From assembly GCF_031082295.1 (NCBI RefSeq), contig NZ_JAVHLD010000004.1, positions 117,216-181,215 of the forward strand: a stretch of 64,000 bases of DNA, given 5' to 3'. Each line of letters opens with the position of its first letter. Position 1 is the first letter of the stretch. This DNA is from Humidesulfovibrio sp. GTDB taxonomy: Bacteria; Desulfobacterota; Desulfovibrionia; Desulfovibrionales; Desulfovibrionaceae. The notes beneath the pieces were generated by a model. It made no database searches. It was not told the origin of the DNA and saw only the letters and a program-made list of their open reading frames with translations. Made by a program: the position numbers and the translations under genes. Positions 1 through 64,000 of this stretch are shown here, one piece after another.

Positions 1-429
1 GGCGACCTTGCGATGGGGATGCTCGTCTGCTATGAAGCAATCTTTCCGGGGCTGGCGCAGGAACGTGTGTCCCAGGGCGCGAACCTCATCGTCATCATCA
101 GCAACGACGCATGGTTCGGAGCCACGTCAGCTCCCATGCAGCACCTGAATCTGACCGCGCTTCGGGCAATTGAGCAGGGCCGCTGGATCGTGCGCAGCAC
201 CAACACCGGCATATCGGCCTTCATCGATCCGCTGGGGCGCATCCACCGCGCCGGACCGCAATTCGAACCGCTTGCAGCGGCCTGGCAGGTGCATCCGAGG
301 TCGCAAGCGACTGTGTACCATCGAATGTACGGCCAGCTGCTGGTCCTTGCGGGTCTGCTCGCCGCAGTATTCGCGGTGCTGCTCTACCTGGGCGGCAAGA
401 GCCGTCTCGACAAGAATTCCAAGAACTAA
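1..429 (+). CDS. lnt: apolipoprotein N-acyltransferase, C-terminal part (cut by window edge)
   Basis: This is the 3' end of a gene that begins before the window; the frame is open from base 1. Lnt moves a fatty acyl chain onto the N-terminal cysteine of apolipoproteins in the inner membrane, the last step of lipoprotein maturation. The fragment carries the nitrilase-fold end of the enzyme: 'MLVCYEAIFP' contains the family's catalytic cysteine (residue 10 of the fragment), followed by 'SNDAWFG', 'SAPMQHL' and 'NTGISAFIDPLGR', all typical of Lnt. A hydrophobic helix near fragment residues 109-127 matches the last membrane span. prfB starts 20 bases downstream, so the two are probably co-transcribed. 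The glutamate and lysine of the catalytic triad lie outside the window. Confidence 0.93.
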   Translation, partial: GDLAMGMLVCYEAIFPGLAQERVSQGANLIVIISNDAWFGATSAPMQHLNLTALRAIEQGRWIVRSTNTGISAFIDPLGRIHRAGPQFEPLAAAWQVHPRSQATVYHRMYGQLLVLAGLLAAVFAVLLYLGGKSRLDKNSKN

Positions 430-449
430 CCAAAGAGACCTGAACGACA

Positions 450-1569
450 ATGCTTCAATTCGCTGATCTCAAAACCCAGGGCGTGGCCCTGCTGGAACAA
501 TTCGAAACCCTCTGGGGGCGCCTTTGACTATGACGAGTCAAGCGAGCGCCTGCGCGAAATAGAGAGCGTCCTTTCCAAGCCTGGCGCCTGGGACAAGCCC
601 GAACTATTGACCCCTGTCCTGCGCGAGAAAAGCGTCCTTGAGCTGCGCCTTGGCACCTACGACACCCTTGCCCAGGCCAAGACCGACGTGGATGACCTGC
701 TTGTACTCGCCCAGGAAGATCAAGCCCAGGAAGCTCTGGAGGCCCTGGAGGAGTATCTGGCCGTTTTCCAGGCGCGTCTAGACGAGACAGAGCTGTCCAT
801 CCTGCTTTCTGGCCCGGACGACAGCAGCGCCGCCATTCTGGAAATTCACCCCGGTGCTGGCGGCGTTGACGCCCAGGACTGGGCCGAGATGCTCCTGCGC
901 ATGTATCTGCGCTGGGCTGAGTATCGCAGTTTCCAGGTGGAGGAGCTTGACCGGCTCTATGGTGACGAGGCGGGCATCAAGAGCGTCACTCTGCAGATTA
1001 CCGGCCCCTATGCCTTCGGCCTGCTCAAGGGCGAGTCGGGCATCCACCGCCTTATCCGCATCTCCCCGTTCGACGCCTCCGGCCGCAGGCACACCGCCTT
1101 TGCCTCGGTGGACGTGTACCCGGACATCGACACCAACATCGAAATCGACGTCAAGGAAGAGGACCTGCGCATTGATGTGTTCCGCGCCAGCGGCCCCGGC
1201 GGCCAGCACGTGAACCGAACCAACTCCGCCGTGCGCATCACCCACCTGCCCACGAACATAGTCGTGCAGTGCCAGAACGAGAAGTCGCAGCTCAAGAACA
1301 AGCTGCACGCCATGAAGGTCTTGAAGGCGCGCCTGTACGAGCGCGAGATCAAGGAGCTGGAGGCAGGCAAGAAGGCCGACTACGCCAGCAAGGAGGCCAT
1401 CGCCTTTGGCAGCCAGATCCGCACCTACACCCTGCAGCCTTACCGGCTGGTGAAGGACCATCGCACCGGGCACGAGGACAGTGGCGTGGACGCTGTGCTG
1501 GACGGTCGCCTGGACGATTTCCTGCGCGCAACCCTGCTCTTCAGCCATGCCGAAAAGAAATCCGCCTAA
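450..1569 (+). CDS. prfB: peptide chain release factor 2, with programmed +1 frameshift
   Basis: RF2 releases the finished peptide at UGA and UAA stops. The gene is in two frames: ATG at 450 opens 25 codons ending at TGA 525-527, and after a +1 shift the frame runs from GAC 526 to the stop at 1567-1569, giving 372 residues. The SPF stop-recognition motif falls at residues 205-207 and GGQ at 250-252, the same numbers as in E. coli RF2, which supports both the start and the shift point. The zero-frame N-terminus 'MLQFADLKTQ' continues smoothly into 'DYDESSERLREIE'. It sits between lnt and a GGDEF-like gene on the same strand. RF2 controls its own level through the slow decoding of the internal UGA. 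Confidence 0.96.
511..528 (+). promoter_or_regulatory. RF2 autoregulatory frameshift site
   Basis: A Shine-Dalgarno-like GGGGG stands just upstream of the slippery CTT followed by TGA and C ('GGGGGCGCCTTTGAC'). This matches the classical RF2 arrangement: internal SD, CUU, UGA, C. When RF2 is scarce the ribosome pauses at UGA 525-527, peptidyl-tRNA-Leu slips +1 onto UUU and full-length RF2 is made. Confidence 0.95.
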
Positions 1570-1633
1570 ACCGGACATCTCGCCGCTGCTGGAGGAAATC
1601 CGCAGCATAGAGACGAGCGCCCAGGAGGAGCCA

Positions 1634-2341
1634 ATGCACGACGCCGAGTCCCTGTGTGTGCTTCGCGTGGTCCCAGGGCTCGACGGGCCGGCCTGGGCTT
1701 CCCTGAGCGCGAGCCACGGCCTTGAGCACTGGTGCGCCGTGCCCCTCGGCCAGTCCGCCCCTCAGGCCGACATTCTGGCCCAGGCCATCGGTCAGATTGC
1801 TGCTGCCCCATCGGAGCCTCTCCTTCATGACGTCCTGCGCACGGAAATCGAGCGTTCCCGCGCCTGTAACGTGCCCCTGGCCCTGGCCCTCATCCAGCCT
1901 GATGGCCCGCGCAGCGCAGTGAAACGGTTGGGCGCTTTGCTGGACCTGGTCCTTGGCCTGAAGCGCTGCTTCGACCACGCCTCAATGCTGGGTGGCGATC
2001 AATTGGCGATCGTCTTTTCCGGAGCGTCCCTGACCGAAGCTGAACGCTTTGTTGGCGCCATTCTCCGTCGAATTCGCGCAAACGGCGTGGACAAGTCCGC
2101 ACCGGCGGCCGAGGGCCTGCTCTGCTCGGCTGGCTTGGCCGGGTACGGCGGTTGCGTGGAGCTCACACCGGACGAACTCATCAACAGCGCGGGTTTGGCC
2201 TTGCAGGATGCCCGCAACCTGGGCGGCAACCGCCTGGAAGTGGCGGCCCCTGTTGACGTCTGCCTGGCCTCGCGTGACACGCTGGTGCACGCCAACGAAA
2301 AACATTTCCTCTTTACCGGCAAGAAAGCGGGGGACAAATGA
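1634..2341 (+). CDS. degenerate GGDEF-domain protein
   Basis: A protein of about 235 residues whose C-terminal half has the layout of a GGDEF domain, but the signature is 'GGDQLAIVF' (residues 120-128) instead of GGDEF/GGEEF. The family's catalytic acidic residue is therefore missing, so cyclic di-GMP synthesis is unlikely; a sensory or regulatory role is more plausible. The later part 'AGLALQDARNLGGNRLEV' matches the end of GGDEF domains. I chose ATG 1634 because AGGAGG lies 5 bases upstream; an in-frame ATG at 1547 would overlap the end of prfB and add 29 residues. The stop overlaps the next ATG (ATGA at 2338-2341), so translation is coupled to the FlhG/MinD-type ATPase. Confidence 0.72.
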   Translation: MHDAESLCVLRVVPGLDGPAWASLSASHGLEHWCAVPLGQSAPQADILAQAIGQIAAAPSEPLLHDVLRTEIERSRACNVPLALALIQPDGPRSAVKRLGALLDLVLGLKRCFDHASMLGGDQLAIVFSGASLTEAERFVGAILRRIRANGVDKSAPAAEGLLCSAGLAGYGGCVELTPDELINSAGLALQDARNLGGNRLEVAAPVDVCLASRDTLVHANEKHFLFTGKKAGDK

Positions 2342-3228
2342 CCGACACCAACCCTGAGATCACCGCAGGGGCGACTCCGGACGAGCAAAGCGCCACTGCC
2401 GCGGTGAACCCCGGCAGCACGGTGAGCCTGTGCATAATGAGCGGCAAAGGCGGCGTGGGAAAAACCAACCTCTCGCTGAACCTGGGCCTGGTGCTGCGTG
2501 ACATGGGCCACAAGCTCTTGCTCATGGACTGCGACCTTGGCCTGGCCAATCTTGACGTTCTGCTCGGCCTGACGCCGGAGAAGAACATGCAGGATTTACT
2601 TTCCGGCGATGTGCGGCCTGAAGATGTGCTGCTGCATGTGGAGGAGGGCCTTGACATTCTGCCGGCAGCCAGCGGCGTCCCGGAGCTGGTGGAAATGGAT
2701 CAGAACCAGCGCGACGAACTGTTCGAGACGCTCACGGACATGATCAAGGGCTACGAATTCCTGCTGCTCGACCTGGGTGCGGGCATCAGCGGCACGGTGC
2801 TGGCCCTGGCACGCATGGCACAGATGCGTGTGGTGCTGGTGACGCCGGAGCCGACCTCGCTCACCGACGGCTATGCCATCATCAAGGTTCTCAACGCCAA
2901 GTACGGAGTGCGCGACTTCTGCGTGGTGGTGAACCAGGCAACCGCAAAGGAAGCCAGCGAAACTTTTCAACGTTTGAACATGGCATGCAAAACTTTTCTT
3001 GGTTTCGACCTCGTCAACCTGGGCCATGTTCGCCTTGACCGCACTCTCACACAGGCCGTCATCGACCAGACGCCGCTGGCGAGGTTCGCCCCGGAATGCC
3101 CAGCCATCAAGGACATTCGAGTCATCGCGCAACGCGTCTCCAGCTATCGCAAGCAGAACATGGAAACCATCTCCGGCCGAAAAGCCCTCAAGGAATTTCT
3201 TCCCACTGCAACCTCACGAAACCCTTGA
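2338..3228 (+). CDS. MinD/ParA-family ATPase, FlhG (FleN)-like
   Basis: A 296-residue P-loop ATPase. The deviant Walker A 'SGKGGVGKTNLSLNLG' (residues 35-50) is followed by 'LLMDCDLGLANLDVLLGL', the pattern of FlhG/FleN proteins that count flagella, more than of MinD proper. A membrane-targeting C-terminal helix is not obvious. FlhG normally works with FlhF and flagellar regulators at the pole, but no flagellar genes are nearby, so the role could also be general polar positioning. The start overlaps the preceding degenerate GGDEF gene. The stop TGA overlaps the TTGACG hexamer of a possible promoter for the next gene. Confidence 0.82.
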   Translation: MTDTNPEITAGATPDEQSATAAVNPGSTVSLCIMSGKGGVGKTNLSLNLGLVLRDMGHKLLLMDCDLGLANLDVLLGLTPEKNMQDLLSGDVRPEDVLLHVEEGLDILPAASGVPELVEMDQNQRDELFETLTDMIKGYEFLLLDLGAGISGTVLALARMAQMRVVLVTPEPTSLTDGYAIIKVLNAKYGVRDFCVVVNQATAKEASETFQRLNMACKTFLGFDLVNLGHVRLDRTLTQAVIDQTPLARFAPECPAIKDIRVIAQRVSSYRKQNMETISGRKALKEFLPTATSRNP

Positions 3229-3265
3229 CGGAATGCCTGGATTTTAGGCATATGGACAGTATAAG
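3225..3265 (+). promoter_or_regulatory. possible promoter for the HU gene
   Basis: TTGACG (3225-3230) overlaps the stop of the upstream ATPase gene. Possible -10 boxes are CATATG at 3249 (18-base spacer) and TATAAG at 3260 (spacing poor). A small inverted repeat (ATGCCT/AGGCAT) lies between. The match is moderate; a start in this 100-base gap is plausible because an abundant HU protein would need its own promoter. Confidence 0.3.
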
Positions 3266-3329
3266 TGATGAAGTCCATGCCCTCGGCGGGGTGCCCACCC
3301 CACCAAACAGGCCAACAAACGGAGCGGAC

Positions 3330-3605
3330 ATGAACAAGAGCGAGCTCATAAAGGCGCTGGCCGAAGAGAAGAAACTGCACATCGACGATGCCACCAAGAT
3401 TGTTGGAGCATTCTTCGACTCCATCAAGGACGCGCTTGTCGCAGGCGACAGGGTTGAAGTGCGTGGTTTCGGCAGCTTCAAGGTCAAAGACTACAATGGG
3501 TACACCGGCCGCAATCCCAAGACTGGAACAGTTGTTCAGGTCCAGCCCAAACGCCTGCCCTTCTTCCGTCCAGGCAAAGAGCTCAAGGAATTCATCAACG
3601 ACTAG
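3330..3605 (+). CDS. HU/IHF-family DNA-binding protein
   Basis: A 91-residue histone-like protein that bends and compacts DNA as a dimer. Family hallmarks are the N-terminal 'MNKSELIKALAE', the 'GFGSFKVKDYNGYTGRNP' beta-arm entry and 'RNPKTG' followed by a C-terminal 'FFRPGKELKE'. ATG 3330 gives the standard family length; longer in-frame starts upstream would run through the stop region of the preceding gene. It could be HU or an IHF-like subunit; the sequence alone does not settle this. The selenoprotein candidate starts one base after its stop, so the two are probably on one transcript. Confidence 0.93.
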   Translation: MNKSELIKALAEEKKLHIDDATKIVGAFFDSIKDALVAGDRVEVRGFGSFKVKDYNGYTGRNPKTGTVVQVQPKRLPFFRPGKELKEFIND

Positions 3606-3606
3606 T

Positions 3607-4491
3607 ATGTTGCGCATCCTCACGCTTCTGCTTTTTGCAGTACTGGCCTTTGCGACGGATGTACACGCTGGTGCGGCAAAGCTCACCTTGCTCTTCAGCG
3701 GTAACACGGAAGCAGAAGCTCGTCCCTGCCCGTCCTGAGGCGGGAAGACCGTAGGCGGACTGGCCCGGCGGGCCACGTTGCAGAATGCGCTTCGACAGAG
3801 CGCGCCCAAAGAGGCACCGGTGCTTGTTCTCGCCGGTGCCTATGAATTCGCCCAGTTCCAGGCGCAAAAGCCCCCAACGCGCAAGCGGCTTGAGTTCATG
3901 GTCAAGGCCTTCGATCTCCTGCGCAATGACCTGGTCTATGTCACGCCCTATGAACGCGGGATACTCACCCAGGCAGGTGTTCAGCCAAGCAAACTCTGGC
4001 GTGGCTCCAATCGCCTTGAACAGCACATGCTTGGCAAGGACTCGGCGCACAGAGTCGGCGTGCTTCTTCTCCCACCCCTTCCCGATGGCGCGAAAACCCT
4101 CCCACTGGCACTTGTCCAGCAGATTGAGGGCGCGGTACGCACGCTCAGGGCCAAGGCACGCCTCATCGTGGCCATGAGCCCTTGGGGCTACTCGCTGGAG
4201 CAGGAACTGCTCAAGTCGGATGGCCCCTTGCCCGACGTGCTGCTCGGTTCCGGTGTCGGCATAGGCCTTGTTGGCAACATCTCGCCAAAGGGAAAAACTC
4301 TCTGGATACGCGCCTTCACCCAGGGCAAGTCCATGAGTCGCATCGACATTCTTGCCTGGCCCGACCACGCCGACGCCAATTTCAAATGGACGGAAGAGCA
4401 AAATGTTCGTATGACCCTACTCGGGTTGACTGATCATTACATGGAAGATTCGCATATGCTCTCGCTCATGCAGAACATGGGCACGGACTAG
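3607..4491 (+). CDS. candidate exported selenoprotein (CxxU) of the UshA-like type
   Basis: One frame runs from ATG 3607 to TAG 4491 with a single in-frame TGA at codon 44 (3736-3738), giving 294 residues. Residues 1-22 are a signal peptide (MLRILTLLLFAVLAF, ending near HAG). The text around the TGA reads 'NTEAEARPCPS-U-GGKTV' and goes on with 'GGLARRATLQ'. Residue 44 therefore completes a CxxU motif with Cys41, and the sequence on both sides of the UGA is continuous and protein-like. Related UshA-like/5'-nucleotidase-type proteins, as I recall them, have cysteine here before a 'GGLARR' stretch. No ATG or GTG allows a credible restart just after the UGA, and the 250 downstream codons are intact. 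A hairpin starts 22 bases after the UGA (3761-3775). A simple nonsense mutation is the alternative. Function is unknown; a periplasmic redox or phosphoesterase-like role is only inferred. It sits between HU and dapA. Confidence 0.8.
3761..3775 (+). promoter_or_regulatory. candidate bacterial SECIS hairpin
   Basis: TGGCCC-GGC-GGGCCA is a perfect 6-bp stem with a 3-base loop that starts with G. The loop G lies about 28 bases after the UGA at 3736-3738. Known bacterial SECIS elements sit immediately downstream of the UGA with a small G-containing apical loop roughly 16-37 bases away, which this satisfies. A second stem, CCCGTC/GGCGGG, brackets the UGA itself (3729-3744). Confidence 0.6.
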
Positions 4492-4524
4492 CCTGACCGC
4501 AGAGAGTCGGTCAGAGGAGGAAGG

Positions 4525-5403
4525 ATGCAGTTGCGCGGCGCGTTTACCGCACTGGTGACGCCGTTCAAGAACGGCGCCGTGGACGAGGAGGCCTACAGGG
4601 CTTTCATCGAATGGCAGATCGAACAGGGAATCAACGGCGTTGTGCCCTGCGGCACCACCGGCGAGGCCGCTACCCTCTCTCATGCGGAACAGGGGCAGGT
4701 CATCCGTATCTGTGTCGATCAGGTAAAGGGGCGCGTCCCGGTCATAGCCGGAGCTGGCTCCAACAACACCCTGGAAGCCATCGAGTTGACCAGCATGGCC
4801 AAAAAGGCCGGGGCTGACGCAGCACTCATCATCACCCCCTACTACAACAAACCCACGCCTGACGGCTTGGTGGCGCACTTCAAGGCCATCGCCGCCGAGG
4901 CCTCCATGCCGTTCATACTGTACAACGTGCCTGGCCGCACTGGACAGAACGTCCTGCCCAAGACCATAGCGCGCATCGTCAAAGAAGTGCCAGAGGTCAT
5001 CGGCTGCAAAGAAGCCACGGGTGACATCAAGCAGGGGTCGGAGCTGTGCGAGATCATGGGCAAGGAGTTCGTGGTCCTGTCCGGTGACGACTTCACCGTG
5101 CTGCCCTTGCTCTCCGTAGGCGGATGCGGAACCATCTCGGTCACCTCCAACGTCATGCCCGCCAAGATGTCCGGCATGATTGACGCCTACTTCAAGCGCG
5201 ACATCGTTCGCGCCCAGGCGCTGCATATGGAGATGAACCCGGTGAACAGGGCCATGTTCCTTGAGACGAACCCCATCCCGGTCAAGACGGCACTGTCGCT
5301 CATGGGCAAGATGGGCGTCGAGTTCCGGTTGCCTCTTGTTCCCATTGAGCCAGCCAACCTGGCCAAGCTCACCGAAGTCCTCAAGACCAGCGGGCTTCTG
5401 TAA
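4525..5403 (+). CDS. dapA: 4-hydroxy-tetrahydrodipicolinate synthase
   Basis: DapA condenses pyruvate with aspartate semialdehyde, the first committed step to diaminopimelate and lysine, in the cytoplasm. The 292 residues match the family length. The Schiff-base lysine is K162 in 'GCKEATGD', the catalytic tyrosine is Y133 in 'ILYNVPGRTG', and 'CGTTGEAATL' forms the substrate site. A strong GAGGAGG-type ribosome site precedes ATG 4525. A clear terminator follows at 5429-5460. dapB, the next enzyme of the pathway, is also in this window (25238-26014) but in a different transcription unit. Confidence 0.97.
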   Translation: MQLRGAFTALVTPFKNGAVDEEAYRAFIEWQIEQGINGVVPCGTTGEAATLSHAEQGQVIRICVDQVKGRVPVIAGAGSNNTLEAIELTSMAKKAGADAALIITPYYNKPTPDGLVAHFKAIAAEASMPFILYNVPGRTGQNVLPKTIARIVKEVPEVIGCKEATGDIKQGSELCEIMGKEFVVLSGDDFTVLPLLSVGGCGTISVTSNVMPAKMSGMIDAYFKRDIVRAQALHMEMNPVNRAMFLETNPIPVKTALSLMGKMGVEFRLPLVPIEPANLAKLTEVLKTSGLL

Positions 5404-5428
5404 AGCTCTCTACCGAAGATTCACAAGG

Positions 5429-5460
5429 AACGCCCTGGCAGCAGTTGTTGCCAGGGCGTT
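5429..5460 (+). terminator. intrinsic terminator after dapA
   Basis: AACGCCCTGGCA (5429-5440) pairs perfectly with TGCCAGGGCGTT (5449-5460) around an 8-base loop, a 12-bp stem ending in TT and then CTGCTTT. It ends the rightward lnt...dapA unit. Confidence 0.8.
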
Positions 5461-5479
5461 CTGCTTTGCGATGCGCCAC

Positions 5480-5510
5480 AAAAAAGGCGGGCTCCCGAAG
5501 GAACCCGCCT
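5480..5510 (-). terminator. intrinsic terminator after ppaC
   Basis: Read on the minus strand, AGGCGGG pairs with CCCGCCT, with a TTCG-type apical loop, and is followed by a run of six T. It lies 30 bases after the ppaC stop and faces the dapA terminator. Confidence 0.85.
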
Positions 5511-5541
5511 GTGGAGTCAGATCAGCTTGTCGTTGCTTGGA

Positions 5542-6465
5542 CTAAGCGAAAGCCTTTTCCATGGGGGGCACGACCTGCTTCTTGCGGCTCATGCAGCCGT
5601 CAACCCACATGGAGTTGAGCGCGCCGCCGACCTTGCCGCCGAAGGCCTTCTCGACCAGGGAGGCGTCCTGGGAGACCACGAGGATCTCGGAGCCTTCCTT
5701 CATGATGTCGGTGAGGAGCAGCATGACGGTGTGACGGCCGTCGGCCTGCAGCTTCTTGCACTCTTCAACCAGAGCGGGCTTGATCTTGTCGAGCAGGCCG
5801 AGGTCAAGAACCTCAACCTGGCCGATGCCGACCTTCTTGCCACCCATGTTGAAGTCCTTGTAGTCGCGGTTCATCAGGTCGACGGCGGGGATGCCCTCAA
5901 CGGAACCCTTGATCTTCAGCATGTCCATGCCCAGGGACTTGTAGTCGGCCACGCCGGCGATCTTGGCCAGAGCCTCGACGGCCTTCTTGTCGGCGTCGGT
6001 GCAGGTGGGGGACTTGAACAGAACGGTGTCGTTCAGGATGGCGAGCATGATGGCGCCGGCGATGTTCTTGGGGATCTCGATGCCGTAGAACTCGTACATG
6101 GCCTTGATCACGGTGCCGGTGCAGCCCACGGGCCAAACCCACATCTCGAGGGGGTTGGAGGTGGTCACGTCGCCCAGCTTGTGGTGGTCAACGACGACAA
6201 CGACCTTGCCCTTGTCAAGGTTGTCCAGGGCCTGGGACAGTTCGGTGGTGTCGACCAGGGCGACGTCCTTGCCGGTGGCGTCGGTCTCGATGGCGGGAGC
6301 GGCCAGACCAAAAGTCTTCAACACGAACTCGGTGTCCGGGGTGCAGGGGCCCTGGGCCACGGCCACAGCTTCCATGCCGCGCTTGCTCAGCAGATCGGCA
6401 ACGGCGATGGCGGCGGTGATGGTATCGCAATCCGGATTTTTGTGACCAGCAACGATAATAGCCAT
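5542..6465 (-). CDS. ppaC: manganese-dependent inorganic pyrophosphatase
   Basis: Family II (DHH) pyrophosphatase, 307 residues, hydrolysing PPi to phosphate in the cytoplasm. Metal ligands are visible in 'AGHKNPDCDT' (H8, D12, D14) and in the DHH motif 'VVVVDHHKLGD'; the C-terminal DHHA2 end contains 'MSRKKQVVPP'. There are no CBS or DRTGG regulatory inserts, so it is the short unregulated form. AGGAGG lies 6 bases before the ATG. In sulfate reducers this enzyme pulls sulfate activation by ATP sulfurylase forward by removing PPi. It is followed by its own terminator, and is separated by 93 bases from the PTS genes upstream. Confidence 0.97.
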   Translation of the reverse strand: MAIIVAGHKNPDCDTITAAIAVADLLSKRGMEAVAVAQGPCTPDTEFVLKTFGLAAPAIETDATGKDVALVDTTELSQALDNLDKGKVVVVVDHHKLGDVTTSNPLEMWVWPVGCTGTVIKAMYEFYGIEIPKNIAGAIMLAILNDTVLFKSPTCTDADKKAVEALAKIAGVADYKSLGMDMLKIKGSVEGIPAVDLMNRDYKDFNMGGKKVGIGQVEVLDLGLLDKIKPALVEECKKLQADGRHTVMLLLTDIMKEGSEILVVSQDASLVEKAFGGKVGGALNSMWVDGCMSRKKQVVPPMEKAFA

Positions 6466-6558
6466 GAAAGTCCTCCTAAAAATTATTGTTATTGCCTAGG
6501 ATTGTCCTTTCCGTTTGGACGATTGTTCCATTTATCACAAAGATCGCGGCTTGCCAAG

Positions 6559-7265
6559 CTAGAAGATGCCCGCAAGGCGGAAAAAACCGAGGACAACTGC
6601 GCCAACGCCAACGGAAAGATACAGACTGCGCAGACGTAGTGACAGAAGCCCGCCAAGGCTCGCCGCGATGAGGAAATGGCTCCACTTCAGGTCGAGGTCG
6701 AAGAAAAAGCCGGAATACTGGTTGAGCACGAAACGCAGAAGCACAGCCAGCACCCCCGCCCCGACAACAAAGAAGAGCCAGGACAGAAGCAGTTTGCCAA
6801 ACAGCGTCCGCGCGATAAGCTTGGCGGGAATGTCGTCACCGGAAGGTCTGCGCACCCAATGCAGGATGGAGCTGTATGAGCGGTTCAAGCGGTCGCGAAG
6901 GTTCCGGTCTAGCTTCGCCCCAAGCCATGCCATGGGAAGTCCGAAGATGAGCGCGAGGAACACAAGCGGCGGCGCATCCAGCCCAAAGTACGTCGCCAGG
7001 GCAAGTCCGGTAAAGGCGGCTGCTGTCATGTGCGGCGGAATGAAGGTTCCCACCGGAATGAAGTCGAGCCAGAGCAGCTCGTAGAAGATGGCGATGTAGA
7101 GGCAGGAGGTCAGATTCCCAAACACAAGCCCCCAACAGAGGCCGATGACCAGCGGTCGTTCAAGGAGTCCCAGGCTTATCGAGAAGCGGCACAGGGCGAA
7201 CAGGGCAAAAAAAAACCGACTGCGGCAAACCACGCTGGTCCGGTCAAGGGAAGATCGATCATCAT
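6559..7265 (-). CDS. mannose-family PTS IIC-like membrane protein, frame broken at a T9 tract
   Basis: An integral membrane protein of the mannose/sorbose PTS IIC type, with several hydrophobic helices such as 'LVIGLCWGLVFGNLTSCLYI'. The natural start is ATG 7265-7263, which overlaps the IIB stop as ATGA and gives an N-terminus 'MMIDLPLTGPAWFAAVG'. That frame enters a run of nine T (plus-strand A 7207-7215) and leaves it one base out of frame with the main body of the gene (from 7206 down to 6559). Ten T would make one 235-residue protein. The only start in the main frame is GTG 7233, which has no ribosome site and would remove the N-terminus. Either the read is one base short, or the gene uses slippage or is phase-variable. 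Without a IID gene nearby, sugar transport is doubtful. Confidence 0.8.
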
Positions 7266-7723
7266 GAGAACCTCACGTGCACGGGGTCGTTTGGAACGCA
7301 GCGGAAATCCAGCTCCACACCGTTACCCAAAAGGTAGCGCAGGCAGGCCTCGTCGTCTGGGCCGAGGGAAACGCTCGGCGAGAGCTGTCGTTTCCCGTTG
7401 GCGTAATGCAGGTTGCCCACGTTCAGGGTGTCGAGCTGAAGCCCCTTCTCGACTGCACGCCGCACATCAAGGCATGAGGAAAAGAGCAGCAGCGTCGCAT
7501 CACGAGAAGCCCCGGTCATGCGCGGGTCTCGCACCAGCTGGTCGATGCTCAGGAAGGCACTGTCGACGGCTCTCGGGATGGCCAAGGCCATTATCTCCTG
7601 CTGAAGCTCGTCCTGGGCCAGATCGTCATTGCCGACGATGATGCAGCGCGCGCCGATATGGGGAACCCACGCCTCCACCACCTGACCGTGGATTAGTCTG
7701 TTGTCCACACGCACCCAAAACAT
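7262..7723 (-). CDS. mannose-family PTS IIB component
   Basis: A 153-residue cytoplasmic phosphocarrier. The N-terminal 'RVDNRLIHGQVVEAWV' is the IIB signature and H12 is the phosphorylated histidine, which takes phosphate from IIA and normally passes it to the sugar through IIC/IID. The domain is the full family length. It starts 3 bases after the IIA stop and overlaps the IIC start by ATGA. Since IID is absent here, the phosphoryl group may serve regulation rather than uptake (inference). Confidence 0.92.
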   Translation of the reverse strand: MFWVRVDNRLIHGQVVEAWVPHIGARCIIVGNDDLAQDELQQEIMALAIPRAVDSAFLSIDQLVRDPRMTGASRDATLLLFSSCLDVRRAVEKGLQLDTLNVGNLHYANGKRQLSPSVSLGPDDEACLRYLLGNGVELDFRCVPNDPVHVRFS

Positions 7724-7726
7724 TGC

Positions 7727-8173
7727 TCAACTCCCGGCAGGCTTCTTACGCAACATCTCGCCAGGCACCTTGATGCCGTCCTGCCCGGCCGCTTTCGCCT
7801 GGGAAGCGAGTTCCGGCAACTTCATCTGGCGACCTTGCAAAACCTTGAGCAGCATGGGCAGGTTCACGCCGGACACGACCTCAAGATTTCCCCCCTTGAG
7901 CAGGGACAGGCTCAAGGTGGTGGGCGTGCCGCCAAAAAGATCGGTGAGGACCATGACTCCCATGCCGCTGTCCAGATTGGCGACCCCGGCCTTCAACGCC
8001 ACGACGATCTCGTCCACACCCTTGGACACAAGGACGCTGACGGAGTCAACGCCAAGCTGCGGCCCGAGAATCATCTGTGCGGCTTCAAGCAAGGCGGCCC
8101 CAAAGGAGCCGTGTGTCACCACAAGCACGCCAACCTGCTTGGGGGGGGATTGGACTTCAGTATTCTCGGTCAT
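7727..8173 (-). CDS. mannose-family PTS IIA component
   Basis: A 148-residue IIA domain. 'VLVVTHGSFGAALLEAA' contains the phosphorylated histidine H21, and 'VMVLTDLFGGTPTTLSLS' is the second family signature. It accepts phosphate from HPr and hands it to IIB. The start has GAGGAA directly upstream. It lies 56 bases after rapZ, within the rpoN-hpf-ptsN-rapZ run, so it is probably on the same transcript. Confidence 0.93.
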   Translation of the reverse strand: MTENTEVQSPPKQVGVLVVTHGSFGAALLEAAQMILGPQLGVDSVSVLVSKGVDEIVVALKAGVANLDSGMGVMVLTDLFGGTPTTLSLSLLKGGNLEVVSGVNLPMLLKVLQGRQMKLPELASQAKAAGQDGIKVPGEMLRKKPAGS

Positions 8174-8229
8174 TTCCTCGCCTGCCGTGCACGGTTCATC
8201 ACCGCGGCTGGTTCTGGCATTTTTCCCGT

Positions 8230-9111
8230 TCAGCCGAGATCAAAATGCCGATGCTCAACGGTTACGGAATACCCGCTGTCGCGCAGGGTGGCAAGCAGAT
8301 GCTCGGCCATGGCCACGGAACGGTGCCTTCCCCCTGTGCAGCCCACGGCGAGCGCGATTCTATAGCGGCCTTCAGCGGCGTAGAGCGGGAGGAGGTAGAG
8401 CAGAAACGCCTGAAGCTTCTGCCGGAAAGTCGCACCCGGCTCGCTCTTGTAGACGTAGTCGGACACGGCCTGATCTTTGCCGGACAAAGCCCGCAGCTCC
8501 GGCACGAAGTATGGGTTTGGCAAAAAGCGCAGATCAAAGACAAGGTCTGCCTCCGCCGGAACCCCGTACTTGAAGCCGAAGGAAAGCACATGCACCCGCA
8601 TGCCGTGACCGGATGTTTCCGTACTGGCAAAGCGCTCTTGTATCATGCGGCGCAAATCGTGAATGGAATACTCGCTGGTGTCGATGACAAGCTCAGCGTC
8701 CTTGCGAAGAGGGGAAAGCATGGCCCGCTCACGGGTCAGTGCCTGTTCAAGGCCAAGGCTCGCGCTCTCGAGGGGATGCGGTCGACGCGTGGTGGCGTAG
8801 CGCCGCATCAGGGTGGAGTCCTTGGCCTCCACAAAGAGCACGCGCACGAATATGCCGCGAGCCGACAGTTCTTGGAGCGCATCGTTCCATTGATCCAGGA
8901 AGTCATGCTGCCGGAGGTCCATGCCCAGGGCCAACCCACGGTGCTTGGAGTCCTTTCCGAGAAACAGCGTGACGAGTTTGGGCAGCATGGCCGCCGGCAA
9001 GCCGTCCACGCAGAAGTAGCCCAGGTCTTCAAAGACGTTCAGCGCAGTGCTTTTCCCAGAGCCGGAGAGGCCAGTCACCACGACCACGGAAATAGAATCA
9101 GTCGTGCCCAT
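8230..9111 (-). CDS. rapZ: RapZ, RNase adapter / P-loop protein
   Basis: A 293-residue nucleotide-binding protein of the RapZ (YvcJ) family. Walker A is 'GLSGSGKSTALN' near residue 15; the C-terminal 'GCTGGRHRSVAMAEHL' is the conserved RapZ end. In enterobacteria RapZ directs RNase E to the small RNA GlmZ and so sets GlmS and cell-wall sugar supply. That partner system is not visible here, so the target in this organism is unknown. The ptsN stop is 15 bases upstream. Confidence 0.95.
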   Translation of the reverse strand: MGTTDSISVVVVTGLSGSGKSTALNVFEDLGYFCVDGLPAAMLPKLVTLFLGKDSKHRGLALGMDLRQHDFLDQWNDALQELSARGIFVRVLFVEAKDSTLMRRYATTRRPHPLESASLGLEQALTRERAMLSPLRKDAELVIDTSEYSIHDLRRMIQERFASTETSGHGMRVHVLSFGFKYGVPAEADLVFDLRFLPNPYFVPELRALSGKDQAVSDYVYKSEPGATFRQKLQAFLLYLLPLYAAEGRYRIALAVGCTGGRHRSVAMAEHLLATLRDSGYSVTVEHRHFDLG

Positions 9112-9126
9112 GGCCTCACCCGGACC

Positions 9127-9576
9127 CTAGTATGCCTGCAGCAACGCGAAAAGCGCGTCGCGATCTTTGGCGTCAAAGAAATCCTTGCGGAAGTGGTCGT
9201 CTTTCAGAAGACGCGAGATGTGCGCAAGAATGCGCAGGTGAATGCCGGTCATTTGTTCCGGTGCGAGGACAAGGAAGAATATTGTGCAAGGCTTGAAGTC
9301 GAGCGACTCGAAATTCACACCTGTCTTGCTTCTTCCAACGCACAATATGATGCGGTCAAGGGAGGCGAGCTTGCCGTGAGGAATGGCGACGCCTTCGCCG
9401 ATGCCGGTGGTGCCCAACCCCTCGCGGTCCAGAAGAACCGCGAGGGCAAGGCCAGCATCCACGCCCGCGTGATGCGCGGCCAAGGCCTCGGTGAGCTCGC
9501 GCAATACCTCGGCCTTGCCCGTGGACGCCAAGTCAGGGAGCACCAGCTCCTTGTCGATGTATTCGCCCAGCCGCAT
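9127..9576 (-). CDS. ptsN: PTS IIA-Ntr regulatory protein
   Basis: A 149-residue EIIA-Ntr protein. The active histidine is H67 in 'GIGEGVAIPHGKL', and 'ILCVGRSKTGVNF' with 'IFFLVLAPEQMTGIHLRILA' complete the fold. It is the output component of the nitrogen PTS and regulates by its phosphorylation state. It starts 2 bases after the hpf stop. Having it with rpoN, hpf and rapZ is the standard arrangement in Proteobacteria. Confidence 0.95.
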   Translation of the reverse strand: MRLGEYIDKELVLPDLASTGKAEVLRELTEALAAHHAGVDAGLALAVLLDREGLGTTGIGEGVAIPHGKLASLDRIILCVGRSKTGVNFESLDFKPCTIFFLVLAPEQMTGIHLRILAHISRLLKDDHFRKDFFDAKDRDALFALLQAY

Positions 9577-9578
9577 TA

Positions 9579-10121
9579 CTAGTTTCCAGGGTCGATGAGA
9601 CCGAAGTCACCGGTCTTGGTGCGATACAGGACGTTTACCCGACCGGAGTCGGCATCGCGGAACACCATGAACTCATGCTTCAAGGCTTCAAGCTGCATGG
9701 CCGCCTCGTCAACGCTCATGGGCTTGGGCTCAAACATGTCGGATTCCTTGATGATGGGCGAACGTTCAGCCTTGTCCTGAGAGAAGCTGATGACGTCCAT
9801 GCGGGCGCTGCGCGGTGTGCCGCCATGGCGGCGCTCCTTGTGGCGCTCGCGCATGCGCTTGAGCTGGACTTCAAGCTTGTCCAGCACCAGATCGATGGTG
9901 GAATACATGTCCTCGGACTCTTCGTAGGCCGAGATGTGCAGGTCGTCCGCGTTCAGGATGACTTCAGCCTGGTGCCGGAACTTCTCGACAGACAGGTTGA
10001 TCTGCAGGTCGGTTTCAATGGTGTCGCCGATGAACTTGCCCATCTTCTCGAAACGGGAAGCGGCATATTCCTTCAAGTGGTCGGAAGGATCGAAGTTCTT
10101 GAAGGCGTAGGATATGTTCAT
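9579..10121 (-). CDS. hpf: ribosome hibernation promoting factor, long form
   Basis: A 180-residue protein: N-terminal HPF/RaiA domain (about 1-105, starting 'MNISYAFKNFDPSDHLKEY') and the C-terminal domain typical of long HPF ('MSVDEAAMQLEALKHEFMVF', then 'YRTKTGDFGLI'). Long HPF dimerises ribosomes into inactive 100S particles in stationary phase. I set the start at ATG 10121, 6 bases after AGGAGG; a TTG two codons earlier lies inside that site. It follows rpoN by 35 bases. Confidence 0.94.
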   Translation of the reverse strand: MNISYAFKNFDPSDHLKEYAASRFEKMGKFIGDTIETDLQINLSVEKFRHQAEVILNADDLHISAYEESEDMYSTIDLVLDKLEVQLKRMRERHKERRHGGTPRSARMDVISFSQDKAERSPIIKESDMFEPKPMSVDEAAMQLEALKHEFMVFRDADSGRVNVLYRTKTGDFGLIDPGN

Positions 10122-10156
10122 TCGCAACCTCCTGGGATGTGGCGGGCGACGCCGGT

Positions 10157-11611
10157 TTAGAAAATCTGCTTGCGCTTGGAGGAGGACTCAATGTTCATGG
10201 CCGTGCGATACTTGGCCACAGTGCGTCGTGCGATGTTCACCTCCAGCTTCTGCTTAAGGATCTCGCCAATCTGCTCATCGCTCAAAGGACGCTTGGGATT
10301 CTCGTCGCCAATGAGCTGCTTGATGAGCGCCTTGACCGACTCGGAGCCAACCTGTGTGCCATCGTCCAAATCAAGCGCACTGTTGAAGAAGAACTTGAGT
10401 TCGTAGATGCCATGCGGCGTCGCCACATACTTGCTTGTGGTAATGCGGCTTACCGTGGACTCATGCATGCTGATGTCCTCAGCCACCTCCTTGAGGATCA
10501 GCGGCCTTAAGCGGGTCACGCCTTCTTCAAAGAACTCGCGCTGGAAACGGACGATGCTCTCCATAACCTTATACAGGGTCCGCTGGCGCTGGTACAGACT
10601 CTTCATGAGCCATTCGGCGCTGCGGATCTTGTCTTGAAAATAGTCCTTCTCCGTCGATGTCTTGGCCTTGACGTCCTCGACATAATAGGAATTCAGCTGC
10701 AAGCGCGGCATGCCGTCCTCGTTCAGCATAATGACGAAGTCTTCGCCATTCTTAAAAACGAAAACGTCCGGGCTGACGTACTGCGGTTCGCCGCTGAAAA
10801 AATTCGCACCCGGCATGGGCTCCAGGGTCTGCAGCAGATCCAGGTATTCCTTCAGCCCGTCCATGCTGATCTTGAACTTCTTGGTCAGCGGCTTGTAGCG
10901 ATGCTTTTCAAGGTCTTCCAGGTGATCGCGCACGAGGGATACGAGGATCGGATCGGTGAGGCCAAGGACTTCCATCTGCACCAGCAGGCATTCCTGCACG
11001 GTACGCGCGCCAACGCCGACAGGATCCAGTCGCATGATGCGCTGAATGACGGACTCGATAGCCTCGGGGCTGACGCCATTGAGGAGAGTCTGCAACTCCT
11101 CGACAGAGGCCTGCAGATAGCCGCGTGAATCCAAGTTGCCGATGATGACATCGCCTATGTCGAGCTCTTCCTCGCTGAAACGGGAGAGGCGCATCTGCCA
11201 TAACAGGTGGCCTTCAAGGGTGGGACGGCTGGTCAGCCTGGCCTCAAGCGAAAGCCCCTCTTCCGGCACTTCCAGTTCTCGGCCCATGGCCTGCTTGGTG
11301 ACGCTGGAAAACTCGCCGAGGTAGTTTTCCCAGTCGGCAGTGCGCATGCTCTCTTCGTTGGCCTGGCTCTCGGCAGTGTTGTGAGCGCCCTCGTAGTCAT
11401 CGAGACTATCAGTGCTGGGGGCCGTGTCCGCGACGTCCGCGTCAAGCTCCTCAAGAAAGGGATTCTCCATCAACTCCTGCTGGATCGACTCCACAAGCTC
11501 CAGCCGCGAGAGCTGCAGGAGCTTGATGGCCTGCTGCAGCTGGGGCGTCATGACCAGTTGCTGCGACAGCTTGAGTTGTTGGCGAAGCTCCAAACCCATA
11601 CGAGAAACCAT
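10157..11611 (-). CDS. rpoN: RNA polymerase sigma-54 factor
   Basis: Sigma-54, about 484 residues. Region I is 'LRQQLKLSQQLVMTPQLQQA', a core-binding middle region follows, and the RpoN box is 'ARRTVAKYRTAMNI' near the C-terminus. It directs transcription from -24/-12 promoters with AAA+ activators. The start is not certain: GGAGG lies only 2 bases before ATG 11611 and about 14 before ATG 11599, which starts 'MGLELRQQL'; I give 11611. A separate promoter is proposed at 11771-11799. Confidence 0.95.
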   Translation of the reverse strand: MVSRMGLELRQQLKLSQQLVMTPQLQQAIKLLQLSRLELVESIQQELMENPFLEELDADVADTAPSTDSLDDYEGAHNTAESQANEESMRTADWENYLGEFSSVTKQAMGRELEVPEEGLSLEARLTSRPTLEGHLLWQMRLSRFSEEELDIGDVIIGNLDSRGYLQASVEELQTLLNGVSPEAIESVIQRIMRLDPVGVGARTVQECLLVQMEVLGLTDPILVSLVRDHLEDLEKHRYKPLTKKFKISMDGLKEYLDLLQTLEPMPGANFFSGEPQYVSPDVFVFKNGEDFVIMLNEDGMPRLQLNSYYVEDVKAKTSTEKDYFQDKIRSAEWLMKSLYQRQRTLYKVMESIVRFQREFFEEGVTRLRPLILKEVAEDISMHESTVSRITTSKYVATPHGIYELKFFFNSALDLDDGTQVGSESVKALIKQLIGDENPKRPLSDEQIGEILKQKLEVNIARRTVAKYRTAMNIESSSKRKQIF

Positions 11612-11879
11612 TGCCTCCAAAAACGTTGCGTCAAATGTTCGATAAATCCGAATCGGGTGTGCTCACCCGTGCATCTTCACTGTGCCACAGGCCCAGATCA
11701 TCCGCAAGTCAAAAAGGGTAACCCCTCAATGATACGTACTATTTCCATAATTTATTTCTCTCATGAAAAAAGTGTACCAACCTTCACGAACTGTGTAAAT
11801 CCACAATTCGAGAAGGAAGACTTGAAGATGATGCTTTCTGAAACAGATATGTCTTTGAATACGGTAGGTTGTGGCTATA
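11612..11879 (-). other. AT-richer spacer and rpoN leader
   Basis: A 268-base gap between lptB and rpoN. It contains the candidate rpoN promoter, a perfect hairpin CGGGTG-TGCT-CACCCG (11654-11669) in the leader, and GGGTAACCC next to a T5 run (minus strand), which might be a weak terminator for lptB. I see no gene in it. Confidence 0.6.
11771..11799 (-). promoter_or_regulatory. candidate sigma-70 promoter for rpoN
   Basis: On the minus strand TTTACA (11799-11794), a 17-base spacer and TACACT (11776-11771). It lies about 150 bases before rpoN in the only sizeable gap of this gene cluster. Confidence 0.5.
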
Positions 11880-12602
11880 TCAGAGGCTGAAGGACTCACC
11901 CAGATAGAGCTTGCGGGCCTTGCTGCTTTGCACGATCTCCGTCGGGCTGCCTTCAAGGATGACCATGCCTTCGTAAACAAGATAGGCACGATCACAGATG
12001 TTCAGGGTCTCGCGAACGTTATGGTCGGAGATGAGGATGCCGATGCCCATGTTTTTGAGCACGGCTATGATCTCCTGGATATCGATGACAGCGATGGGAT
12101 CGATGCCGGCAAAAGGCTCGTCGAGCAGGATGAACTTGGGGTTGAGGATAAGCGCGCGGGCGATCTCAAGGCGTCTGCGTTCTCCACCGGAGAGAAACAT
12201 TGCAGGCTGCTGCGCCAGCTTGGTGATGTTGAACATCTCCAGGAGTTCTTGCGCGCGTGCTTCGCACTGGGCGCGGCTCATGCCCGTGTTCTCAAGAATA
12301 ATGTCCAGATTCTTGCGTACGGACAGCTTCTTGAAGATGGAGCTTTCCTGGGGCAGGTAGGACAGCCCGAGGCGTGCGCGTTCATGCAGAGGCAGCTCGG
12401 TGACATCGACGCCATCGAGCACGACGTTGCCCGTGGTCGGGTTGACCACGCCCACAAGCATGTAGAATGTCGTCGTTTTGCCCGCGCCGTTTGGTCCAAG
12501 CAGACCGACCACTTCCTTGTCGCGCAGGGTTACGTTGATGTGCCTCACGACCTCGCGGTCGCCATAGCGCTTTGACAGATTGGTGGCGACGAGTTCGGCC
12601 AT
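11880..12602 (-). CDS. lptB: LPS export ABC transporter ATP-binding protein
   Basis: A 240-residue ATPase that powers LPS extraction from the inner membrane with LptFG. Walker A is 'GPNGAGKTTTFYMLVG', the ABC signature 'LSGGERRRLEIARAL' and Walker B 'ILLDEPFAGIDP'; 'SYLPQESSIFKKLSVRKN' is the typical LptB Q-loop. It starts 3 bases after the lptA stop and ends the pyrG...lptB run. The permease genes lptF and lptG are not in the window. Confidence 0.96.
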   Translation of the reverse strand: MAELVATNLSKRYGDREVVRHINVTLRDKEVVGLLGPNGAGKTTTFYMLVGVVNPTTGNVVLDGVDVTELPLHERARLGLSYLPQESSIFKKLSVRKNLDIILENTGMSRAQCEARAQELLEMFNITKLAQQPAMFLSGGERRRLEIARALILNPKFILLDEPFAGIDPIAVIDIQEIIAVLKNMGIGILISDHNVRETLNICDRAYLVYEGMVILEGSPTEIVQSSKARKLYLGESFSL

Positions 12603-12605
12603 CTC

Positions 12606-13856
12606 CTACTTTCCCTCTCCCTTGGGCGTAAAGAAAATCGCCTCCACCCTGCGCTGCGAGCCGCTCAGGACCTCGCTTCGATTTTCACGGATGTAGAACT
12701 TGATGCTTTCGCCGCGGATGGTGTTCTGGCCTTCGCGCAAGATGGGGTTGCCGTCCATGCGGATGACGGCCTCCTGGACTTCGTAGGTGAGCTTCGCGCA
12801 GGCGCCCTCATTCTTGTTGGCGACAAGGCGCACGTTGCCCTCGGCCACGATGCGTTCAATGCTGTCGCCGAAGTCCCCTGCTCCCTTGTCCTGACCCTTG
12901 GCGTCCTTGGACTTCTTCTTATCGGCGAAATAGGCGGTGATGCGCTCGGCCCAGATGGCCATGTCGGTGTGGGTGCCGTGCACGTTGCCCAGGAACATGA
13001 CGGAATTCTCAGCCTGATTGTAGACCATCTTGTCCGAAGTGATGCGCACTGGCGCCTGCTTTGACAGCGAAGGCTGATTTCCCAACAGCGCCGGGCTGCT
13101 CTTGACCGCGCCCTTCACCTCGGGCGCAGGTGTCGAGGTGGCCTGGGCAGCCTGTTGCGCTGGCTTGTTCGGCTCGGCGGCCTTGCCAGAAGTCGATTGC
13201 GTCGCAGATGCGGATCCGGCTGCGGCTGGCGGCGGCGCCTTGACCATGCCCTGGGGCACGAAGCCAACGGCAGTCCCTTCATTGGTGCCTGGATCGTTCA
13301 GCCGGAACACGGCCAGAAACCCGTCACGCGGAAAACCTGTCTGCACGCGTTCGCCGGGAGCAAGCACAGCCACTACCGCGGACTTGAGCGAGCGCTCCTT
13401 GTGGACTTCAGTGCGGGCCTCAACAAGGCGGATCTGGGCGGGTTCCGCATGGGTCAAAGCTCTGGAAGCAACGGCAGGCTGTGCGCTCACGGTCTTGGCG
13501 GCAACGGCCTTGGAGTCGGCTGGCTTTGCCTCGGCGGCAGCGGCATCTGCGGGCTTGAGCAGACGGACATCAGCGAACCCGAGGGCCTTGGTTTCATCGC
13601 GTTGCGTCTCACCAAGCTCAAAAATTGTGCCCCAGCCAGAGGGACGCACGAAATCGACGCGCACCTTTTCGCCGGGCTTCAGAGTGCGAACAATTGGCGA
13701 ATTGGGGTCTCGCTGCTGGCGAACGTTGACCGGTGTCTCAACAATCCGCACCTCGCCCCAGCCCTCGGCCAGGGCCATAACGGCGGAGAGGACGACCAGG
13801 GCCAACGCCTGAACCAGGCAGAGGGCAAGCCGGAGCGTGCTGCGCTCAGTGCTCAA
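12606..13856 (-). CDS. lptA: LptA-like periplasmic LPS bridge protein with two N-terminal SH3-like repeats
   Basis: A 416-residue secreted protein, about twice the usual LptA size. Order: signal peptide (about 1-31), first SH3-like repeat (about 34-101, 'VNVRQQRDPNSPIVRTLKPG'), an Ala/Lys linker, second SH3-like repeat (about 141-207, 'TEVHKERSLKSAVVAVLAPG'), an Ala/Pro linker, then the OstA/LptA domain (about 268-412, 'VRITSDKMVYNQ', 'VMFLGNVHGTHTDM', 'IERIVAEGNVRLV'). LptA forms the bridge carrying LPS across the periplasm. The repeats may bind peptidoglycan and anchor the bridge (inference). Its start overlaps the lptC stop (13853-13856), and lptB follows. Confidence 0.9.
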   Translation of the reverse strand: MSTERSTLRLALCLVQALALVVLSAVMALAEGWGEVRIVETPVNVRQQRDPNSPIVRTLKPGEKVRVDFVRPSGWGTIFELGETQRDETKALGFADVRLLKPADAAAAEAKPADSKAVAAKTVSAQPAVASRALTHAEPAQIRLVEARTEVHKERSLKSAVVAVLAPGERVQTGFPRDGFLAVFRLNDPGTNEGTAVGFVPQGMVKAPPPAAAGSASATQSTSGKAAEPNKPAQQAAQATSTPAPEVKGAVKSSPALLGNQPSLSKQAPVRITSDKMVYNQAENSVMFLGNVHGTHTDMAIWAERITAYFADKKKSKDAKGQDKGAGDFGDSIERIVAEGNVRLVANKNEGACAKLTYEVQEAVIRMDGNPILREGQNTIRGESIKFYIRENRSEVLSGSQRRVEAIFFTPKGEGK

Positions 13857-14437
13857 TTCTTCTTCTCCTTCTTCAATGAGTCCAGGGCAGCCGGAAGGAG
13901 TTCCGCGGTGACGCCCCCTGCTGCGGTGAGCTCACGCGTGTCCAGGTTTATCTCGACAGTGGTGGCGTTGACGGAGAAGTCCGGTCTGCTCACTGAAACC
14001 TGGCCTTTGAGATAAATTTTCTTCATGGCCCCGATGTAGTCTAACACATCCGAGGTCAGTACAAATTCGCCGAATCTGCCGGTGATATTGTCGCGCAAGG
14101 TCATGGTGTTGCCCTGCTGGTTCACCTCGCCCGTGTCGGACTTGATGAAGACCTCCTGGCGATCCGCGCCAACGTAGGCCGTCAGCTGCGGCCCAAGGAC
14201 CTGCACGATGCGCTGGTCCATGCGGTACTGGGCGGATTTCGCTCGAACGCGCCAAAGCACTTTGCCATCCGCGCCCTGGACGAGCTCAAGATCCTCGGCC
14301 ATGACATCAGGTTCGGGAGCCTTGGCGACGGGCTTGTCCGGGGCGGCGTTACGCCCGTTGCGCTGCTCGTTGACGACCAGGCCGATGGCCAGGCCGAACA
14401 CGAAGATCAGCACCACATACACCAAGGACTTGCGCAT
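13853..14437 (-). CDS. lptC: LPS export system protein LptC
   Basis: A 194-residue protein with one N-terminal membrane helix (about 5-22) and a periplasmic LptC/OstA-like domain ('DVMAEDLELVQGADGKVLWR', 'VNQQGNTMTLRDNITGRFG', 'LTSDVLDYIGAMKKIYLKG'). It links the LptBFG pump to the LptA bridge. It starts 3 bases after the kdsC stop and overlaps lptA by 4 bases. Confidence 0.9.
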   Translation of the reverse strand: MRKSLVYVVLIFVFGLAIGLVVNEQRNGRNAAPDKPVAKAPEPDVMAEDLELVQGADGKVLWRVRAKSAQYRMDQRIVQVLGPQLTAYVGADRQEVFIKSDTGEVNQQGNTMTLRDNITGRFGEFVLTSDVLDYIGAMKKIYLKGQVSVSRPDFSVNATTVEINLDTRELTAAGGVTAELLPAALDSLKKEKKN

Positions 14438-14440
14438 TCA

Positions 14441-14983
14441 TCAGCTCCACTTCTCCCAGGCTGCGTCAAATTGACCGCGACAGCGCAGGAGGAACATGAT
14501 GGCCTCTCGGACCGCTCCCTGACCGCCTTGCAACCGGGACACCCATTTCGCCAGCCGCAGGATCTCCGGCTGAGCGTTGGCTACGGCCATGGGCAGGCCG
14601 ACCGCCTGCATCACGCCCGCATCCACCCAGTCATCGCCCAGGTAGGCGACCTGGCCATGTTCGCAGCCGATGCGGCTGCAAATCCCCTCCATCAAGGGCA
14701 CCTTGTCCACATGGCCTGCATGGTACTCTTCGATGCCCAGCTCGCGCACGCGCTTCTCAACGGCCCCATGTTTCAGGCCAGTGATGACGGCTATGCCAAG
14801 CCCAAGGGATTGTGCAATCTTTATTCCAAGTCCGTCCTGAACGTGGAAGCGCTTGGAGACGTTGCCTTCGTGGTCATAGATGAGGCCGCCATCGGTAAGC
14901 ACCCCGTCAACGTCAAGAATCAAGAGTTTGACGTCGCGGGCCAGCGCTTCGACAGCGGGGTCGAGCTTGGAGTCAACCGGCAC
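14441..14983 (-). CDS. kdsC: KDO-8-phosphate phosphatase
   Basis: A 180-residue HAD-family phosphatase that makes free KDO from KDO-8-P. The nucleophile motif is '[13 protein letters not shown]' (D24, D26), followed by '[15 protein letters not shown]' and '[12 protein letters not shown]', all KdsC-specific. I chose GTG 14983, which overlaps the end of kdsA by 11 bases and gives '[14 protein letters not shown]'; an open frame continues upstream only as a shadow of kdsA. It acts directly after kdsA in the pathway. Confidence 0.94.
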
Positions 14984-15791
14984 TGGGTACGCTCCATAGG
15001 GCCAAAAGCCGCGTGAGCAGGACCTCGACCTTGGACAGGGCGATGGAATTGGGGCCGTCGCACAGGGCGTTATCCGGATCCGGGTGGACCTCGAGGAACA
15101 CGCCGCTTGCACCTGCCGCCACGGCTGCGGAAGCCAGGGCCGGCACGAACTCGCGCTGGCCGCCGGACATGCCGCCCTGCCCGCCCGGCAACTGCACCGA
15201 ATGGGTGGCGTCAAAGACCACCGGCGCGCCAAGCCCGCGCATGATTGAAAGGGAGCGCATGTCGACCACAAGGTTGTTGTAGCCGAAACAAGAGCCGCGC
15301 TCCGTGAGCCAGAAGCGTCCATTGCCAGCGCTGCGTAGCTTGTCGGCGGCGTTCTTCATGTCCCAGGGGGCAAGGAACTGCCCTTTTTTCACGTTGACGA
15401 TCTTCCCTGTCTCGGCCGCCGCGACAAGCAGGTCGGTCTGCCGACAGAGAAAAGCCGGAATCTGTAGCACATCGGCCACCTCGGCCACGCGCTCGGCCTG
15501 CTCCGGCAGGTGTATGTCCGTGACCACAGGCAGGCCTGTGGCCTCCCGCACCTCGGCCAGCCAGGCGAGTCCCATGTCCAGGCCGGGACCGCGGAAGCTT
15601 GTGGCGGCGGTGCGGTTGGCCTTGTCGTAGGAGCTCTTGAACACCAGCGTCAGCTCCAGGCGCTGGGCGATGGCCGAAAGCTCCCTGGCGACATCAAGCG
15701 CCATCTGCCTGCTCTCCAGCACGCACGGACCAGCCAGGACGAAAGGTCCCGTCAGGCTTTTGGCGTAGAGCGCTGCGGAATCGTTCGACAT
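14973..15791 (-). CDS. kdsA: KDO-8-phosphate synthase
   Basis: A 272-residue enzyme joining arabinose-5-phosphate and PEP. '[11 protein letters not shown]', '[12 protein letters not shown]', 'RGPGLDMGL' and '[12 protein letters not shown]' are family signatures. ATG 15791 lies 2 bases after the pyrG stop; an earlier in-frame ATG would overlap pyrG by 32 bases. The pyrG-kdsA pairing is sensible because CMP-KDO synthesis uses CTP. Confidence 0.96.
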
Positions 15792-15792
15792 G

Positions 15793-17580
<1,788 letters not shown>

Positions 17581-17582
17581 TC

Positions 17583-18392
17583 ATGGCCCGCGTCAAAGCA
17601 CTAGTTCTTACCGGATACGGCACCAATTGTGAACAGGAATCAGCACACGCCGCCCGGGAATCCGGGGCTGACGAAGCCACGATAGCCTACTTTTCCGATA
17701 TCGCCTCCGGCCACCTGCGCATGGAGGATTTCAATTTTCTCATTTTTCCCGGTGGCTTCCTGGACGGCGACGATCTTGGTTCGGCCCAGGCAGCAGCTTT
17801 GCGCTGGCGTTTCGCCAAAACGAACAGCGGTGAACACGTGCTTGACCAGCTCAAGGCGTTCTTCGATGCAGGCGGGCTCATCCTGGGCATCTGCAATGGC
17901 TTTCAACTCCTGGTGAAGCTTGGACTTTTGCCCGCACTCGGGGGCCGCTACTTCGAGCGCCAGGTTTCGCTTTCGCACAACGACTCTGCCCGCTACGAGG
18001 ACCGCTGGGTGACCCTGCGCGCCAACTCGGCCTCCCCTTGCGTGTTCACCAAGGATATCGACATACTTGAGGCCCCGGTTCGCCACGGCGAGGGCAAGAT
18101 CGTACCGCAGGACCAGGAGACGCTGGACGCCCTTGAGGCCGCCAACCTCGTCGCGCTACGCTACATCGATCCGGTCAGCGGCGTGGCAACCATGCAGTTC
18201 CCGCAGAACCCCAACGGTTCCGCCAACGCCATCGCCGGCCTCACCGATCCGTCGGGCCGCATCCTGGGTCTCATGCCCCACCCCGAGGCCTACAACCACC
18301 CCTGCAACCACCCGGCTTGGACCCGCGGCGAAACCTCGCCCCTGGGCCTGACCCTGCTCGCTGGCGGGGTGCGCTACCTCAAGGCCCTGTAG
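17583..18392 (+). CDS. purQ: phosphoribosylformylglycinamidine synthase, glutaminase subunit
   Basis: A 269-residue class I glutamine amidotransferase that supplies ammonia to PurL for purine synthesis. The nucleophile is C104 in 'GICNGFQLL' and the His-Glu pair is in 'LMPHPEAYNHP'. It is the longer PurQ form rather than the roughly 225-residue type. purL and purS are not adjacent. tadA follows after 6 bases on the same strand. Confidence 0.93.
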   Translation: MARVKALVLTGYGTNCEQESAHAARESGADEATIAYFSDIASGHLRMEDFNFLIFPGGFLDGDDLGSAQAAALRWRFAKTNSGEHVLDQLKAFFDAGGLILGICNGFQLLVKLGLLPALGGRYFERQVSLSHNDSARYEDRWVTLRANSASPCVFTKDIDILEAPVRHGEGKIVPQDQETLDALEAANLVALRYIDPVSGVATMQFPQNPNGSANAIAGLTDPSGRILGLMPHPEAYNHPCNHPAWTRGETSPLGLTLLAGGVRYLKAL

Positions 18393-18398
18393 CTGGCC

Positions 18399-18896
18399 AT
18401 GAACCGTTCCGTACCGCCTGAGCGCCCGCCTGGATACGACTCCTGGCGGGCGCTCATGTCCTTGGCCTTTGACGAGGCCTGCCTGGCCGCGCAGCATGAC
18501 GAGGCGCCGGTCGGCGCCGTGCTCCTGGCGGCGGACGGCTCGATACTGGCCAAGGCCCACAACAGCAACATCGCCCTCAAGGATCCCACAGCCCACGCAG
18601 AGGTCTTGTGCCTGCGCGAGGCAGGACAAAAGCTCGGCAACCACCGCCTCACCGGGTCCATCCTGGCCGTGACGCTTGAGCCGTGCCTCATGTGCGTAGG
18701 CGCGCTTGTGCACGCCAGGGTTGCTGGTGTCGTCTTCGCCGCCGCCGACCCCAAGGCCGGGGCGCTTGTGTCGAACCTCGACGCCCGCACCCTGCCCTTC
18801 TTGAACCACCGGCCCTGGGTCCTCCAGGGCGTCATGGCCGAGGAATGCGGCGCGATGCTCAAGCGCTTTTTCCTGGCCCGCCGCAAGCCCGGCTAG
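18399..18896 (+). CDS. tadA: tRNA-specific adenosine deaminase
   Basis: A 165-residue zinc deaminase that converts A34 to inosine in tRNA-Arg(ACG), allowing wobble. The zinc and catalytic site is 'TAHAEVLCLREAG' (H66, E68) and 'EPCLMC' (C96, C99). A cytosine or guanine deaminase is a less likely reading. It probably shares the purQ promoter and is followed by an inverted repeat. Confidence 0.9.
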   Translation: MNRSVPPERPPGYDSWRALMSLAFDEACLAAQHDEAPVGAVLLAADGSILAKAHNSNIALKDPTAHAEVLCLREAGQKLGNHRLTGSILAVTLEPCLMCVGALVHARVAGVVFAAADPKAGALVSNLDARTLPFLNHRPWVLQGVMAEECGAMLKRFFLARRKPG

Positions 18897-18951
18897 CCCA
18901 TCACCAAGTCCCTCCGTGTCCACACGACGCACAGTATGCTGTCATCTCGGT

Positions 18952-18979
18952 ACTAGAGAAAATCATGACTTTCTCTAGT
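18952..18979 (+). terminator. inverted repeat after tadA
   Basis: ACTAGAGAAA (18952-18961) and TTTCTCTAGT (18970-18979) form a perfect 10-bp stem with an 8-base loop. Only a short T-rich stretch follows, so it may be a weak terminator or a protein-binding palindrome. Confidence 0.5.
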
Positions 18980-19022
18980 TGTTGATTTACATACTTAATC
19001 AATAATTCCTTAAAACGGAAAC

Positions 19023-19050
19023 GGCCCAGACGTTACGCGACGCCTGGGCC
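19023..19050 (-). terminator. terminator of the gpmI unit
   Basis: On the minus strand GGCCCAG-GCGT...ACGT-CTGGGCC forms a stem of about 10 pairs with one mismatch, followed by GTTTCCGTTTT. It lies 28 bases after the stop of the zinc-ribbon gene. Confidence 0.7.
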
Positions 19051-19077
19051 ATGTTCATTGGGCAGAATGATGTGTGG

Positions 19078-19311
19078 CTACAGGAAATCAGGGTCGATGG
19101 CGGCCTTGCCGCCGTTCAGCATGACCTTGAAGTACCGCAGCGTGCGGTCATCCACGGGTACGATGGGGAAGTTTTTGCGGCAGGCGTCGCACTGGGCCAT
19201 GGACGGCCGGGTCGGCGCAATGAGCGTCACCTCGCGGGCGCAATGCGGGCAGGGGTAGAGGAAGACGATCTCCATGCCCATCGGGCGCACGGGAGTCAGC
19301 GGCTTGGTCAT
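19078..19311 (-). CDS. small zinc-ribbon protein, function unknown
   Basis: A 77-residue cytoplasmic protein with two CxxC pairs, C21-C24 in 'YPCPHC' and C41-C44 in 'CDAC', the pattern of a zinc ribbon. I do not recognise a named family. It starts 3 bases after the gpmI stop, with GAGGAAT as a ribosome site, and ends the rsfS-gpmI unit, so its expression follows glycolysis and ribosome-silencing genes. A nucleic-acid or protein contact role is only a guess. Confidence 0.8.
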   Translation of the reverse strand: MTKPLTPVRPMGMEIVFLYPCPHCAREVTLIAPTRPSMAQCDACRKNFPIVPVDDRTLRYFKVMLNGGKAAIDPDFL

Positions 19312-19314
19312 AAG

Positions 19315-20850
19315 CTATTCCTCGAACAGGCTTGCGCCTGTCATGGTTTCAGGCTTGGGCTGGCCCCAGGAGGCCAGAATGGTGGGAGCGATGTCGCCCA
19401 GTTTGCCAGGCTTGAGCGCGCGCCCTCCCCTGGGGTCGATATGCACAAGGGGCACGGGGTTGAGGCTGTGGGCCGTCTGCGTGTTCCCCAGCGCATCAAT
19501 CATTTCCTCGGCGTTGCCGTGGTCCGCCGTCAAGAACACCTGCCCGCCGTCGGCCAGAAAGGCCTCCACGATGCGCCCCACGCATTCGTCTACGGTCTCG
19601 CAAGCTGTGATGACAGCGGGGATGATTCCGGTGTGGCCCACCATGTCCAGATTGGCCAGGTTGCAAACGCAGAGGTCGAACTCGCGCCTGCGCGCCAGCA
19701 AGGCCTCTGTGACAGCGCGAGCGCTCATCTCAGGCTTCAGGTCGTAGGTGGCGACCTCGCGCGGGGAGGGAATCAGCACACGCTCCTCGCCAGGCACGGG
19801 GTCTTCAAGCCCGCAGTTGAGGAAGTATGTCACGTGGGCGTACTTCTCCGTCTCGGCGATGCGCAACTGCTTCAACCCCAGACCGCTCACCACTTCGCCC
19901 AGGAATCCGTCCAGGGACTGCGGCGGCGAGGCCACAGGCAGAGGGAAGGTGGACTCGTAGCGCGTCATGCTGGCAAACCCGGAGAGCTTGGGGCGCAAGG
20001 GCCGCTGGAATTCCTTAAAGTCATCGTCGAAGAAAGCGCGGCTAATCTGCCGTGCGCGATCCGCGCGGAAATTGAAGAAGAACAGGCCATCGCCGTCGCC
20101 TATGGTGCCAACAGGCTTGCCGTCGGCGCCGGCCACCAGGCAGGGCTTGACGAACTCGTCGGTCTCGCCGCTGGCGTAGGCGCTTTCCACTGCTTCCGAG
20201 GCCGAGCCCACCGCCCTGCCCTGTCCGCAAGCCAGGGCCAGATAGGCCGGCTCGTTGCGCTCGTAGTGCTTGTCGCGGTCCATGGCGTAGTAGCGGCCCA
20301 TGACCGTGGCCACGCGCCCGAGGCCAAGTTCGGCCAGCTTGGCCTCCAGCTGCTGCACATAGCCCAGGCCGCTGGAGGGCGGGGTATCGCGTCCGTCCAG
20401 AAAGGCGTGGACGAACACCTCGCGCACGCCCTGGGCCTTGGCCAGCTCGACAAGGGCATGGATGTGGTTTTGGTGGCTGTGCACGCCGCCGTCGGACACC
20501 AGGCCCATGAGGTGCAGGCGGCCGCTCCCGGCCTTGGCCTTGGCGCAGAGGTCGAGCAAAACCGGGTTCTCAAAGAAGCTCCGGTCCTCGATGGTGATGT
20601 CGATGCGCGTCATGTCCTGGTAGACGATGCGCCCGGCGCCGATATTCATGTGCCCGACCTCGGAGTTGCCCATGAAACCGTCCGGCAGGCCCACGGCGCG
20701 ACCGGAACAGGCCAGCTGCGTGTTCGGGTAGCGCGCGATCAGGCTGTCGAGGTTCGGCGTCCGTGCCAGGAAGGTCGCGTTCCCCGGACCGTTCGGCGCG
20801 ATGCCGAAGCCGTCCAGAATCAGCAACAGCGTCGGGGTGACGGATTTCAT
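19315..20850 (-). CDS. gpmI: 2,3-bisphosphoglycerate-independent phosphoglycerate mutase
   Basis: A 511-residue manganese enzyme interconverting 3- and 2-phosphoglycerate. 'LLLILDGFGIAPNGPGN' opens the phosphatase domain, the nucleophilic serine is in 'GFMGNSEVGHMNIGAGR', and 'FLTADHGNAEEM' carries metal ligands. ATG 20850 overlaps the rsfS stop as ATGA; a longer frame into rsfS is a shadow. Confidence 0.97.
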   Translation of the reverse strand: MKSVTPTLLLILDGFGIAPNGPGNATFLARTPNLDSLIARYPNTQLACSGRAVGLPDGFMGNSEVGHMNIGAGRIVYQDMTRIDITIEDRSFFENPVLLDLCAKAKAGSGRLHLMGLVSDGGVHSHQNHIHALVELAKAQGVREVFVHAFLDGRDTPPSSGLGYVQQLEAKLAELGLGRVATVMGRYYAMDRDKHYERNEPAYLALACGQGRAVGSASEAVESAYASGETDEFVKPCLVAGADGKPVGTIGDGDGLFFFNFRADRARQISRAFFDDDFKEFQRPLRPKLSGFASMTRYESTFPLPVASPPQSLDGFLGEVVSGLGLKQLRIAETEKYAHVTYFLNCGLEDPVPGEERVLIPSPREVATYDLKPEMSARAVTEALLARRREFDLCVCNLANLDMVGHTGIIPAVITACETVDECVGRIVEAFLADGGQVFLTADHGNAEEMIDALGNTQTAHSLNPVPLVHIDPRGGRALKPGKLGDIAPTILASWGQPKPETMTGASLFEE

Positions 20851-21245
20851 TGGGCGTCCTTCGGCCCTGTGCTCCAGTCCACGCGCCTGCCTTCGGACCA
20901 CAGCCCTTCGATGTTGTAGAAGCTGCGCAGGTCATCCTGAAACACATGCACGATGACATCGTTGAAATCCAAAAGGATCCAACTCCCTGTCTGGTAGCCC
21001 TCGACGCCAAGGGAAGCGATGTTGCGCTCCTTGGCCAAGTGCAACAGGGCGTCGGCCAGGGCCTGGACGTGACGCTGCCCCTTGCCGGTGACCATGATGA
21101 TCTGCTCGGCGATGGGACACACGCCGTTCACGTCGAGCAAAACGATCTCCTCGCCCTGCTTTTCATCAAGCAGGCGGGCCAGAAGCAGTCCCTTCTCGTC
21201 GGTCGAGAGGCCGGGCGTCATTGGCAATTGCTGTTTCTTCTTCAT
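20847..21245 (-). CDS. rsfS: ribosome silencing factor
   Basis: A 132-residue RsfS (Iojap) protein that binds ribosomal protein L14 and blocks subunit joining when nutrients are low. 'EEIVLLDVNGVCPIAEQIIM', 'VEGYQTGSWILLDFNDVIVH' and 'FYNIEGLWSEG' are family signatures. ATG 21245 is preceded by GGGGGAAC; upstream in-frame codons lack a ribosome site. The frame overlaps gpmI by 4 bases. Confidence 0.94.
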   Translation of the reverse strand: MKKKQQLPMTPGLSTDEKGLLLARLLDEKQGEEIVLLDVNGVCPIAEQIIMVTGKGQRHVQALADALLHLAKERNIASLGVEGYQTGSWILLDFNDVIVHVFQDDLRSFYNIEGLWSEGRRVDWSTGPKDAQ

Positions 21246-21326
21246 GTTCCCCCGTTCACGCGGATTGTCGCGTGCTTCCGGCCTTGTAATGGAAACGCTG
21301 AGGCAGCGCAATGCAGGGACAGGCTC

Positions 21327-22559
21327 TCAGCGCGCCACGAGAAGTTCGCCCCAGGAGAGCCACAACCAGAGCGCACTGACGGCGAAGGTGCAGAGCGTCA
21401 CCGGCAGGCCCAGTCGCAAATGCGAGCGCCAGGTTATGTATACGCCGAGGCGGGCGGCCTGCTCGGCGACGATGAGATTGGCAATGCTGCCAAGCAGGAA
21501 GAGGTTTCCGGCCAGAGTACTTGAGAGCGACAAAAGAAGTCTGTCTTGAGGCGTGTGGGCCACAGGCAGAAGCAGCATCACCGCAGGCACATTGGAGATG
21601 AGGTTCGACAAAAGGGCCGAGGCACCGAAGAGCCAACCAGGTTGTGAAAGATCAACGCCCAGGGCGCGCACGCCGCCGTACAACGCCTCCAGCAGTCCCG
21701 CGGCGGCCAGGGCGTGGTTGACCACGAACAGCCCCAGGAACAACAGGAGCAGCTCCCAGTCCACAAGCTCAAACACACGGCGCGACAGCGTGCGACGGCT
21801 CACCAGCACCAGCGCACCGGCCCCAAGGGCCAGCACCTCGCGCGGGATGGACGTGAACAAAAAGCCTGCAAGCGCGGCAAGCAGCAACAGGCAGCCCTTG
21901 AGGGTCGGCCAGAGGCTGTGCTCCACCACGGCAACCGGCGCAACGCTGCGTTCAAGCAGCCAGTCCCGGCGCGACAAGGCCACGATGACGGCCCAGGACA
22001 GGAGCAGTCCGCCCAGCACCGGTGGCAGCGCGTCCAGTGTGAAGGCAGCGAATGGAAGCCCGCCAACCTGACCGATGAGCATGTTCTGCGGGTTGCCGAT
22101 GAGCGTCGCGGCGGAGCCGATGTTGGCCGCGCAGGCCAGGCCGATGAGAAACGGCACTGGGTTCAGCCCACGGCGCAGGCAGCCCTCGGCCAGGATGGGC
22201 GTCAGCGCCAGGCAGACGATGTCGTTCACAAGCAGCGCCGACAGACCGGCTCCGGCAGCCATGACAAGCAGGAGCAAGCGCCGTGGGGAGGCCTCCGCGG
22301 ACGCGATGCGCCGCGCCAGCACGTCGTAGAAGCCGCTCAGGCGGAGCTGGGCCGACACAAGCATCAGTCCAAACAGCAGGCTCATTGTGGGCATGTCGAC
22401 CGCCGCCCAGGCCTGGCCGGAGCTCACGACGCCGCCTGCCAACAGCGCGATGGCCCCCAGCAGAGCGACGGCTGTGCGGTTAAGTGCAAGCCCAGGCAAA
22501 CCACCGAAGATCATGCCCGCGTAGACAAGGGCGAAAACCACGGCAACATACTGCTGCAT
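21327..22559 (-). CDS. ArsB/NhaD (ion transporter superfamily) membrane protein
   Basis: A 410-residue inner-membrane carrier with about 10-12 hydrophobic segments. 'LLVNDIVCLALTPIL' and 'AANIGSAATLIGNPQNML' are the repeats seen in the ArsB/NhaD/CitM superfamily. The substrate cannot be read: arsenite, Na+/H+ exchange or an organic anion are possible. ATG 22559 is chosen because the frame upstream of it is hydrophilic and unlike the family. The gene is divergent from paaK, and 81 bases separate it from rsfS. Confidence 0.8.
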   Translation of the reverse strand: MQQYVAVVFALVYAGMIFGGLPGLALNRTAVALLGAIALLAGGVVSSGQAWAAVDMPTMSLLFGLMLVSAQLRLSGFYDVLARRIASAEASPRRLLLLVMAAGAGLSALLVNDIVCLALTPILAEGCLRRGLNPVPFLIGLACAANIGSAATLIGNPQNMLIGQVGGLPFAAFTLDALPPVLGGLLLSWAVIVALSRRDWLLERSVAPVAVVEHSLWPTLKGCLLLLAALAGFLFTSIPREVLALGAGALVLVSRRTLSRRVFELVDWELLLLFLGLFVVNHALAAAGLLEALYGGVRALGVDLSQPGWLFGASALLSNLISNVPAVMLLLPVAHTPQDRLLLSLSSTLAGNLFLLGSIANLIVAEQAARLGVYITWRSHLRLGLPVTLCTFAVSALWLWLSWGELLVAR

Positions 22560-22859
22560 GTGCGGAATCTCCTTCGTGGGGAGCGATACTCCCGCTTGGA
22601 GGCAATGACAAGAACCGGCGCGCAACCTTGACGCAGCGCAGTGTTTCAGGCATGCACGACACATGCTGAGCGAAGTCCTCGGCCGACTCTGCTTAATGGA
22701 AGCATGGTTCTTCCGGCAAGGAACAGACGGCGCAGGATAAGCACTGGGCGAACCGGCTGATTCTTGGCCACGGCGCAAGCCAGTGGCCGTTTTATTGTGG
22801 GATTAGCCGTCCGGCCCCAGCGCCAGCATCCGCTTCGCACCACCCCAGGAGGACGACTC
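22560..22859 (+). other. gap between the transporter and paaK
   Basis: A 300-base divergent gap with no credible gene. It holds the upstream regions of both genes and a terminator-like hairpin at 22766-22796 that points toward paaK. I see no strong -35/-10 pair. Confidence 0.6.
22766..22796 (+). terminator. terminator-like hairpin in the paaK leader
   Basis: GGCCAC (22766-22771) pairs with GTGGCC (22783-22788), with an inner GGC-GCAA-GCC, followed by GTTTTATT. It precedes paaK by 64 bases on the same strand, so it either ends a short leader transcript or acts as an attenuator. Confidence 0.65.
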
Positions 22860-24167
22860 ATGATATTCGACATGGAAAACGAGACACTGCCCAGGGAGGA
22901 CCTGCAAAAACTCCAGTTGCGCAGGCTCCAGGACCTTGTGGCGCGCGTGTACGAGAACGTGCCCTTCTACCGCAAAAAGCTCGATGAACGCGGCGTGAAG
23001 CCTGAGCACATCCAGAGCCTTTCCGATGTCTCGCTTCTGCCCTTCACCGAAAAGCAGGACCTGCGCAACCACTATCCCTTCGGCCTCTTTGCCGTCTCGC
23101 GCGAGAACATCGTGCGCATCCACTCGTCCTCCGGCACCACGGGCAAGGCCACGGTCGTTGGCTACACCCGCCGCGACATCCACACCTGGGCCAAGCTCTG
23201 CGCCCGCAGCCTGGCCGCGGCTGGCGCCCACAGCGGCGATTTCGTTCACAATGCCTATGGCTACGGCCTGTTCACCGGCGGGCTTGGCGTACACTACGGG
23301 GCCGAGGAACTGGGAGCCACGGTGATCCCGGTTTCCGGCGGCGGCACCCGTCGCCAGGCCATGCTCCTGCGCGACTTCGGCGCAACGGTGCTCACCTGCA
23401 CGCCCTCCTACGCCTTGCACCTGTACGAGGCCGCCAAGGAAATGGGCATCGACTTCAAGGAACTGCCCCTGCGCATAGGCATCCACGGCGCAGAGCCCTG
23501 GACCGAATCCATGCGCACAGAGATCGAAAACAAGCTCGGCATCACCGCCATAGACATCTACGGCCTGTCGGAGATCATGGGGCCTGGCGTGGCCATAGAA
23601 TGCGCAAAGGTCAAGAAAGGCCTGCACATCCAGGAGGACCACTTCCTGGCCGAGATCATCGACCCGGAAACCGGCGAACCCAGGAAACCGGGCGAGGTCG
23701 GCGAGCTGGTCTTCACCACCCTGACCAAGGAAGGCATCCCGCTTTTGCGCTACCGCACCCGCGACTTAAGCCGCCTGAACACCGCCCCCTGCCGTTGCGG
23801 CCGCACCACGGCGCGCATGGAGAGGGTCACCGGCCGCAGCGACGACATGCTCATCATCCGCGGCGTCAACGTGTTCCCCTCGCAGATCGAGAGCATCCTG
23901 CTTGAGACCGAGGGCCTGGCCCCGCACTACCAGCTCATCGTCACCCGCTCGGGCAACCTGGACAACATGGAGGTCCGCGTCGAGGTCGACGAGGCCGCCT
24001 TCTCCGACCAGATCAAGAATTTACAACGTCTCGAATCCAAGATAGAAAAGAACATCAAGGAGTTCCTGGGCGTCACCGCCAAGTGCAAGCTGGTGGAGCC
24101 CAAGGGCATCGAACGCAGCGAAGGCAAGGCCAAGCGCATCATCGACATGCGCAAGGAACAGGCCTGA
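22860..24167 (+). CDS. paaK: phenylacetate-CoA ligase family protein
   Basis: A 435-residue adenylate-forming enzyme that activates an aryl acid with ATP and CoA. The AMP-binding P-loop is '[16 protein letters not shown]', with '[15 protein letters not shown]' and '[11 protein letters not shown]' as later signatures and '[20 protein letters not shown]' at the hinge. AGGAGG lies 8 bases before ATG 22860. A two-ACT protein follows after 40 bases, an arrangement common in anaerobes. In such organisms these ligases handle phenylacetate or indoleacetate from amino-acid fermentation. The exact acid is not readable. Confidence 0.9.
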
Positions 24168-24207
24168 TCAAACGAACCCTGTGCCACCACATCAAGCGAG
24201 GAATATC

Positions 24208-24639
24208 ATGAAGGTCGATCAACTCTCCATCTTCCTGGAAAACCGCGCCGGCAGGCTGGCCGAGGTCACGCGCATCCTGGCCGAGTCCGGCGTGAACATC
24301 CGTGCCCTGTCCCTGGCGGACACCTCGGACTTCGGCATCCTGAGGCTCATCGTCTCCGACTTTGACAAGGCCAAGGAGAACCTCAAGGCCGGCGGCTTCA
24401 CGGTCGGCCGCACCACGGTCGTCGCCGTTGAGGTGTCGGACAAGCCGGGCGGCCTGCACGCCATCCTCGAGATGCTGCGCGAGGCCAAGGTCAACGTCGA
24501 GTACATGTACGCCTTCGTCAACCAGACCGGCTCGCACGCGGTCATCATCTTCCGCTTCGACCGCACAGACCAGGCCATCGAGCTGCTCCAGAAGAACAAC
24601 ATCACCATCGTGCCCGGCGAAAAGCTGTACAAGATGTAG
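24208..24639 (+). CDS. tandem ACT-domain protein
   Basis: A 143-residue protein made of two ACT domains (about 1-70 and 71-143). '[20 protein letters not shown]' opens the first and '[20 protein letters not shown]' the second. ACT domains bind amino acids, so this is a likely sensor for the amino acid whose product the neighbouring PaaK activates (inference). ATG 24208 has GAGGAA upstream. A strong terminator follows, so paaK and this gene form an operon. Confidence 0.88.
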
Positions 24640-24650
24640 CGCCCATTTCA

Positions 24651-24690
24651 GCCGGGGGGAGGACGCAAAGCCCTCTCCCCGGCTTGTTTT
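24651..24690 (+). terminator. terminator of the paaK-ACT operon
   Basis: GCCGGGGGGAGG (24651-24662) pairs with CCTCTCCCCGGC with one mismatch around a short loop, followed by TTGTTTT. Confidence 0.8.
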
Positions 24691-24768
24691 CGCCTCATTT
24701 GGCAGAGCCACCACACGCCACTCCGACTCAAGGACTGAGCCGCCCCGGACATCTAACCGGAGAACGCC

Positions 24769-25164
24769 GTGACCGATCCTTCCGACACAGCTTCCACTTC
24801 CGGCCAATGTTCACAGAACGCCCCGCGCACGCCCATCAACGACGCCTGGCTCACGCGCATGCGCACAACAAAGCCTGAGTTTCTGGCCAGGCTCTTTGAA
24901 GCGTTCCTTGCGGATGAGCCGAAGCGTATGGCCACCCTGGGTGACGCCGTGTGCCGTGGCGACCTGGAAATGGTCCGCTATCTGGCGCACTCCATTAAGG
25001 GCGCGGCGGCGACGCTTGGCATGGAGCCCCTGCGCGACACCGCCCGGGAGCTTGAGTTCGCTGCGCGCGATGGCCAGGCAGAAGCCTTGGCGCAGCAATA
25101 CGCGACAATGCTGGGCGAGATGGAGCGTGTGTTCGAGATCATGCGGGGCGATACGCAAGCCTAG
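24769..25164 (+). CDS. stand-alone Hpt phosphotransfer protein
   Basis: A 131-residue protein that is essentially one Hpt domain. The phosphorylated histidine is H74 in 'LAHSIKGAAATLGM'. The start is GTG 24769 with GGAGAA upstream. It relays phosphate between a hybrid kinase and a response regulator, but no kinase or regulator is adjacent, so the partners are elsewhere. It has its own terminator downstream. Confidence 0.82.
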   Translation: MTDPSDTASTSGQCSQNAPRTPINDAWLTRMRTTKPEFLARLFEAFLADEPKRMATLGDAVCRGDLEMVRYLAHSIKGAAATLGMEPLRDTARELEFAARDGQAEALAQQYATMLGEMERVFEIMRGDTQA

Positions 25165-25186
25165 CCACCACCGCCAGCAGACGAGA

Positions 25187-25222
25187 AAACGCCGGACCCA
25201 TGCGAGCCCGGCGTTTCTTTTT
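25187..25222 (+). terminator. bidirectional terminator between Hpt gene and dapB
   Basis: AAACGCCGG (25187-25195) pairs with CCGGCGTTT (25208-25216), followed by CTTTTT on the plus strand; the minus strand also ends in TTTTC. It can stop both convergent units. Confidence 0.8.
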
Positions 25223-25237
25223 GGTGTCGGACTGTTC

Positions 25238-29418
<4,181 letters not shown>

Positions 29419-29419
<1 letters not shown>

Positions 29420-31425
29420 TATTCCCCCAGTTGCAGCAGTCGTTCGCGCAGTGCCACAACCCTGTCGCGCAGTGCCGCCGCTCGCTCAAACTCAAGTTCC
29501 TTCGCCGCCTCGCGCATCTCGCGCTCCAGGGCGGCGATCTCCTTCCTGAGCCGTTTGGGGTCCAGCTCACGCAGCAGGTCGTCCGGCGTCAGCTCCTGGC
29601 CCTCCGGGGCTATGTGCGCGGCGAGCGATCCCAGCAGATTGTCCAGCCCCTTCTTGATGGTCTCCGGCACAATGCCGTTTGCGGCATTATACTGCAACTG
29701 CTTCTCGCGCCTGCGGGCGGTCTCGTCAAGTGCCGAGCGCATGGAGGGCGTCTCCTTGTCCGCGTAGAGCACAACCCTGCCCCCGGCGTTGCGGGCTGCG
29801 CGGCCAAAGGTCTGTATGAGCGAGCGCGTGCTGCGCAGAAAGCCCTCCTTGTCCGCGTCAAGTATCGCCACAAGCGAAACCTCGGGGATGTCCAGGCCCT
29901 CGCGCAGCAGATTGATGCCCACAAGCACGCTGAACTCACCGGCGCGCAGAGCCTGAATGATGGCCATGCGCTCCAGGGTCTCGATGTCCGAGTGCAGGTA
30001 GCGTGCGGTGACGCCCATCTGGTTCAGGTAGTCGGTCAAGTCCTCGGCCATGCGCTTGGTGAGGGTCGTCACGAGCACGCGTTCGTCGCGCGCAACGCGA
30101 ACCTTGCACTCGGCCAGCAGATCGTCCACCTGGCCCTTCACGGGGCGCATGTCGATCTCCGGGTCCACAAGCCCTGTGGGCCGGATGACCTGCTCCACCA
30201 CAAGCCCTTGGGCCTGGTCGAGCTCCCAGGGTCCGGGCGTGGCCGAGACGTAGACGACCTGCCCGAGCCTGGCCTTGAACTCCTCGAAGTTGAGGGGGCG
30301 GTTGTCCAGGGCGCTGGGCAGACGAAAGCCGAAGTCCACAAGGGTGCTCTTGCGCGAGAAGTCGCCGTTGAACATGCCGCCCACCTGGGGCACGGTGATG
30401 TGGCTCTCGTCGATGAAAAAGAGAAAGTCGTCGGGAAAATAGTCAATGAGGGTGGCAGGCGGCTCCCCCGGCGCACGGCCGTCCAGGTGCCGCGAGTAGT
30501 TCTCGATGCCGTTGCAGTAGCCCAGCTCCTCGATGGTCTCCAGGTCGTACATGGTCCGCTGCTCCAGGCGCTGGGCCTCCACAAGCTTGTTCTGGGCCTT
30601 GAACTCGGCCAGCCGCTCCTGCAGCTCTTTGCGGATGTCGTCGGTGGCGCGCTTCAGGTTGTCCTGGTCGGACACATAGTGGCTGCCGGGATAGATGACC
30701 GTCTTCTGCATGCTGGCCAGCACCTGGCCGGTGAGCGGGTCGGTCTCCTGAATGCTCTCGATCTCGTCCCCGAAGAAGTTCAGGCGCAGCGCCTTCTCGC
30801 GGCTATAGGCCGGGATGAGCTCCAGGGCGTCGCCGCGAACGCGGAAAGTGCCGCGGTGAAAGTCGACGTCGTTGCGCTCGTAGTGGACCTCGACCAGGCG
30901 GCGCATGAGCGCCTCCAGGCTCAACTGCTGGCCCACCTCAACGGGAATGATCATCTTGGCGTAGTATTCCGGAGAGCCCAGGCCATAGATGCAGGACACC
31001 GAGGCGACGATGATGACGTCGCGCCGCGTCAGAAGCGCGTGGGTGGCGGCGTGGCGCAGCTTGTCAATGTCGTCGTTGATGCTTGAATCTTTTTCGATGT
31101 ACGTGTCCGAGTGCGGCAGGTAGGCTTCGGGTTGATAATAGTCGTAATAACTGACGAAGTACTCGACGGCGTTATTCGGGAACAACCCACGGAACTCGTT
31201 GAAGAGCTGGGCCGCCAGGGTCTTGTTGGGTGCAAGCACCAGCGCAGGCCGGTTCAGCCGCGACACCAGGTTGGCGACGGTGAAGGTCTTGCCGGAGCCC
31301 GTGACGCCCAGGAGCACCTGGTGCCGCACCCCGGCCAGCAGGTTGGCGCACAGCTCCTCGATGGCCTGGGGCTGGTCACCCTTCGGCGTAAAGTCGCTCA
31401 CTATCTCGAAAGGCCTGGTCATCAT
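29419..31425 (-). CDS. uvrB: UvrABC system protein B
   Basis: A 668-residue helicase-like damage-verification protein of nucleotide excision repair. Walker A is '[15 protein letters not shown]', the beta-hairpin region is '[17 protein letters not shown]', helicase motifs follow ('[18 protein letters not shown]', 'QTFGRAARN') and the UVR domain ends the protein ('[19 protein letters not shown]'). The start is set at the ATG-ATG pair (31425) that gives '[12 protein letters not shown]'; an upstream ATG at 31461 is less likely. It leads the uvrB-channel-ligA-dapB unit. Confidence 0.97.
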
Positions 31426-31502
31426 CACCGCCCTGTCGCCCCCCTTGAACATGGGGGCCAAACCAACTACATTGACGAAACTTCAGACGCCCGGAGGCAC
31501 AC

Positions 31503-31994
31503 GTGGACATTGAGATCATTCCAGCCGGCAAGGACCTGCCCATCGACCGCGCCTTCGCGCTCAGCATGACCATCAAGAGCTTCAAGGGCCGTCGCGACGT
31601 GGAGGTTCATCTCTTCCGACACACCTGGGACCCCGAGGAAGAGGAAGCCATCGACTGGGACAAGCTCCTCGCCGCGCAGGGCATGTCCGAGGCCGAGGAG
31701 GCTGCCGGGAGCCGACGCGTCGTGCTGGAGTCCCTAACCGCCGAAGAACGCGACCGCGTGCTGGACTACCTCAAGGAGCATTACGCCAACAAGCTCACGG
31801 CCATCACGTCAATGCCCATTCCCTTCCCGGTGCCTGTCGGCCTCATGGCGCTCTCGGACATGAGCGAGGGCAAGACCATCGGGTTCATCCACTTCGAGCG
31901 CATCCCGCACTTCGACCTGAAAATCCCCTTGCGCGGCTTCTATGACCTGGGACAGCATCCGCCCATCGTTGAGACCGAGGGCAACCCGAGCTAA
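31503..31994 (+). CDS. hypothetical protein
   Basis: A 163-residue acidic cytoplasmic protein that I do not recognise. It has no signal peptide or membrane helix. The start GTG 31503 has GGAGG 7 bases upstream. Notable parts are a charged middle ('DPEEEEAIDWDKLL') and a Pro-rich 'PIPFPVPVGLMAL'. It is divergent from uvrB across 77 bases and is followed by a structured spacer and the CYTH gene, so it may be in one unit with them. Confidence 0.75.
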   Translation: MDIEIIPAGKDLPIDRAFALSMTIKSFKGRRDVEVHLFRHTWDPEEEEAIDWDKLLAAQGMSEAEEAAGSRRVVLESLTAEERDRVLDYLKEHYANKLTAITSMPIPFPVPVGLMALSDMSEGKTIGFIHFERIPHFDLKIPLRGFYDLGQHPPIVETEGNPS

Positions 31995-32180
31995 CGCACA
32001 GGGGCCACTGCCTCTTACGCTTGAGAGTGGCGGGAGTTTGTCCTGGCTGAACCTCGCTGGCCCAAGCCGGGCGGTACGGAGCTTTTGCTCGGCCGCCGCT
32101 AGGGCAGCGCCACTCGAGCAATCGCAACGCTTGGCGCTCAAGGCACCCTAGCAGCACCATACACGGGAGAAAAGCGGAAA
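31995..32180 (+). ncRNA. strongly structured spacer or leader before the CYTH gene
   Basis: Three hairpins follow each other. First, GCCACT/AGTGGC (32004-32031). Second, GGCGG/CCGCC with inner GAGC-TTTT-GCTC (32070-32097). Third, GCTAGGG/CCCTAGC enclosing AGCGCCA/TGGCGCT (32098-32152). The second and third abut exactly. GGCCC near 32059 could instead pair with GGGC near 32069-32072, so alternative folds exist. A CYTH start with GGGAG lies 29 bases further on. No tRNA fold and no known riboswitch core was recognised. Confidence 0.4.
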
Positions 32181-32807
32181 ATGGTCATGGAAATCGAGAT
32201 CAAGTACCTTGATGTGGACCACGACTCGCTACGCCAAAGCCTGGCCGATCAGGGTGCGTCCAAAGTCGGGCGATGGTTCGAGTCGAACATCGTTTTCGAC
32301 GATGCCTCGCGCAGCCTGAAAGCCGCCGGAACTTTGCTGCGCCTGCGCGAGAAGTTCGGCCGCGTCGTGCTGACCCTCAAGCGGACCGTGGGCGACACGG
32401 CCTCGGCCAATGCCAAGATATGCGACGAAACAGAGACCGACGTGGCCGACGCCAAGAACATGGCCGCCATCCTTGCGGGGCTTGGATTCACGCCCGCCCT
32501 GCGCTACGAAAAGGTCCGCGAGAAGTGGTCGCTGCTCGGCTGCGAGGTATGCCTGGACACCCTGCCTTTCGGCGACTTTGTTGAGGTCGAAGGCACCGAG
32601 GACGACATCGACACGTGCTCCCGAGCCCTGGGCCTTGCACGAGGCAATGCCTCCACAGCCACCTACCACGACCTGAACCGCCAGGCACGCGAAGCGCGAG
32701 GCGAGACCCCGGACGAGTCCTTCGTCTTCACCGACGAGGTCAAGGCGCGCCTCCTGGCCCGCCGCGCCACGGACATGTTTGAGGCGCCCCCCTCGACAGG
32801 CGGCTAG
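32181..32807 (+). CDS. CYTH-domain protein (class IV adenylate cyclase / triphosphatase type)
   Basis: A 208-residue CYTH protein. The signature ExExK is 'EIEIKY' (E4, E6, K8), with the strands 'AGTLLRLREKFGRVVLTLKR' and 'ALRYEKVREKW' lining the tunnel and 'GDFVEVEGTEDDID' near the end. Proteins of this fold hydrolyse triphosphorylated substrates or make cAMP with metal ions; the substrate is not readable here. It follows the structured spacer and precedes clpS-clpA. Confidence 0.85.
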   Translation: MVMEIEIKYLDVDHDSLRQSLADQGASKVGRWFESNIVFDDASRSLKAAGTLLRLREKFGRVVLTLKRTVGDTASANAKICDETETDVADAKNMAAILAGLGFTPALRYEKVREKWSLLGCEVCLDTLPFGDFVEVEGTEDDIDTCSRALGLARGNASTATYHDLNRQAREARGETPDESFVFTDEVKARLLARRATDMFEAPPSTGG

Positions 32808-32854
32808 AGAGTGCCTAATATCACCACCATGGATACGAGACTGCAACGCAGAGC

Positions 32855-33175
32855 ATGTTTAAAATGAGCGGCCAGACCGACACCCGCAACGCGCCGGGCC
32901 TCTTTGACGAGAGTGAGCTCAGGGAGCCGAGGCGCTTCAAGGTGCTTCTGCACAACGACGACTACACGAGCATGGAGTTCGTTGTGCATGTGTTGCGCCG
33001 GGTGTTCCAAAAGCCCGAGCACGAAGCAACGCGCATCATGCTGGCCGTGCACCAGCAAGGGATGGGCGAATGCGGCGTCTACACGGCCGAGGTTGCGGAA
33101 ACCAAGGTGGACACGGTCCACGTCATGGCCAAGGCCGCAGGCTTTCCCCTGCGCGCCAGCATGGAGGAGGTCTAG
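32855..33175 (+). CDS. clpS: ATP-dependent Clp protease adaptor ClpS
   Basis: A 106-residue adaptor that delivers N-end-rule substrates to ClpAP. The core 'RRFKVLLHNDDYTSMEFVV' and 'MLAVHQQGMGECGVYTAEVA' are family signatures. ATG 32864 is an alternative start three codons in. It ends 3 bases before clpA. The aat gene, which creates N-degrons, is just downstream, so these three genes form an N-end-rule set. Confidence 0.95.
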   Translation: MFKMSGQTDTRNAPGLFDESELREPRRFKVLLHNDDYTSMEFVVHVLRRVFQKPEHEATRIMLAVHQQGMGECGVYTAEVAETKVDTVHVMAKAAGFPLRASMEEV

Positions 33176-33178
33176 CCC

Positions 33179-35560
33179 ATGTTAAGCAAAGGCCTTGAGG
33201 CGGTCCTCACCAGCGCGTTCCACGAGGTGCGCAGGCGCAGGCACGAATATCTCACCCTGGAGCATCTGCTCTACGCCATGACCCGCGAAGCCGCCAGTTC
33301 CGACATCCTCGACGCCTGCGGCGCGGATGTGGACAAGTTGCGCACGCAGCTTGAGGGATTCTTTTCCGAGCACATGGACCCCCTGCCCGCGGACGCCGAG
33401 AGCGAGGTCGTGCAGACCTTGAGTGTGCGCCGCGTCATGCAGCGCGCCGTCTGGCAGAAGGAATCCTCGGGCAAGCAGCTTGTCGAGGTGGGCGACGTCA
33501 TCGCCGCCATGTTCGAGGAAGAAGACTCCTTTGCGGTGTTCTTCCTCACCGGCCACGGCATTACCCGGCTGGACGTGCTGGAATACATCTCTCACGGCCT
33601 GCCGCACGAGACCGGCGCTTCGGCCCAGCACGGCGACGAGGAGACCCCCGTCCGCCCCGGCAGCCGCCAGGAGGGACAGCAACGCAAGAACCCGCTTGAG
33701 GAATTCACCCGCGACCTGACGCTCAAGGCCAAGGCTGGCGGCATTGACCCTCTCATCGGACGCGCCGCGGAGCTTGAACGCACCATCCAGGTCCTGGCGC
33801 GCAGACGCAAGAACAACCCCATCCTGGTGGGCGACCCAGGCGTTGGCAAGACCGCCATGGCCGAGGGCCTGGCCCTTCAGATCGCGCAAGGCCGAGTGCC
33901 CGAGCAGTTCGCAGACGCACAGGTCTTTGCGCTGGACATGGGCGCGCTCCTGGCCGGAACCAAGTACAGGGGCGACTTCGAAGCCAGGCTCAAAGGAGTG
34001 CTTGCTGAACTGAAGAACATCCCCGGCGCCATCCTGTTCGTGGACGAGATCCACACCATCGTGGGCGCGGGAGCTGTGTCCGGCGGCAGCCTGGACGCCT
34101 CGAACATCCTGAAGCCGTTCCTGGCCTCGGGCGAAATCCGCTGCATCGGCTCCACGACCTTTGAGGAGTACCGCACCCATTTCGAGAAGGACCGCGCCCT
34201 GTCGCGCCGCTTCCAGAAAATCGACATCCTGGAGCCAAGCGTCGACGAGACCATCGAGATACTGAAGGGCCTCAAGCCCTATTACGAAGAATTCCACGGA
34301 GTGACCTATACGCCCCCGGCCATCAAAAGCGCCGCCCAGCTCTCCGCGCGCTACATCACCGAGCGGTTCCTGCCGGACAAGGCCATAGACGTGCTGGACG
34401 AGGCCGGGGCGCAGTTCAAGCTCTCGGCCAACCCCGCCAGCGCCAAGGCCGGACGTCATTCGATTCGCAAGGAGGGCCGCATAACGGCCCAGGACGTGGA
34501 GCGCGTCATCGCCCGCATGGCGCGGATACCGGCCAAGCGCCTGTCCGGCACGGACAAGGACCGCCTGCGCGATCTTGAGGACGAAATCAAAAAGGCCGTC
34601 TATGGGCAGGACCAGGCCGTGGCGGTGCTTTCCAAGGCCATCCGCCGTTCCCGGGCGGGCATGAAGCAGCCGGGACGGCCACTGGGCGCGTTCCTGCTCA
34701 CCGGCCCCACGGGCGTGGGCAAGACAGAGCTCGCGCGCCAGCTGGCCAAGGTCATGGGCGTGGAGTTCCTGCGCTACGACATGAGCGAGTACATGGAAAA
34801 GCACGCGGTGAGCAGGCTCATCGGCGCGCCTCCGGGCTACGTTGGCTTCGACCAGGGCGGACTGCTCACCGAGGCCGTGCGCAAGACCCCGCATTGCGTC
34901 GTGCTATTCGATGAGATCGAAAAGGCCCACCCCGACGTGTTCAACATCATGCTGCAGATCATGGACTACGCGACCCTGACCGACAACACCGGGCGCAAGG
35001 CCGACTTCCGCCAGACCATCCTGCTCATGACCAGCAACGCCGGGGCCCAGGAGCTGGCCAAGGGCAGCCTGGGCTTCTCGCGCAATGACCCGAAAAGCGC
35101 CGACAGCGACCGCAAGGCCGGCGCGCTCAAGGCCGTGGAACGCCTCTTCAGCCCGGAGTTCCGCAACCGTCTGGACGCCATCGTGCCTTTTGAAGCCCTC
35201 ACGCGCGAGACCATGCTCAGGGTGGTGGACAAGAACATCAACGAACTCTCCGAGCAGTTGAAGGGCCGCCGCGTGACCGTGCGCCTGACCGACGCGGCGC
35301 GTACCCGTCTGGCGGTGCTCGGGTACGACCCGTCGTTTGGCGCGCGCCCCATGGCCCGCGTGGTCCAGGTGGAGATCAAGGACGCCATCGCGCCGGAGCT
35401 TCTGTTCGGCAGCCTGCAAAAGGGCGGCGAGGTGCTGGTTGACGTGGCTCCCGGCATTGATCCAGAAGCCAAGCCATGCGGCACCAAGGACCACAGCGGG
35501 GCCTGCTCCGGCGATTTCGCCTTCAGCTATACCCCGCTCCACCACGCGCAAGGCAAATAG
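33179..35560 (+). CDS. clpA: ATP-dependent Clp protease ATP-binding subunit ClpA
   Basis: A 793-residue AAA+ unfoldase. Order: Clp-N domain (about 1-140), AAA1 with 'GDPGVGKTAMAEGLA', AAA2 with 'GPTGVGKTELARQLA' and 'MSEYMEKHAVSRLIGAPPGY', and the ClpB-type C-terminal domain ('GYDPSFGARPMARVVQ'). It has no long middle coiled coil, which separates it from ClpB. ClpP, its partner, is encoded at 58584-59186. GGAGGAGGTC precedes the start. Confidence 0.96.
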   Translation: MLSKGLEAVLTSAFHEVRRRRHEYLTLEHLLYAMTREAASSDILDACGADVDKLRTQLEGFFSEHMDPLPADAESEVVQTLSVRRVMQRAVWQKESSGKQLVEVGDVIAAMFEEEDSFAVFFLTGHGITRLDVLEYISHGLPHETGASAQHGDEETPVRPGSRQEGQQRKNPLEEFTRDLTLKAKAGGIDPLIGRAAELERTIQVLARRRKNNPILVGDPGVGKTAMAEGLALQIAQGRVPEQFADAQVFALDMGALLAGTKYRGDFEARLKGVLAELKNIPGAILFVDEIHTIVGAGAVSGGSLDASNILKPFLASGEIRCIGSTTFEEYRTHFEKDRALSRRFQKIDILEPSVDETIEILKGLKPYYEEFHGVTYTPPAIKSAAQLSARYITERFLPDKAIDVLDEAGAQFKLSANPASAKAGRHSIRKEGRITAQDVERVIARMARIPAKRLSGTDKDRLRDLEDEIKKAVYGQDQAVAVLSKAIRRSRAGMKQPGRPLGAFLLTGPTGVGKTELARQLAKVMGVEFLRYDMSEYMEKHAVSRLIGAPPGYVGFDQGGLLTEAVRKTPHCVVLFDEIEKAHPDVFNIMLQIMDYATLTDNTGRKADFRQTILLMTSNAGAQELAKGSLGFSRNDPKSADSDRKAGALKAVERLFSPEFRNRLDAIVPFEALTRETMLRVVDKNINELSEQLKGRRVTVRLTDAARTRLAVLGYDPSFGARPMARVVQVEIKDAIAPELLFGSLQKGGEVLVDVAPGIDPEAKPCGTKDHSGACSGDFAFSYTPLHHAQGK

Positions 35561-35585
35561 CTGGCTATTCGTCCAGGATACGGGC

Positions 35586-36281
35586 ATGACCATTTACCGC
35601 CTCTTCGACCAGCCGGTGTTCCCGGATCCGGATGAGGCGGACCCTGACGGGCTCCTGGCCATTGGCGGCGATCTCACGCCCGAGCGCCTGGTGGAAGCCT
35701 ACGCGCGCGGAATCTTTCCCTGGTATTCCGAGGGCTCACCCATCCTCTGGTGGTCACCCGACCCTCGCCTTGCGCTCGAGCCAGCCTGTCTGCATGTGCC
35801 CACAAGCTTGAGGCGCGTTCTCAATTCCAAACGGTTCCGCTTCACCCTGGACACGGCTTTTGCCGAGGTCATCAACGCCTGCGCGCGGGCACCACGTCCG
35901 GGGCAAAGCGGCACCTGGATCGTGCCCGAAATGGTCACGGCCTATGTGCGCCTGCACGCCCTGGGCATCGCCCACTCGGCGGAGGTCTGGCGTGAAGGTC
36001 GGCTGGTCGGCGGAGTGTACGGCGTGGCGCTTGGCAGCGTGTTCTTCGGGGAGTCCATGTATTTCGCTGAATCAGACGCCTCCAAGGCCGCCTTTGTGTC
36101 CCTGGTGCGTTGGCTGGCGTCTCGTGGCTGCACGCTCATCGACTGCCAGCAGACGACGCCGCACCTGCTGCGCTTCGGCGCGCGCGAGTTCTCACGCAGG
36201 GAGTTTTTACAGCGCGTCTCGTCAGGGCTCAACAGCCCGGCCTTGTCCGGAAAATGGTCGTGCGATTCTGAGGACGCCTAG
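35586..36281 (+). CDS. aat: leucyl/phenylalanyl-tRNA-protein transferase
   Basis: A 231-residue enzyme that adds Leu or Phe to proteins with N-terminal Lys or Arg, making them ClpS-ClpAP substrates. '[12 protein letters not shown]', '[10 protein letters not shown]', '[15 protein letters not shown]' and '[16 protein letters not shown]' are diagnostic. ATG 35586 is 25 bases after clpA. Its stop shares CTAG with the convergent cheB stop (36278-36281). Confidence 0.95.
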
Positions 36282-37354
36282 TCCTTGCAGTAGCGAATGA
36301 TCTCGGAGGCGATGCCAGTTAGCGGCATGACCTTTTTGACGCCCCCGGCCTTGATGGCCTCGGCGGGCATTCCGAAGACAACGCAACTGGCCTCGTCCTG
36401 GGCGATAGTGTAGGCGCCGGCATCGTACATCTCGCGCATGCCCTTGGCCCCATCGTCGCCCATGCCGGTCATGATGACGCCGACCGCGTTTTTTCCCGCA
36501 TACCGAGCGCCGGACCGGAAGAGCACATCGACAGAGGGCCTGTGGCGAGAGACCAGAGGCCCGTCCTTGACCTCCACATGGTAGCGCGCGCCGCTGCGCT
36601 TGAGCAGCATGTGCAGGCTCCCGGGAGCGATGAGCGCCTGGCCACGCAGCAGCGTGTCGTTGTCCTTGGCCTCCCTGACGGTGATGCGGCAGATGCTGTC
36701 CAGGCGCTTGGCGAAGGCCGCGGTGAAGTTTTCCGGCATGTGCTGGACCACGGCGATGGCCGGGCAGTCCAGCGGCAGAGAGGTCAGAAACGTCTGCAGG
36801 GCCTCGGTTCCTCCAGTGGAGGCTCCCACAAGCACGACCTTTTCAGTGGTGCGGAAATTCATCGGCGCGCCAGCGGCCTTGGCCAGCATGACGTCGGCAT
36901 CAAGCTTCGGGGCCACCTTCATGGGCATGGTGGCCGAAAGGGGCCGGACCTTGGACTGCGCTGCGGCCTTCACGGCATCGCAGATGCGCACCCGCGATTC
37001 CTCCAGGAACTTCTTGGTGCCGAGCTTAGGCTTGGTAATGATCTCCACAGCCCCATACTCGAAGGCCCGGAAGGTGGTCTCATCCCCTTCGATTGCCAGG
37101 GACGAGCAAATGACGACAGGGATGGGGTGCTGGCTCATGAGCTTGCGCAGGAAGGTCAGTCCGTCCATGCGCGGCATCTCGATGTCCAGTGTAATGACAT
37201 CGGGAGCGAGCTCGCGCATCTTCTCGGCGGCGGCGATGGGGTCAACGGCCGCGCCGATGACCTTGATATCGGGATCGGACTGCAAAATATCCGTTAGCGT
37301 CTGGCGCACCAGGGCTGAGTCATCGATGACCAAAACGCGAATAGGCCTGCTCAT
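36278..37354 (-). CDS. cheB: chemotaxis response regulator protein-glutamate methylesterase
   Basis: A 358-residue protein: receiver domain (1-120, phosphorylated D57 in '[13 protein letters not shown]') and CheB methylesterase domain with catalytic Ser in '[11 protein letters not shown]', His in 'VVQHMPENF' and Asp in '[12 protein letters not shown]'. It removes methyl groups from receptors and gives adaptation. It is the last gene of cheA-cheR-cheB. Its stop overlaps that of aat on the other strand. Confidence 0.96.
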
Positions 37355-37371
37355 GCGTAGTTCCTCAGATC

Positions 37372-38259
37372 CTAGATGCGTCGATATACCGTGGGAGCAA
37401 CCGGCTCCAGCGGAAGATCCATGCCTGCTAAACTTTCGGAATGGCCAATGAACAGGTAGCCGCCAGGGCTAAGCTTCCTGCAAAAGCGACTGAAAAGCTT
37501 TTCCTGCGTTTGGCGATCAAAGTAGATGACAACGTTGCGACAGAAAATGATGTCCAACTTGCCGTCAAAGTTAAACTCTTCCATGAAGTTGAGGCGCCTG
37601 AAGCGAACATGGCTGCGCACCTCGGGCGCAATGCGCACCACCTTTTTCGTGCGGTCCTTGCTGCGGAGCAGGTATCGCTTGCGCAATTCCATCGGGATGG
37701 GGTGAATCTTCGCTTCGGGATACACGGCGCTGACGGCCATGCGCAGGACTTTCGTCGAGATGTCGGTGGCCAGGATGCTGAAAGTGAAGCCGGGATTCTG
37801 CCGTGCGAACTCGCTTAGGACGATGCCGAGCGTATAGGGCTCTTCGCCAGAAGAGCAGCCAGCGCTCCAGATGTTGACATTGCGCGCGCCTCCCCTGCGT
37901 GAGTAGAATTCAGGCAAGATGGAGCGGGAGAGCAGCTCGAAATGCTTGGGCTCGCGGAAAAAATCCGTCGTGTTGGTGGTCACCACGTCTACGAGCTTTG
38001 AGAGCTCCTCTTCCATGCCGGAAGCGCTGAAAAGGTACTCGCAATACTCATCGTGCGAGTTCATGCAGAGTTCACGGAGCCGCTTCTGCAGCCTGGCCTC
38101 AAGGAGCGTCTTCTTGGAGGCCGGCATTTTGATGCCCAGCTCTGTCTTGATGAATTCACTGAAGCGGTCGAAGATGCGATCGTTCATGCGCAAGAGATGC
38201 GTCGGTTCCTGCACCTCCTTGCGCCTGCGTCCGTCCATGCGCGAAGTGTTGTCAGCCAT
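37372..38259 (-). CDS. cheR: chemotaxis protein methyltransferase
   Basis: A 295-residue SAM-dependent enzyme that methylates receptor glutamates. '[14 protein letters not shown]', the SAM motif '[15 protein letters not shown]' and '[14 protein letters not shown]' are family signatures. The first about 24 residues precede the usual CheR start, and ATG at codon 25 ('MNDRIFDRF') is a possible alternative. It starts 14 bases after the cheA stop. Confidence 0.94.
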
Positions 38260-38273
38260 TGCGACCGTTGCCG

Positions 38274-40547
38274 TCAGTTTGAGGTTTCTGCAATGACGGA
38301 GCGGACAAGCCTTGGCACATCAAGGATCAAGGCCAGAGTGCCATCGCCCTTGATTGTGGCGCCGGAAATGCCTTCGACATCACGATACACGCGCCCCAGG
38401 CTCTTGATGACGGTCTGATGCTCACCAACGACCCGATCCACCACGATACCGACGCGGTTGCCCTCCACGCCGGTGATGACGATCTGTTCGATGGCCGGGG
38501 GTTCTCCCTCCATCTCGAACCAGCGGCGCAGGTGAATGTAGGGCACCAACTCGCCGCGAAGGTGGATGATCTGCTGATTCCGGGTGGGGTCGACATCCTT
38601 GCTGTGCAGCTCCACGCATTCCTCAACCAACGACAGCGGGATGACGTAGTAGGAATCGGCGCACTGCACTTGCAGGCCCTCGATGATGGCGAGGGTGAGC
38701 GGCAGGCGGATGGTGATGGTGGTGCCCTTTCCAGGCGCGCTCTTGACCTCGATGGCCCCGCGCAGGGAGTCGATGGCCCGGTGCACCACATCCATGCCGA
38801 CGCCTCGGCCAGATATGTTCGTCACCTTGGCCGCGGTGGAGAATCCAGGCAGGAAGATGAGCTTCAAGGCTTCCTGGTCGCTCAGCTCCGCATCTGCCGC
38901 AATGAGGCCCTTTTCCACGGCCTTTTGGCGTATGCGTTCGGCGTCCATGCCCTTTCCGTCATCGGTGATGCGGATGAGCACCTCGCTCCCCGAATGCTCG
39001 GCCTCAAGGAGAATCGTTCCTTCAGGACGTTTTCCGGCGGCCTTGCGCTCCTCGGGCATGTCGATGCCATGGTCGATGCTGTTGCGGATGAGGTGCACAA
39101 GCGGATCGCCAAGGCGTTCCAGAACGGTCTTGTCCAGCTCCGTCTCCTCACCCTTGGTGACCAGTTCAACCTCCTTGCCGAGTTCGGAGGAGAGGTCGCG
39201 CACAAGTCGGCGGAATTTGCTGAAGGTCGTGCCGATGGGCAACATGCGTATGCCGAGGGTGCTGTCGCGCAGGTCGCTGCTCAGTCGCTCGAGTTGTTCC
39301 GCCAGCACAGTCAGAATGGGGTCGGAACGTTCGGTGACGATCTGGGAAACCTGCGCCTGCACGATGACGAGCTCTCCCACAAGGTCAACGAGAAGATCCA
39401 GCTTGTCCGCGGCGACGCGCAGGCTTGTCCCGGCGTCCTTCTGTTGTCTGGCCGCGGCAGCTTCGCGCGTTTGCTGCTGCTTCACAAAAGCCTGTTCGAC
39501 CTGTTCCGGTGAGACCAGGCCGGATTCCGTGAGAATCTTGCCGATGGGCTTCTGCTGCCCAAGAGCCTTCTCCAGGTCCTCAGCCTTGATGGCTCCATCC
39601 TGGACAAGGATCTCGCCAAGCTTGGGGGCAGACGCAGCGGGCGCAATATCAAGACTTGTGGGCCGCTCCGGCGGAGCATCCGCCGCTGCGATCACGTGTT
39701 CGACACCTTCAGAAGATGCGGGCGCCGGTTCCTGTAAAGCCACAGCCGAAACGAACGCCGGCAGCGGAACGTCAGAAGGTGTCCCGATCGGAACAACCCG
39801 GATGTCCACATCAAGGTCAACATCGACGAACATGAACAAGTCGCGGATGGCTTCCTCTCCGGCGCCGGTGATGATATCCACCTCCCACTTCAGGTACAGC
39901 GCCTGAGGGTCAAGCTCACCCAGTTCAGGCAAGGCCCTGTGGTCGATGCGAACAACGCACTCACCGAGTTTGCGCAACTCGTCAAACAACGGCTCGAGAT
40001 GGAGTTCCTTGCCTACCTTACGCTTTCGCGGGGTGATGAGGATGCGGTAGCAAATAAGGTCAGGGGCAGCCGTTGGCTGTGGCTCCAGCGGCGGTGACGG
40101 AGTATGAGATGCTTTTTCAGGCGCGGTGGGTTTGGCCTCAGGTTCAGGCTCAGGCGCCGGTGGTGCCAACAGCCCGCGAATCTGGCCCAGGATCTTCTCG
40201 CCGACTTCCGGGGTGCCATTGCCTGCCACATCAGGACCGTTGAGCATCCCAAGGATGTGGTCACGCGCGGAGAATGAAATTGTGATCAGGTCTTTGGTGA
40301 CTTCAAGCTGCTCGTTGCGCACCTTGTCGAAGACATTTTCAAGATCATGAGTGAAGTGCGCAATGTCGTCGAACCCGAACATGGCGCCAGACCCTTTGAC
40401 CGTGTGCAAGGCGCGAAACACCTTGTTAACCAAATCAAGATCCTGGGGACTGGCTTCCAGCTCAAGAAGCGTCGCCTCCAGCTCTCCCAAGAGGTCATAG
40501 GCTTCTTCTCTAAATATTTCGCAACCTTGATCATCGGACATATTCAC
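38274..40547 (-). CDS. cheA: chemotaxis histidine kinase CheA with an MshEN-like insert
   Basis: A 757-residue kinase. P1 Hpt domain (1-105) with H48 in 'RALHTVKGSGAMFGF', a ferredoxin-like domain (about 162-258), an insert at 308-358 of two repeats ('LGEILVQDGAIKAEDLEKAL' and 'IGKILTESGLVSPEQVEQAF') like the MshEN/T2SSE-N motif, P3 dimerisation, the ATPase domain with N-box 'LVHLIRNSIDHGID' and 'ITDDGKGMD', and the CheW-like P5. It phosphorylates CheY and CheB in response to receptors. No cheW, cheY or receptor gene is in the window. The start is ATG 40547 or the ATG two codons later. Confidence 0.95.
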   Translation of the reverse strand: MNMSDDQGCEIFREEAYDLLGELEATLLELEASPQDLDLVNKVFRALHTVKGSGAMFGFDDIAHFTHDLENVFDKVRNEQLEVTKDLITISFSARDHILGMLNGPDVAGNGTPEVGEKILGQIRGLLAPPAPEPEPEAKPTAPEKASHTPSPPLEPQPTAAPDLICYRILITPRKRKVGKELHLEPLFDELRKLGECVVRIDHRALPELGELDPQALYLKWEVDIITGAGEEAIRDLFMFVDVDLDVDIRVVPIGTPSDVPLPAFVSAVALQEPAPASSEGVEHVIAAADAPPERPTSLDIAPAASAPKLGEILVQDGAIKAEDLEKALGQQKPIGKILTESGLVSPEQVEQAFVKQQQTREAAAARQQKDAGTSLRVAADKLDLLVDLVGELVIVQAQVSQIVTERSDPILTVLAEQLERLSSDLRDSTLGIRMLPIGTTFSKFRRLVRDLSSELGKEVELVTKGEETELDKTVLERLGDPLVHLIRNSIDHGIDMPEERKAAGKRPEGTILLEAEHSGSEVLIRITDDGKGMDAERIRQKAVEKGLIAADAELSDQEALKLIFLPGFSTAAKVTNISGRGVGMDVVHRAIDSLRGAIEVKSAPGKGTTITIRLPLTLAIIEGLQVQCADSYYVIPLSLVEECVELHSKDVDPTRNQQIIHLRGELVPYIHLRRWFEMEGEPPAIEQIVITGVEGNRVGIVVDRVVGEHQTVIKSLGRVYRDVEGISGATIKGDGTLALILDVPRLVRSVIAETSN

Positions 40548-40746
40548 GCGTCCTCATAGCAACGTTGGCGGACAGCATTGCTCAGCTTCGAGACATTGGT
40601 TCATTGTCAAATTATTCTTCGCCAATATCTAATCATATCATTTAAGCAGCAAGTTACAACCAAAAACCCGAGGCGTACAAGCACCAAAGCGAAAATATCG
40701 ACGTTGGAAGGTGATCGGTTGTCGAAGTAATGCGAACGCGATCGGC
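40548..40746 (-). other. gap between cheA and the EF-G paralogue
   Basis: A 199-base gap with two transcripts meeting head to tail. It holds the candidate cheA promoter. I see no clear terminator for the fusA-like gene: only a direct repeat of GATCGG near 40705 and 40740. Confidence 0.5.
40632..40659 (-). promoter_or_regulatory. candidate promoter for cheA-cheR-cheB
   Basis: On the minus strand TTGTAA (40659-40654), a 16-base spacer and TATGAT (40637-40632), about 80 bases before cheA. I looked for sigma-54 and sigma-28 type elements in this gap and found no good match. Confidence 0.4.
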
Positions 40747-42795
40747 TTAAGAAAGTACATCAAACTTAGCGAATTTCATGACAAAAGATGCGCGCCCCTG
40801 GGTGCCGGAGCGTAATGAAGTGGAGAATCCGAACATCTGGCGCAGTGCGGCAAAAGCCTGGACAGTTTTCTGCCCCCCACGATCAATGATGTTCTCGATC
40901 TTGGCGCCTTTGGCCCCAAGCAGGCCGACGACCTCGCCCACAAAGGCGTCAGGCGCGCTGATCTCCAGCCACATGATGGGTTCTAGCAGCATGGGTGCGG
41001 CAAGACCGAGCACGCTCCGCAGCGCCATGGCAGCGGCCATGCGGTATCCGGCCGGGCTCGACTCGCCCTCCTTGCGTGGCATGTCGAGCACACGGATCTT
41101 CACATCCAAGACAGGATAGCCGCCAAGCACCCCGCATTGCAGCCCGTCACGCAGGCCTTCATCCACGGCGTCTGTCCAGGCTTGCGGTATGAGCACGGTG
41201 TCGATTTCAAACAAGACCTCCCTTCCCGCTCCGCGCGGCAAAGGTTCAACAGCAAGGCGAACCGCACCATAGTGCATGACCTCGCCAAGTTCGCGGTGGA
41301 ATTCCTCGCTGGCCTCAGCGCTCTTGGTGACGGTCTCCTGGAAGACGACCTGTGGCTTGCCCGTGCGCGGCTTCAGCCCATGCTCACGAGCCATGCGCTC
41401 AAGCAACACCTCAAGATGCAGTTCTCCCATGCCCGAGAGGATCACCTGGCTGGTTTCCGGGTCGCGCACCACGGTCAAGGTCGGATCTTCCAGCAGGTAG
41501 CGCTGGAGTACCTCATCAAGCTTGTCGGACTCCTCGGCGTTGCGAGGCTCGATGGCAAGTGAAAGCACAGGCTTGTACGCTGCAATTTGCTCAAGCAGGA
41601 TGGGATTGTCCTTGTGGGCAAGGGTGTCCCCGGTGCGTCCAAAACGCATTCCCGCAGCCGCGACAATCTCTCCGGCGCGGGCGACTTCGATCTTCTCGCG
41701 GCGATCGGCGTGCAGCCGAAACAACCGGGCCACGCGCTCCTCAGTGCCGTGGGTCACATTCAGCACGCTCTCGCCCTCGGACAAATGCCCGGAATAGATG
41801 CGCAAGAACGACTGCTTGCGTCCGGACTCCATGACAACCTTGAACACCAGGGCGGAGAGCGGCGCCTCGGGGTCAACGGCAAAGGTTTTCGGCTGGTGCG
41901 TATCCGGGTCAATCCCCTGCTGTCCTGGAAGGTCCAGAGGGCTCGGCAAATAGTCGCACACAGCGTCCATGAGCGGCTGCACGCCTATGTTTTTAAGGGC
42001 AGAACCGGCCAGCACGGGCACGATGGAAAGGGCAATGGTGGCCTTGCGGATCGCGGCGCGCAGCGTTTCAGCCGGAATGTCCTCACCGGCAAGGTAGGCC
42101 TCCATGATGGCGTCGTCGTGCTCGGATAGCGCCTCAAGCAGCTGCTCACGCCAGGGAGCCACGCGCTCGGCCTCGGCGCTGGTCAACGGAAACCGTTCAT
42201 ACTCGGCACCTTTGGTTTCCGTGTCGAACACCAGCCGCTCCATCCCGACAAGATCGAACACGGCGCGCATCTCCGCGCCCTCCCCGTCCGGCACCTGCAG
42301 AGGCACAACGTTGGCCCCGAGTTTTTCGCGCATCGAGGCGAGGACTGCGGAAAAATCAGCGCCCAGCCGATCGATCTTGTTCACAAAGGCCAATTTAGGA
42401 ACGTGATAGGTTTCGCTTTGGCGCCACACAGTCTCCGACTGCGGCTCCACTCCGCTGACTGCGCAGAAAACGCCCACCGCGCCGTCGAGCACACGCAGGG
42501 AGCGCTCGACCTCAACCGTAAAGTCCACATGCCCGGGCGTATCGATGAGGTTCACCGTGCAACCCTTCCAGGCGCAAGAGGTCACAGCGGACGTTATGGT
42601 AATGCCTCGTTCCTGCTCCTCCGGCATAAAATCCATTGTGGCGGTGCCCTCATGGACCTCGCCCATCCTGTGGATGCGGCCGGCATAGAACAGTATGCGT
42701 TCAGACAGTGTGGTCTTGCCTGCATCGATGTGTGCGATGATGCCCAGATTACGAATGGCGTGCAGGTACTTCGCGGAAAGTGGTTTTCTGCTCAC
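40747..42795 (-). CDS. elongation factor G paralogue
   Basis: A 682-residue translational GTPase. G1 is 'AHIDAGKTT' (residues 21-29), G3 'DTPGHVDFTVEVERS', G4 'FVNKIDRLGAD', and domain IV-V features 'SGMGELHLEVLLERM' and 'PRKEGESSPAGYRMAAAMAL' are present. It is not beside rpsL, rpsG or tuf, so it is likely a second EF-G, perhaps a recycling or stress form (inference). I chose GTG 42795 ('MSRKPLSAKYLH'); a longer frame overlaps the upstream gene and looks non-native. A tetracycline-resistance TetM-type protein is unlikely. Confidence 0.88.
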   Translation of the reverse strand: MSRKPLSAKYLHAIRNLGIIAHIDAGKTTLSERILFYAGRIHRMGEVHEGTATMDFMPEEQERGITITSAVTSCAWKGCTVNLIDTPGHVDFTVEVERSLRVLDGAVGVFCAVSGVEPQSETVWRQSETYHVPKLAFVNKIDRLGADFSAVLASMREKLGANVVPLQVPDGEGAEMRAVFDLVGMERLVFDTETKGAEYERFPLTSAEAERVAPWREQLLEALSEHDDAIMEAYLAGEDIPAETLRAAIRKATIALSIVPVLAGSALKNIGVQPLMDAVCDYLPSPLDLPGQQGIDPDTHQPKTFAVDPEAPLSALVFKVVMESGRKQSFLRIYSGHLSEGESVLNVTHGTEERVARLFRLHADRREKIEVARAGEIVAAAGMRFGRTGDTLAHKDNPILLEQIAAYKPVLSLAIEPRNAEESDKLDEVLQRYLLEDPTLTVVRDPETSQVILSGMGELHLEVLLERMAREHGLKPRTGKPQVVFQETVTKSAEASEEFHRELGEVMHYGAVRLAVEPLPRGAGREVLFEIDTVLIPQAWTDAVDEGLRDGLQCGVLGGYPVLDVKIRVLDMPRKEGESSPAGYRMAAAMALRSVLGLAAPMLLEPIMWLEISAPDAFVGEVVGLLGAKGAKIENIIDRGGQKTVQAFAALRQMFGFSTSLRSGTQGRASFVMKFAKFDVLS

Positions 42796-42809
42796 TGGGG
42801 AAACCTGCC

Positions 42810-43733
42810 TTAGAATTGTGTTTCTGGTGCGGTGGTGCAGGCCTGCATGGTAGCGGTGAAGAGAGCGTCCGAGAGTTCTGGCCAGGTCCACAGCCCCGAG
42901 CAGGATTCACCGAGGACAAGCCGCGCGGCGCTGGGGGCAGTCTCGACACAGGCATCGGGCACCAGCAACAGCTCGCGCGGCACAGAAGCAAAAGCCTGAA
43001 AACGGGATTTGTCCTGGGGCTTGCTGGCGCCACGGCCCGGTTTCGCACCACCGGCCTCCAGCTCAAGCCCTGCATAAAGGAAGGCCAGCGCATCCAGCGC
43101 GAACTGGTCTACGGTATCGCGCCAGACACCCAGGCCGCGCGGGACGCGCAACGGGGCCAAACGCAAGAATGACGAGTCAAGGGCTGTGCGCAACGCCGGA
43201 CGGTTCAGCACACGACGCATTTCCGGGGTGTCCGGGTGCAGCACGAGCCCTGGCAAGCCGCTCTGCGCGCACTCGATCAACAACTGCGCCGCAAGGGTTG
43301 CGCTCAAAGAGGCCACGCGTTCCTGCCCGGCGAGTTCACAGGAAGTGAGCAGCGACTCCGGCACGCTTGCGCGAGAGCCAAGGCGAACGACAAGCACATC
43401 GGCGGCTCCGGAACAGAGTGCCGGCATGAGCGCTCCAAGCAGCAGTGCCGGCGCGTCGAGGCTGGAATCGACAAGCAGCAGGATGAACGGCCTGGGCGTG
43501 ATTGAGCTTCGACAGCGCAGTCCGGATGCAAGCATGCGGTGATGCTGTTCGCGCAAGACGCTTGCAGGCGGGTTCAGGGCGAAGTTATGGGCAATTATGC
43601 TCTTGAGGAGGGCTCGGCGCTGGTCGCCGATAGCGTCATACGCCCTGGCGAACCGGGCATCCGAGATGAGCCTTGGCTCAAGCCAGGCTGGAAATATCCA
43701 GGCCGGTCCGGTTTGTCGTGTCGCAATCTCCAT
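42810..43733 (-). CDS. hypothetical protein, weakly ALDH-like
   Basis: A 307-residue protein that I cannot name. A central stretch 'APALLLGALMPALCSGAADV' followed by 'VLVVRLG' resembles the substrate-site strand-helix of the aldehyde dehydrogenase/HisD fold, but no catalytic cysteine motif is visible. There is no signal peptide. ATG 43733 ('MEIATRQTGPAW') is chosen; the longer frame shadows bamD. It lies between bamD and the EF-G paralogue, and its function may be linked to either. Confidence 0.65.
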   Translation of the reverse strand: MEIATRQTGPAWIFPAWLEPRLISDARFARAYDAIGDQRRALLKSIIAHNFALNPPASVLREQHHRMLASGLRCRSSITPRPFILLLVDSSLDAPALLLGALMPALCSGAADVLVVRLGSRASVPESLLTSCELAGQERVASLSATLAAQLLIECAQSGLPGLVLHPDTPEMRRVLNRPALRTALDSSFLRLAPLRVPRGLGVWRDTVDQFALDALAFLYAGLELEAGGAKPGRGASKPQDKSRFQAFASVPRELLLVPDACVETAPSAARLVLGESCSGLWTWPELSDALFTATMQACTTAPETQF

Positions 43734-43761
43734 GCCTTGAGGCCTCGCAAGGATGCATGTG

Positions 43762-44490
43762 CTAGAGCCACTTGAGCAGACGCTTCCACGTCCACTGGAG
43801 TTTTTCGCGCTCCTCTTCGGACAAGCTCTTCTGGTACTCAAAGTATGAGTATTCCGCGCGCTTGCGGACGTAATCCTTGAATTCTACTACATCAGCAAAA
43901 TTTTCCAGCACATAGATATAGCGATGCCAGGCAGCTCCGTACTTCCCGGTGCGCCAGTAAAAATCCGCTATGAAAATCTCATGCTCGGCAAGGATTTTGC
44001 GACACTTGTAAATATGTTCCTTGGAGGCCTTGGAGTATTCGGATCCCGGGAAGGACTCCTCAAGCCTGTAGAATATCTCAAGCGCTTCCTTAACATTATC
44101 CTGGCGCAGATCGATGGTGCGGAACTGCTTGAAGTTGCTGAGCGCCATCTGGAAAAGCACGTAAGGAATATTGGGATTGCTCGGGTGCAGGGTCTCGAAT
44201 TCCTTGTACGCCTCAACGGCCTCAGAGTATCTGCCGTCGAAGTAATAGGCGTCACCAAGGGCGACCTCGGCCTTGGGCGTCAAGGGGCTGAAGGGGTAGC
44301 GGTCCTTGAGCTTGTTGAAGCTCTCGGCAGCCTGGCCGTAACGCTTCTCCTTCATGTAATCCATGCCGGTTTCGAAGAGTTCCTGGGCTGTATCGTCCGC
44401 AGGCGGCAGAAAATAGTAGTCGATGAGGCCGCAGGAGGAAACCAGCGGCAACAGGAGCAGCATCAGCAACGCAAACGTGCGTCTAGACAT
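43762..44490 (-). CDS. bamD: outer membrane assembly lipoprotein BamD
   Basis: A 242-residue lipoprotein: signal peptide with lipobox 'LVSSC' (about residues 16-20) and TPR-like repeats ('YMKEKRYGQAAESFNKLKDR', 'YYFDGRYSEAVEAYKEFE'). It is an essential part of the BAM complex that inserts beta-barrels. ATG 44490 overlaps the trxB stop by 8 bases; a longer frame is a shadow of trxB. The pairing with thioredoxin genes is not an obvious functional link. Confidence 0.92.
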   Translation of the reverse strand: MSRRTFALLMLLLLPLVSSCGLIDYYFLPPADDTAQELFETGMDYMKEKRYGQAAESFNKLKDRYPFSPLTPKAEVALGDAYYFDGRYSEAVEAYKEFETLHPSNPNIPYVLFQMALSNFKQFRTIDLRQDNVKEALEIFYRLEESFPGSEYSKASKEHIYKCRKILAEHEIFIADFYWRTGKYGAAWHRYIYVLENFADVVEFKDYVRKRAEYSYFEYQKSLSEEEREKLQWTWKRLLKWL

Positions 44491-45412
44491 GCAGAGTTTC
44501 CAGATAGGCGTGAGCTGCGGTTGCGGCGGTGGCGCCATCGCCAACGGCCGTGGCGACCTGGCGGCAATTCTTGCTGCGAACGTCGCCGGCGGCGAAGAAG
44601 CCTGGAAGGTTGGTGACCATTTCACAGTCGGTGATGACAAAGCCATTCTTGTCGCGAGCCAGGGCCTCTGGCACGAAAGAGGCTGTCGGTTCAAAGCCGA
44701 CAAAAACGAAAACGCCATCGACCGGCAAGTCACTCTTTTCGCCGGTCTTTACGTTGGTGAGCTTGACTCCGGTGACGCCCTTGAAGGGGTCGCCCACGAT
44801 CTCGTCCACGACTGTGCTGCGCAGGATGTTCATCTTTGGGTGCACGAAGCACTTGTCCTGATAGCATTTGTTCCCGCGGAAATCATCGCGGCGATGGATG
44901 AGGTAGAGCTTGTCCACAAGGCGCGAGAGATACAGGGATTCCTCTAGGGCCGAGTTGCCGCCGCCGATGACGGCCACGGTCTTGCCCCTGAAGAAGTTGC
45001 CGTCGCACAGTGCGCAATAGGACACCCCGCGGCCCGTGTACATCTCTTCGCCGGGAGTGCCGACACGCTTGTAGCGCGCGCCGCTGCAAAGAACCACGGT
45101 TCTGGCCTCGATGGACTCGTCGCCCACCATGATGCGGTAGCCGCCTTCCACCTGGGTCATCTCGCGCACCTCGTCGCTCATGCGGTCGAGGTCGTAGTTC
45201 GCCAGGTGCTCAACGAACTTGTCCACAAGCTCATATCCCTTGATGGCCGTAGGGAAGCCCGGATAGTTCTCGATGTCCTCGGTCATGAGCACCTGTCCGC
45301 CGGGGGATAGCTTCTCCACCAGGACAGTGCGCACCCCGGCCCGGACAAGGTAGAGGGCTGCGGTCATGCCGGCCGGCCCTCCACCGATGACGGCGGCGTC
45401 GTATTTCTTCAT
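44483..45412 (-). CDS. trxB: thioredoxin reductase
   Basis: A 309-residue FAD/NADPH enzyme that reduces TrxA. FAD motif 'AAVIGGGPAGMTAALYL', redox site 'SYCALCDGNFF' (C133, C136; more often CATC), NADPH motif 'VAVIGGGNSALEESLYLS' and the C-terminal 'GFFAAGDVRSKNCRQV'. It starts 4 bases after the trxA stop, so the pair is translated from one message. Confidence 0.96.
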   Translation of the reverse strand: MKKYDAAVIGGGPAGMTAALYLVRAGVRTVLVEKLSPGGQVLMTEDIENYPGFPTAIKGYELVDKFVEHLANYDLDRMSDEVREMTQVEGGYRIMVGDESIEARTVVLCSGARYKRVGTPGEEMYTGRGVSYCALCDGNFFRGKTVAVIGGGNSALEESLYLSRLVDKLYLIHRRDDFRGNKCYQDKCFVHPKMNILRSTVVDEIVGDPFKGVTGVKLTNVKTGEKSDLPVDGVFVFVGFEPTASFVPEALARDKNGFVITDCEMVTNLPGFFAAGDVRSKNCRQVATAVGDGATAATAAHAYLETLHV

Positions 45413-45416
45413 GTGA

Positions 45417-45737
45417 TTACAGCGCCTTTTTGGCGATCATGTCCTTGATGCTGCTCTTGGACACCGCGCCCGTGGTCTGGTCAACGACTTCACCGTTCTT
45501 GAAGAGAATGAGCGTGGGAATGGCGCGGATGCCAAACTTGCTCGGGCTGGCCGAATTCTCATCAACATTCATCTTGCAGATCTTCACCTGTCCAGCAAAT
45601 TCGGTGGCCAATTCGTCAATGATCGGGCCCATGGCGCGACAGGGACCGCACCAGGGGGCCCAGAAATCAACCAGAACGGGCAGATCGCTCTTGAGAACTT
45701 CGGAATCAAAATTGCTGTCGGTCACCTGATTGGCCAT
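45417..45737 (-). CDS. trxA: thioredoxin
   Basis: A 106-residue thioredoxin with active site 'FWAPWCGPCRAMGP' (C30, C33) and cis-Pro region 'IRAIPTLILFKNGEVV'. It is the general cytoplasmic disulfide reductant. It leads trxA-trxB-bamD-hypothetical-EF-G. A good promoter is at 45826-45854; a ribosome site AGGAGA precedes the ATG. Confidence 0.97.
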   Translation of the reverse strand: MANQVTDSNFDSEVLKSDLPVLVDFWAPWCGPCRAMGPIIDELATEFAGQVKICKMNVDENSASPSKFGIRAIPTLILFKNGEVVDQTTGAVSKSSIKDMIAKKAL

Positions 45738-45825
45738 AATGTCTCCTTTGTGCTCATTCTTTAATTTAAGGGCGTGGCGGATTGTGCAGATTTATCTGGC
45801 GGAGATACCGTGCCACACCTTAGCA

Positions 45826-45854
45826 AATCTAGTTGCCAGGGCAGGTTCTGTCAA
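45826..45854 (-). promoter_or_regulatory. candidate promoter for trxA
   Basis: On the minus strand TTGACA (45854-45849), a 17-base spacer and TAGATT (45831-45826). The -35 box matches the consensus fully. It gives a leader of about 80 bases. Confidence 0.6.
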
Positions 45855-45865
45855 GCCGGATGCTG

Positions 45866-46990
45866 TCAAACACTGGCCTGTACGGACCTTTGCGCAGACT
45901 CGCTAAATACCTGCCGCACCCAATCCAGGGGCACGGCCCGACCACGCGGCACCGACTCAAGGTCAAGGCTGTGGCAATACCCTTCGCGCAATGCCTGCCA
46001 GCCAGCATGGGCTATCATTGCCGCGTTGTCCGTGCACAGAGAAAGCCGCGGTAGATGCAAGGCCAAGTTGTGCTCCGAGGCAAGTCGCGCCATGGCCTGG
46101 CGGACGAAGCTGTTGGCCGCGACACCACCCGCCACGACAACGCCACGCAAGCCAGGTTCGCGCTCCAGCGCACGCTCCGCCTTGATTCGTAAAGTCTCGG
46201 CCACAGCCCAGTTGAACGATGCAGCGATGCGCGCCAACTCCTCGGGCTGCCCGGTCAGGGCCAGCACACCGCGCTCACGCAAGGAATCGGCCGTGGGCAT
46301 CACCTTGAGGGCCAGATGCGGGCGCCTGGCAAGCTCCTCGGCAACGGCGGTCTTAAGCCCGCTGAAGCTGAAATCAAGATTGTCGTTCTGAATGTATGCC
46401 CGAGGAAAAAGTCGCATATCCGGCGTTACACCTTGTGCAAGTTCATCCAGATAGCGACCGCCAGGGTACGGAAGGTTGAGCAGCTTGGCCACCTTGTCAA
46501 AGGCTTCGCCCGCCGCGTCGTCAAGAGTACGGCCAAGCAACAGGAACTCAAGCTGTCCGTCCATGCGGTACAGGTGCGTGTGACCGCCGGAGACCAGCAG
46601 GCCAAGCGCTGGATAGCTCAGCTCAGCCTCAAGCCCCGGCGCGAGCAGGTGCGCGTGCAGGTGGTTGACTCCGATAAGCCTCGCGCCCGTGGCAAGGCAC
46701 AAGCCTTTGGCGAAGGAAAGCCCCACCAGGAGCGCGCCAAGCAGTCCTGGGCCGCGCGCCACGGCGATGGCGTCGATGTCGGGGAGAGCGGCACCGGCCT
46801 TGGCCAAAAGCTTCGGCAAAAGAATCGGGAGCATGCGCTGGTGCTCTCGGGAGGCGATTTCCGGCACGACGCCCCCGAACACGGCGTGCATATCCGTCTG
46901 CGAGGCCAATTCTTCCTGGACCAGCACGCCATCGCGCACCAGGGCGAGCCCGGTCTCGTCGCAGGAGGTTTCGACCCCCAGAACAAGCAT
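45866..46990 (-). CDS. tsaD: tRNA N6-adenosine threonylcarbamoyltransferase
   Basis: A 374-residue enzyme that adds the threonylcarbamoyl group of t6A37 in ANN-decoding tRNAs. '[18 protein letters not shown]', the metal-binding '[12 protein letters not shown]', and '[11 protein letters not shown]' are diagnostic. ATG 46990 lies 7 bases after the fbp stop; the upstream frame is a shadow of fbp. TsaB, TsaC and TsaE are not in the window. Confidence 0.96.
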
Positions 46991-46997
46991 GCCGAAG

Positions 46998-48026
46998 CTA
47001 CTCCTGGGGGCTCTCAGAGGACTTGGAGTAAATCTCCAGCACCTGCTCCACATCCTTCTTCGAGCCCACGAACAGAGGCACCCGCTGGTGCAAATTATCC
47101 GGGGTGATGTCCAGAATGCGGCGGTGGCCGTCGATGGCCATGCCTCCGGCCTGCTCGACGATGAAGGCCATGGGTGCGGCCTCGCACATGAGCCGCAGCT
47201 TTCCGCCGGGTTTGCTCGGATCGCGGTTGTCCGCCGGGTACATGAAGATGCCGCCGTAGATCATGTTGCGGTGGAAGTCGCTGACGAGGGAGCCGATGTA
47301 GCGCAGGCTGTACGGCTTGCGGCGAGGGACGCCAGCAGCCTTGAAGTGCGCGAGCACATCGAGGGTGGGCTTGTCCCAGTAGTGGTAGTAGCCCTCGTTC
47401 ACTGAGTAGATCTTGCCCTGCTCGGGGATGCGGATGTTCGGGTGCGACAGCAGGAACTCGCCGACGCTCGGGTCAAGGGTGAAGCCGTTGACGCCGTCGC
47501 CGGTGGTGTAGACCATCATGGTCGAAGAGCCGTAGATGATGTATCCGGCAGCCACCTGATCGGCACCCTTCTGCAGGATGTCTGAGCTCATCAGCTGGGT
47601 GTCGCTGGGGCTTTTGCGGCGGTAGATGGAAAATATGGTGCCGATGCTCACGTTGGCGTCGATGTTCGAGGAGCCGTCGAGCGGGTCGAAGATGACGAAG
47701 TAGTCGCCCGTGGGCAGGCCGTCGGGAATCTCGATGATGTCGGCGTTTTCCTCGGAGGCCATGGCGCAAAGCGCGCCGCAACGCGACAACCGGTGGATGA
47801 GCACACGGTTGGCGAAATCGTCAAGCTTCTTGACCTCCTCGCCCTGGACATTGACCTCGCCGGTGAAGCCCAAAACATCGACCAGTCCGGCCTTGCTCAC
47901 TTCGCGGGTGATGATCTTGGCAGAGAGGATGAGCTCGTTGAACAGGCGGGTGAAGCGGCCGGTGGCCATGGGCACGTGCTTCTGATGCAGGAGCAGGTGC
48001 TCGGTGACGGTGATCTGCTGGGACAT
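46998..48026 (-). CDS. fbp: fructose-1,6-bisphosphatase, class 1
   Basis: A 342-residue enzyme of gluconeogenesis. '[20 protein letters not shown]' carries the metal-binding DPLDGSSN signature and '[20 protein letters not shown]' the sugar-phosphate site. GGAGG precedes the ATG. It lies between a lipoprotein gene (45 bases) and tsaD (7 bases). Confidence 0.97.
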
Positions 48027-48071
48027 GGTCTATTCCTCCGCGTTGCGAGGGTTCAGGCGCGGTGGGATGCG

Positions 48072-48953
48072 CTATTTGAAGGAGCCGAAGAAGGGAATGA
48101 GCTGCAAGCCCTTGTCCTCTATCGAGGCGTTGGCGCTTTCGGTGGCGTAGATGAAGCGGTCGCGCCCGATGTAGCGGGCAAGCCAAGTGAAATACTTCCC
48201 GCCTGCCTCGATGGTTCCCTGGCTTCGCTCCAGCAATTCCTTGTCCCAGGCGATGGTCGTCAGGGCTTCGGTTGCGGGCGCAACGCTTGTGCTCGCAGAC
48301 CAAATCTTGCGTGCATAGGGATCGACGATGAACAGTTCGTCGGGGTGCGGGCAGAAGCTGAACAGAATGCGCGGGTCGAAGCTCACCACATGCAGCCCAA
48401 CAAACTCCGAGGTCTCGTAGTTCGGCATGCCGAAATAGACCTCAGGACCAAGCAACGTATAATCAACCACCGTCTTGACGAGGGTTTCGCGCCAGATGGA
48501 TTCGAAGACCAAAGGCTCGCTGAAGCGCTTCACAGGAACAGGCGGACGACGCTCGAGAATGTCCCCATTGGCGTCGGCTATCAATATCCCGTCGATCCAG
48601 GGGAAACGCAGCATGAGAAGATTCATCCAGGCGTCGTCTGGTCGGTAGTCCTGGCTGGTGACGTAACGCATCAACTCCGTGACCTTGGCGTCAACAGGAG
48701 CCATGAGCAGCGCCAGCTTCTCACGGTTTGGGTTGTCCCAGCCGTACCGGGTGACGTCGATGACAGGCTTTGGGTTGATCATCTCGCGGGTGCCAATGAC
48801 CGTCGTTTTCACTGTGCGCTTGCCTTCGTCCCAGGAGGGTCCCATGGCGCCACAGGCCGTCAGCGTGAGGAGTATAGCCAGCAAAAGCATGGCGCCGAAA
48901 GGTCTGCCGAGCGCCGCGCGGACGCCAGGCAAAGGAGGAAAGCTGGTGATCAA
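48072..48953 (-). CDS. putative sensor-like lipoprotein
   Basis: A 293-residue exported protein of unknown family. The lipobox is 'LTLTACG' (C34), followed by a periplasmic or outer-membrane domain. A central 'PWIDGILIADANGDILERR' resembles the strand turn of Cache/PAS-like sensor domains, though no signalling output is attached. The start is uncertain: TTG 48953 has AGAGG upstream; ATG 48890 would give a very short signal peptide. It follows a TPR gene by 13 bases and precedes fbp. Confidence 0.65.
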   Translation of the reverse strand: MITSFPPLPGVRAALGRPFGAMLLLAILLTLTACGAMGPSWDEGKRTVKTTVIGTREMINPKPVIDVTRYGWDNPNREKLALLMAPVDAKVTELMRYVTSQDYRPDDAWMNLLMLRFPWIDGILIADANGDILERRPPVPVKRFSEPLVFESIWRETLVKTVVDYTLLGPEVYFGMPNYETSEFVGLHVVSFDPRILFSFCPHPDELFIVDPYARKIWSASTSVAPATEALTTIAWDKELLERSQGTIEAGGKYFTWLARYIGRDRFIYATESANASIEDKGLQLIPFFGSFK

Positions 48954-48966
48954 TGGGAACCTCTGA

Positions 48967-49809
48967 TCATTTGGTTCTGGCTTGCACCCGAGACTCCAGC
49001 CGTGACGCCAAGGCTTCCAGGGTGCTCATGAGGCGGTTTTTGGCGTGCTTGCCAAAAGGATCATCCAAGGGGTCATGCTTGGCGGCGCCCGCTTGCTCCG
49101 GAGACTTTGCCAAGCCATCCTCAAGGGTGCGGATGCGTGTGGAAAGGTCGGTCTTCTCACGCTCATCAAGGGCACGTCCCCAGAGATCGCGGTAGATGCC
49201 AAGCGCGCCGTTGTAATCGCCCTGCGAGGCCAGGAGCTCGGCCATGGTGCGTGTGCGGAAGCTGGCCGCATCGGGAGCCGGGCCTTCATAGACGGACTCG
49301 CCCACAGGCGGCTCGGGACGGACTTCGTCCAGTGGCGGAACCGGGAGCACCGGTTGGGGATGATGCCTCGGCTTGCGGGCGCCGCTGTCGAGCGGACCGA
49401 TTAAACGATCAGAAAGGGAATGCAAACCTTCGATGACGACGTCGGTCCACTTGATCGGCTTGCCGGTGAAATGCGAGGCCACGAGCATGAGGAATACGGC
49501 GAAATCGCGATCCTGCTCTGCTTTTTGCTGTGCCCAGAGCGACCAGAAGGCCGGATAGCGTTCCAGCGGCTTGATGACGGCGGCAAGATGGTCGCGGGCC
49601 TCATCGATGCGCTCAAGCTTCGTCAGTACCTGTATGAGGAGCAGACGCGCCTCGATGGTGTCCGGATGACGATCAAGGCCCTGGCGAAGAGTTTTCGCCG
49701 CGTCCTCAAGCTGCCCGAACTCGACAAAGAGCTTGGCCAGCGGAAAGAATATCCGCGAGCCGGGCTCAAGAGCCAGAACTTCCTGGTACCATTCAATCTT
49801 TCTTCTCAT
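48967..49809 (-). CDS. tetratricopeptide-repeat protein
   Basis: A 280-residue TPR protein without a signal peptide. Repeats are seen at residues 20-80 ('LAKLFVEFGQLEDAAKTLRQ', 'LLLIQVLTKLERIDEARDHL'), followed by a Pro-rich linker (about 150-190) and another repeat ('MAELLASQGDYNGALGIYRD'). It starts within the end of ftsB (17-base overlap), so it is coupled to a cell-division gene. A scaffold role is inferred. Confidence 0.8.
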   Translation of the reverse strand: MRRKIEWYQEVLALEPGSRIFFPLAKLFVEFGQLEDAAKTLRQGLDRHPDTIEARLLLIQVLTKLERIDEARDHLAAVIKPLERYPAFWSLWAQQKAEQDRDFAVFLMLVASHFTGKPIKWTDVVIEGLHSLSDRLIGPLDSGARKPRHHPQPVLPVPPLDEVRPEPPVGESVYEGPAPDAASFRTRTMAELLASQGDYNGALGIYRDLWGRALDEREKTDLSTRIRTLEDGLAKSPEQAGAAKHDPLDDPFGKHAKNRLMSTLEALASRLESRVQARTK

Positions 49810-50113
49810 CGCCTTCGGCCCCCTGGGGTTCGTCGACCTTACCGGAGAAGATGTAGAGCACCTCGTTTTCCTTAACGTAATTCATGCGCTCGCGGATAAC
49901 CATCTCCTGGTAGCTGCGGTCATTCTTGAGTCTGCGGATTTCCCTGCTGAGCTCAAGGCTTTTGGCGTCAACTTCCTGCAACTGGTTCTGCAGTTTAACG
50001 GAGCGCTTGCGCATGTTCATGTAGGCAAAGAGACCGTGATCGGTCCAGAACAGCCGAAACAGCAGGACAACGTTTACGATTATCAGAATGCCAAGCAGAA
50101 TGCGCCGCGCCAT
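49793..50113 (-). CDS. ftsB: FtsB/DivIC-family septum formation initiator
   Basis: A 106-residue bitopic protein: short cytoplasmic start, one membrane helix (about 5-24, 'LLGILIIVNVVLLFRLFW'), then a coiled coil ('KLQNQLQEVDAKSLELSREI') and a short C-terminal domain. It links FtsQ and FtsL at the septum. It lies between a small unknown gene and the TPR gene. Confidence 0.85.
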   Translation of the reverse strand: MARRILLGILIIVNVVLLFRLFWTDHGLFAYMNMRKRSVKLQNQLQEVDAKSLELSREIRRLKNDRSYQEMVIRERMNYVKENEVLYIFSGKVDEPQGAEGDEKKD

Positions 50114-50122
50114 CAGCGCTCC

Positions 50123-50410
50123 CTACTGCAAGCGCAGCGATCCGAACCGACCCGGGCGTATCTGGGCCAGAGGAACGCGCAACTCATCAAGAAAATTTGA
50201 TGTTGCCGTTTCAACACGTTCCACGTCATCTTCATTCAACGCCACAGTGTCGATCTTCAGCAAGAAATCCTTGAGCACGGAGAATTCCTCGAGCAGGCTC
50301 TTGCCAAGCTCGATCTTCTCAAGCTCAGGCTCCAGCTCCAGGATCGTCTGAAGACAATTGGATATGCGTGCCAGATGGCTGCTGGACGCTTTTCTCATTT
50401 CATTCTCCAT
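50123..50410 (-). CDS. small hypothetical protein
   Basis: A 95-residue helical protein of unknown family ('LQTILELEPELEKIELGKSL'). No signal peptide or membrane helix. The start may be ATG 50410 or ATG 50398, which has GGAG at a better distance ('MRKASSSHLARI'). It lies 30 bases after pgsA and 9 before ftsB, so it belongs to this unit. Confidence 0.7.
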   Translation of the reverse strand: MENEMRKASSSHLARISNCLQTILELEPELEKIELGKSLLEEFSVLKDFLLKIDTVALNEDDVERVETATSNFLDELRVPLAQIRPGRFGSLRLQ

Positions 50411-50440
50411 GAATATCTCTAACCACGCGTGAGCGCTTGG

Positions 50441-51001
50441 TCATTCAAGTTGTAACCAATTTTTATAGAAATTGTACAGATAATTCCCGCCGGAAAAAAC
50501 CGTAAGGGCAAGAGCCACATACAGCAGTATCATGCCCACCGGGTGCGGATCGAAGCCGAAAAGCGGGTAGTGGGCCAAGAGCGGCACCAGGGCCAAGCTC
50601 TGGGTGATGGTCTTGAGCTTGCCCAGTGAATCGGCGGCGATGACAACGCCCTTGTCCGCCGCAACGCCTCTCATGCCGGTGACGGCCAACTCGCGACAGA
50701 CAATGACGACCACTATCCACGCTGGCACCCAGGAGAGTTCCACAAGCATGATCAGAGAGGAACCGATGAGCAGCTTGTCGGCTAGGGGATCAAGAAACTT
50801 GCCGAGGTTGGTGATGAGGTTCTGACGACGAGCCACATAGCCGTCGGCCATGTCCGTGAGCGAGGCCAGAATGAACACGCCTGAGGCCAGATAAGCCGAA
50901 AGGACGGTCTGGTGGGAGTGCTCGAGGCTCAACAGAACCACGATGACCGGCACCGCGAACACGCGCGCGATGGTCAGCATGTTGGCCAGATTCAAATTCA
51001 C
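50441..51001 (-). CDS. pgsA: CDP-diacylglycerol-glycerol-3-phosphate 3-phosphatidyltransferase
   Basis: A 186-residue membrane enzyme making phosphatidylglycerol phosphate. The CDP-alcohol phosphotransferase signature is 'DMADGYVARRQNL' followed by 'GKFLDPLADKLL'. Four or so hydrophobic helices follow. The start is GTG 51001 ('MNLNLANMLTIARV'), 21 bases after the mrp stop. Confidence 0.94.
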   Translation of the reverse strand: MNLNLANMLTIARVFAVPVIVVLLSLEHSHQTVLSAYLASGVFILASLTDMADGYVARRQNLITNLGKFLDPLADKLLIGSSLIMLVELSWVPAWIVVVIVCRELAVTGMRGVAADKGVVIAADSLGKLKTITQSLALVPLLAHYPLFGFDPHPVGMILLYVALALTVFSGGNYLYNFYKNWLQLE

Positions 51002-51022
51002 GATGCCCTACTCCCCATGTTC

Positions 51023-51907
51023 CTAGCGATGCACGGTGGACGCGGCTTCAAGGCTTGACTGCGCGGCCTTCGCCACACGCTCGCCAAGGGCCAGCAAGGC
51101 GTCCTTGGCTGGGCTTTCGGCGTCGAGCAGCACAACGGGGGTACCCAGATCACAGGCCACAACGGTGGCGGGATCAAGCGGAATGGCCCCGAGGAACTCC
51201 AGGCCATACTGCTCCGCCAGGGCTTTTCCGCCGCCCTTCTTGAACAGGTTGATGGACTTGCCGCAGTGCGGGCAGGCGAGTCCGCTCATGTTCTCAACCA
51301 CGCCAAGGATGTTGGCCTGGGCGTATTGAAGGAAATTGATGGCCTTGCGCACGTCGGCCAGGGAGACCTCCTGCGGGGTGGTGACAACCACGGCCAGCGC
51401 CTCGGGGATGAGCTTCAGCACGGTCATGGGCTCGTCGCCGGTGCCCGGGGGCGAGTCAACCACCAGAAAGTCCAGCTCGCCCCACTGCACGTCGGAGATG
51501 AACTGGCGGATGGCCGAGGTCTTCATGGGCCCGCGCCAGAGCACGGCCTGGTCCGGGTCAAGCAGCAGGGACTCCATGGACACCACATGCAAATTGTCGC
51601 TGTGACGCTTGGGGTGGATTTCGCTGTTCTTGCCGGTTTCAAGCTGGCCCGTGAGGCCGAGCAGGCGCGGCACGCTGGGGCCGTGGATGTCCACGTCCAT
51701 GAGCCCCACCTTGAAGCCCATCCTGGCCAGTGCCGCGGCGATGTTCACGGAAATGGAGCTTTTTCCCACCCCGCCCTTGCCGCTCATGACAAAAAGCTTG
51801 TAGCGGATACGCTCCAAGGCCTTGACGATACGCTGGTCCTGCAGGGCGATCTTGCCGCTGCCAAGACTTGAGGAAGGAGAACAGGAACCACCGGTGCAAG
51901 AACTCAC
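51023..51907 (-). CDS. Mrp/NBP35-family Fe-S carrier ATPase
   Basis: A 294-residue P-loop ATPase that binds and delivers Fe-S clusters. Walker A is 'VMSGKGGVGKSSISVNIAA' and the cluster-binding CxxC is in 'MSGLACPHCGKSINLF'. I chose GTG 51907, 7 bases after GGAG; a TTG two codons earlier is too close to it. The N-terminus has two more cysteines ('SSCTGGSCSP'). A good promoter is just upstream, so it heads the pgsA...tsaD run. Confidence 0.93.
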   Translation of the reverse strand: MSSCTGGSCSPSSSLGSGKIALQDQRIVKALERIRYKLFVMSGKGGVGKSSISVNIAAALARMGFKVGLMDVDIHGPSVPRLLGLTGQLETGKNSEIHPKRHSDNLHVVSMESLLLDPDQAVLWRGPMKTSAIRQFISDVQWGELDFLVVDSPPGTGDEPMTVLKLIPEALAVVVTTPQEVSLADVRKAINFLQYAQANILGVVENMSGLACPHCGKSINLFKKGGGKALAEQYGLEFLGAIPLDPATVVACDLGTPVVLLDAESPAKDALLALGERVAKAAQSSLEAASTVHR

Positions 51908-51947
51908 GGTCAAACTCCAAACGTAATTTTTGGGCTATTAAAAAACA

Positions 51948-51976
51948 ATTATGGCTGATTTCGCCCCGCGTGTAAA
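51948..51976 (-). promoter_or_regulatory. candidate promoter for the mrp-pgsA unit
   Basis: On the minus strand TTTACA (51976-51971), a 17-base spacer and CATAAT (51953-51948). Both boxes match 5 of 6 consensus bases. It lies about 40 bases before the start codon. Confidence 0.6.
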
Positions 51977-52009
51977 TCATCGCGCGCCGAACGCCTCGGC
52001 AACGATACA

Positions 52010-52654
52010 TTACCAGCCGTGGGCCCCCACGAGATCGACGAACTGCACGTTGCAGACGTCTCGGCGCTCGATCCTGCCTCCCTTCTTCTCGATGAGCATC
52101 AGGGACTGGACCCTCCGCGCCGGGCCGACGGGCATGACCAAGCGGCCGCCCTCCGCCAGCTGATCCACAAGGGGTTGCGGCACTTCCGGCCCGCCCGCCG
52201 TGACCATGATGCGGTCAAAGGGCGCGATGGAAGGCCAGCCCAGGGTGCCGTCGTCGAGCTTCACATGAACGTTGAACAGCCCCATGGCCCGCAACCTGTC
52301 GCGTGCGGCTTCGCACAGCTTCGGGATGCGCTCCACCGTGTGCACGTCCGCCCCGAGCTTGGCCAGGACGGCGGCCTGATAGCCGGAGCCGGTGCCGATC
52401 TCCAGAACCTTCATGCCTTGCTCAACCTTGAGCAGTTCGGTCATGAGCGCAACGATATATGGCTGGGAGATGGTCTGCCCCTCGCCAATGGGCAGGGGAT
52501 TGTCCATGTATGCTTTCTTGGCCATGGCCTCCTCCACGAAGAGGTGCCTGGGCAGCTCGCGCATGACGGCAAGGAGACGAGGGTCCGTGATGCCGCGCGC
52601 GACGATTTGCTCGTCCACCATGCGCTCGCGCATTCTTCGTGGGTCAACCCGCAT
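52010..52654 (-). CDS. pcm: protein-L-isoaspartate O-methyltransferase
   Basis: A 214-residue repair enzyme that methylates isoaspartate with SAM. '[19 protein letters not shown]' is the SAM motif, with '[19 protein letters not shown]' and '[20 protein letters not shown]' diagnostic of the family. ATG 52654 has GGGAGAGGG upstream. It ends about 100 bases before the mrp start and is divergent from the CBS gene. Confidence 0.95.
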
Positions 52655-52831
52655 AAAGCCCTCTCCCTGAAACGAATTTACTGTAATTCGTGCACACGTG
52701 CTGAGCATTTTTCCCCGACCAAGTCAACACGCAGTTGCGGCACCGCCCTTGACAGGGCGCGGCTTTCCTGAAAAAAATCTAAAGAAGTGCTGAGCGGAAT
52801 TGCCCAAGCATGTCAATCTGGAGGAGCACCC

Positions 52832-53278
52832 ATGTTCAAGATAAGCGAACTCATGACCTCACCGGTCTACTCCCTCAGGGAGACGGACACCCTCCAAAGC
52901 GCACGGGTGCTCATGGAGCAGAAGCGTATACGCCACATCCCCATCACCACTGGCAACAACATCTTCCGAGGTCTCATCACCAACCGCGACGTGCTGGCCA
53001 ACACCATCTCGCACCTGGCGGACATCGACCAGGCCACTCAGAACGAGATCGACGCAGGCATCCCCTTGCAGGAGATCATGCGCACGGACGTTCGCACCGT
53101 CTCCCCCGACGATGCGGTAAAGGAAGCGGCCAACATCCTTTATCACAACAAGTACGGCTGCCTGCCGGTGGTGGACAACGACAAGCTCGTGGGCATCATC
53201 ACCGAGGCCGACTTCCTGCAGCTCACCATCCAGCTTCTGGAAGCCATGGACCAGGCGGAAGCCAACACCAAATCCTGA
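52832..53278 (+). CDS. CBS-domain pair protein
   Basis: A 148-residue protein of two CBS motifs (about 1-60 and 75-135): 'LMTSPVYSLRETDTLQSARV' and 'IMRTDVRTVSPDDAVKEAAN', the second ending 'LPVVDNDKLVGIITEADFLQ'. Such pairs bind adenosine nucleotides and act as energy sensors. ATG 52832 has GGAGGAGC upstream. The target is unknown. It is followed by an M23 peptidase after 58 bases. Confidence 0.9.
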   Translation: MFKISELMTSPVYSLRETDTLQSARVLMEQKRIRHIPITTGNNIFRGLITNRDVLANTISHLADIDQATQNEIDAGIPLQEIMRTDVRTVSPDDAVKEAANILYHNKYGCLPVVDNDKLVGIITEADFLQLTIQLLEAMDQAEANTKS

Positions 53279-53336
53279 CGCCAACTCTATTTGCAAGGAC
53301 GGCTGATCCCGTCTTCACCAGCGAGGACTTCTCCAC

Positions 53337-54665
53337 ATGGACAAGAAAGGTTCCAGCGCCTTTTTGCGCAATGCTTTTATACTTCTCCTGCTCACCCTTG
53401 TCGGCCTTGGCGTCTTCGCCTACATCCGCGACGGCAGCCAGCCCGTCCTGAGCCTTGCCCCGCAGAGCGATGTGGCCTCCTACAATACCGACTTCACGCT
53501 GAAGATCACTGCCAACAAGATCGGACTGAAAAACTTCTCCATCTCGGTCTCCCAGGACGGCAAGTCGGTGGACTTCCTTGAGCGCACATTTGCCGACAAG
53601 CCCATGGAGCACACCGAGGTCTTCCGCCTCCCGCGCGAGTCCGGCTTCAAGGAAGGTCCGGTCGAGTTGACGGTCGTGGTGCGCACCCACTCCCTGCTCT
53701 CCTTCATCGGTCGCGGCAAGGTGAGCATCGTGCGCAAGCTTACCCTCGACCTGACGCCGCCGCGCGTCACCGTGAACCAGGGCGTGCACAACGTGAACCA
53801 GGGCGGAGCCGGAGCGGTCAGCTTCACGGTTACCAAGCCTGTCGCCCGCGTGGGCGTGGCTGTGGGCGACTACTTCTTCCCGGCCTACCAGCAGAAGTCC
53901 GGCGACTACTTCTGCTTCTTCGCCATGCCCCACGAGATGCTGCCCACCAACTTCAAGCCGCGCATCATCGTGCGCGACATGGCCGGCAACGAGGCCACCC
54001 AGACGCTCTACATCTACGCGATCCCCAAGGAATTCAAGTTCGACAAGCTGAACGTTTCCGACGAGTTCCTGAACGACAAGATGAGCCAGTACTCGGCCCA
54101 GTACCCCACGGAACAGTCCCCACTGGACATCTACAAGCGCGTGAACAACGAGCTGCGCAAGCAGAACGAGGGCGAGCTGAAGCGCATTGGCCAGGAGACC
54201 GCAGCCACCCCGCTGTGGACCGGCCCCTTCCTGCGCCTGCCCAACGCCGCCGGGCGCGCCGGTTTCGGCGACCAGCGCGACTACTTCTACAACGGCATGA
54301 AGATCGACCACCAGACGCATCTGGGCGTCGACCTCGCCAGCCTCGCCAACGCGCCTGTGCCAGCGGCCAACGACGGCAAGGTCGCTTTCGCCGGGTTCTT
54401 CGGCATCTACGGCAACTGCGTCATCATCGACCACGGGCTTGGCCTGCAGAGCCTCTACTCGCATCTGGATTCCATCGACGTGGCACTAGGCGCTGACGTG
54501 AAACGCGGCCAGTTCATCGGCAAGACCGGCACTACCGGCCTTGCTGGCGGCGACCACCTGCACTTCGGCATCCTCATCAGCGGCGTGCAGGTGAGCCCGG
54601 TGGAGTGGTGGGACGAGCACTGGATCAAGGACAACGTGCTGAAGCACTTGAACAGGCAGCAGTAA
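53337..54665 (+). CDS. M23 (LytM-type) peptidoglycan endopeptidase
   Basis: A 442-residue protein anchored by an N-terminal helix (about 12-29, 'AFILLLLTLVGLGVFAY'), with a beta-rich region (about 35-270) and a C-terminal LytM domain (about 310-425). Zinc ligands are in 'HLGVDLASLAN' (H and D) and 'GGDHLHFGI'. Both pairs are intact, so it is likely an active peptidase rather than an EnvC-type activator. A terminator follows. Confidence 0.9.
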   Translation: MDKKGSSAFLRNAFILLLLTLVGLGVFAYIRDGSQPVLSLAPQSDVASYNTDFTLKITANKIGLKNFSISVSQDGKSVDFLERTFADKPMEHTEVFRLPRESGFKEGPVELTVVVRTHSLLSFIGRGKVSIVRKLTLDLTPPRVTVNQGVHNVNQGGAGAVSFTVTKPVARVGVAVGDYFFPAYQQKSGDYFCFFAMPHEMLPTNFKPRIIVRDMAGNEATQTLYIYAIPKEFKFDKLNVSDEFLNDKMSQYSAQYPTEQSPLDIYKRVNNELRKQNEGELKRIGQETAATPLWTGPFLRLPNAAGRAGFGDQRDYFYNGMKIDHQTHLGVDLASLANAPVPAANDGKVAFAGFFGIYGNCVIIDHGLGLQSLYSHLDSIDVALGADVKRGQFIGKTGTTGLAGGDHLHFGILISGVQVSPVEWWDEHWIKDNVLKHLNRQQ

Positions 54666-54671
54666 AAAGAA

Positions 54672-54698
54672 AAGGCCGGGTTTCCCCGGCCTTCTTCA
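54672..54698. terminator. bidirectional terminator between the M23 gene and lon
   Basis: AAGGCCGGG (54672-54680) pairs with CCCGGCCTT (54685-54693) around a 4-base loop. The minus strand ends in TTTTCTTTTT, so it suits lon best; the plus strand ends CTTC and is weaker. Confidence 0.8.
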
Positions 54699-54718
54699 TT
54701 CCAAGCGATGGTCAGCGG

Positions 54719-57181
54719 CTAGTGCGTGGGCCGCTGGTACTCTTCCTTCACCAGCAGGTCGGAGAGCGGGGAGATGTTGTCCCGCCCGCAGAAGATGGAG
54801 CAGGAGCTGTCGCCCATGAGCGCGCGCTCCAGCACCTCGTCCACGTTTTCGACAGGAACGACCTTGAGGTCCTTGAGGATCTCGTCAGGCACTTCCTTCA
54901 GATCCTTCTCGTTCTCCGCCGGGATGAGCACCATGCTGATAAGCCCACGATGCGCCGCAAGCAGCTTCTCGCGCAGGCCGCCGATGGGCAGCACGCGCCC
55001 GCGCAGGGTGATCTCTCCGGTCATGGCCACATCATTGCGCACAGGGATGTTCAAGAGCGCGGAGACGATGGCCGTGGCCAGCGCAACGCCCGCCGAGGGG
55101 CCATCCTTGGGGGTGCCGCCCTCGGGCACGTGCACGTGGATGTCGATCTCCTTGTGGAAGTCGCGCTTGAGGCCAAAGAGGTCCGAGCGCGAGCGCAGAT
55201 AGGACAGGGCCGCGCGGGCGGACTCCTGCATCACGTCGCCCAGCTTTCCGGTGATCTCCACCTTGCCCGAGCCGTTCATGATCACAACCTCGATCATGAG
55301 GATTTCGCCGCCCATCTGGGTCCAGGCCAGGCCGGTGCAGACTCCCACCTGGGCCTTGTCCTCGCGCTCCTCGTGGCGGTGCTTGGGGATGCCCAGGTAA
55401 GTGGCCACGCTCTGCTTGCTCACGGCGACGGACTTCACGCCGTCGTCCGCTTCCTTGGACTCCACGATCTTCATGGCCGACTTGCGGCAGATGGCGGCGA
55501 TCTCACGCTCAAGGTTGCGCACGCCGGCCTCGCGGGTGTAGCGGCGGATGACCTCGAGGATGGCGTTGTCCGAGAGGCTCAGGTTCTCCGCGGTGAGGCC
55601 GTGCATTTCGCGCTGCTTGTCCAGCAGGAACTGCTTGGCGATCTTGAGCTTTTCCGTCTCCAGGTAGCCCGGCAGACGGATGATCTCCATGCGGTCGCGC
55701 AGCGGCAACGGGATGGAGTCGAGCGTATTGGCGGTGGTGATGAAGAAGACCTTGGACAGGTCGTAGTCCAGGTCCAGGTAGTGGTCGTTGAAGGCGTAAT
55801 TCTGCTCCGGGTCGAGGACTTCGAGCAAAGCCGAGGACGGATCGCCCCGGAAGTCCATGCTCATCTTGTCCACTTCATCCAGGCAGATCACGGGGTTGTT
55901 GAACTTGCAGCGCCTAAGCGAGTGGATGATCTTGCCCGGCAGCGCGCCAACGTACGTGCGGCGGTGGCCGCGAATTTCGGCCTCGTCGCGCACGCCGCCA
56001 AGAGACAAGCGCACGAACTCACGGTCCATGGCCCGGGCGATGGACTTGGCGATGGAGGTCTTGCCCACGCCCGGAGGGCCGACAAAGCACAGGATCGGGC
56101 CCTTCATGGCCTTCACCAGGCTCATGACGGCGATGTACTCCAGGATGCGTTCCTTGGGCTTCTCCAGGCCGTAGTGGTCCTGGTCGAGTATGGCGCGCGC
56201 CTTGGCGATGTTCAGCTCGGTATCCTTGTAGACGCCCCAGGGCAGGTCGAGGATCCAGTCCACGTAGTTGCGCACCACGGTGTATTCCGCGCTGGAGGGC
56301 TGCATCTGCTTGAGCTTGCGGATCTCCTTGACCACGCGCTCGCGCGACTCGTCCGGCATGACCTTCTCGCCGAGGCGCTTCTCAAGGTCGGCTGCCTCGG
56401 CGGCCGGATCGTCCTCGCGTCCCATCTCCTTGTGGATGGCCTTCACCTGCTCATTCAGGTAATATTCACGCTGGTTCTTCTCCATCTGGCCCTTGACGCG
56501 GCCCTTCACCCGCTTCTCGATGGACGCGATCTCGATTTCTCCCAGGAGCAGTTCGTAGACGTACTCAAGGCGCAGCGTGGTGTTGCTGATCTCCAGCGCG
56601 CGCTGCTTGCGTTCGAAATCGACCTTGAGGTGCGGCATGATGGCGTCGGCCAGGGCGCCGGGCTCGCGCAGGGCGGCCATGGCCAGGATGGACTCGGGCG
56701 CGATCTTCTTGTTGCCACGGGCGTAGACCTCAAGGGACTCGGTGACGGAACGCACCAGAGCCTCTCCCTCGGCCATATTTCCGGGGATGTCGTCCAGACG
56801 GTCCACGCGAACCTCCGGAAACTCCTTGCCCTCTCCCTCGGCGGGCTCGACGAGTGTCCAGTTTGCCCTGTACAGCCCTTCGAAGAGCACCTTGATGGTG
56901 CCGTCGGGCAGGCGCAACATCTGCAGGATGCGGCTCACGGTGCCGACTGCGAACAGGTCGCCCGGTTCGGGCCGCTCTTTCTCCGGCAGCTTCTGCGTCA
57001 CTAGGAAGATGTGCTTGTCGTTGACGGCGATGGCGCTCTCAATGGCCTTGATGGAGGCATCGCGCCCAACGAAAAGCGGCACGATGGATTTGGGGAACAT
57101 GACCACTTCGCGAAGGGACATGAGCGGCAGGTGGGATTCCTCCGGCAGAAGTTCCCGTTCAAGTTCGTCGTACTGAGACAT
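54719..57181 (-). CDS. lon: ATP-dependent protease Lon
   Basis: An 820-residue AAA+ serine protease. N-terminal substrate domain, Walker A '[18 protein letters not shown]', and the protease domain with the catalytic Ser in '[14 protein letters not shown]' and Lys in '[13 protein letters not shown]'. ATG 57181 ('[10 protein letters not shown]') has AAGGAG 7 bases upstream; an ATG five codons earlier overlaps that site. It is the last gene of tig-clpP-clpX-lon and also has its own promoter. Confidence 0.97.
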
Positions 57182-57204
57182 GCTCTGCTCCTTCAAGACT
57201 GCAC

Positions 57205-57222
57205 CCCCGGTTCAGTCCGGGG
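57205..57222 (-). promoter_or_regulatory. hairpin in the lon leader
   Basis: CCCCGG (57205-57210) and CCGGGG (57217-57222) form a 6-bp GC stem with a 6-base loop about 8 bases upstream of the lon ribosome site. A second repeat, CGTATG-CC-CATACG (57226-57239), overlaps the expected transcription start and could be an operator. Confidence 0.4.
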
Positions 57223-57243
57223 AAGCGTATGCCCATACGGGCA

Positions 57244-57271
57244 AAGATAAGCGCCCGCTGGCTCAAGTCAA
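57244..57271 (-). promoter_or_regulatory. candidate promoter for lon
   Basis: On the minus strand TTGACT (57271-57266), a 16-base spacer and TATCTT (57249-57244). It resembles the tRNA-Leu promoter of this window (TTGACA, TATCTA). Confidence 0.55.
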
Positions 57272-57326
57272 CGCCTGCCGCCGCGGCGCGACGCGGTGTC
57301 CAGGCGCACGTTGGCTCAAGGCGCGA

Positions 57327-58574
<1,248 letters not shown>

Positions 58575-58583
58575 GGATGCACC

Positions 58584-59186
58584 TTATGCCTTCTTGAGCA
58601 CGGCGTCGCGCTTGGTCATGATCTTGTCGATGATGCCGTAATCCAGGCCTTCCTGCGCAGTCATGAAATAATCACGCTCGGTGTCCTTTTCAATGCGCTC
58701 CATGCTCTGCCCGGTGTGGGAGGCGAGGATGCCGTTCAGGGACTCGCGCATGCGCAGAATCTCCCGCGCCTGGATGCCGATGTCCGTGGCCTGCCCCTGT
58801 GCGCCGCCAAGGGGCTGGTGGATGAGGATGCGGCTGTGCGGCAGGGCGTAGCGCATGCCTTTTTCACCGGCGCACAGCAGCAGCGCGCCCATGCTTGCCG
58901 CCTGGCCCATGCACAGGGTGGCCACGGGCGGGGCGATGTACTGCATGGTGTCGTAGATGGCCATGCCCGCGGTGACTGAGCCGCCTGGAGAGTTGATGTA
59001 CATGTAGATCTCCTTTTCCGGGTCCTCGGACTCCAGGAACAGGAGCTGGGCGCAGATGAGGCTGGCCACATGGTCGTCGATGGCGCTGCCGAGGAGGATG
59101 ATGCGGTCCTTGAGCAGGCGGGAATAGATGTCATAGGCGCGCTCTGTGCGGCCGGTGGTCTCGATGACAATGGGGACTGCGGGCAT
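58584..59186 (-). CDS. clpP: ATP-dependent Clp protease proteolytic subunit
   Basis: A 200-residue serine protease that forms a 14-mer chamber. The catalytic triad is S98 in '[12 protein letters not shown]', H123 in '[10 protein letters not shown]' and D172 in '[10 protein letters not shown]'. It works with ClpX (next gene) and ClpA (33179-35560). GGAG lies 7 bases before the ATG. Confidence 0.97.
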
Positions 59187-59325
59187 GTGGTCGGCTCCTT
59201 GTGGCCCCGCCAGCGACTGGCGGAATCGGATTCATGCGCAAAGGCCTTGCGGCCAAGATTCATACTGGCAAATGCCGTCGCGTCCAGTTGCCGCCGCCCC
59301 TCTGGGCTTGGGCATGAACGCTTTC

Positions 59326-59376
59326 CGAAAAACGACGCGCGGCGACCCGAACGAATGAAGCCCGGACCGCCGCGCG
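59326..59376 (-). terminator. terminator or attenuator between tig and clpP
   Basis: On the minus strand CGCGCGGCG (59376-59368) pairs with CGCCGCGCG (59344-59336) over a 23-base loop and is followed by TCG and T5. It lies about 40 bases after tig. The 231-base gap otherwise holds no gene; a clpP promoter is not obvious. Confidence 0.55.
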
Positions 59377-59417
59377 GATATTCCGTCGGCTGGGAAGGGT
59401 CGTCAGTCTCCCCTGCC

Positions 59418-60815
59418 CTATTCCTTGGGGGCTTCGGTCTTGGCGGTCTTGGCCTTCGCCTTCTTGGGCTTGGCGGCCGCCTTCTCTCCGTCCTTCTCGT
59501 CAGCAGCGGAGGATTGCTTTACCTCAGAGGCCTCAACTTCGTTCTTTTCCGCCCTGGTGTAAATGTACTCTATGGACTTGTCGGCCAGCAAGCGGTCCTT
59601 GAGGGGGAAAATGAGGTTGTTCTCCTCGTAGTACTGCTTCACGGAGAGCAGATCCTGACGGTTCTGCATGGCCACCTGGGTCAGCGCGGCGTCGATTTCC
59701 TCGCTGGTGACCTCGAAGTTCTCCTTCTTGGCCACGGCCAGGAGCAGGATCTCTCCACGCGCGGCCTCTTCGGCCTGGGCGCGCACGCTCTCGCGCAGCT
59801 CCTCAGGAGTCTTCTTCAGGGATTCGAGGCTCTTGCCCTGCTTGTCGAGCCTGTGCTCAAGGTCGGCCAGGAGGCGGTCGATGCGGTTCTCCACCAGGCT
59901 CGGCGGCAGGTCGAAGGAGACCTGGGCCAACAGCTGGTCAAGCAGCTTCTTCTGGGCAACCGATTTGTTCAGCTGCTGGCGGCTCTGCATGTACGACTGG
60001 ACAATGGCCTCACGCATCTTCTCGACGGATTCGAAACCGCCCGCCTTCTTGGCCACCTCGTCGGTGAGCTCGGGCATGATCTTTTCCTTGATGGCGTGCA
60101 GGGTGGCGCGCATGGTCAGGGTCTCGCCGGCCATGGCGGGGTTGATGAAGTCCTCGGGGAAGACAACCTCACACTCGCCCTTCTCGCCGGTCTTGAGCGT
60201 CTTCAGCATGGCCTCGAACTCGGGCAGGGCCTGCTTCTGGCCAAGCTGCAGCTCGAAGTTCTCGGCCTGGATGCCCTGGAAGATCTTGTCGTCCTTGTAG
60301 GCGCCAAAGGTGATGATGACGATGTCGCCGTCGGTGGCGGGGCGCACTTCGGTGATGGGGCGCACGGTGGCGGCGTTCTCAAGAACGCGCTGCTCGACCT
60401 CGCGGACTTCCTCGTCCTTGACCTCGGCCTTTTCCACGTCGACCTTGAGGCCCTCGTAGTTCGGCAGGTCGAAGTCAGGGGCGACCTCGAAGCTGATGGT
60501 GTAGTTGTACTCCTCGTCACGCACCAGATCCTTGCTGTCCACGTCAAGGCGGGAAAGCGGCATGAGCTTCAGGGTGCTGAGGATCTCGTTGATCTGATAG
60601 TTGATGAGGTCCGTGGTGGCCTCGGCATAGATCTGCGAGCGGAACTTGGACTCGACCACGGAGGACGGGGCCTTTCCGCGGCGGAAGCCCTTGATCTCGT
60701 AGCGATGACGGTAGAGGGCCACACCGGCGGCCAGGGCCGCGTTCACTTCCTCGGCCGGAACCGTGACGTTGATTTTGCGTGTAACCGGGGAGAGTTCTTC
60801 AACTTTGTAGTCCAT
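59418..60815 (-). CDS. tig: trigger factor
   Basis: A 465-residue ribosome-bound chaperone. Ribosome-binding loop 'GFRRGKAPSSVVESKF' in the N-terminal domain, an FKBP-type PPIase domain (about 150-240), and a helical C-terminal domain ending in a Lys/Ala-rich tail ('AAAKPKKAKAKTAK'). The long tail is unusual but common in this clade, as I recall. GGAGG lies 11 bases before the ATG. It follows tRNA-Leu by 59 bases. Confidence 0.95.
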   Translation of the reverse strand: MDYKVEELSPVTRKINVTVPAEEVNAALAAGVALYRHRYEIKGFRRGKAPSSVVESKFRSQIYAEATTDLINYQINEILSTLKLMPLSRLDVDSKDLVRDEEYNYTISFEVAPDFDLPNYEGLKVDVEKAEVKDEEVREVEQRVLENAATVRPITEVRPATDGDIVIITFGAYKDDKIFQGIQAENFELQLGQKQALPEFEAMLKTLKTGEKGECEVVFPEDFINPAMAGETLTMRATLHAIKEKIMPELTDEVAKKAGGFESVEKMREAIVQSYMQSRQQLNKSVAQKKLLDQLLAQVSFDLPPSLVENRIDRLLADLEHRLDKQGKSLESLKKTPEELRESVRAQAEEAARGEILLLAVAKKENFEVTSEEIDAALTQVAMQNRQDLLSVKQYYEENNLIFPLKDRLLADKSIEYIYTRAEKNEVEASEVKQSSAADEKDGEKAAAKPKKAKAKTAKTEAPKE

Positions 60816-60874
60816 TGACTTGCAGTCCTCCTGAAGATGTCAGCCCGCTATGAACGCGGGTCGCGTTGTTTTGG

Positions 60875-60959
60875 TGGTGCGAGAGGGGAGACTCGAACTC
60901 CCACGGACTTAGCCGCTGGATCCTAAGTCCAGTGCGTCTACCAATTCCGCCACTCTCGC
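60875..60959 (-). tRNA. tRNA-Leu (anticodon TAG)
   Basis: An 85-base cloverleaf with acceptor GCGAGAG/CTCTCGC, anticodon stem CTGGA/TCCAG around loop CTTAGGA (anticodon TAG), a long class II variable arm, T-loop TTCGAGT and encoded CCA. It reads CUA and related leucine codons. Confidence 0.97.
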
Positions 60960-60972
60960 CAAAAAGTCCTGT

Positions 60973-61001
60973 TAGATAAGCGGGCGACTGGCCCCTGTCA
61001 A
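60973..61001 (-). promoter_or_regulatory. candidate promoter for tRNA-Leu and tig
   Basis: On the minus strand TTGACA (61001-60996), a 17-base spacer and TATCTA (60978-60973), 14 bases before the tRNA 5' end. No separate promoter is clear before tig, so this may drive both. Confidence 0.6.
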
Positions 61002-61040
61002 CCACGACCCGTGGGCAATGGCACGCAGAATCGGCGAATC

Positions 61041-62399
61041 CTAAAAAATATCCAGTATGCGCCGGACCTTGCCAAGCATGTCTGCTGTGTCTGCGGCCAG
61101 GAGCCGGATCATTGGTTCCTTGCCGGGACCGCCTACATCCACTACGGCATCGACTCCGCACGGGGTTTTATGACGCTCAAGCGCGGTAATGGTGCCCCAG
61201 TCCATGGTGCCGCCCTCCATCTCCCGGTCGAGCTCGGGTTCGTCGGCGCGGTTGAAGTGGGCGATGGTGAGTCCTGCCCGCTTCACAGCTCCGACCGTGG
61301 ACTCGTTCATGACGATGTTCAACGCGCAGCTGAGCTTCGGGTTGATCTTGCGCGCGGCCAGCACAACCCTGGCCATGTGCGACGATGCGCCGAACTCCGG
61401 CCCGCCGGCCAGAATCACCTCGCCCCTGCGGGTGCAGGTGATGCGCCCGCCGAAGGCCGCCACGTCGTCGTGGGAGGCCGCGAAAGGCAGGGCCACGGCC
61501 AGGTTGGAGCGCACCTCCGGGATGAGCTTGGCGAAACGCGGCATGATGGCAAGCGCCTGCCCGGCATCGGCAAGATCGCGCAAAAGGCCGAGACGCGCCT
61601 GCTCCTTGACCAGCGGCACTGCGTGGTTGGGCGAGCCGCCACCCGCGCCGACGGCGTAGCTGGCGCGCAGGGCCGCGTGTAAAAAATGCTGGGCGCGCCG
61701 CACGGCCACCAGCATGTCGAGGCCAAGGCCCAGGTGCGCGGTGATGGCGGCCGAGAGCGTGCAGCCCGTACCGTGCAGATTCTTGGTATCCACGCGGGTC
61801 TGCATGAGGGGAATGGCCTTCTGCCCCGGCGTGACGTACCAATCCGTGCTGGCCGGGGAATCCATGTGCCCGCCCTTGATGAGCACGGCCTTGGGGCCAA
61901 GCGCCAGCAACCGTTCCGCCGCCTCGCAAATGTCCTGGGCGCTCTTGATGCGCATGCCCGCAAACAGCTCCGCCTCAGGCAGATTCGGTGTCAGCAGGTC
62001 GGCCAGGGGGAAGATGTTGCGGGCCATGGCCGCCACGGCGGATTCCTCCAGCAGGCGAGTGCCCGACTGCGAAACGCACACCGGGTCGACCACGAGCGGA
62101 AAATCGCGCTGGGCCAGAATCTGGCTCAAAGCCTTGATGATCTCCGCCGAAAACAACATGCCCGTCTTGGCCGCTCTCACGGTTAAATCCGTGGTCACGG
62201 CGCGGTACTGGCTCACAACGAACTCGGCAGGCACCGGGTGGATGCCGCTGACGCCGGTGGTGTTCTGGGCCGTGAGGGCAGTGATGACCGACGAGCCGTA
62301 GCCGCCGAGCATGGCGATAGTCTTGAGGTCGGCCTGAATGCCCGCGCCCCCGCAGGAATCGGACCCGGCAATGGTCAGAATGGTAGGACAGTGGTGCAT
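61041..62399 (-). CDS. thiD: bifunctional HMP-P kinase / thiamine-phosphate synthase (ThiDN)
   Basis: A 452-residue fusion. Residues 1-265 are ThiD: 'ILTIAGSDSCGGAGIQADLK', 'AAKTGMLFS' and 'NLHGTGCTLSAAITAHL'. Residues about 275-430 match ThiN ('IPEVRSNLAVALPFA', 'HDDVAAFGGRI', 'FGASSHMARVVLAARKINP'), a thiamine-phosphate synthase unrelated to ThiE and best known from archaea. The protein would phosphorylate HMP-P and join it to the thiazole phosphate. I found no TPP riboswitch core upstream. Confidence 0.92.
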   Translation of the reverse strand: MHHCPTILTIAGSDSCGGAGIQADLKTIAMLGGYGSSVITALTAQNTTGVSGIHPVPAEFVVSQYRAVTTDLTVRAAKTGMLFSAEIIKALSQILAQRDFPLVVDPVCVSQSGTRLLEESAVAAMARNIFPLADLLTPNLPEAELFAGMRIKSAQDICEAAERLLALGPKAVLIKGGHMDSPASTDWYVTPGQKAIPLMQTRVDTKNLHGTGCTLSAAITAHLGLGLDMLVAVRRAQHFLHAALRASYAVGAGGGSPNHAVPLVKEQARLGLLRDLADAGQALAIMPRFAKLIPEVRSNLAVALPFAASHDDVAAFGGRITCTRRGEVILAGGPEFGASSHMARVVLAARKINPKLSCALNIVMNESTVGAVKRAGLTIAHFNRADEPELDREMEGGTMDWGTITALERHKTPCGVDAVVDVGGPGKEPMIRLLAADTADMLGKVRRILDIF

Positions 62400-62514
62400 G
62401 GGAAAAGATCCTCAGAATATCGTCGGGTTGCGACGCAAGGGCTGCAGCGCCTTGAAATCGGGAAGCCTCGGAGGCCAGACGGTCGGGGAGGTCGAAGTCC
62501 GCTCGTGGCGACTG

Positions 62515-62949
62515 CTAGCCGCCAGTGCAGGTTAGCTTCACGTAATCGTCCAGCGAGACGCCACCCCAGGCCTTGCTCGTCCAGTAGGCCGTGGCCCAGA
62601 TCATGAGCGCGGTGGCTTGCAGATCGCTTAGGCGGCGCAGCTTGATCTCAAGGTTGCTGCGGCTTGCGCCGTGCATGATGTGGGCTTCGCGCTCCTCGCA
62701 GGCGCTCTCGACGCGCAACAAGAGGTAGGCCTGTTTCGACTGGTTTGGCAGGAGCCGCACCTCGCGATGGGCCTCCAGCACAGTCTTGAGCTCAGCCGTG
62801 GTGAACTCCACGGAGACACCGCGGATCATCTTGAAGAAGACATCCACAGCCCATGGCAGAATGAATTCAGCGCCAGCGCTTTTTGTCTTGAAGAAGTCCT
62901 TGAGCCACTTCTCATGGTCGTTGCTGATCCTGGCTGCGACTTGTGGCAT
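62515..62949 (-). CDS. hypothetical protein
   Basis: A 144-residue helical cytoplasmic protein of unknown family. The N-terminus 'MPQVAARISNDHEKWLKDFF' hints at a ribbon-helix-helix-like strand and helix, but this is weak. A strong GGAGGAG ribosome site precedes the ATG. It lies between an unknown gene and thiDN, with 115 bases to the latter; no functional link is evident. Confidence 0.7.
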   Translation of the reverse strand: MPQVAARISNDHEKWLKDFFKTKSAGAEFILPWAVDVFFKMIRGVSVEFTTAELKTVLEAHREVRLLPNQSKQAYLLLRVESACEEREAHIMHGASRSNLEIKLRRLSDLQATALMIWATAYWTSKAWGGVSLDDYVKLTCTGG

Positions 62950-63040
62950 GGTTGCTCCTCCGAAAATGACACGAGAGATAGAAAAGGGACTACCCTAAAG
63001 CAATGGTTTCAATCAAGAGTAAATCTAGAGCAAATCCTCA

Positions 63041-63763
63041 CTATTCCTGCAAACTTTCGCGCAACTGACGAAACATTTGCAGTAGAAACTCGTCAGAGAC
63101 CCGAACACCATCCTCGGACATGCCGACCAGTTCAGTGACATGATTGCCGCTTGGCGTCAGCACAGCCCTGGTTTCAAGGACGTAACAGCGCCTGTGACCA
63201 GCGTGCTGGCCGCTGATGGTCATGGTTAGGAACCAGTTGGTATTGCGCGCTTCCCAGAGGGTGCAGACAATGCGTCGGTGATCGCCGCCCCGCTCCACCA
63301 GGCGAACGAAATCACCCATGCACAGGGGCTGGCCAGAGACAACGGATACGCCGAGAAAATCACCCTGAACAGAGCGGACCACAAGAGGGCGTGCAAGAAA
63401 ATCATCTGGCGGGAAGTGTGTCAGGGCATCCTCCGCCAGCAAAGACTGGGACCGCAACGTCTGCACCTCGTCCTCAAGCTGACGGATTCGCTGCTCCTGG
63501 GACTGCAAAAAGGCTTGGCGCTCTCTCCCTGCGCGCAGCAAGTCCTCACGCATGGCGGACAGCTCGCGGCGCATGGTCGCCTGGGCTTCAAGACTTTCTG
63601 AAACCTTGAGCAGCGCGCCGTTCATGCAGCGCATGACTCCGTCCGCCAAGGCGGCAGACTCGCCTGGGGCAAGCGCCCCTCCCTGCTCCATGCGCCCAAG
63701 CAGGGCAAAACTCGCGGCAAGATCACGCTCCAATTGGTCAACGGACCAATCCATTTTCCCCAT
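63041..63763 (-). CDS. hypothetical coiled-coil protein
   Basis: A 240-residue protein with a coiled coil at about 60-110 ('RRELSAMREDLLRAGRERQA') and a C-terminal beta-rich domain. The end 'RRCYVLETRAVLTP' ... 'VGMSEDGVRVS' faintly resembles a PilZ domain (RxxxR then DxSxxG) but the arginine and aspartate pattern is incomplete. ATG 63763 has GAGGAGG 6 bases upstream. A 16-bp palindrome lies about 90 bases before it. Confidence 0.65.
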   Translation of the reverse strand: MGKMDWSVDQLERDLAASFALLGRMEQGGALAPGESAALADGVMRCMNGALLKVSESLEAQATMRRELSAMREDLLRAGRERQAFLQSQEQRIRQLEDEVQTLRSQSLLAEDALTHFPPDDFLARPLVVRSVQGDFLGVSVVSGQPLCMGDFVRLVERGGDHRRIVCTLWEARNTNWFLTMTISGQHAGHRRCYVLETRAVLTPSGNHVTELVGMSEDGVRVSDEFLLQMFRQLRESLQE

Positions 63764-63849
63764 GCGCGCCCTCCTCAGCAAGCCCTAAACTTGAAGCCTT
63801 GAGTTCAATTTCGATGAGCAAATTAATTTTTACTACTCCGCATCAGACG

Positions 63850-63865
63850 AATTGTCTAGACAATT
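63850..63865. repeat. perfect 16-bp palindrome, operator candidate
   Basis: AATTGTCTAGACAATT is fully symmetric and is followed at once by TATAAT (63866-63871). It lies in the divergent gap at the right edge. Confidence 0.6.
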
Positions 63866-63966
63866 TATAATTCTGATATTCCAGCCAAGTGCAAAAATGG
63901 GCGACATGATGACCGGCAGACACGGATGATTTCACAATATCACTAGGCGAGTGATTTTAATATTTC

Positions 63967-63996
63967 TTGCAGATTTTCAAATAAGTCTGCTATAAA
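63967..63996 (+). promoter_or_regulatory. candidate promoter pointing out of the window
   Basis: TTGCAG (63967-63972), an 18-base spacer and TATAAA (63991-63996). The gene it would serve is beyond the window. Confidence 0.4.
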
Positions 63997-64000
63997 TAAG

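Follow-up and report, generated by a model that had tools for sequence, protein, structure and literature searches.

We identified the gene at 3607-4491 of a 64,000-nucleotide stretch of Humidesulfovibrio sp. DNA (hereafter the window) as a member of NF049981, the 'UshA-like (seleno)protein family 2', in which an in-frame UGA at codon 44 is very likely, on the comparative sequence evidence, to be read as selenocysteine. The interpretation that we favour, and consider probable, is that of an exported selenoprotein carrying a CPSU redox centre on a SoxB/5'-nucleotidase fold that has lost its metal site. The gene is of a kind that is already known: NF049981 is a catalogued, functionally uncharacterised selenoprotein family, listed among the CxxU families as 'GenBank annotated' in Table 1 of a 2026 review (PMC13188914), and no function is proposed for it in the literature searched. 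We add three things: family-wide evidence for a SECIS element, the finding that the metal-site residues have been lost, and the placement of a paralog next to CcmF and TPR genes. The family is of interest because a phosphatase-type fold without its metal site has nonetheless kept a Cys/Sec pair. The features of the window that bear on this interpretation are as follows.

2338-3228, plus strand: ParA/MinD-type ATPase gene, upstream (PF10609/PF13614)
3330-3605, plus strand: HU-type DNA-binding protein gene, upstream with a gap of 1 nt (PF00216, 109.7 bits)
3607-4491, plus strand: UshA-like (seleno)protein family 2 coding sequence, 294 aa with the UGA read through (NF049981, 297.2 bits, cut-off 140)
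3607-3669, plus strand: predicted signal peptide (hydrophobic stretch; cleavage after VHA, by eye)
3727-3729, plus strand: Cys41 codon of CPSU (Cys in 102 of 102 copies)
3736-3738, plus strand: UGA codon 44, predicted selenocysteine (UGA 83, Cys 19, other 0; n = 102)
3758-3778, plus strand: SECIS-like hairpin (core stem 3761-3766 / 3770-3775, loop GGC 3767-3769, UGA-to-loop distance 28 nt)
4525-5403, plus strand: dihydrodipicolinate synthase (DapA) gene, downstream, 33 nt on (PF00701, 317 bits)

Re-reading the sequence gave the same frame as the original prediction: it opens at ATG 3607-3609, meets its single internal TGA at codon 44 and continues for 250 codons to the TAG at 4489-4491. The translation likewise contains the C-P-S-U motif described there (Cys41, Sec44), followed by GGKTVGGLARRATL. 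The N-terminus, MLRILTLLLFAVLAFATDVHA, resembles a signal peptide by eye and is followed by the first predicted strand and then by RPCPSU; 88 of the 102 family copies were hydrophobic enough over a fixed stretch to pass a crude test, consistent with the predicted export. Frame length as such is weak evidence in this DNA because an antisense ORF of 268 aa (3595-4401, minus strand), probably a by-product of the GC-rich coding sequence, lies opposite the selenoprotein gene on the same stretch, and we rejected length as an argument for the gene. The 294-aa frame is more than chance because it is conserved, both in its match to NF049981 and across 102 copies in which the site is always either UGA or Cys. 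Among 68 family loci, DapA lies downstream in 36 and a ParA/MinD-type ATPase upstream in 54.

Assignment to NF049981 rests on a score of 297.2 bits against a curated cut-off of 140 bits, over positions 1-262 of the 262-position profile, together with the CxxU motif, here CPSU; we found no feature that separates the window protein from this family. Pfam returned no match for the window protein or for the database proteins P0056 and P0058, and a sequence search of the PDB yielded nothing for the window protein by itself; with the family alignment it gave five rows, all weak and unrelated. The database search found 59 proteins, most of them short: 56 span 166-246 aa, and the remaining three, at 288-296 aa, are all Cys forms. 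The closest, P0002, is an unnamed protein of 223 aa whose alignment covers 76% of the query at 99% identity, and one short match, P0059, is already labelled 'UshA-like (seleno)protein' in one source. Each short protein that was aligned starts downstream of the UGA site, which bears out the expectation in the original prediction that gene callers would truncate the protein. In a sample of 198 genomes from the phylum, in which the window's own family is represented by only 7 listed genomes, 85 gave some NF049981 match and 2, both from the window's genus, passed the cut-off; in a family-level sample of 199 genomes, 132 carry family 2.

The principal evidence for selenocysteine is the exchange between UGA and Cys. 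We compared 102 copies, comprising 98 loci and the window, and found CxxU in 83 (81 distinct sequences), CxxC in 19 and no other state; the first Cys of the motif is invariant, and the matched stretches of the 102 copies contain no further in-frame TGA. Additional homologues with Cys at the UGA position are P0056-P0058. Eight relatives that share the TGA come from metagenome-assembled genomes, one assigned to Desulfovibrionales, two to Desulfovibrio, one to Humidesulfovibrio and the rest only to delta- or Proteobacteria. In three genomes of one genus, Cys and Sec copies occur in tandem, CPTC and then CPSU. A quick tree that omits the variable letter places five changes of state, at least two of them on starred branches.

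A hairpin downstream of the UGA is tied to the presence of that codon. The bacterial SECIS model requires a loop of 3-9 nt with a G in the first two positions, a stem of 4-16 bp, a location 16-37 nt after the UGA and a minimum free energy of at most -7.5 (PMC13188914). The window hairpin conforms to this model, with a GGC loop, a 6-bp core, a distance of 28 nt and -10.4 kcal/mol. At one fixed register, all four criteria hold in 75 of the 81 distinct UGA copies, compared to none of the 13 Cys copies with the same spacing, the other 6 of the 19 Cys copies being excluded from the comparison for their different spacing. The UGA and the GG of GGLARR are the same distance apart in all 83 UGA copies, and the three-base loop is GGC in 67 of the 81 distinct ones and GGA in 11. 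Each of the six core pairs forms in 95-100% of the 81 UGA sequences, compared to 23 to 92% of the 13 Cys copies, none of which has four consecutive pairs from the loop; the pair 26-38 occurs as G-C, G-U, U-A and C-G.

Because the protein encoded in the hairpin region is nearly the same in the UGA and Cys groups, much of this difference reflects codon choice. The second Arg codon is (C/A)GG in 79 of the 83 UGA copies, whereas CGG is found in 2 of the 13 Cys copies; in eight genes of the window, CGG makes up 15 of 134 Arg codons. The signal came only from the comparison across copies and not from folding the window's own 51 nt after the UGA: that stretch folds no better than its shuffled versions (z -0.03), and when the window's sequence alone is recoded at random with synonymous codons, 13% of the versions have an equally long hairpin. 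A search of window positions 3300-4600 against Rfam, with E values allowed up to 1, found nothing. Six of the 81 distinct UGA copies fail the criteria at this register. The usual hairpin is absent at this register from four UGA copies (L055, L085, L089 and L090), which may use another SECIS form.

The genome also encodes the apparatus for selenocysteine insertion. The tRNA-Sec (selC) scores 80.9 bits and has the anticodon UCA, and selA, selB and selD are all over their cut-offs. As the original prediction had it, the machinery lies outside the window: the genes over cut-off are on contigs C11, C22 and C3, and the window is on C44. The selD gene of this genome, on C3, is itself a selenoprotein gene, with a UGA in a G-U-A-A-K motif. 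Among 126 genomes with listed copies, SelB is over the cut-off in 106 of the 113 that have a UGA copy, compared to 4 of the 13 with UGA-free copies only (Fisher p 4e-7, with kinship ignored and several UGA-free genomes being incomplete assemblies). Twelve of these 13 were fetched and read, with G060 left out, and all carry Cys; because 8 of the 13 belong to one genus, the test is not independent. The assemblies of the 7 UGA genomes in which SelB does not reach the cut-off each consist of about 180 contigs or more.

These observations bear directly on the simplest alternative, namely that the UGA is either a sequencing error or a true stop that leaves a 43-residue peptide and a separate N-truncated protein in the cytosol. 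The many short versions in databases and the availability of alternative downstream starts, such as TTG 3778, would fit a stop. However, 83 copies share the same UGA and all others have Cys, the hairpin is tied to the UGA, and the genome contains the Sec machinery. An error at 3736-3738 is very unlikely, judging from other genomes, because many of them have the same TGA and the common hairpin. We rejected both forms of this alternative, which we consider extremely improbable, on the comparison across copies and the UGA-linked hairpin. The decoding of the UGA as selenocysteine, central to the original prediction, is thus supported by the Cys/UGA exchange, the hairpin and the Sec machinery.

Turning to the scaffold of the predicted selenoprotein, structure alignments place the predicted fold of residues 21-294 in the SoxB/5'-nucleotidase type, that is, the catalytic-domain fold of UshA and the metallophosphoesterases; few regions of the model are as uncertain as the CPSU loop (41-47), where pLDDT is under 50. 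Identity to the SoxB thiosulfohydrolase and the UshA/CD73 5'-nucleotidases is 10-19% in the structure alignments listed and, unlike these enzymes, the window protein lacks the metal ligands and the C-terminal domain and has the CPSU motif. The ligand motifs of the dinuclear metal site in UshA-type enzymes, which we take to be DxH, GD, GNH, SH and GHSH, are intact in the true nucleotidase of the same genome (L080). The sequence relation of the window protein to this nucleotidase is weak in hhalign (probability only 7%, with a single-sequence template; E 0.005), although the two align colinearly. At eight metal-site positions, the last two of which come from an ungapped extension of the L080 alignment by eye, 86 of the 102 copies, including the window copy, keep none of the ligands, and the ligands are eroded in every one of the 102. 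The term 'UshA-like' in the original prediction therefore stands as a family name and as a description of the predicted fold but does not extend to enzyme function, given the loss of the metal ligands.

Might the protein nevertheless hydrolyse phospho- or thiosulfo-esters with the help of metal, as UshA and SoxB do, with Cys41 and Sec44 only tuning or replacing a metal ligand? The predicted fold matches SoxB and the 5'-nucleotidases, and residue 80, which is Glu or Asp in 101 of the 102 copies, could serve as a ligand. Against this possibility stand the complete loss of the eight ligands in most copies, a length of 294 aa that is too short for the C-terminal nucleotidase domain, and the lack of a Pfam match, so we consider an esterase very unlikely. 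The Cys/Sec pair appears to be what matters, because the Cys is invariant and Sec is exchanged only for Cys while the metal site is lost.

The window protein is thus likely to be a periplasmic thiol/selenol oxidoreductase, a role to which the invariant Cys, the exchangeable Sec/Cys in C-x-x-U/C and the scaffold without a metal site all point. The CxxU motif is by itself suggestive of redox work, short of proof, and most uncharacterised families with such motifs are expected to be redox proteins (PMC13188914). Under the favoured interpretation, Cys41-Pro-Ser-Sec44 would form the thiol/selenol redox centre of the predicted exported protein, and Cys41 and Sec44 would cycle between a selenenylsulfide and the thiol/selenol form. 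Such a cycle could reduce or isomerise periplasmic disulfides, or act on sulfur compounds, and it would probably involve contact with c-type cytochromes or with their maturation.

Two contexts point to cytochromes, namely the multihaem part of an older family and the gene order around a paralog. The older UshA-like family, NF041198, matches the window product weakly (41 bits, cut-off 275); its N-terminal part is related to the window protein, and its PCGU is at the equivalent place past the first strand. However, its proteins have PCGU and not CPSU and are about 520 aa long compared to 294 aa, and we accordingly do not count the window protein as a member. An UshA-like (seleno)protein of this type (COG0737, CxU) is reported in marine metagenomes (PMC2398784), where the older family is singled out, among families with conserved Cys-based redox motifs, as an exception; this counts against the redox interpretation. 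By eye, the metal motifs survive in part (ND, DAG[DN]) in several members. In 10 of the 12 NF041198 loci fetched (L123-L134), the C-terminal part contains several CXXCH motifs; L130 could not be read, and the reading of L123 ended before the C-terminus. Profile positions 398-519 of NF041198 match a separate cytochrome (PF13435) of the window's own genome. In these 10 loci, an UshA-like domain that carries PCGU and is partly degenerate is joined to a C-terminal multihaem cytochrome.

The paralog is a second family-2 copy in the same genome (locus L059, contig G000:C37, 3620-7119, minus strand), which also has an in-frame UGA and the same hairpin and is 30% identical to the window copy. It lies in the order CcmF-TPR-UshA2, with gaps of 1 nt between CcmF and TPR and 16 nt between TPR and UshA2. 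The same order is found in two other genomes of the genus (G122 and G161) and in one of another genus (G106), and its TPR end is seen on a cut contig of G175. The CcmF linked to the paralog is over the Pfam cut-offs, and NCBIfam places it in the CcmF/NrfE family, although below the cut-offs. The genome has two CcmF and no match to CcmH (PF03918), for which an E. coli control was positive. By eye, the L059 copy precedes a P-type-ATPase-like frame, and its own end codon is also UGA.

The paralog's link to CcmF and TPR, in a genome with no recognisable CcmH, suggests a role in cytochrome c maturation. In the specific form of this idea, a CcmF/NrfE-type haem lyase would have the family-2 protein as its dithiol (selenol) partner in place of CcmH/NrfF, and UshA2 in the paralog run would hold the CXXCH thiols of apocytochromes reduced. 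The window protein shares an exported dithiol-type motif with the CcmH/NrfF subunits, although it has no Pfam match to CcmH and the linkage to CcmF and TPR is confined to the paralog. NrfEFG offers a precedent, in that the thiol subunit NrfF acts jointly with NrfE, which resembles CcmF, and with NrfG, a TPR protein (PMC12285233). However, the window copy adjoins HU and DapA and not Ccm genes, a search with CcmF across 68 loci placed it in just 3 (L059, L098 and L106), with L135 as a further case, and the TPR protein is below the cut-off of the CcmH/CycH TPR model. Moreover, the Ccm genes of Desulfovibrio (System I*) are functional in E. coli, yielding holocytochrome c without CcmH and CcmG (PMC3601427). 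We therefore regard a haem-lyase partnership as unlikely. The idea that cytochrome maturation in general requires family 2 found no support, since 61 of the 67 genomes that lack family 2 nevertheless have CcmF. An NrfEFG/CcmFHI-type module in which a Sec protein on a SoxB/UshA fold stripped of its metal has been swapped in for CcmH/NrfF, with the window gene acting as the housekeeping member of a new class of periplasmic thiol reductases that fills the gap where CcmH is missing, appears quite doubtful. Should the link to CcmF hold, it would identify a thiol-redox partner in the maturation of c-type cytochromes for a genome that has no recognisable CcmH. Other second copies occur in a different setting: in L063-L066, UGA-free copies with CPTC or CAVC lie, by eye, beside type IV pilin-like genes.
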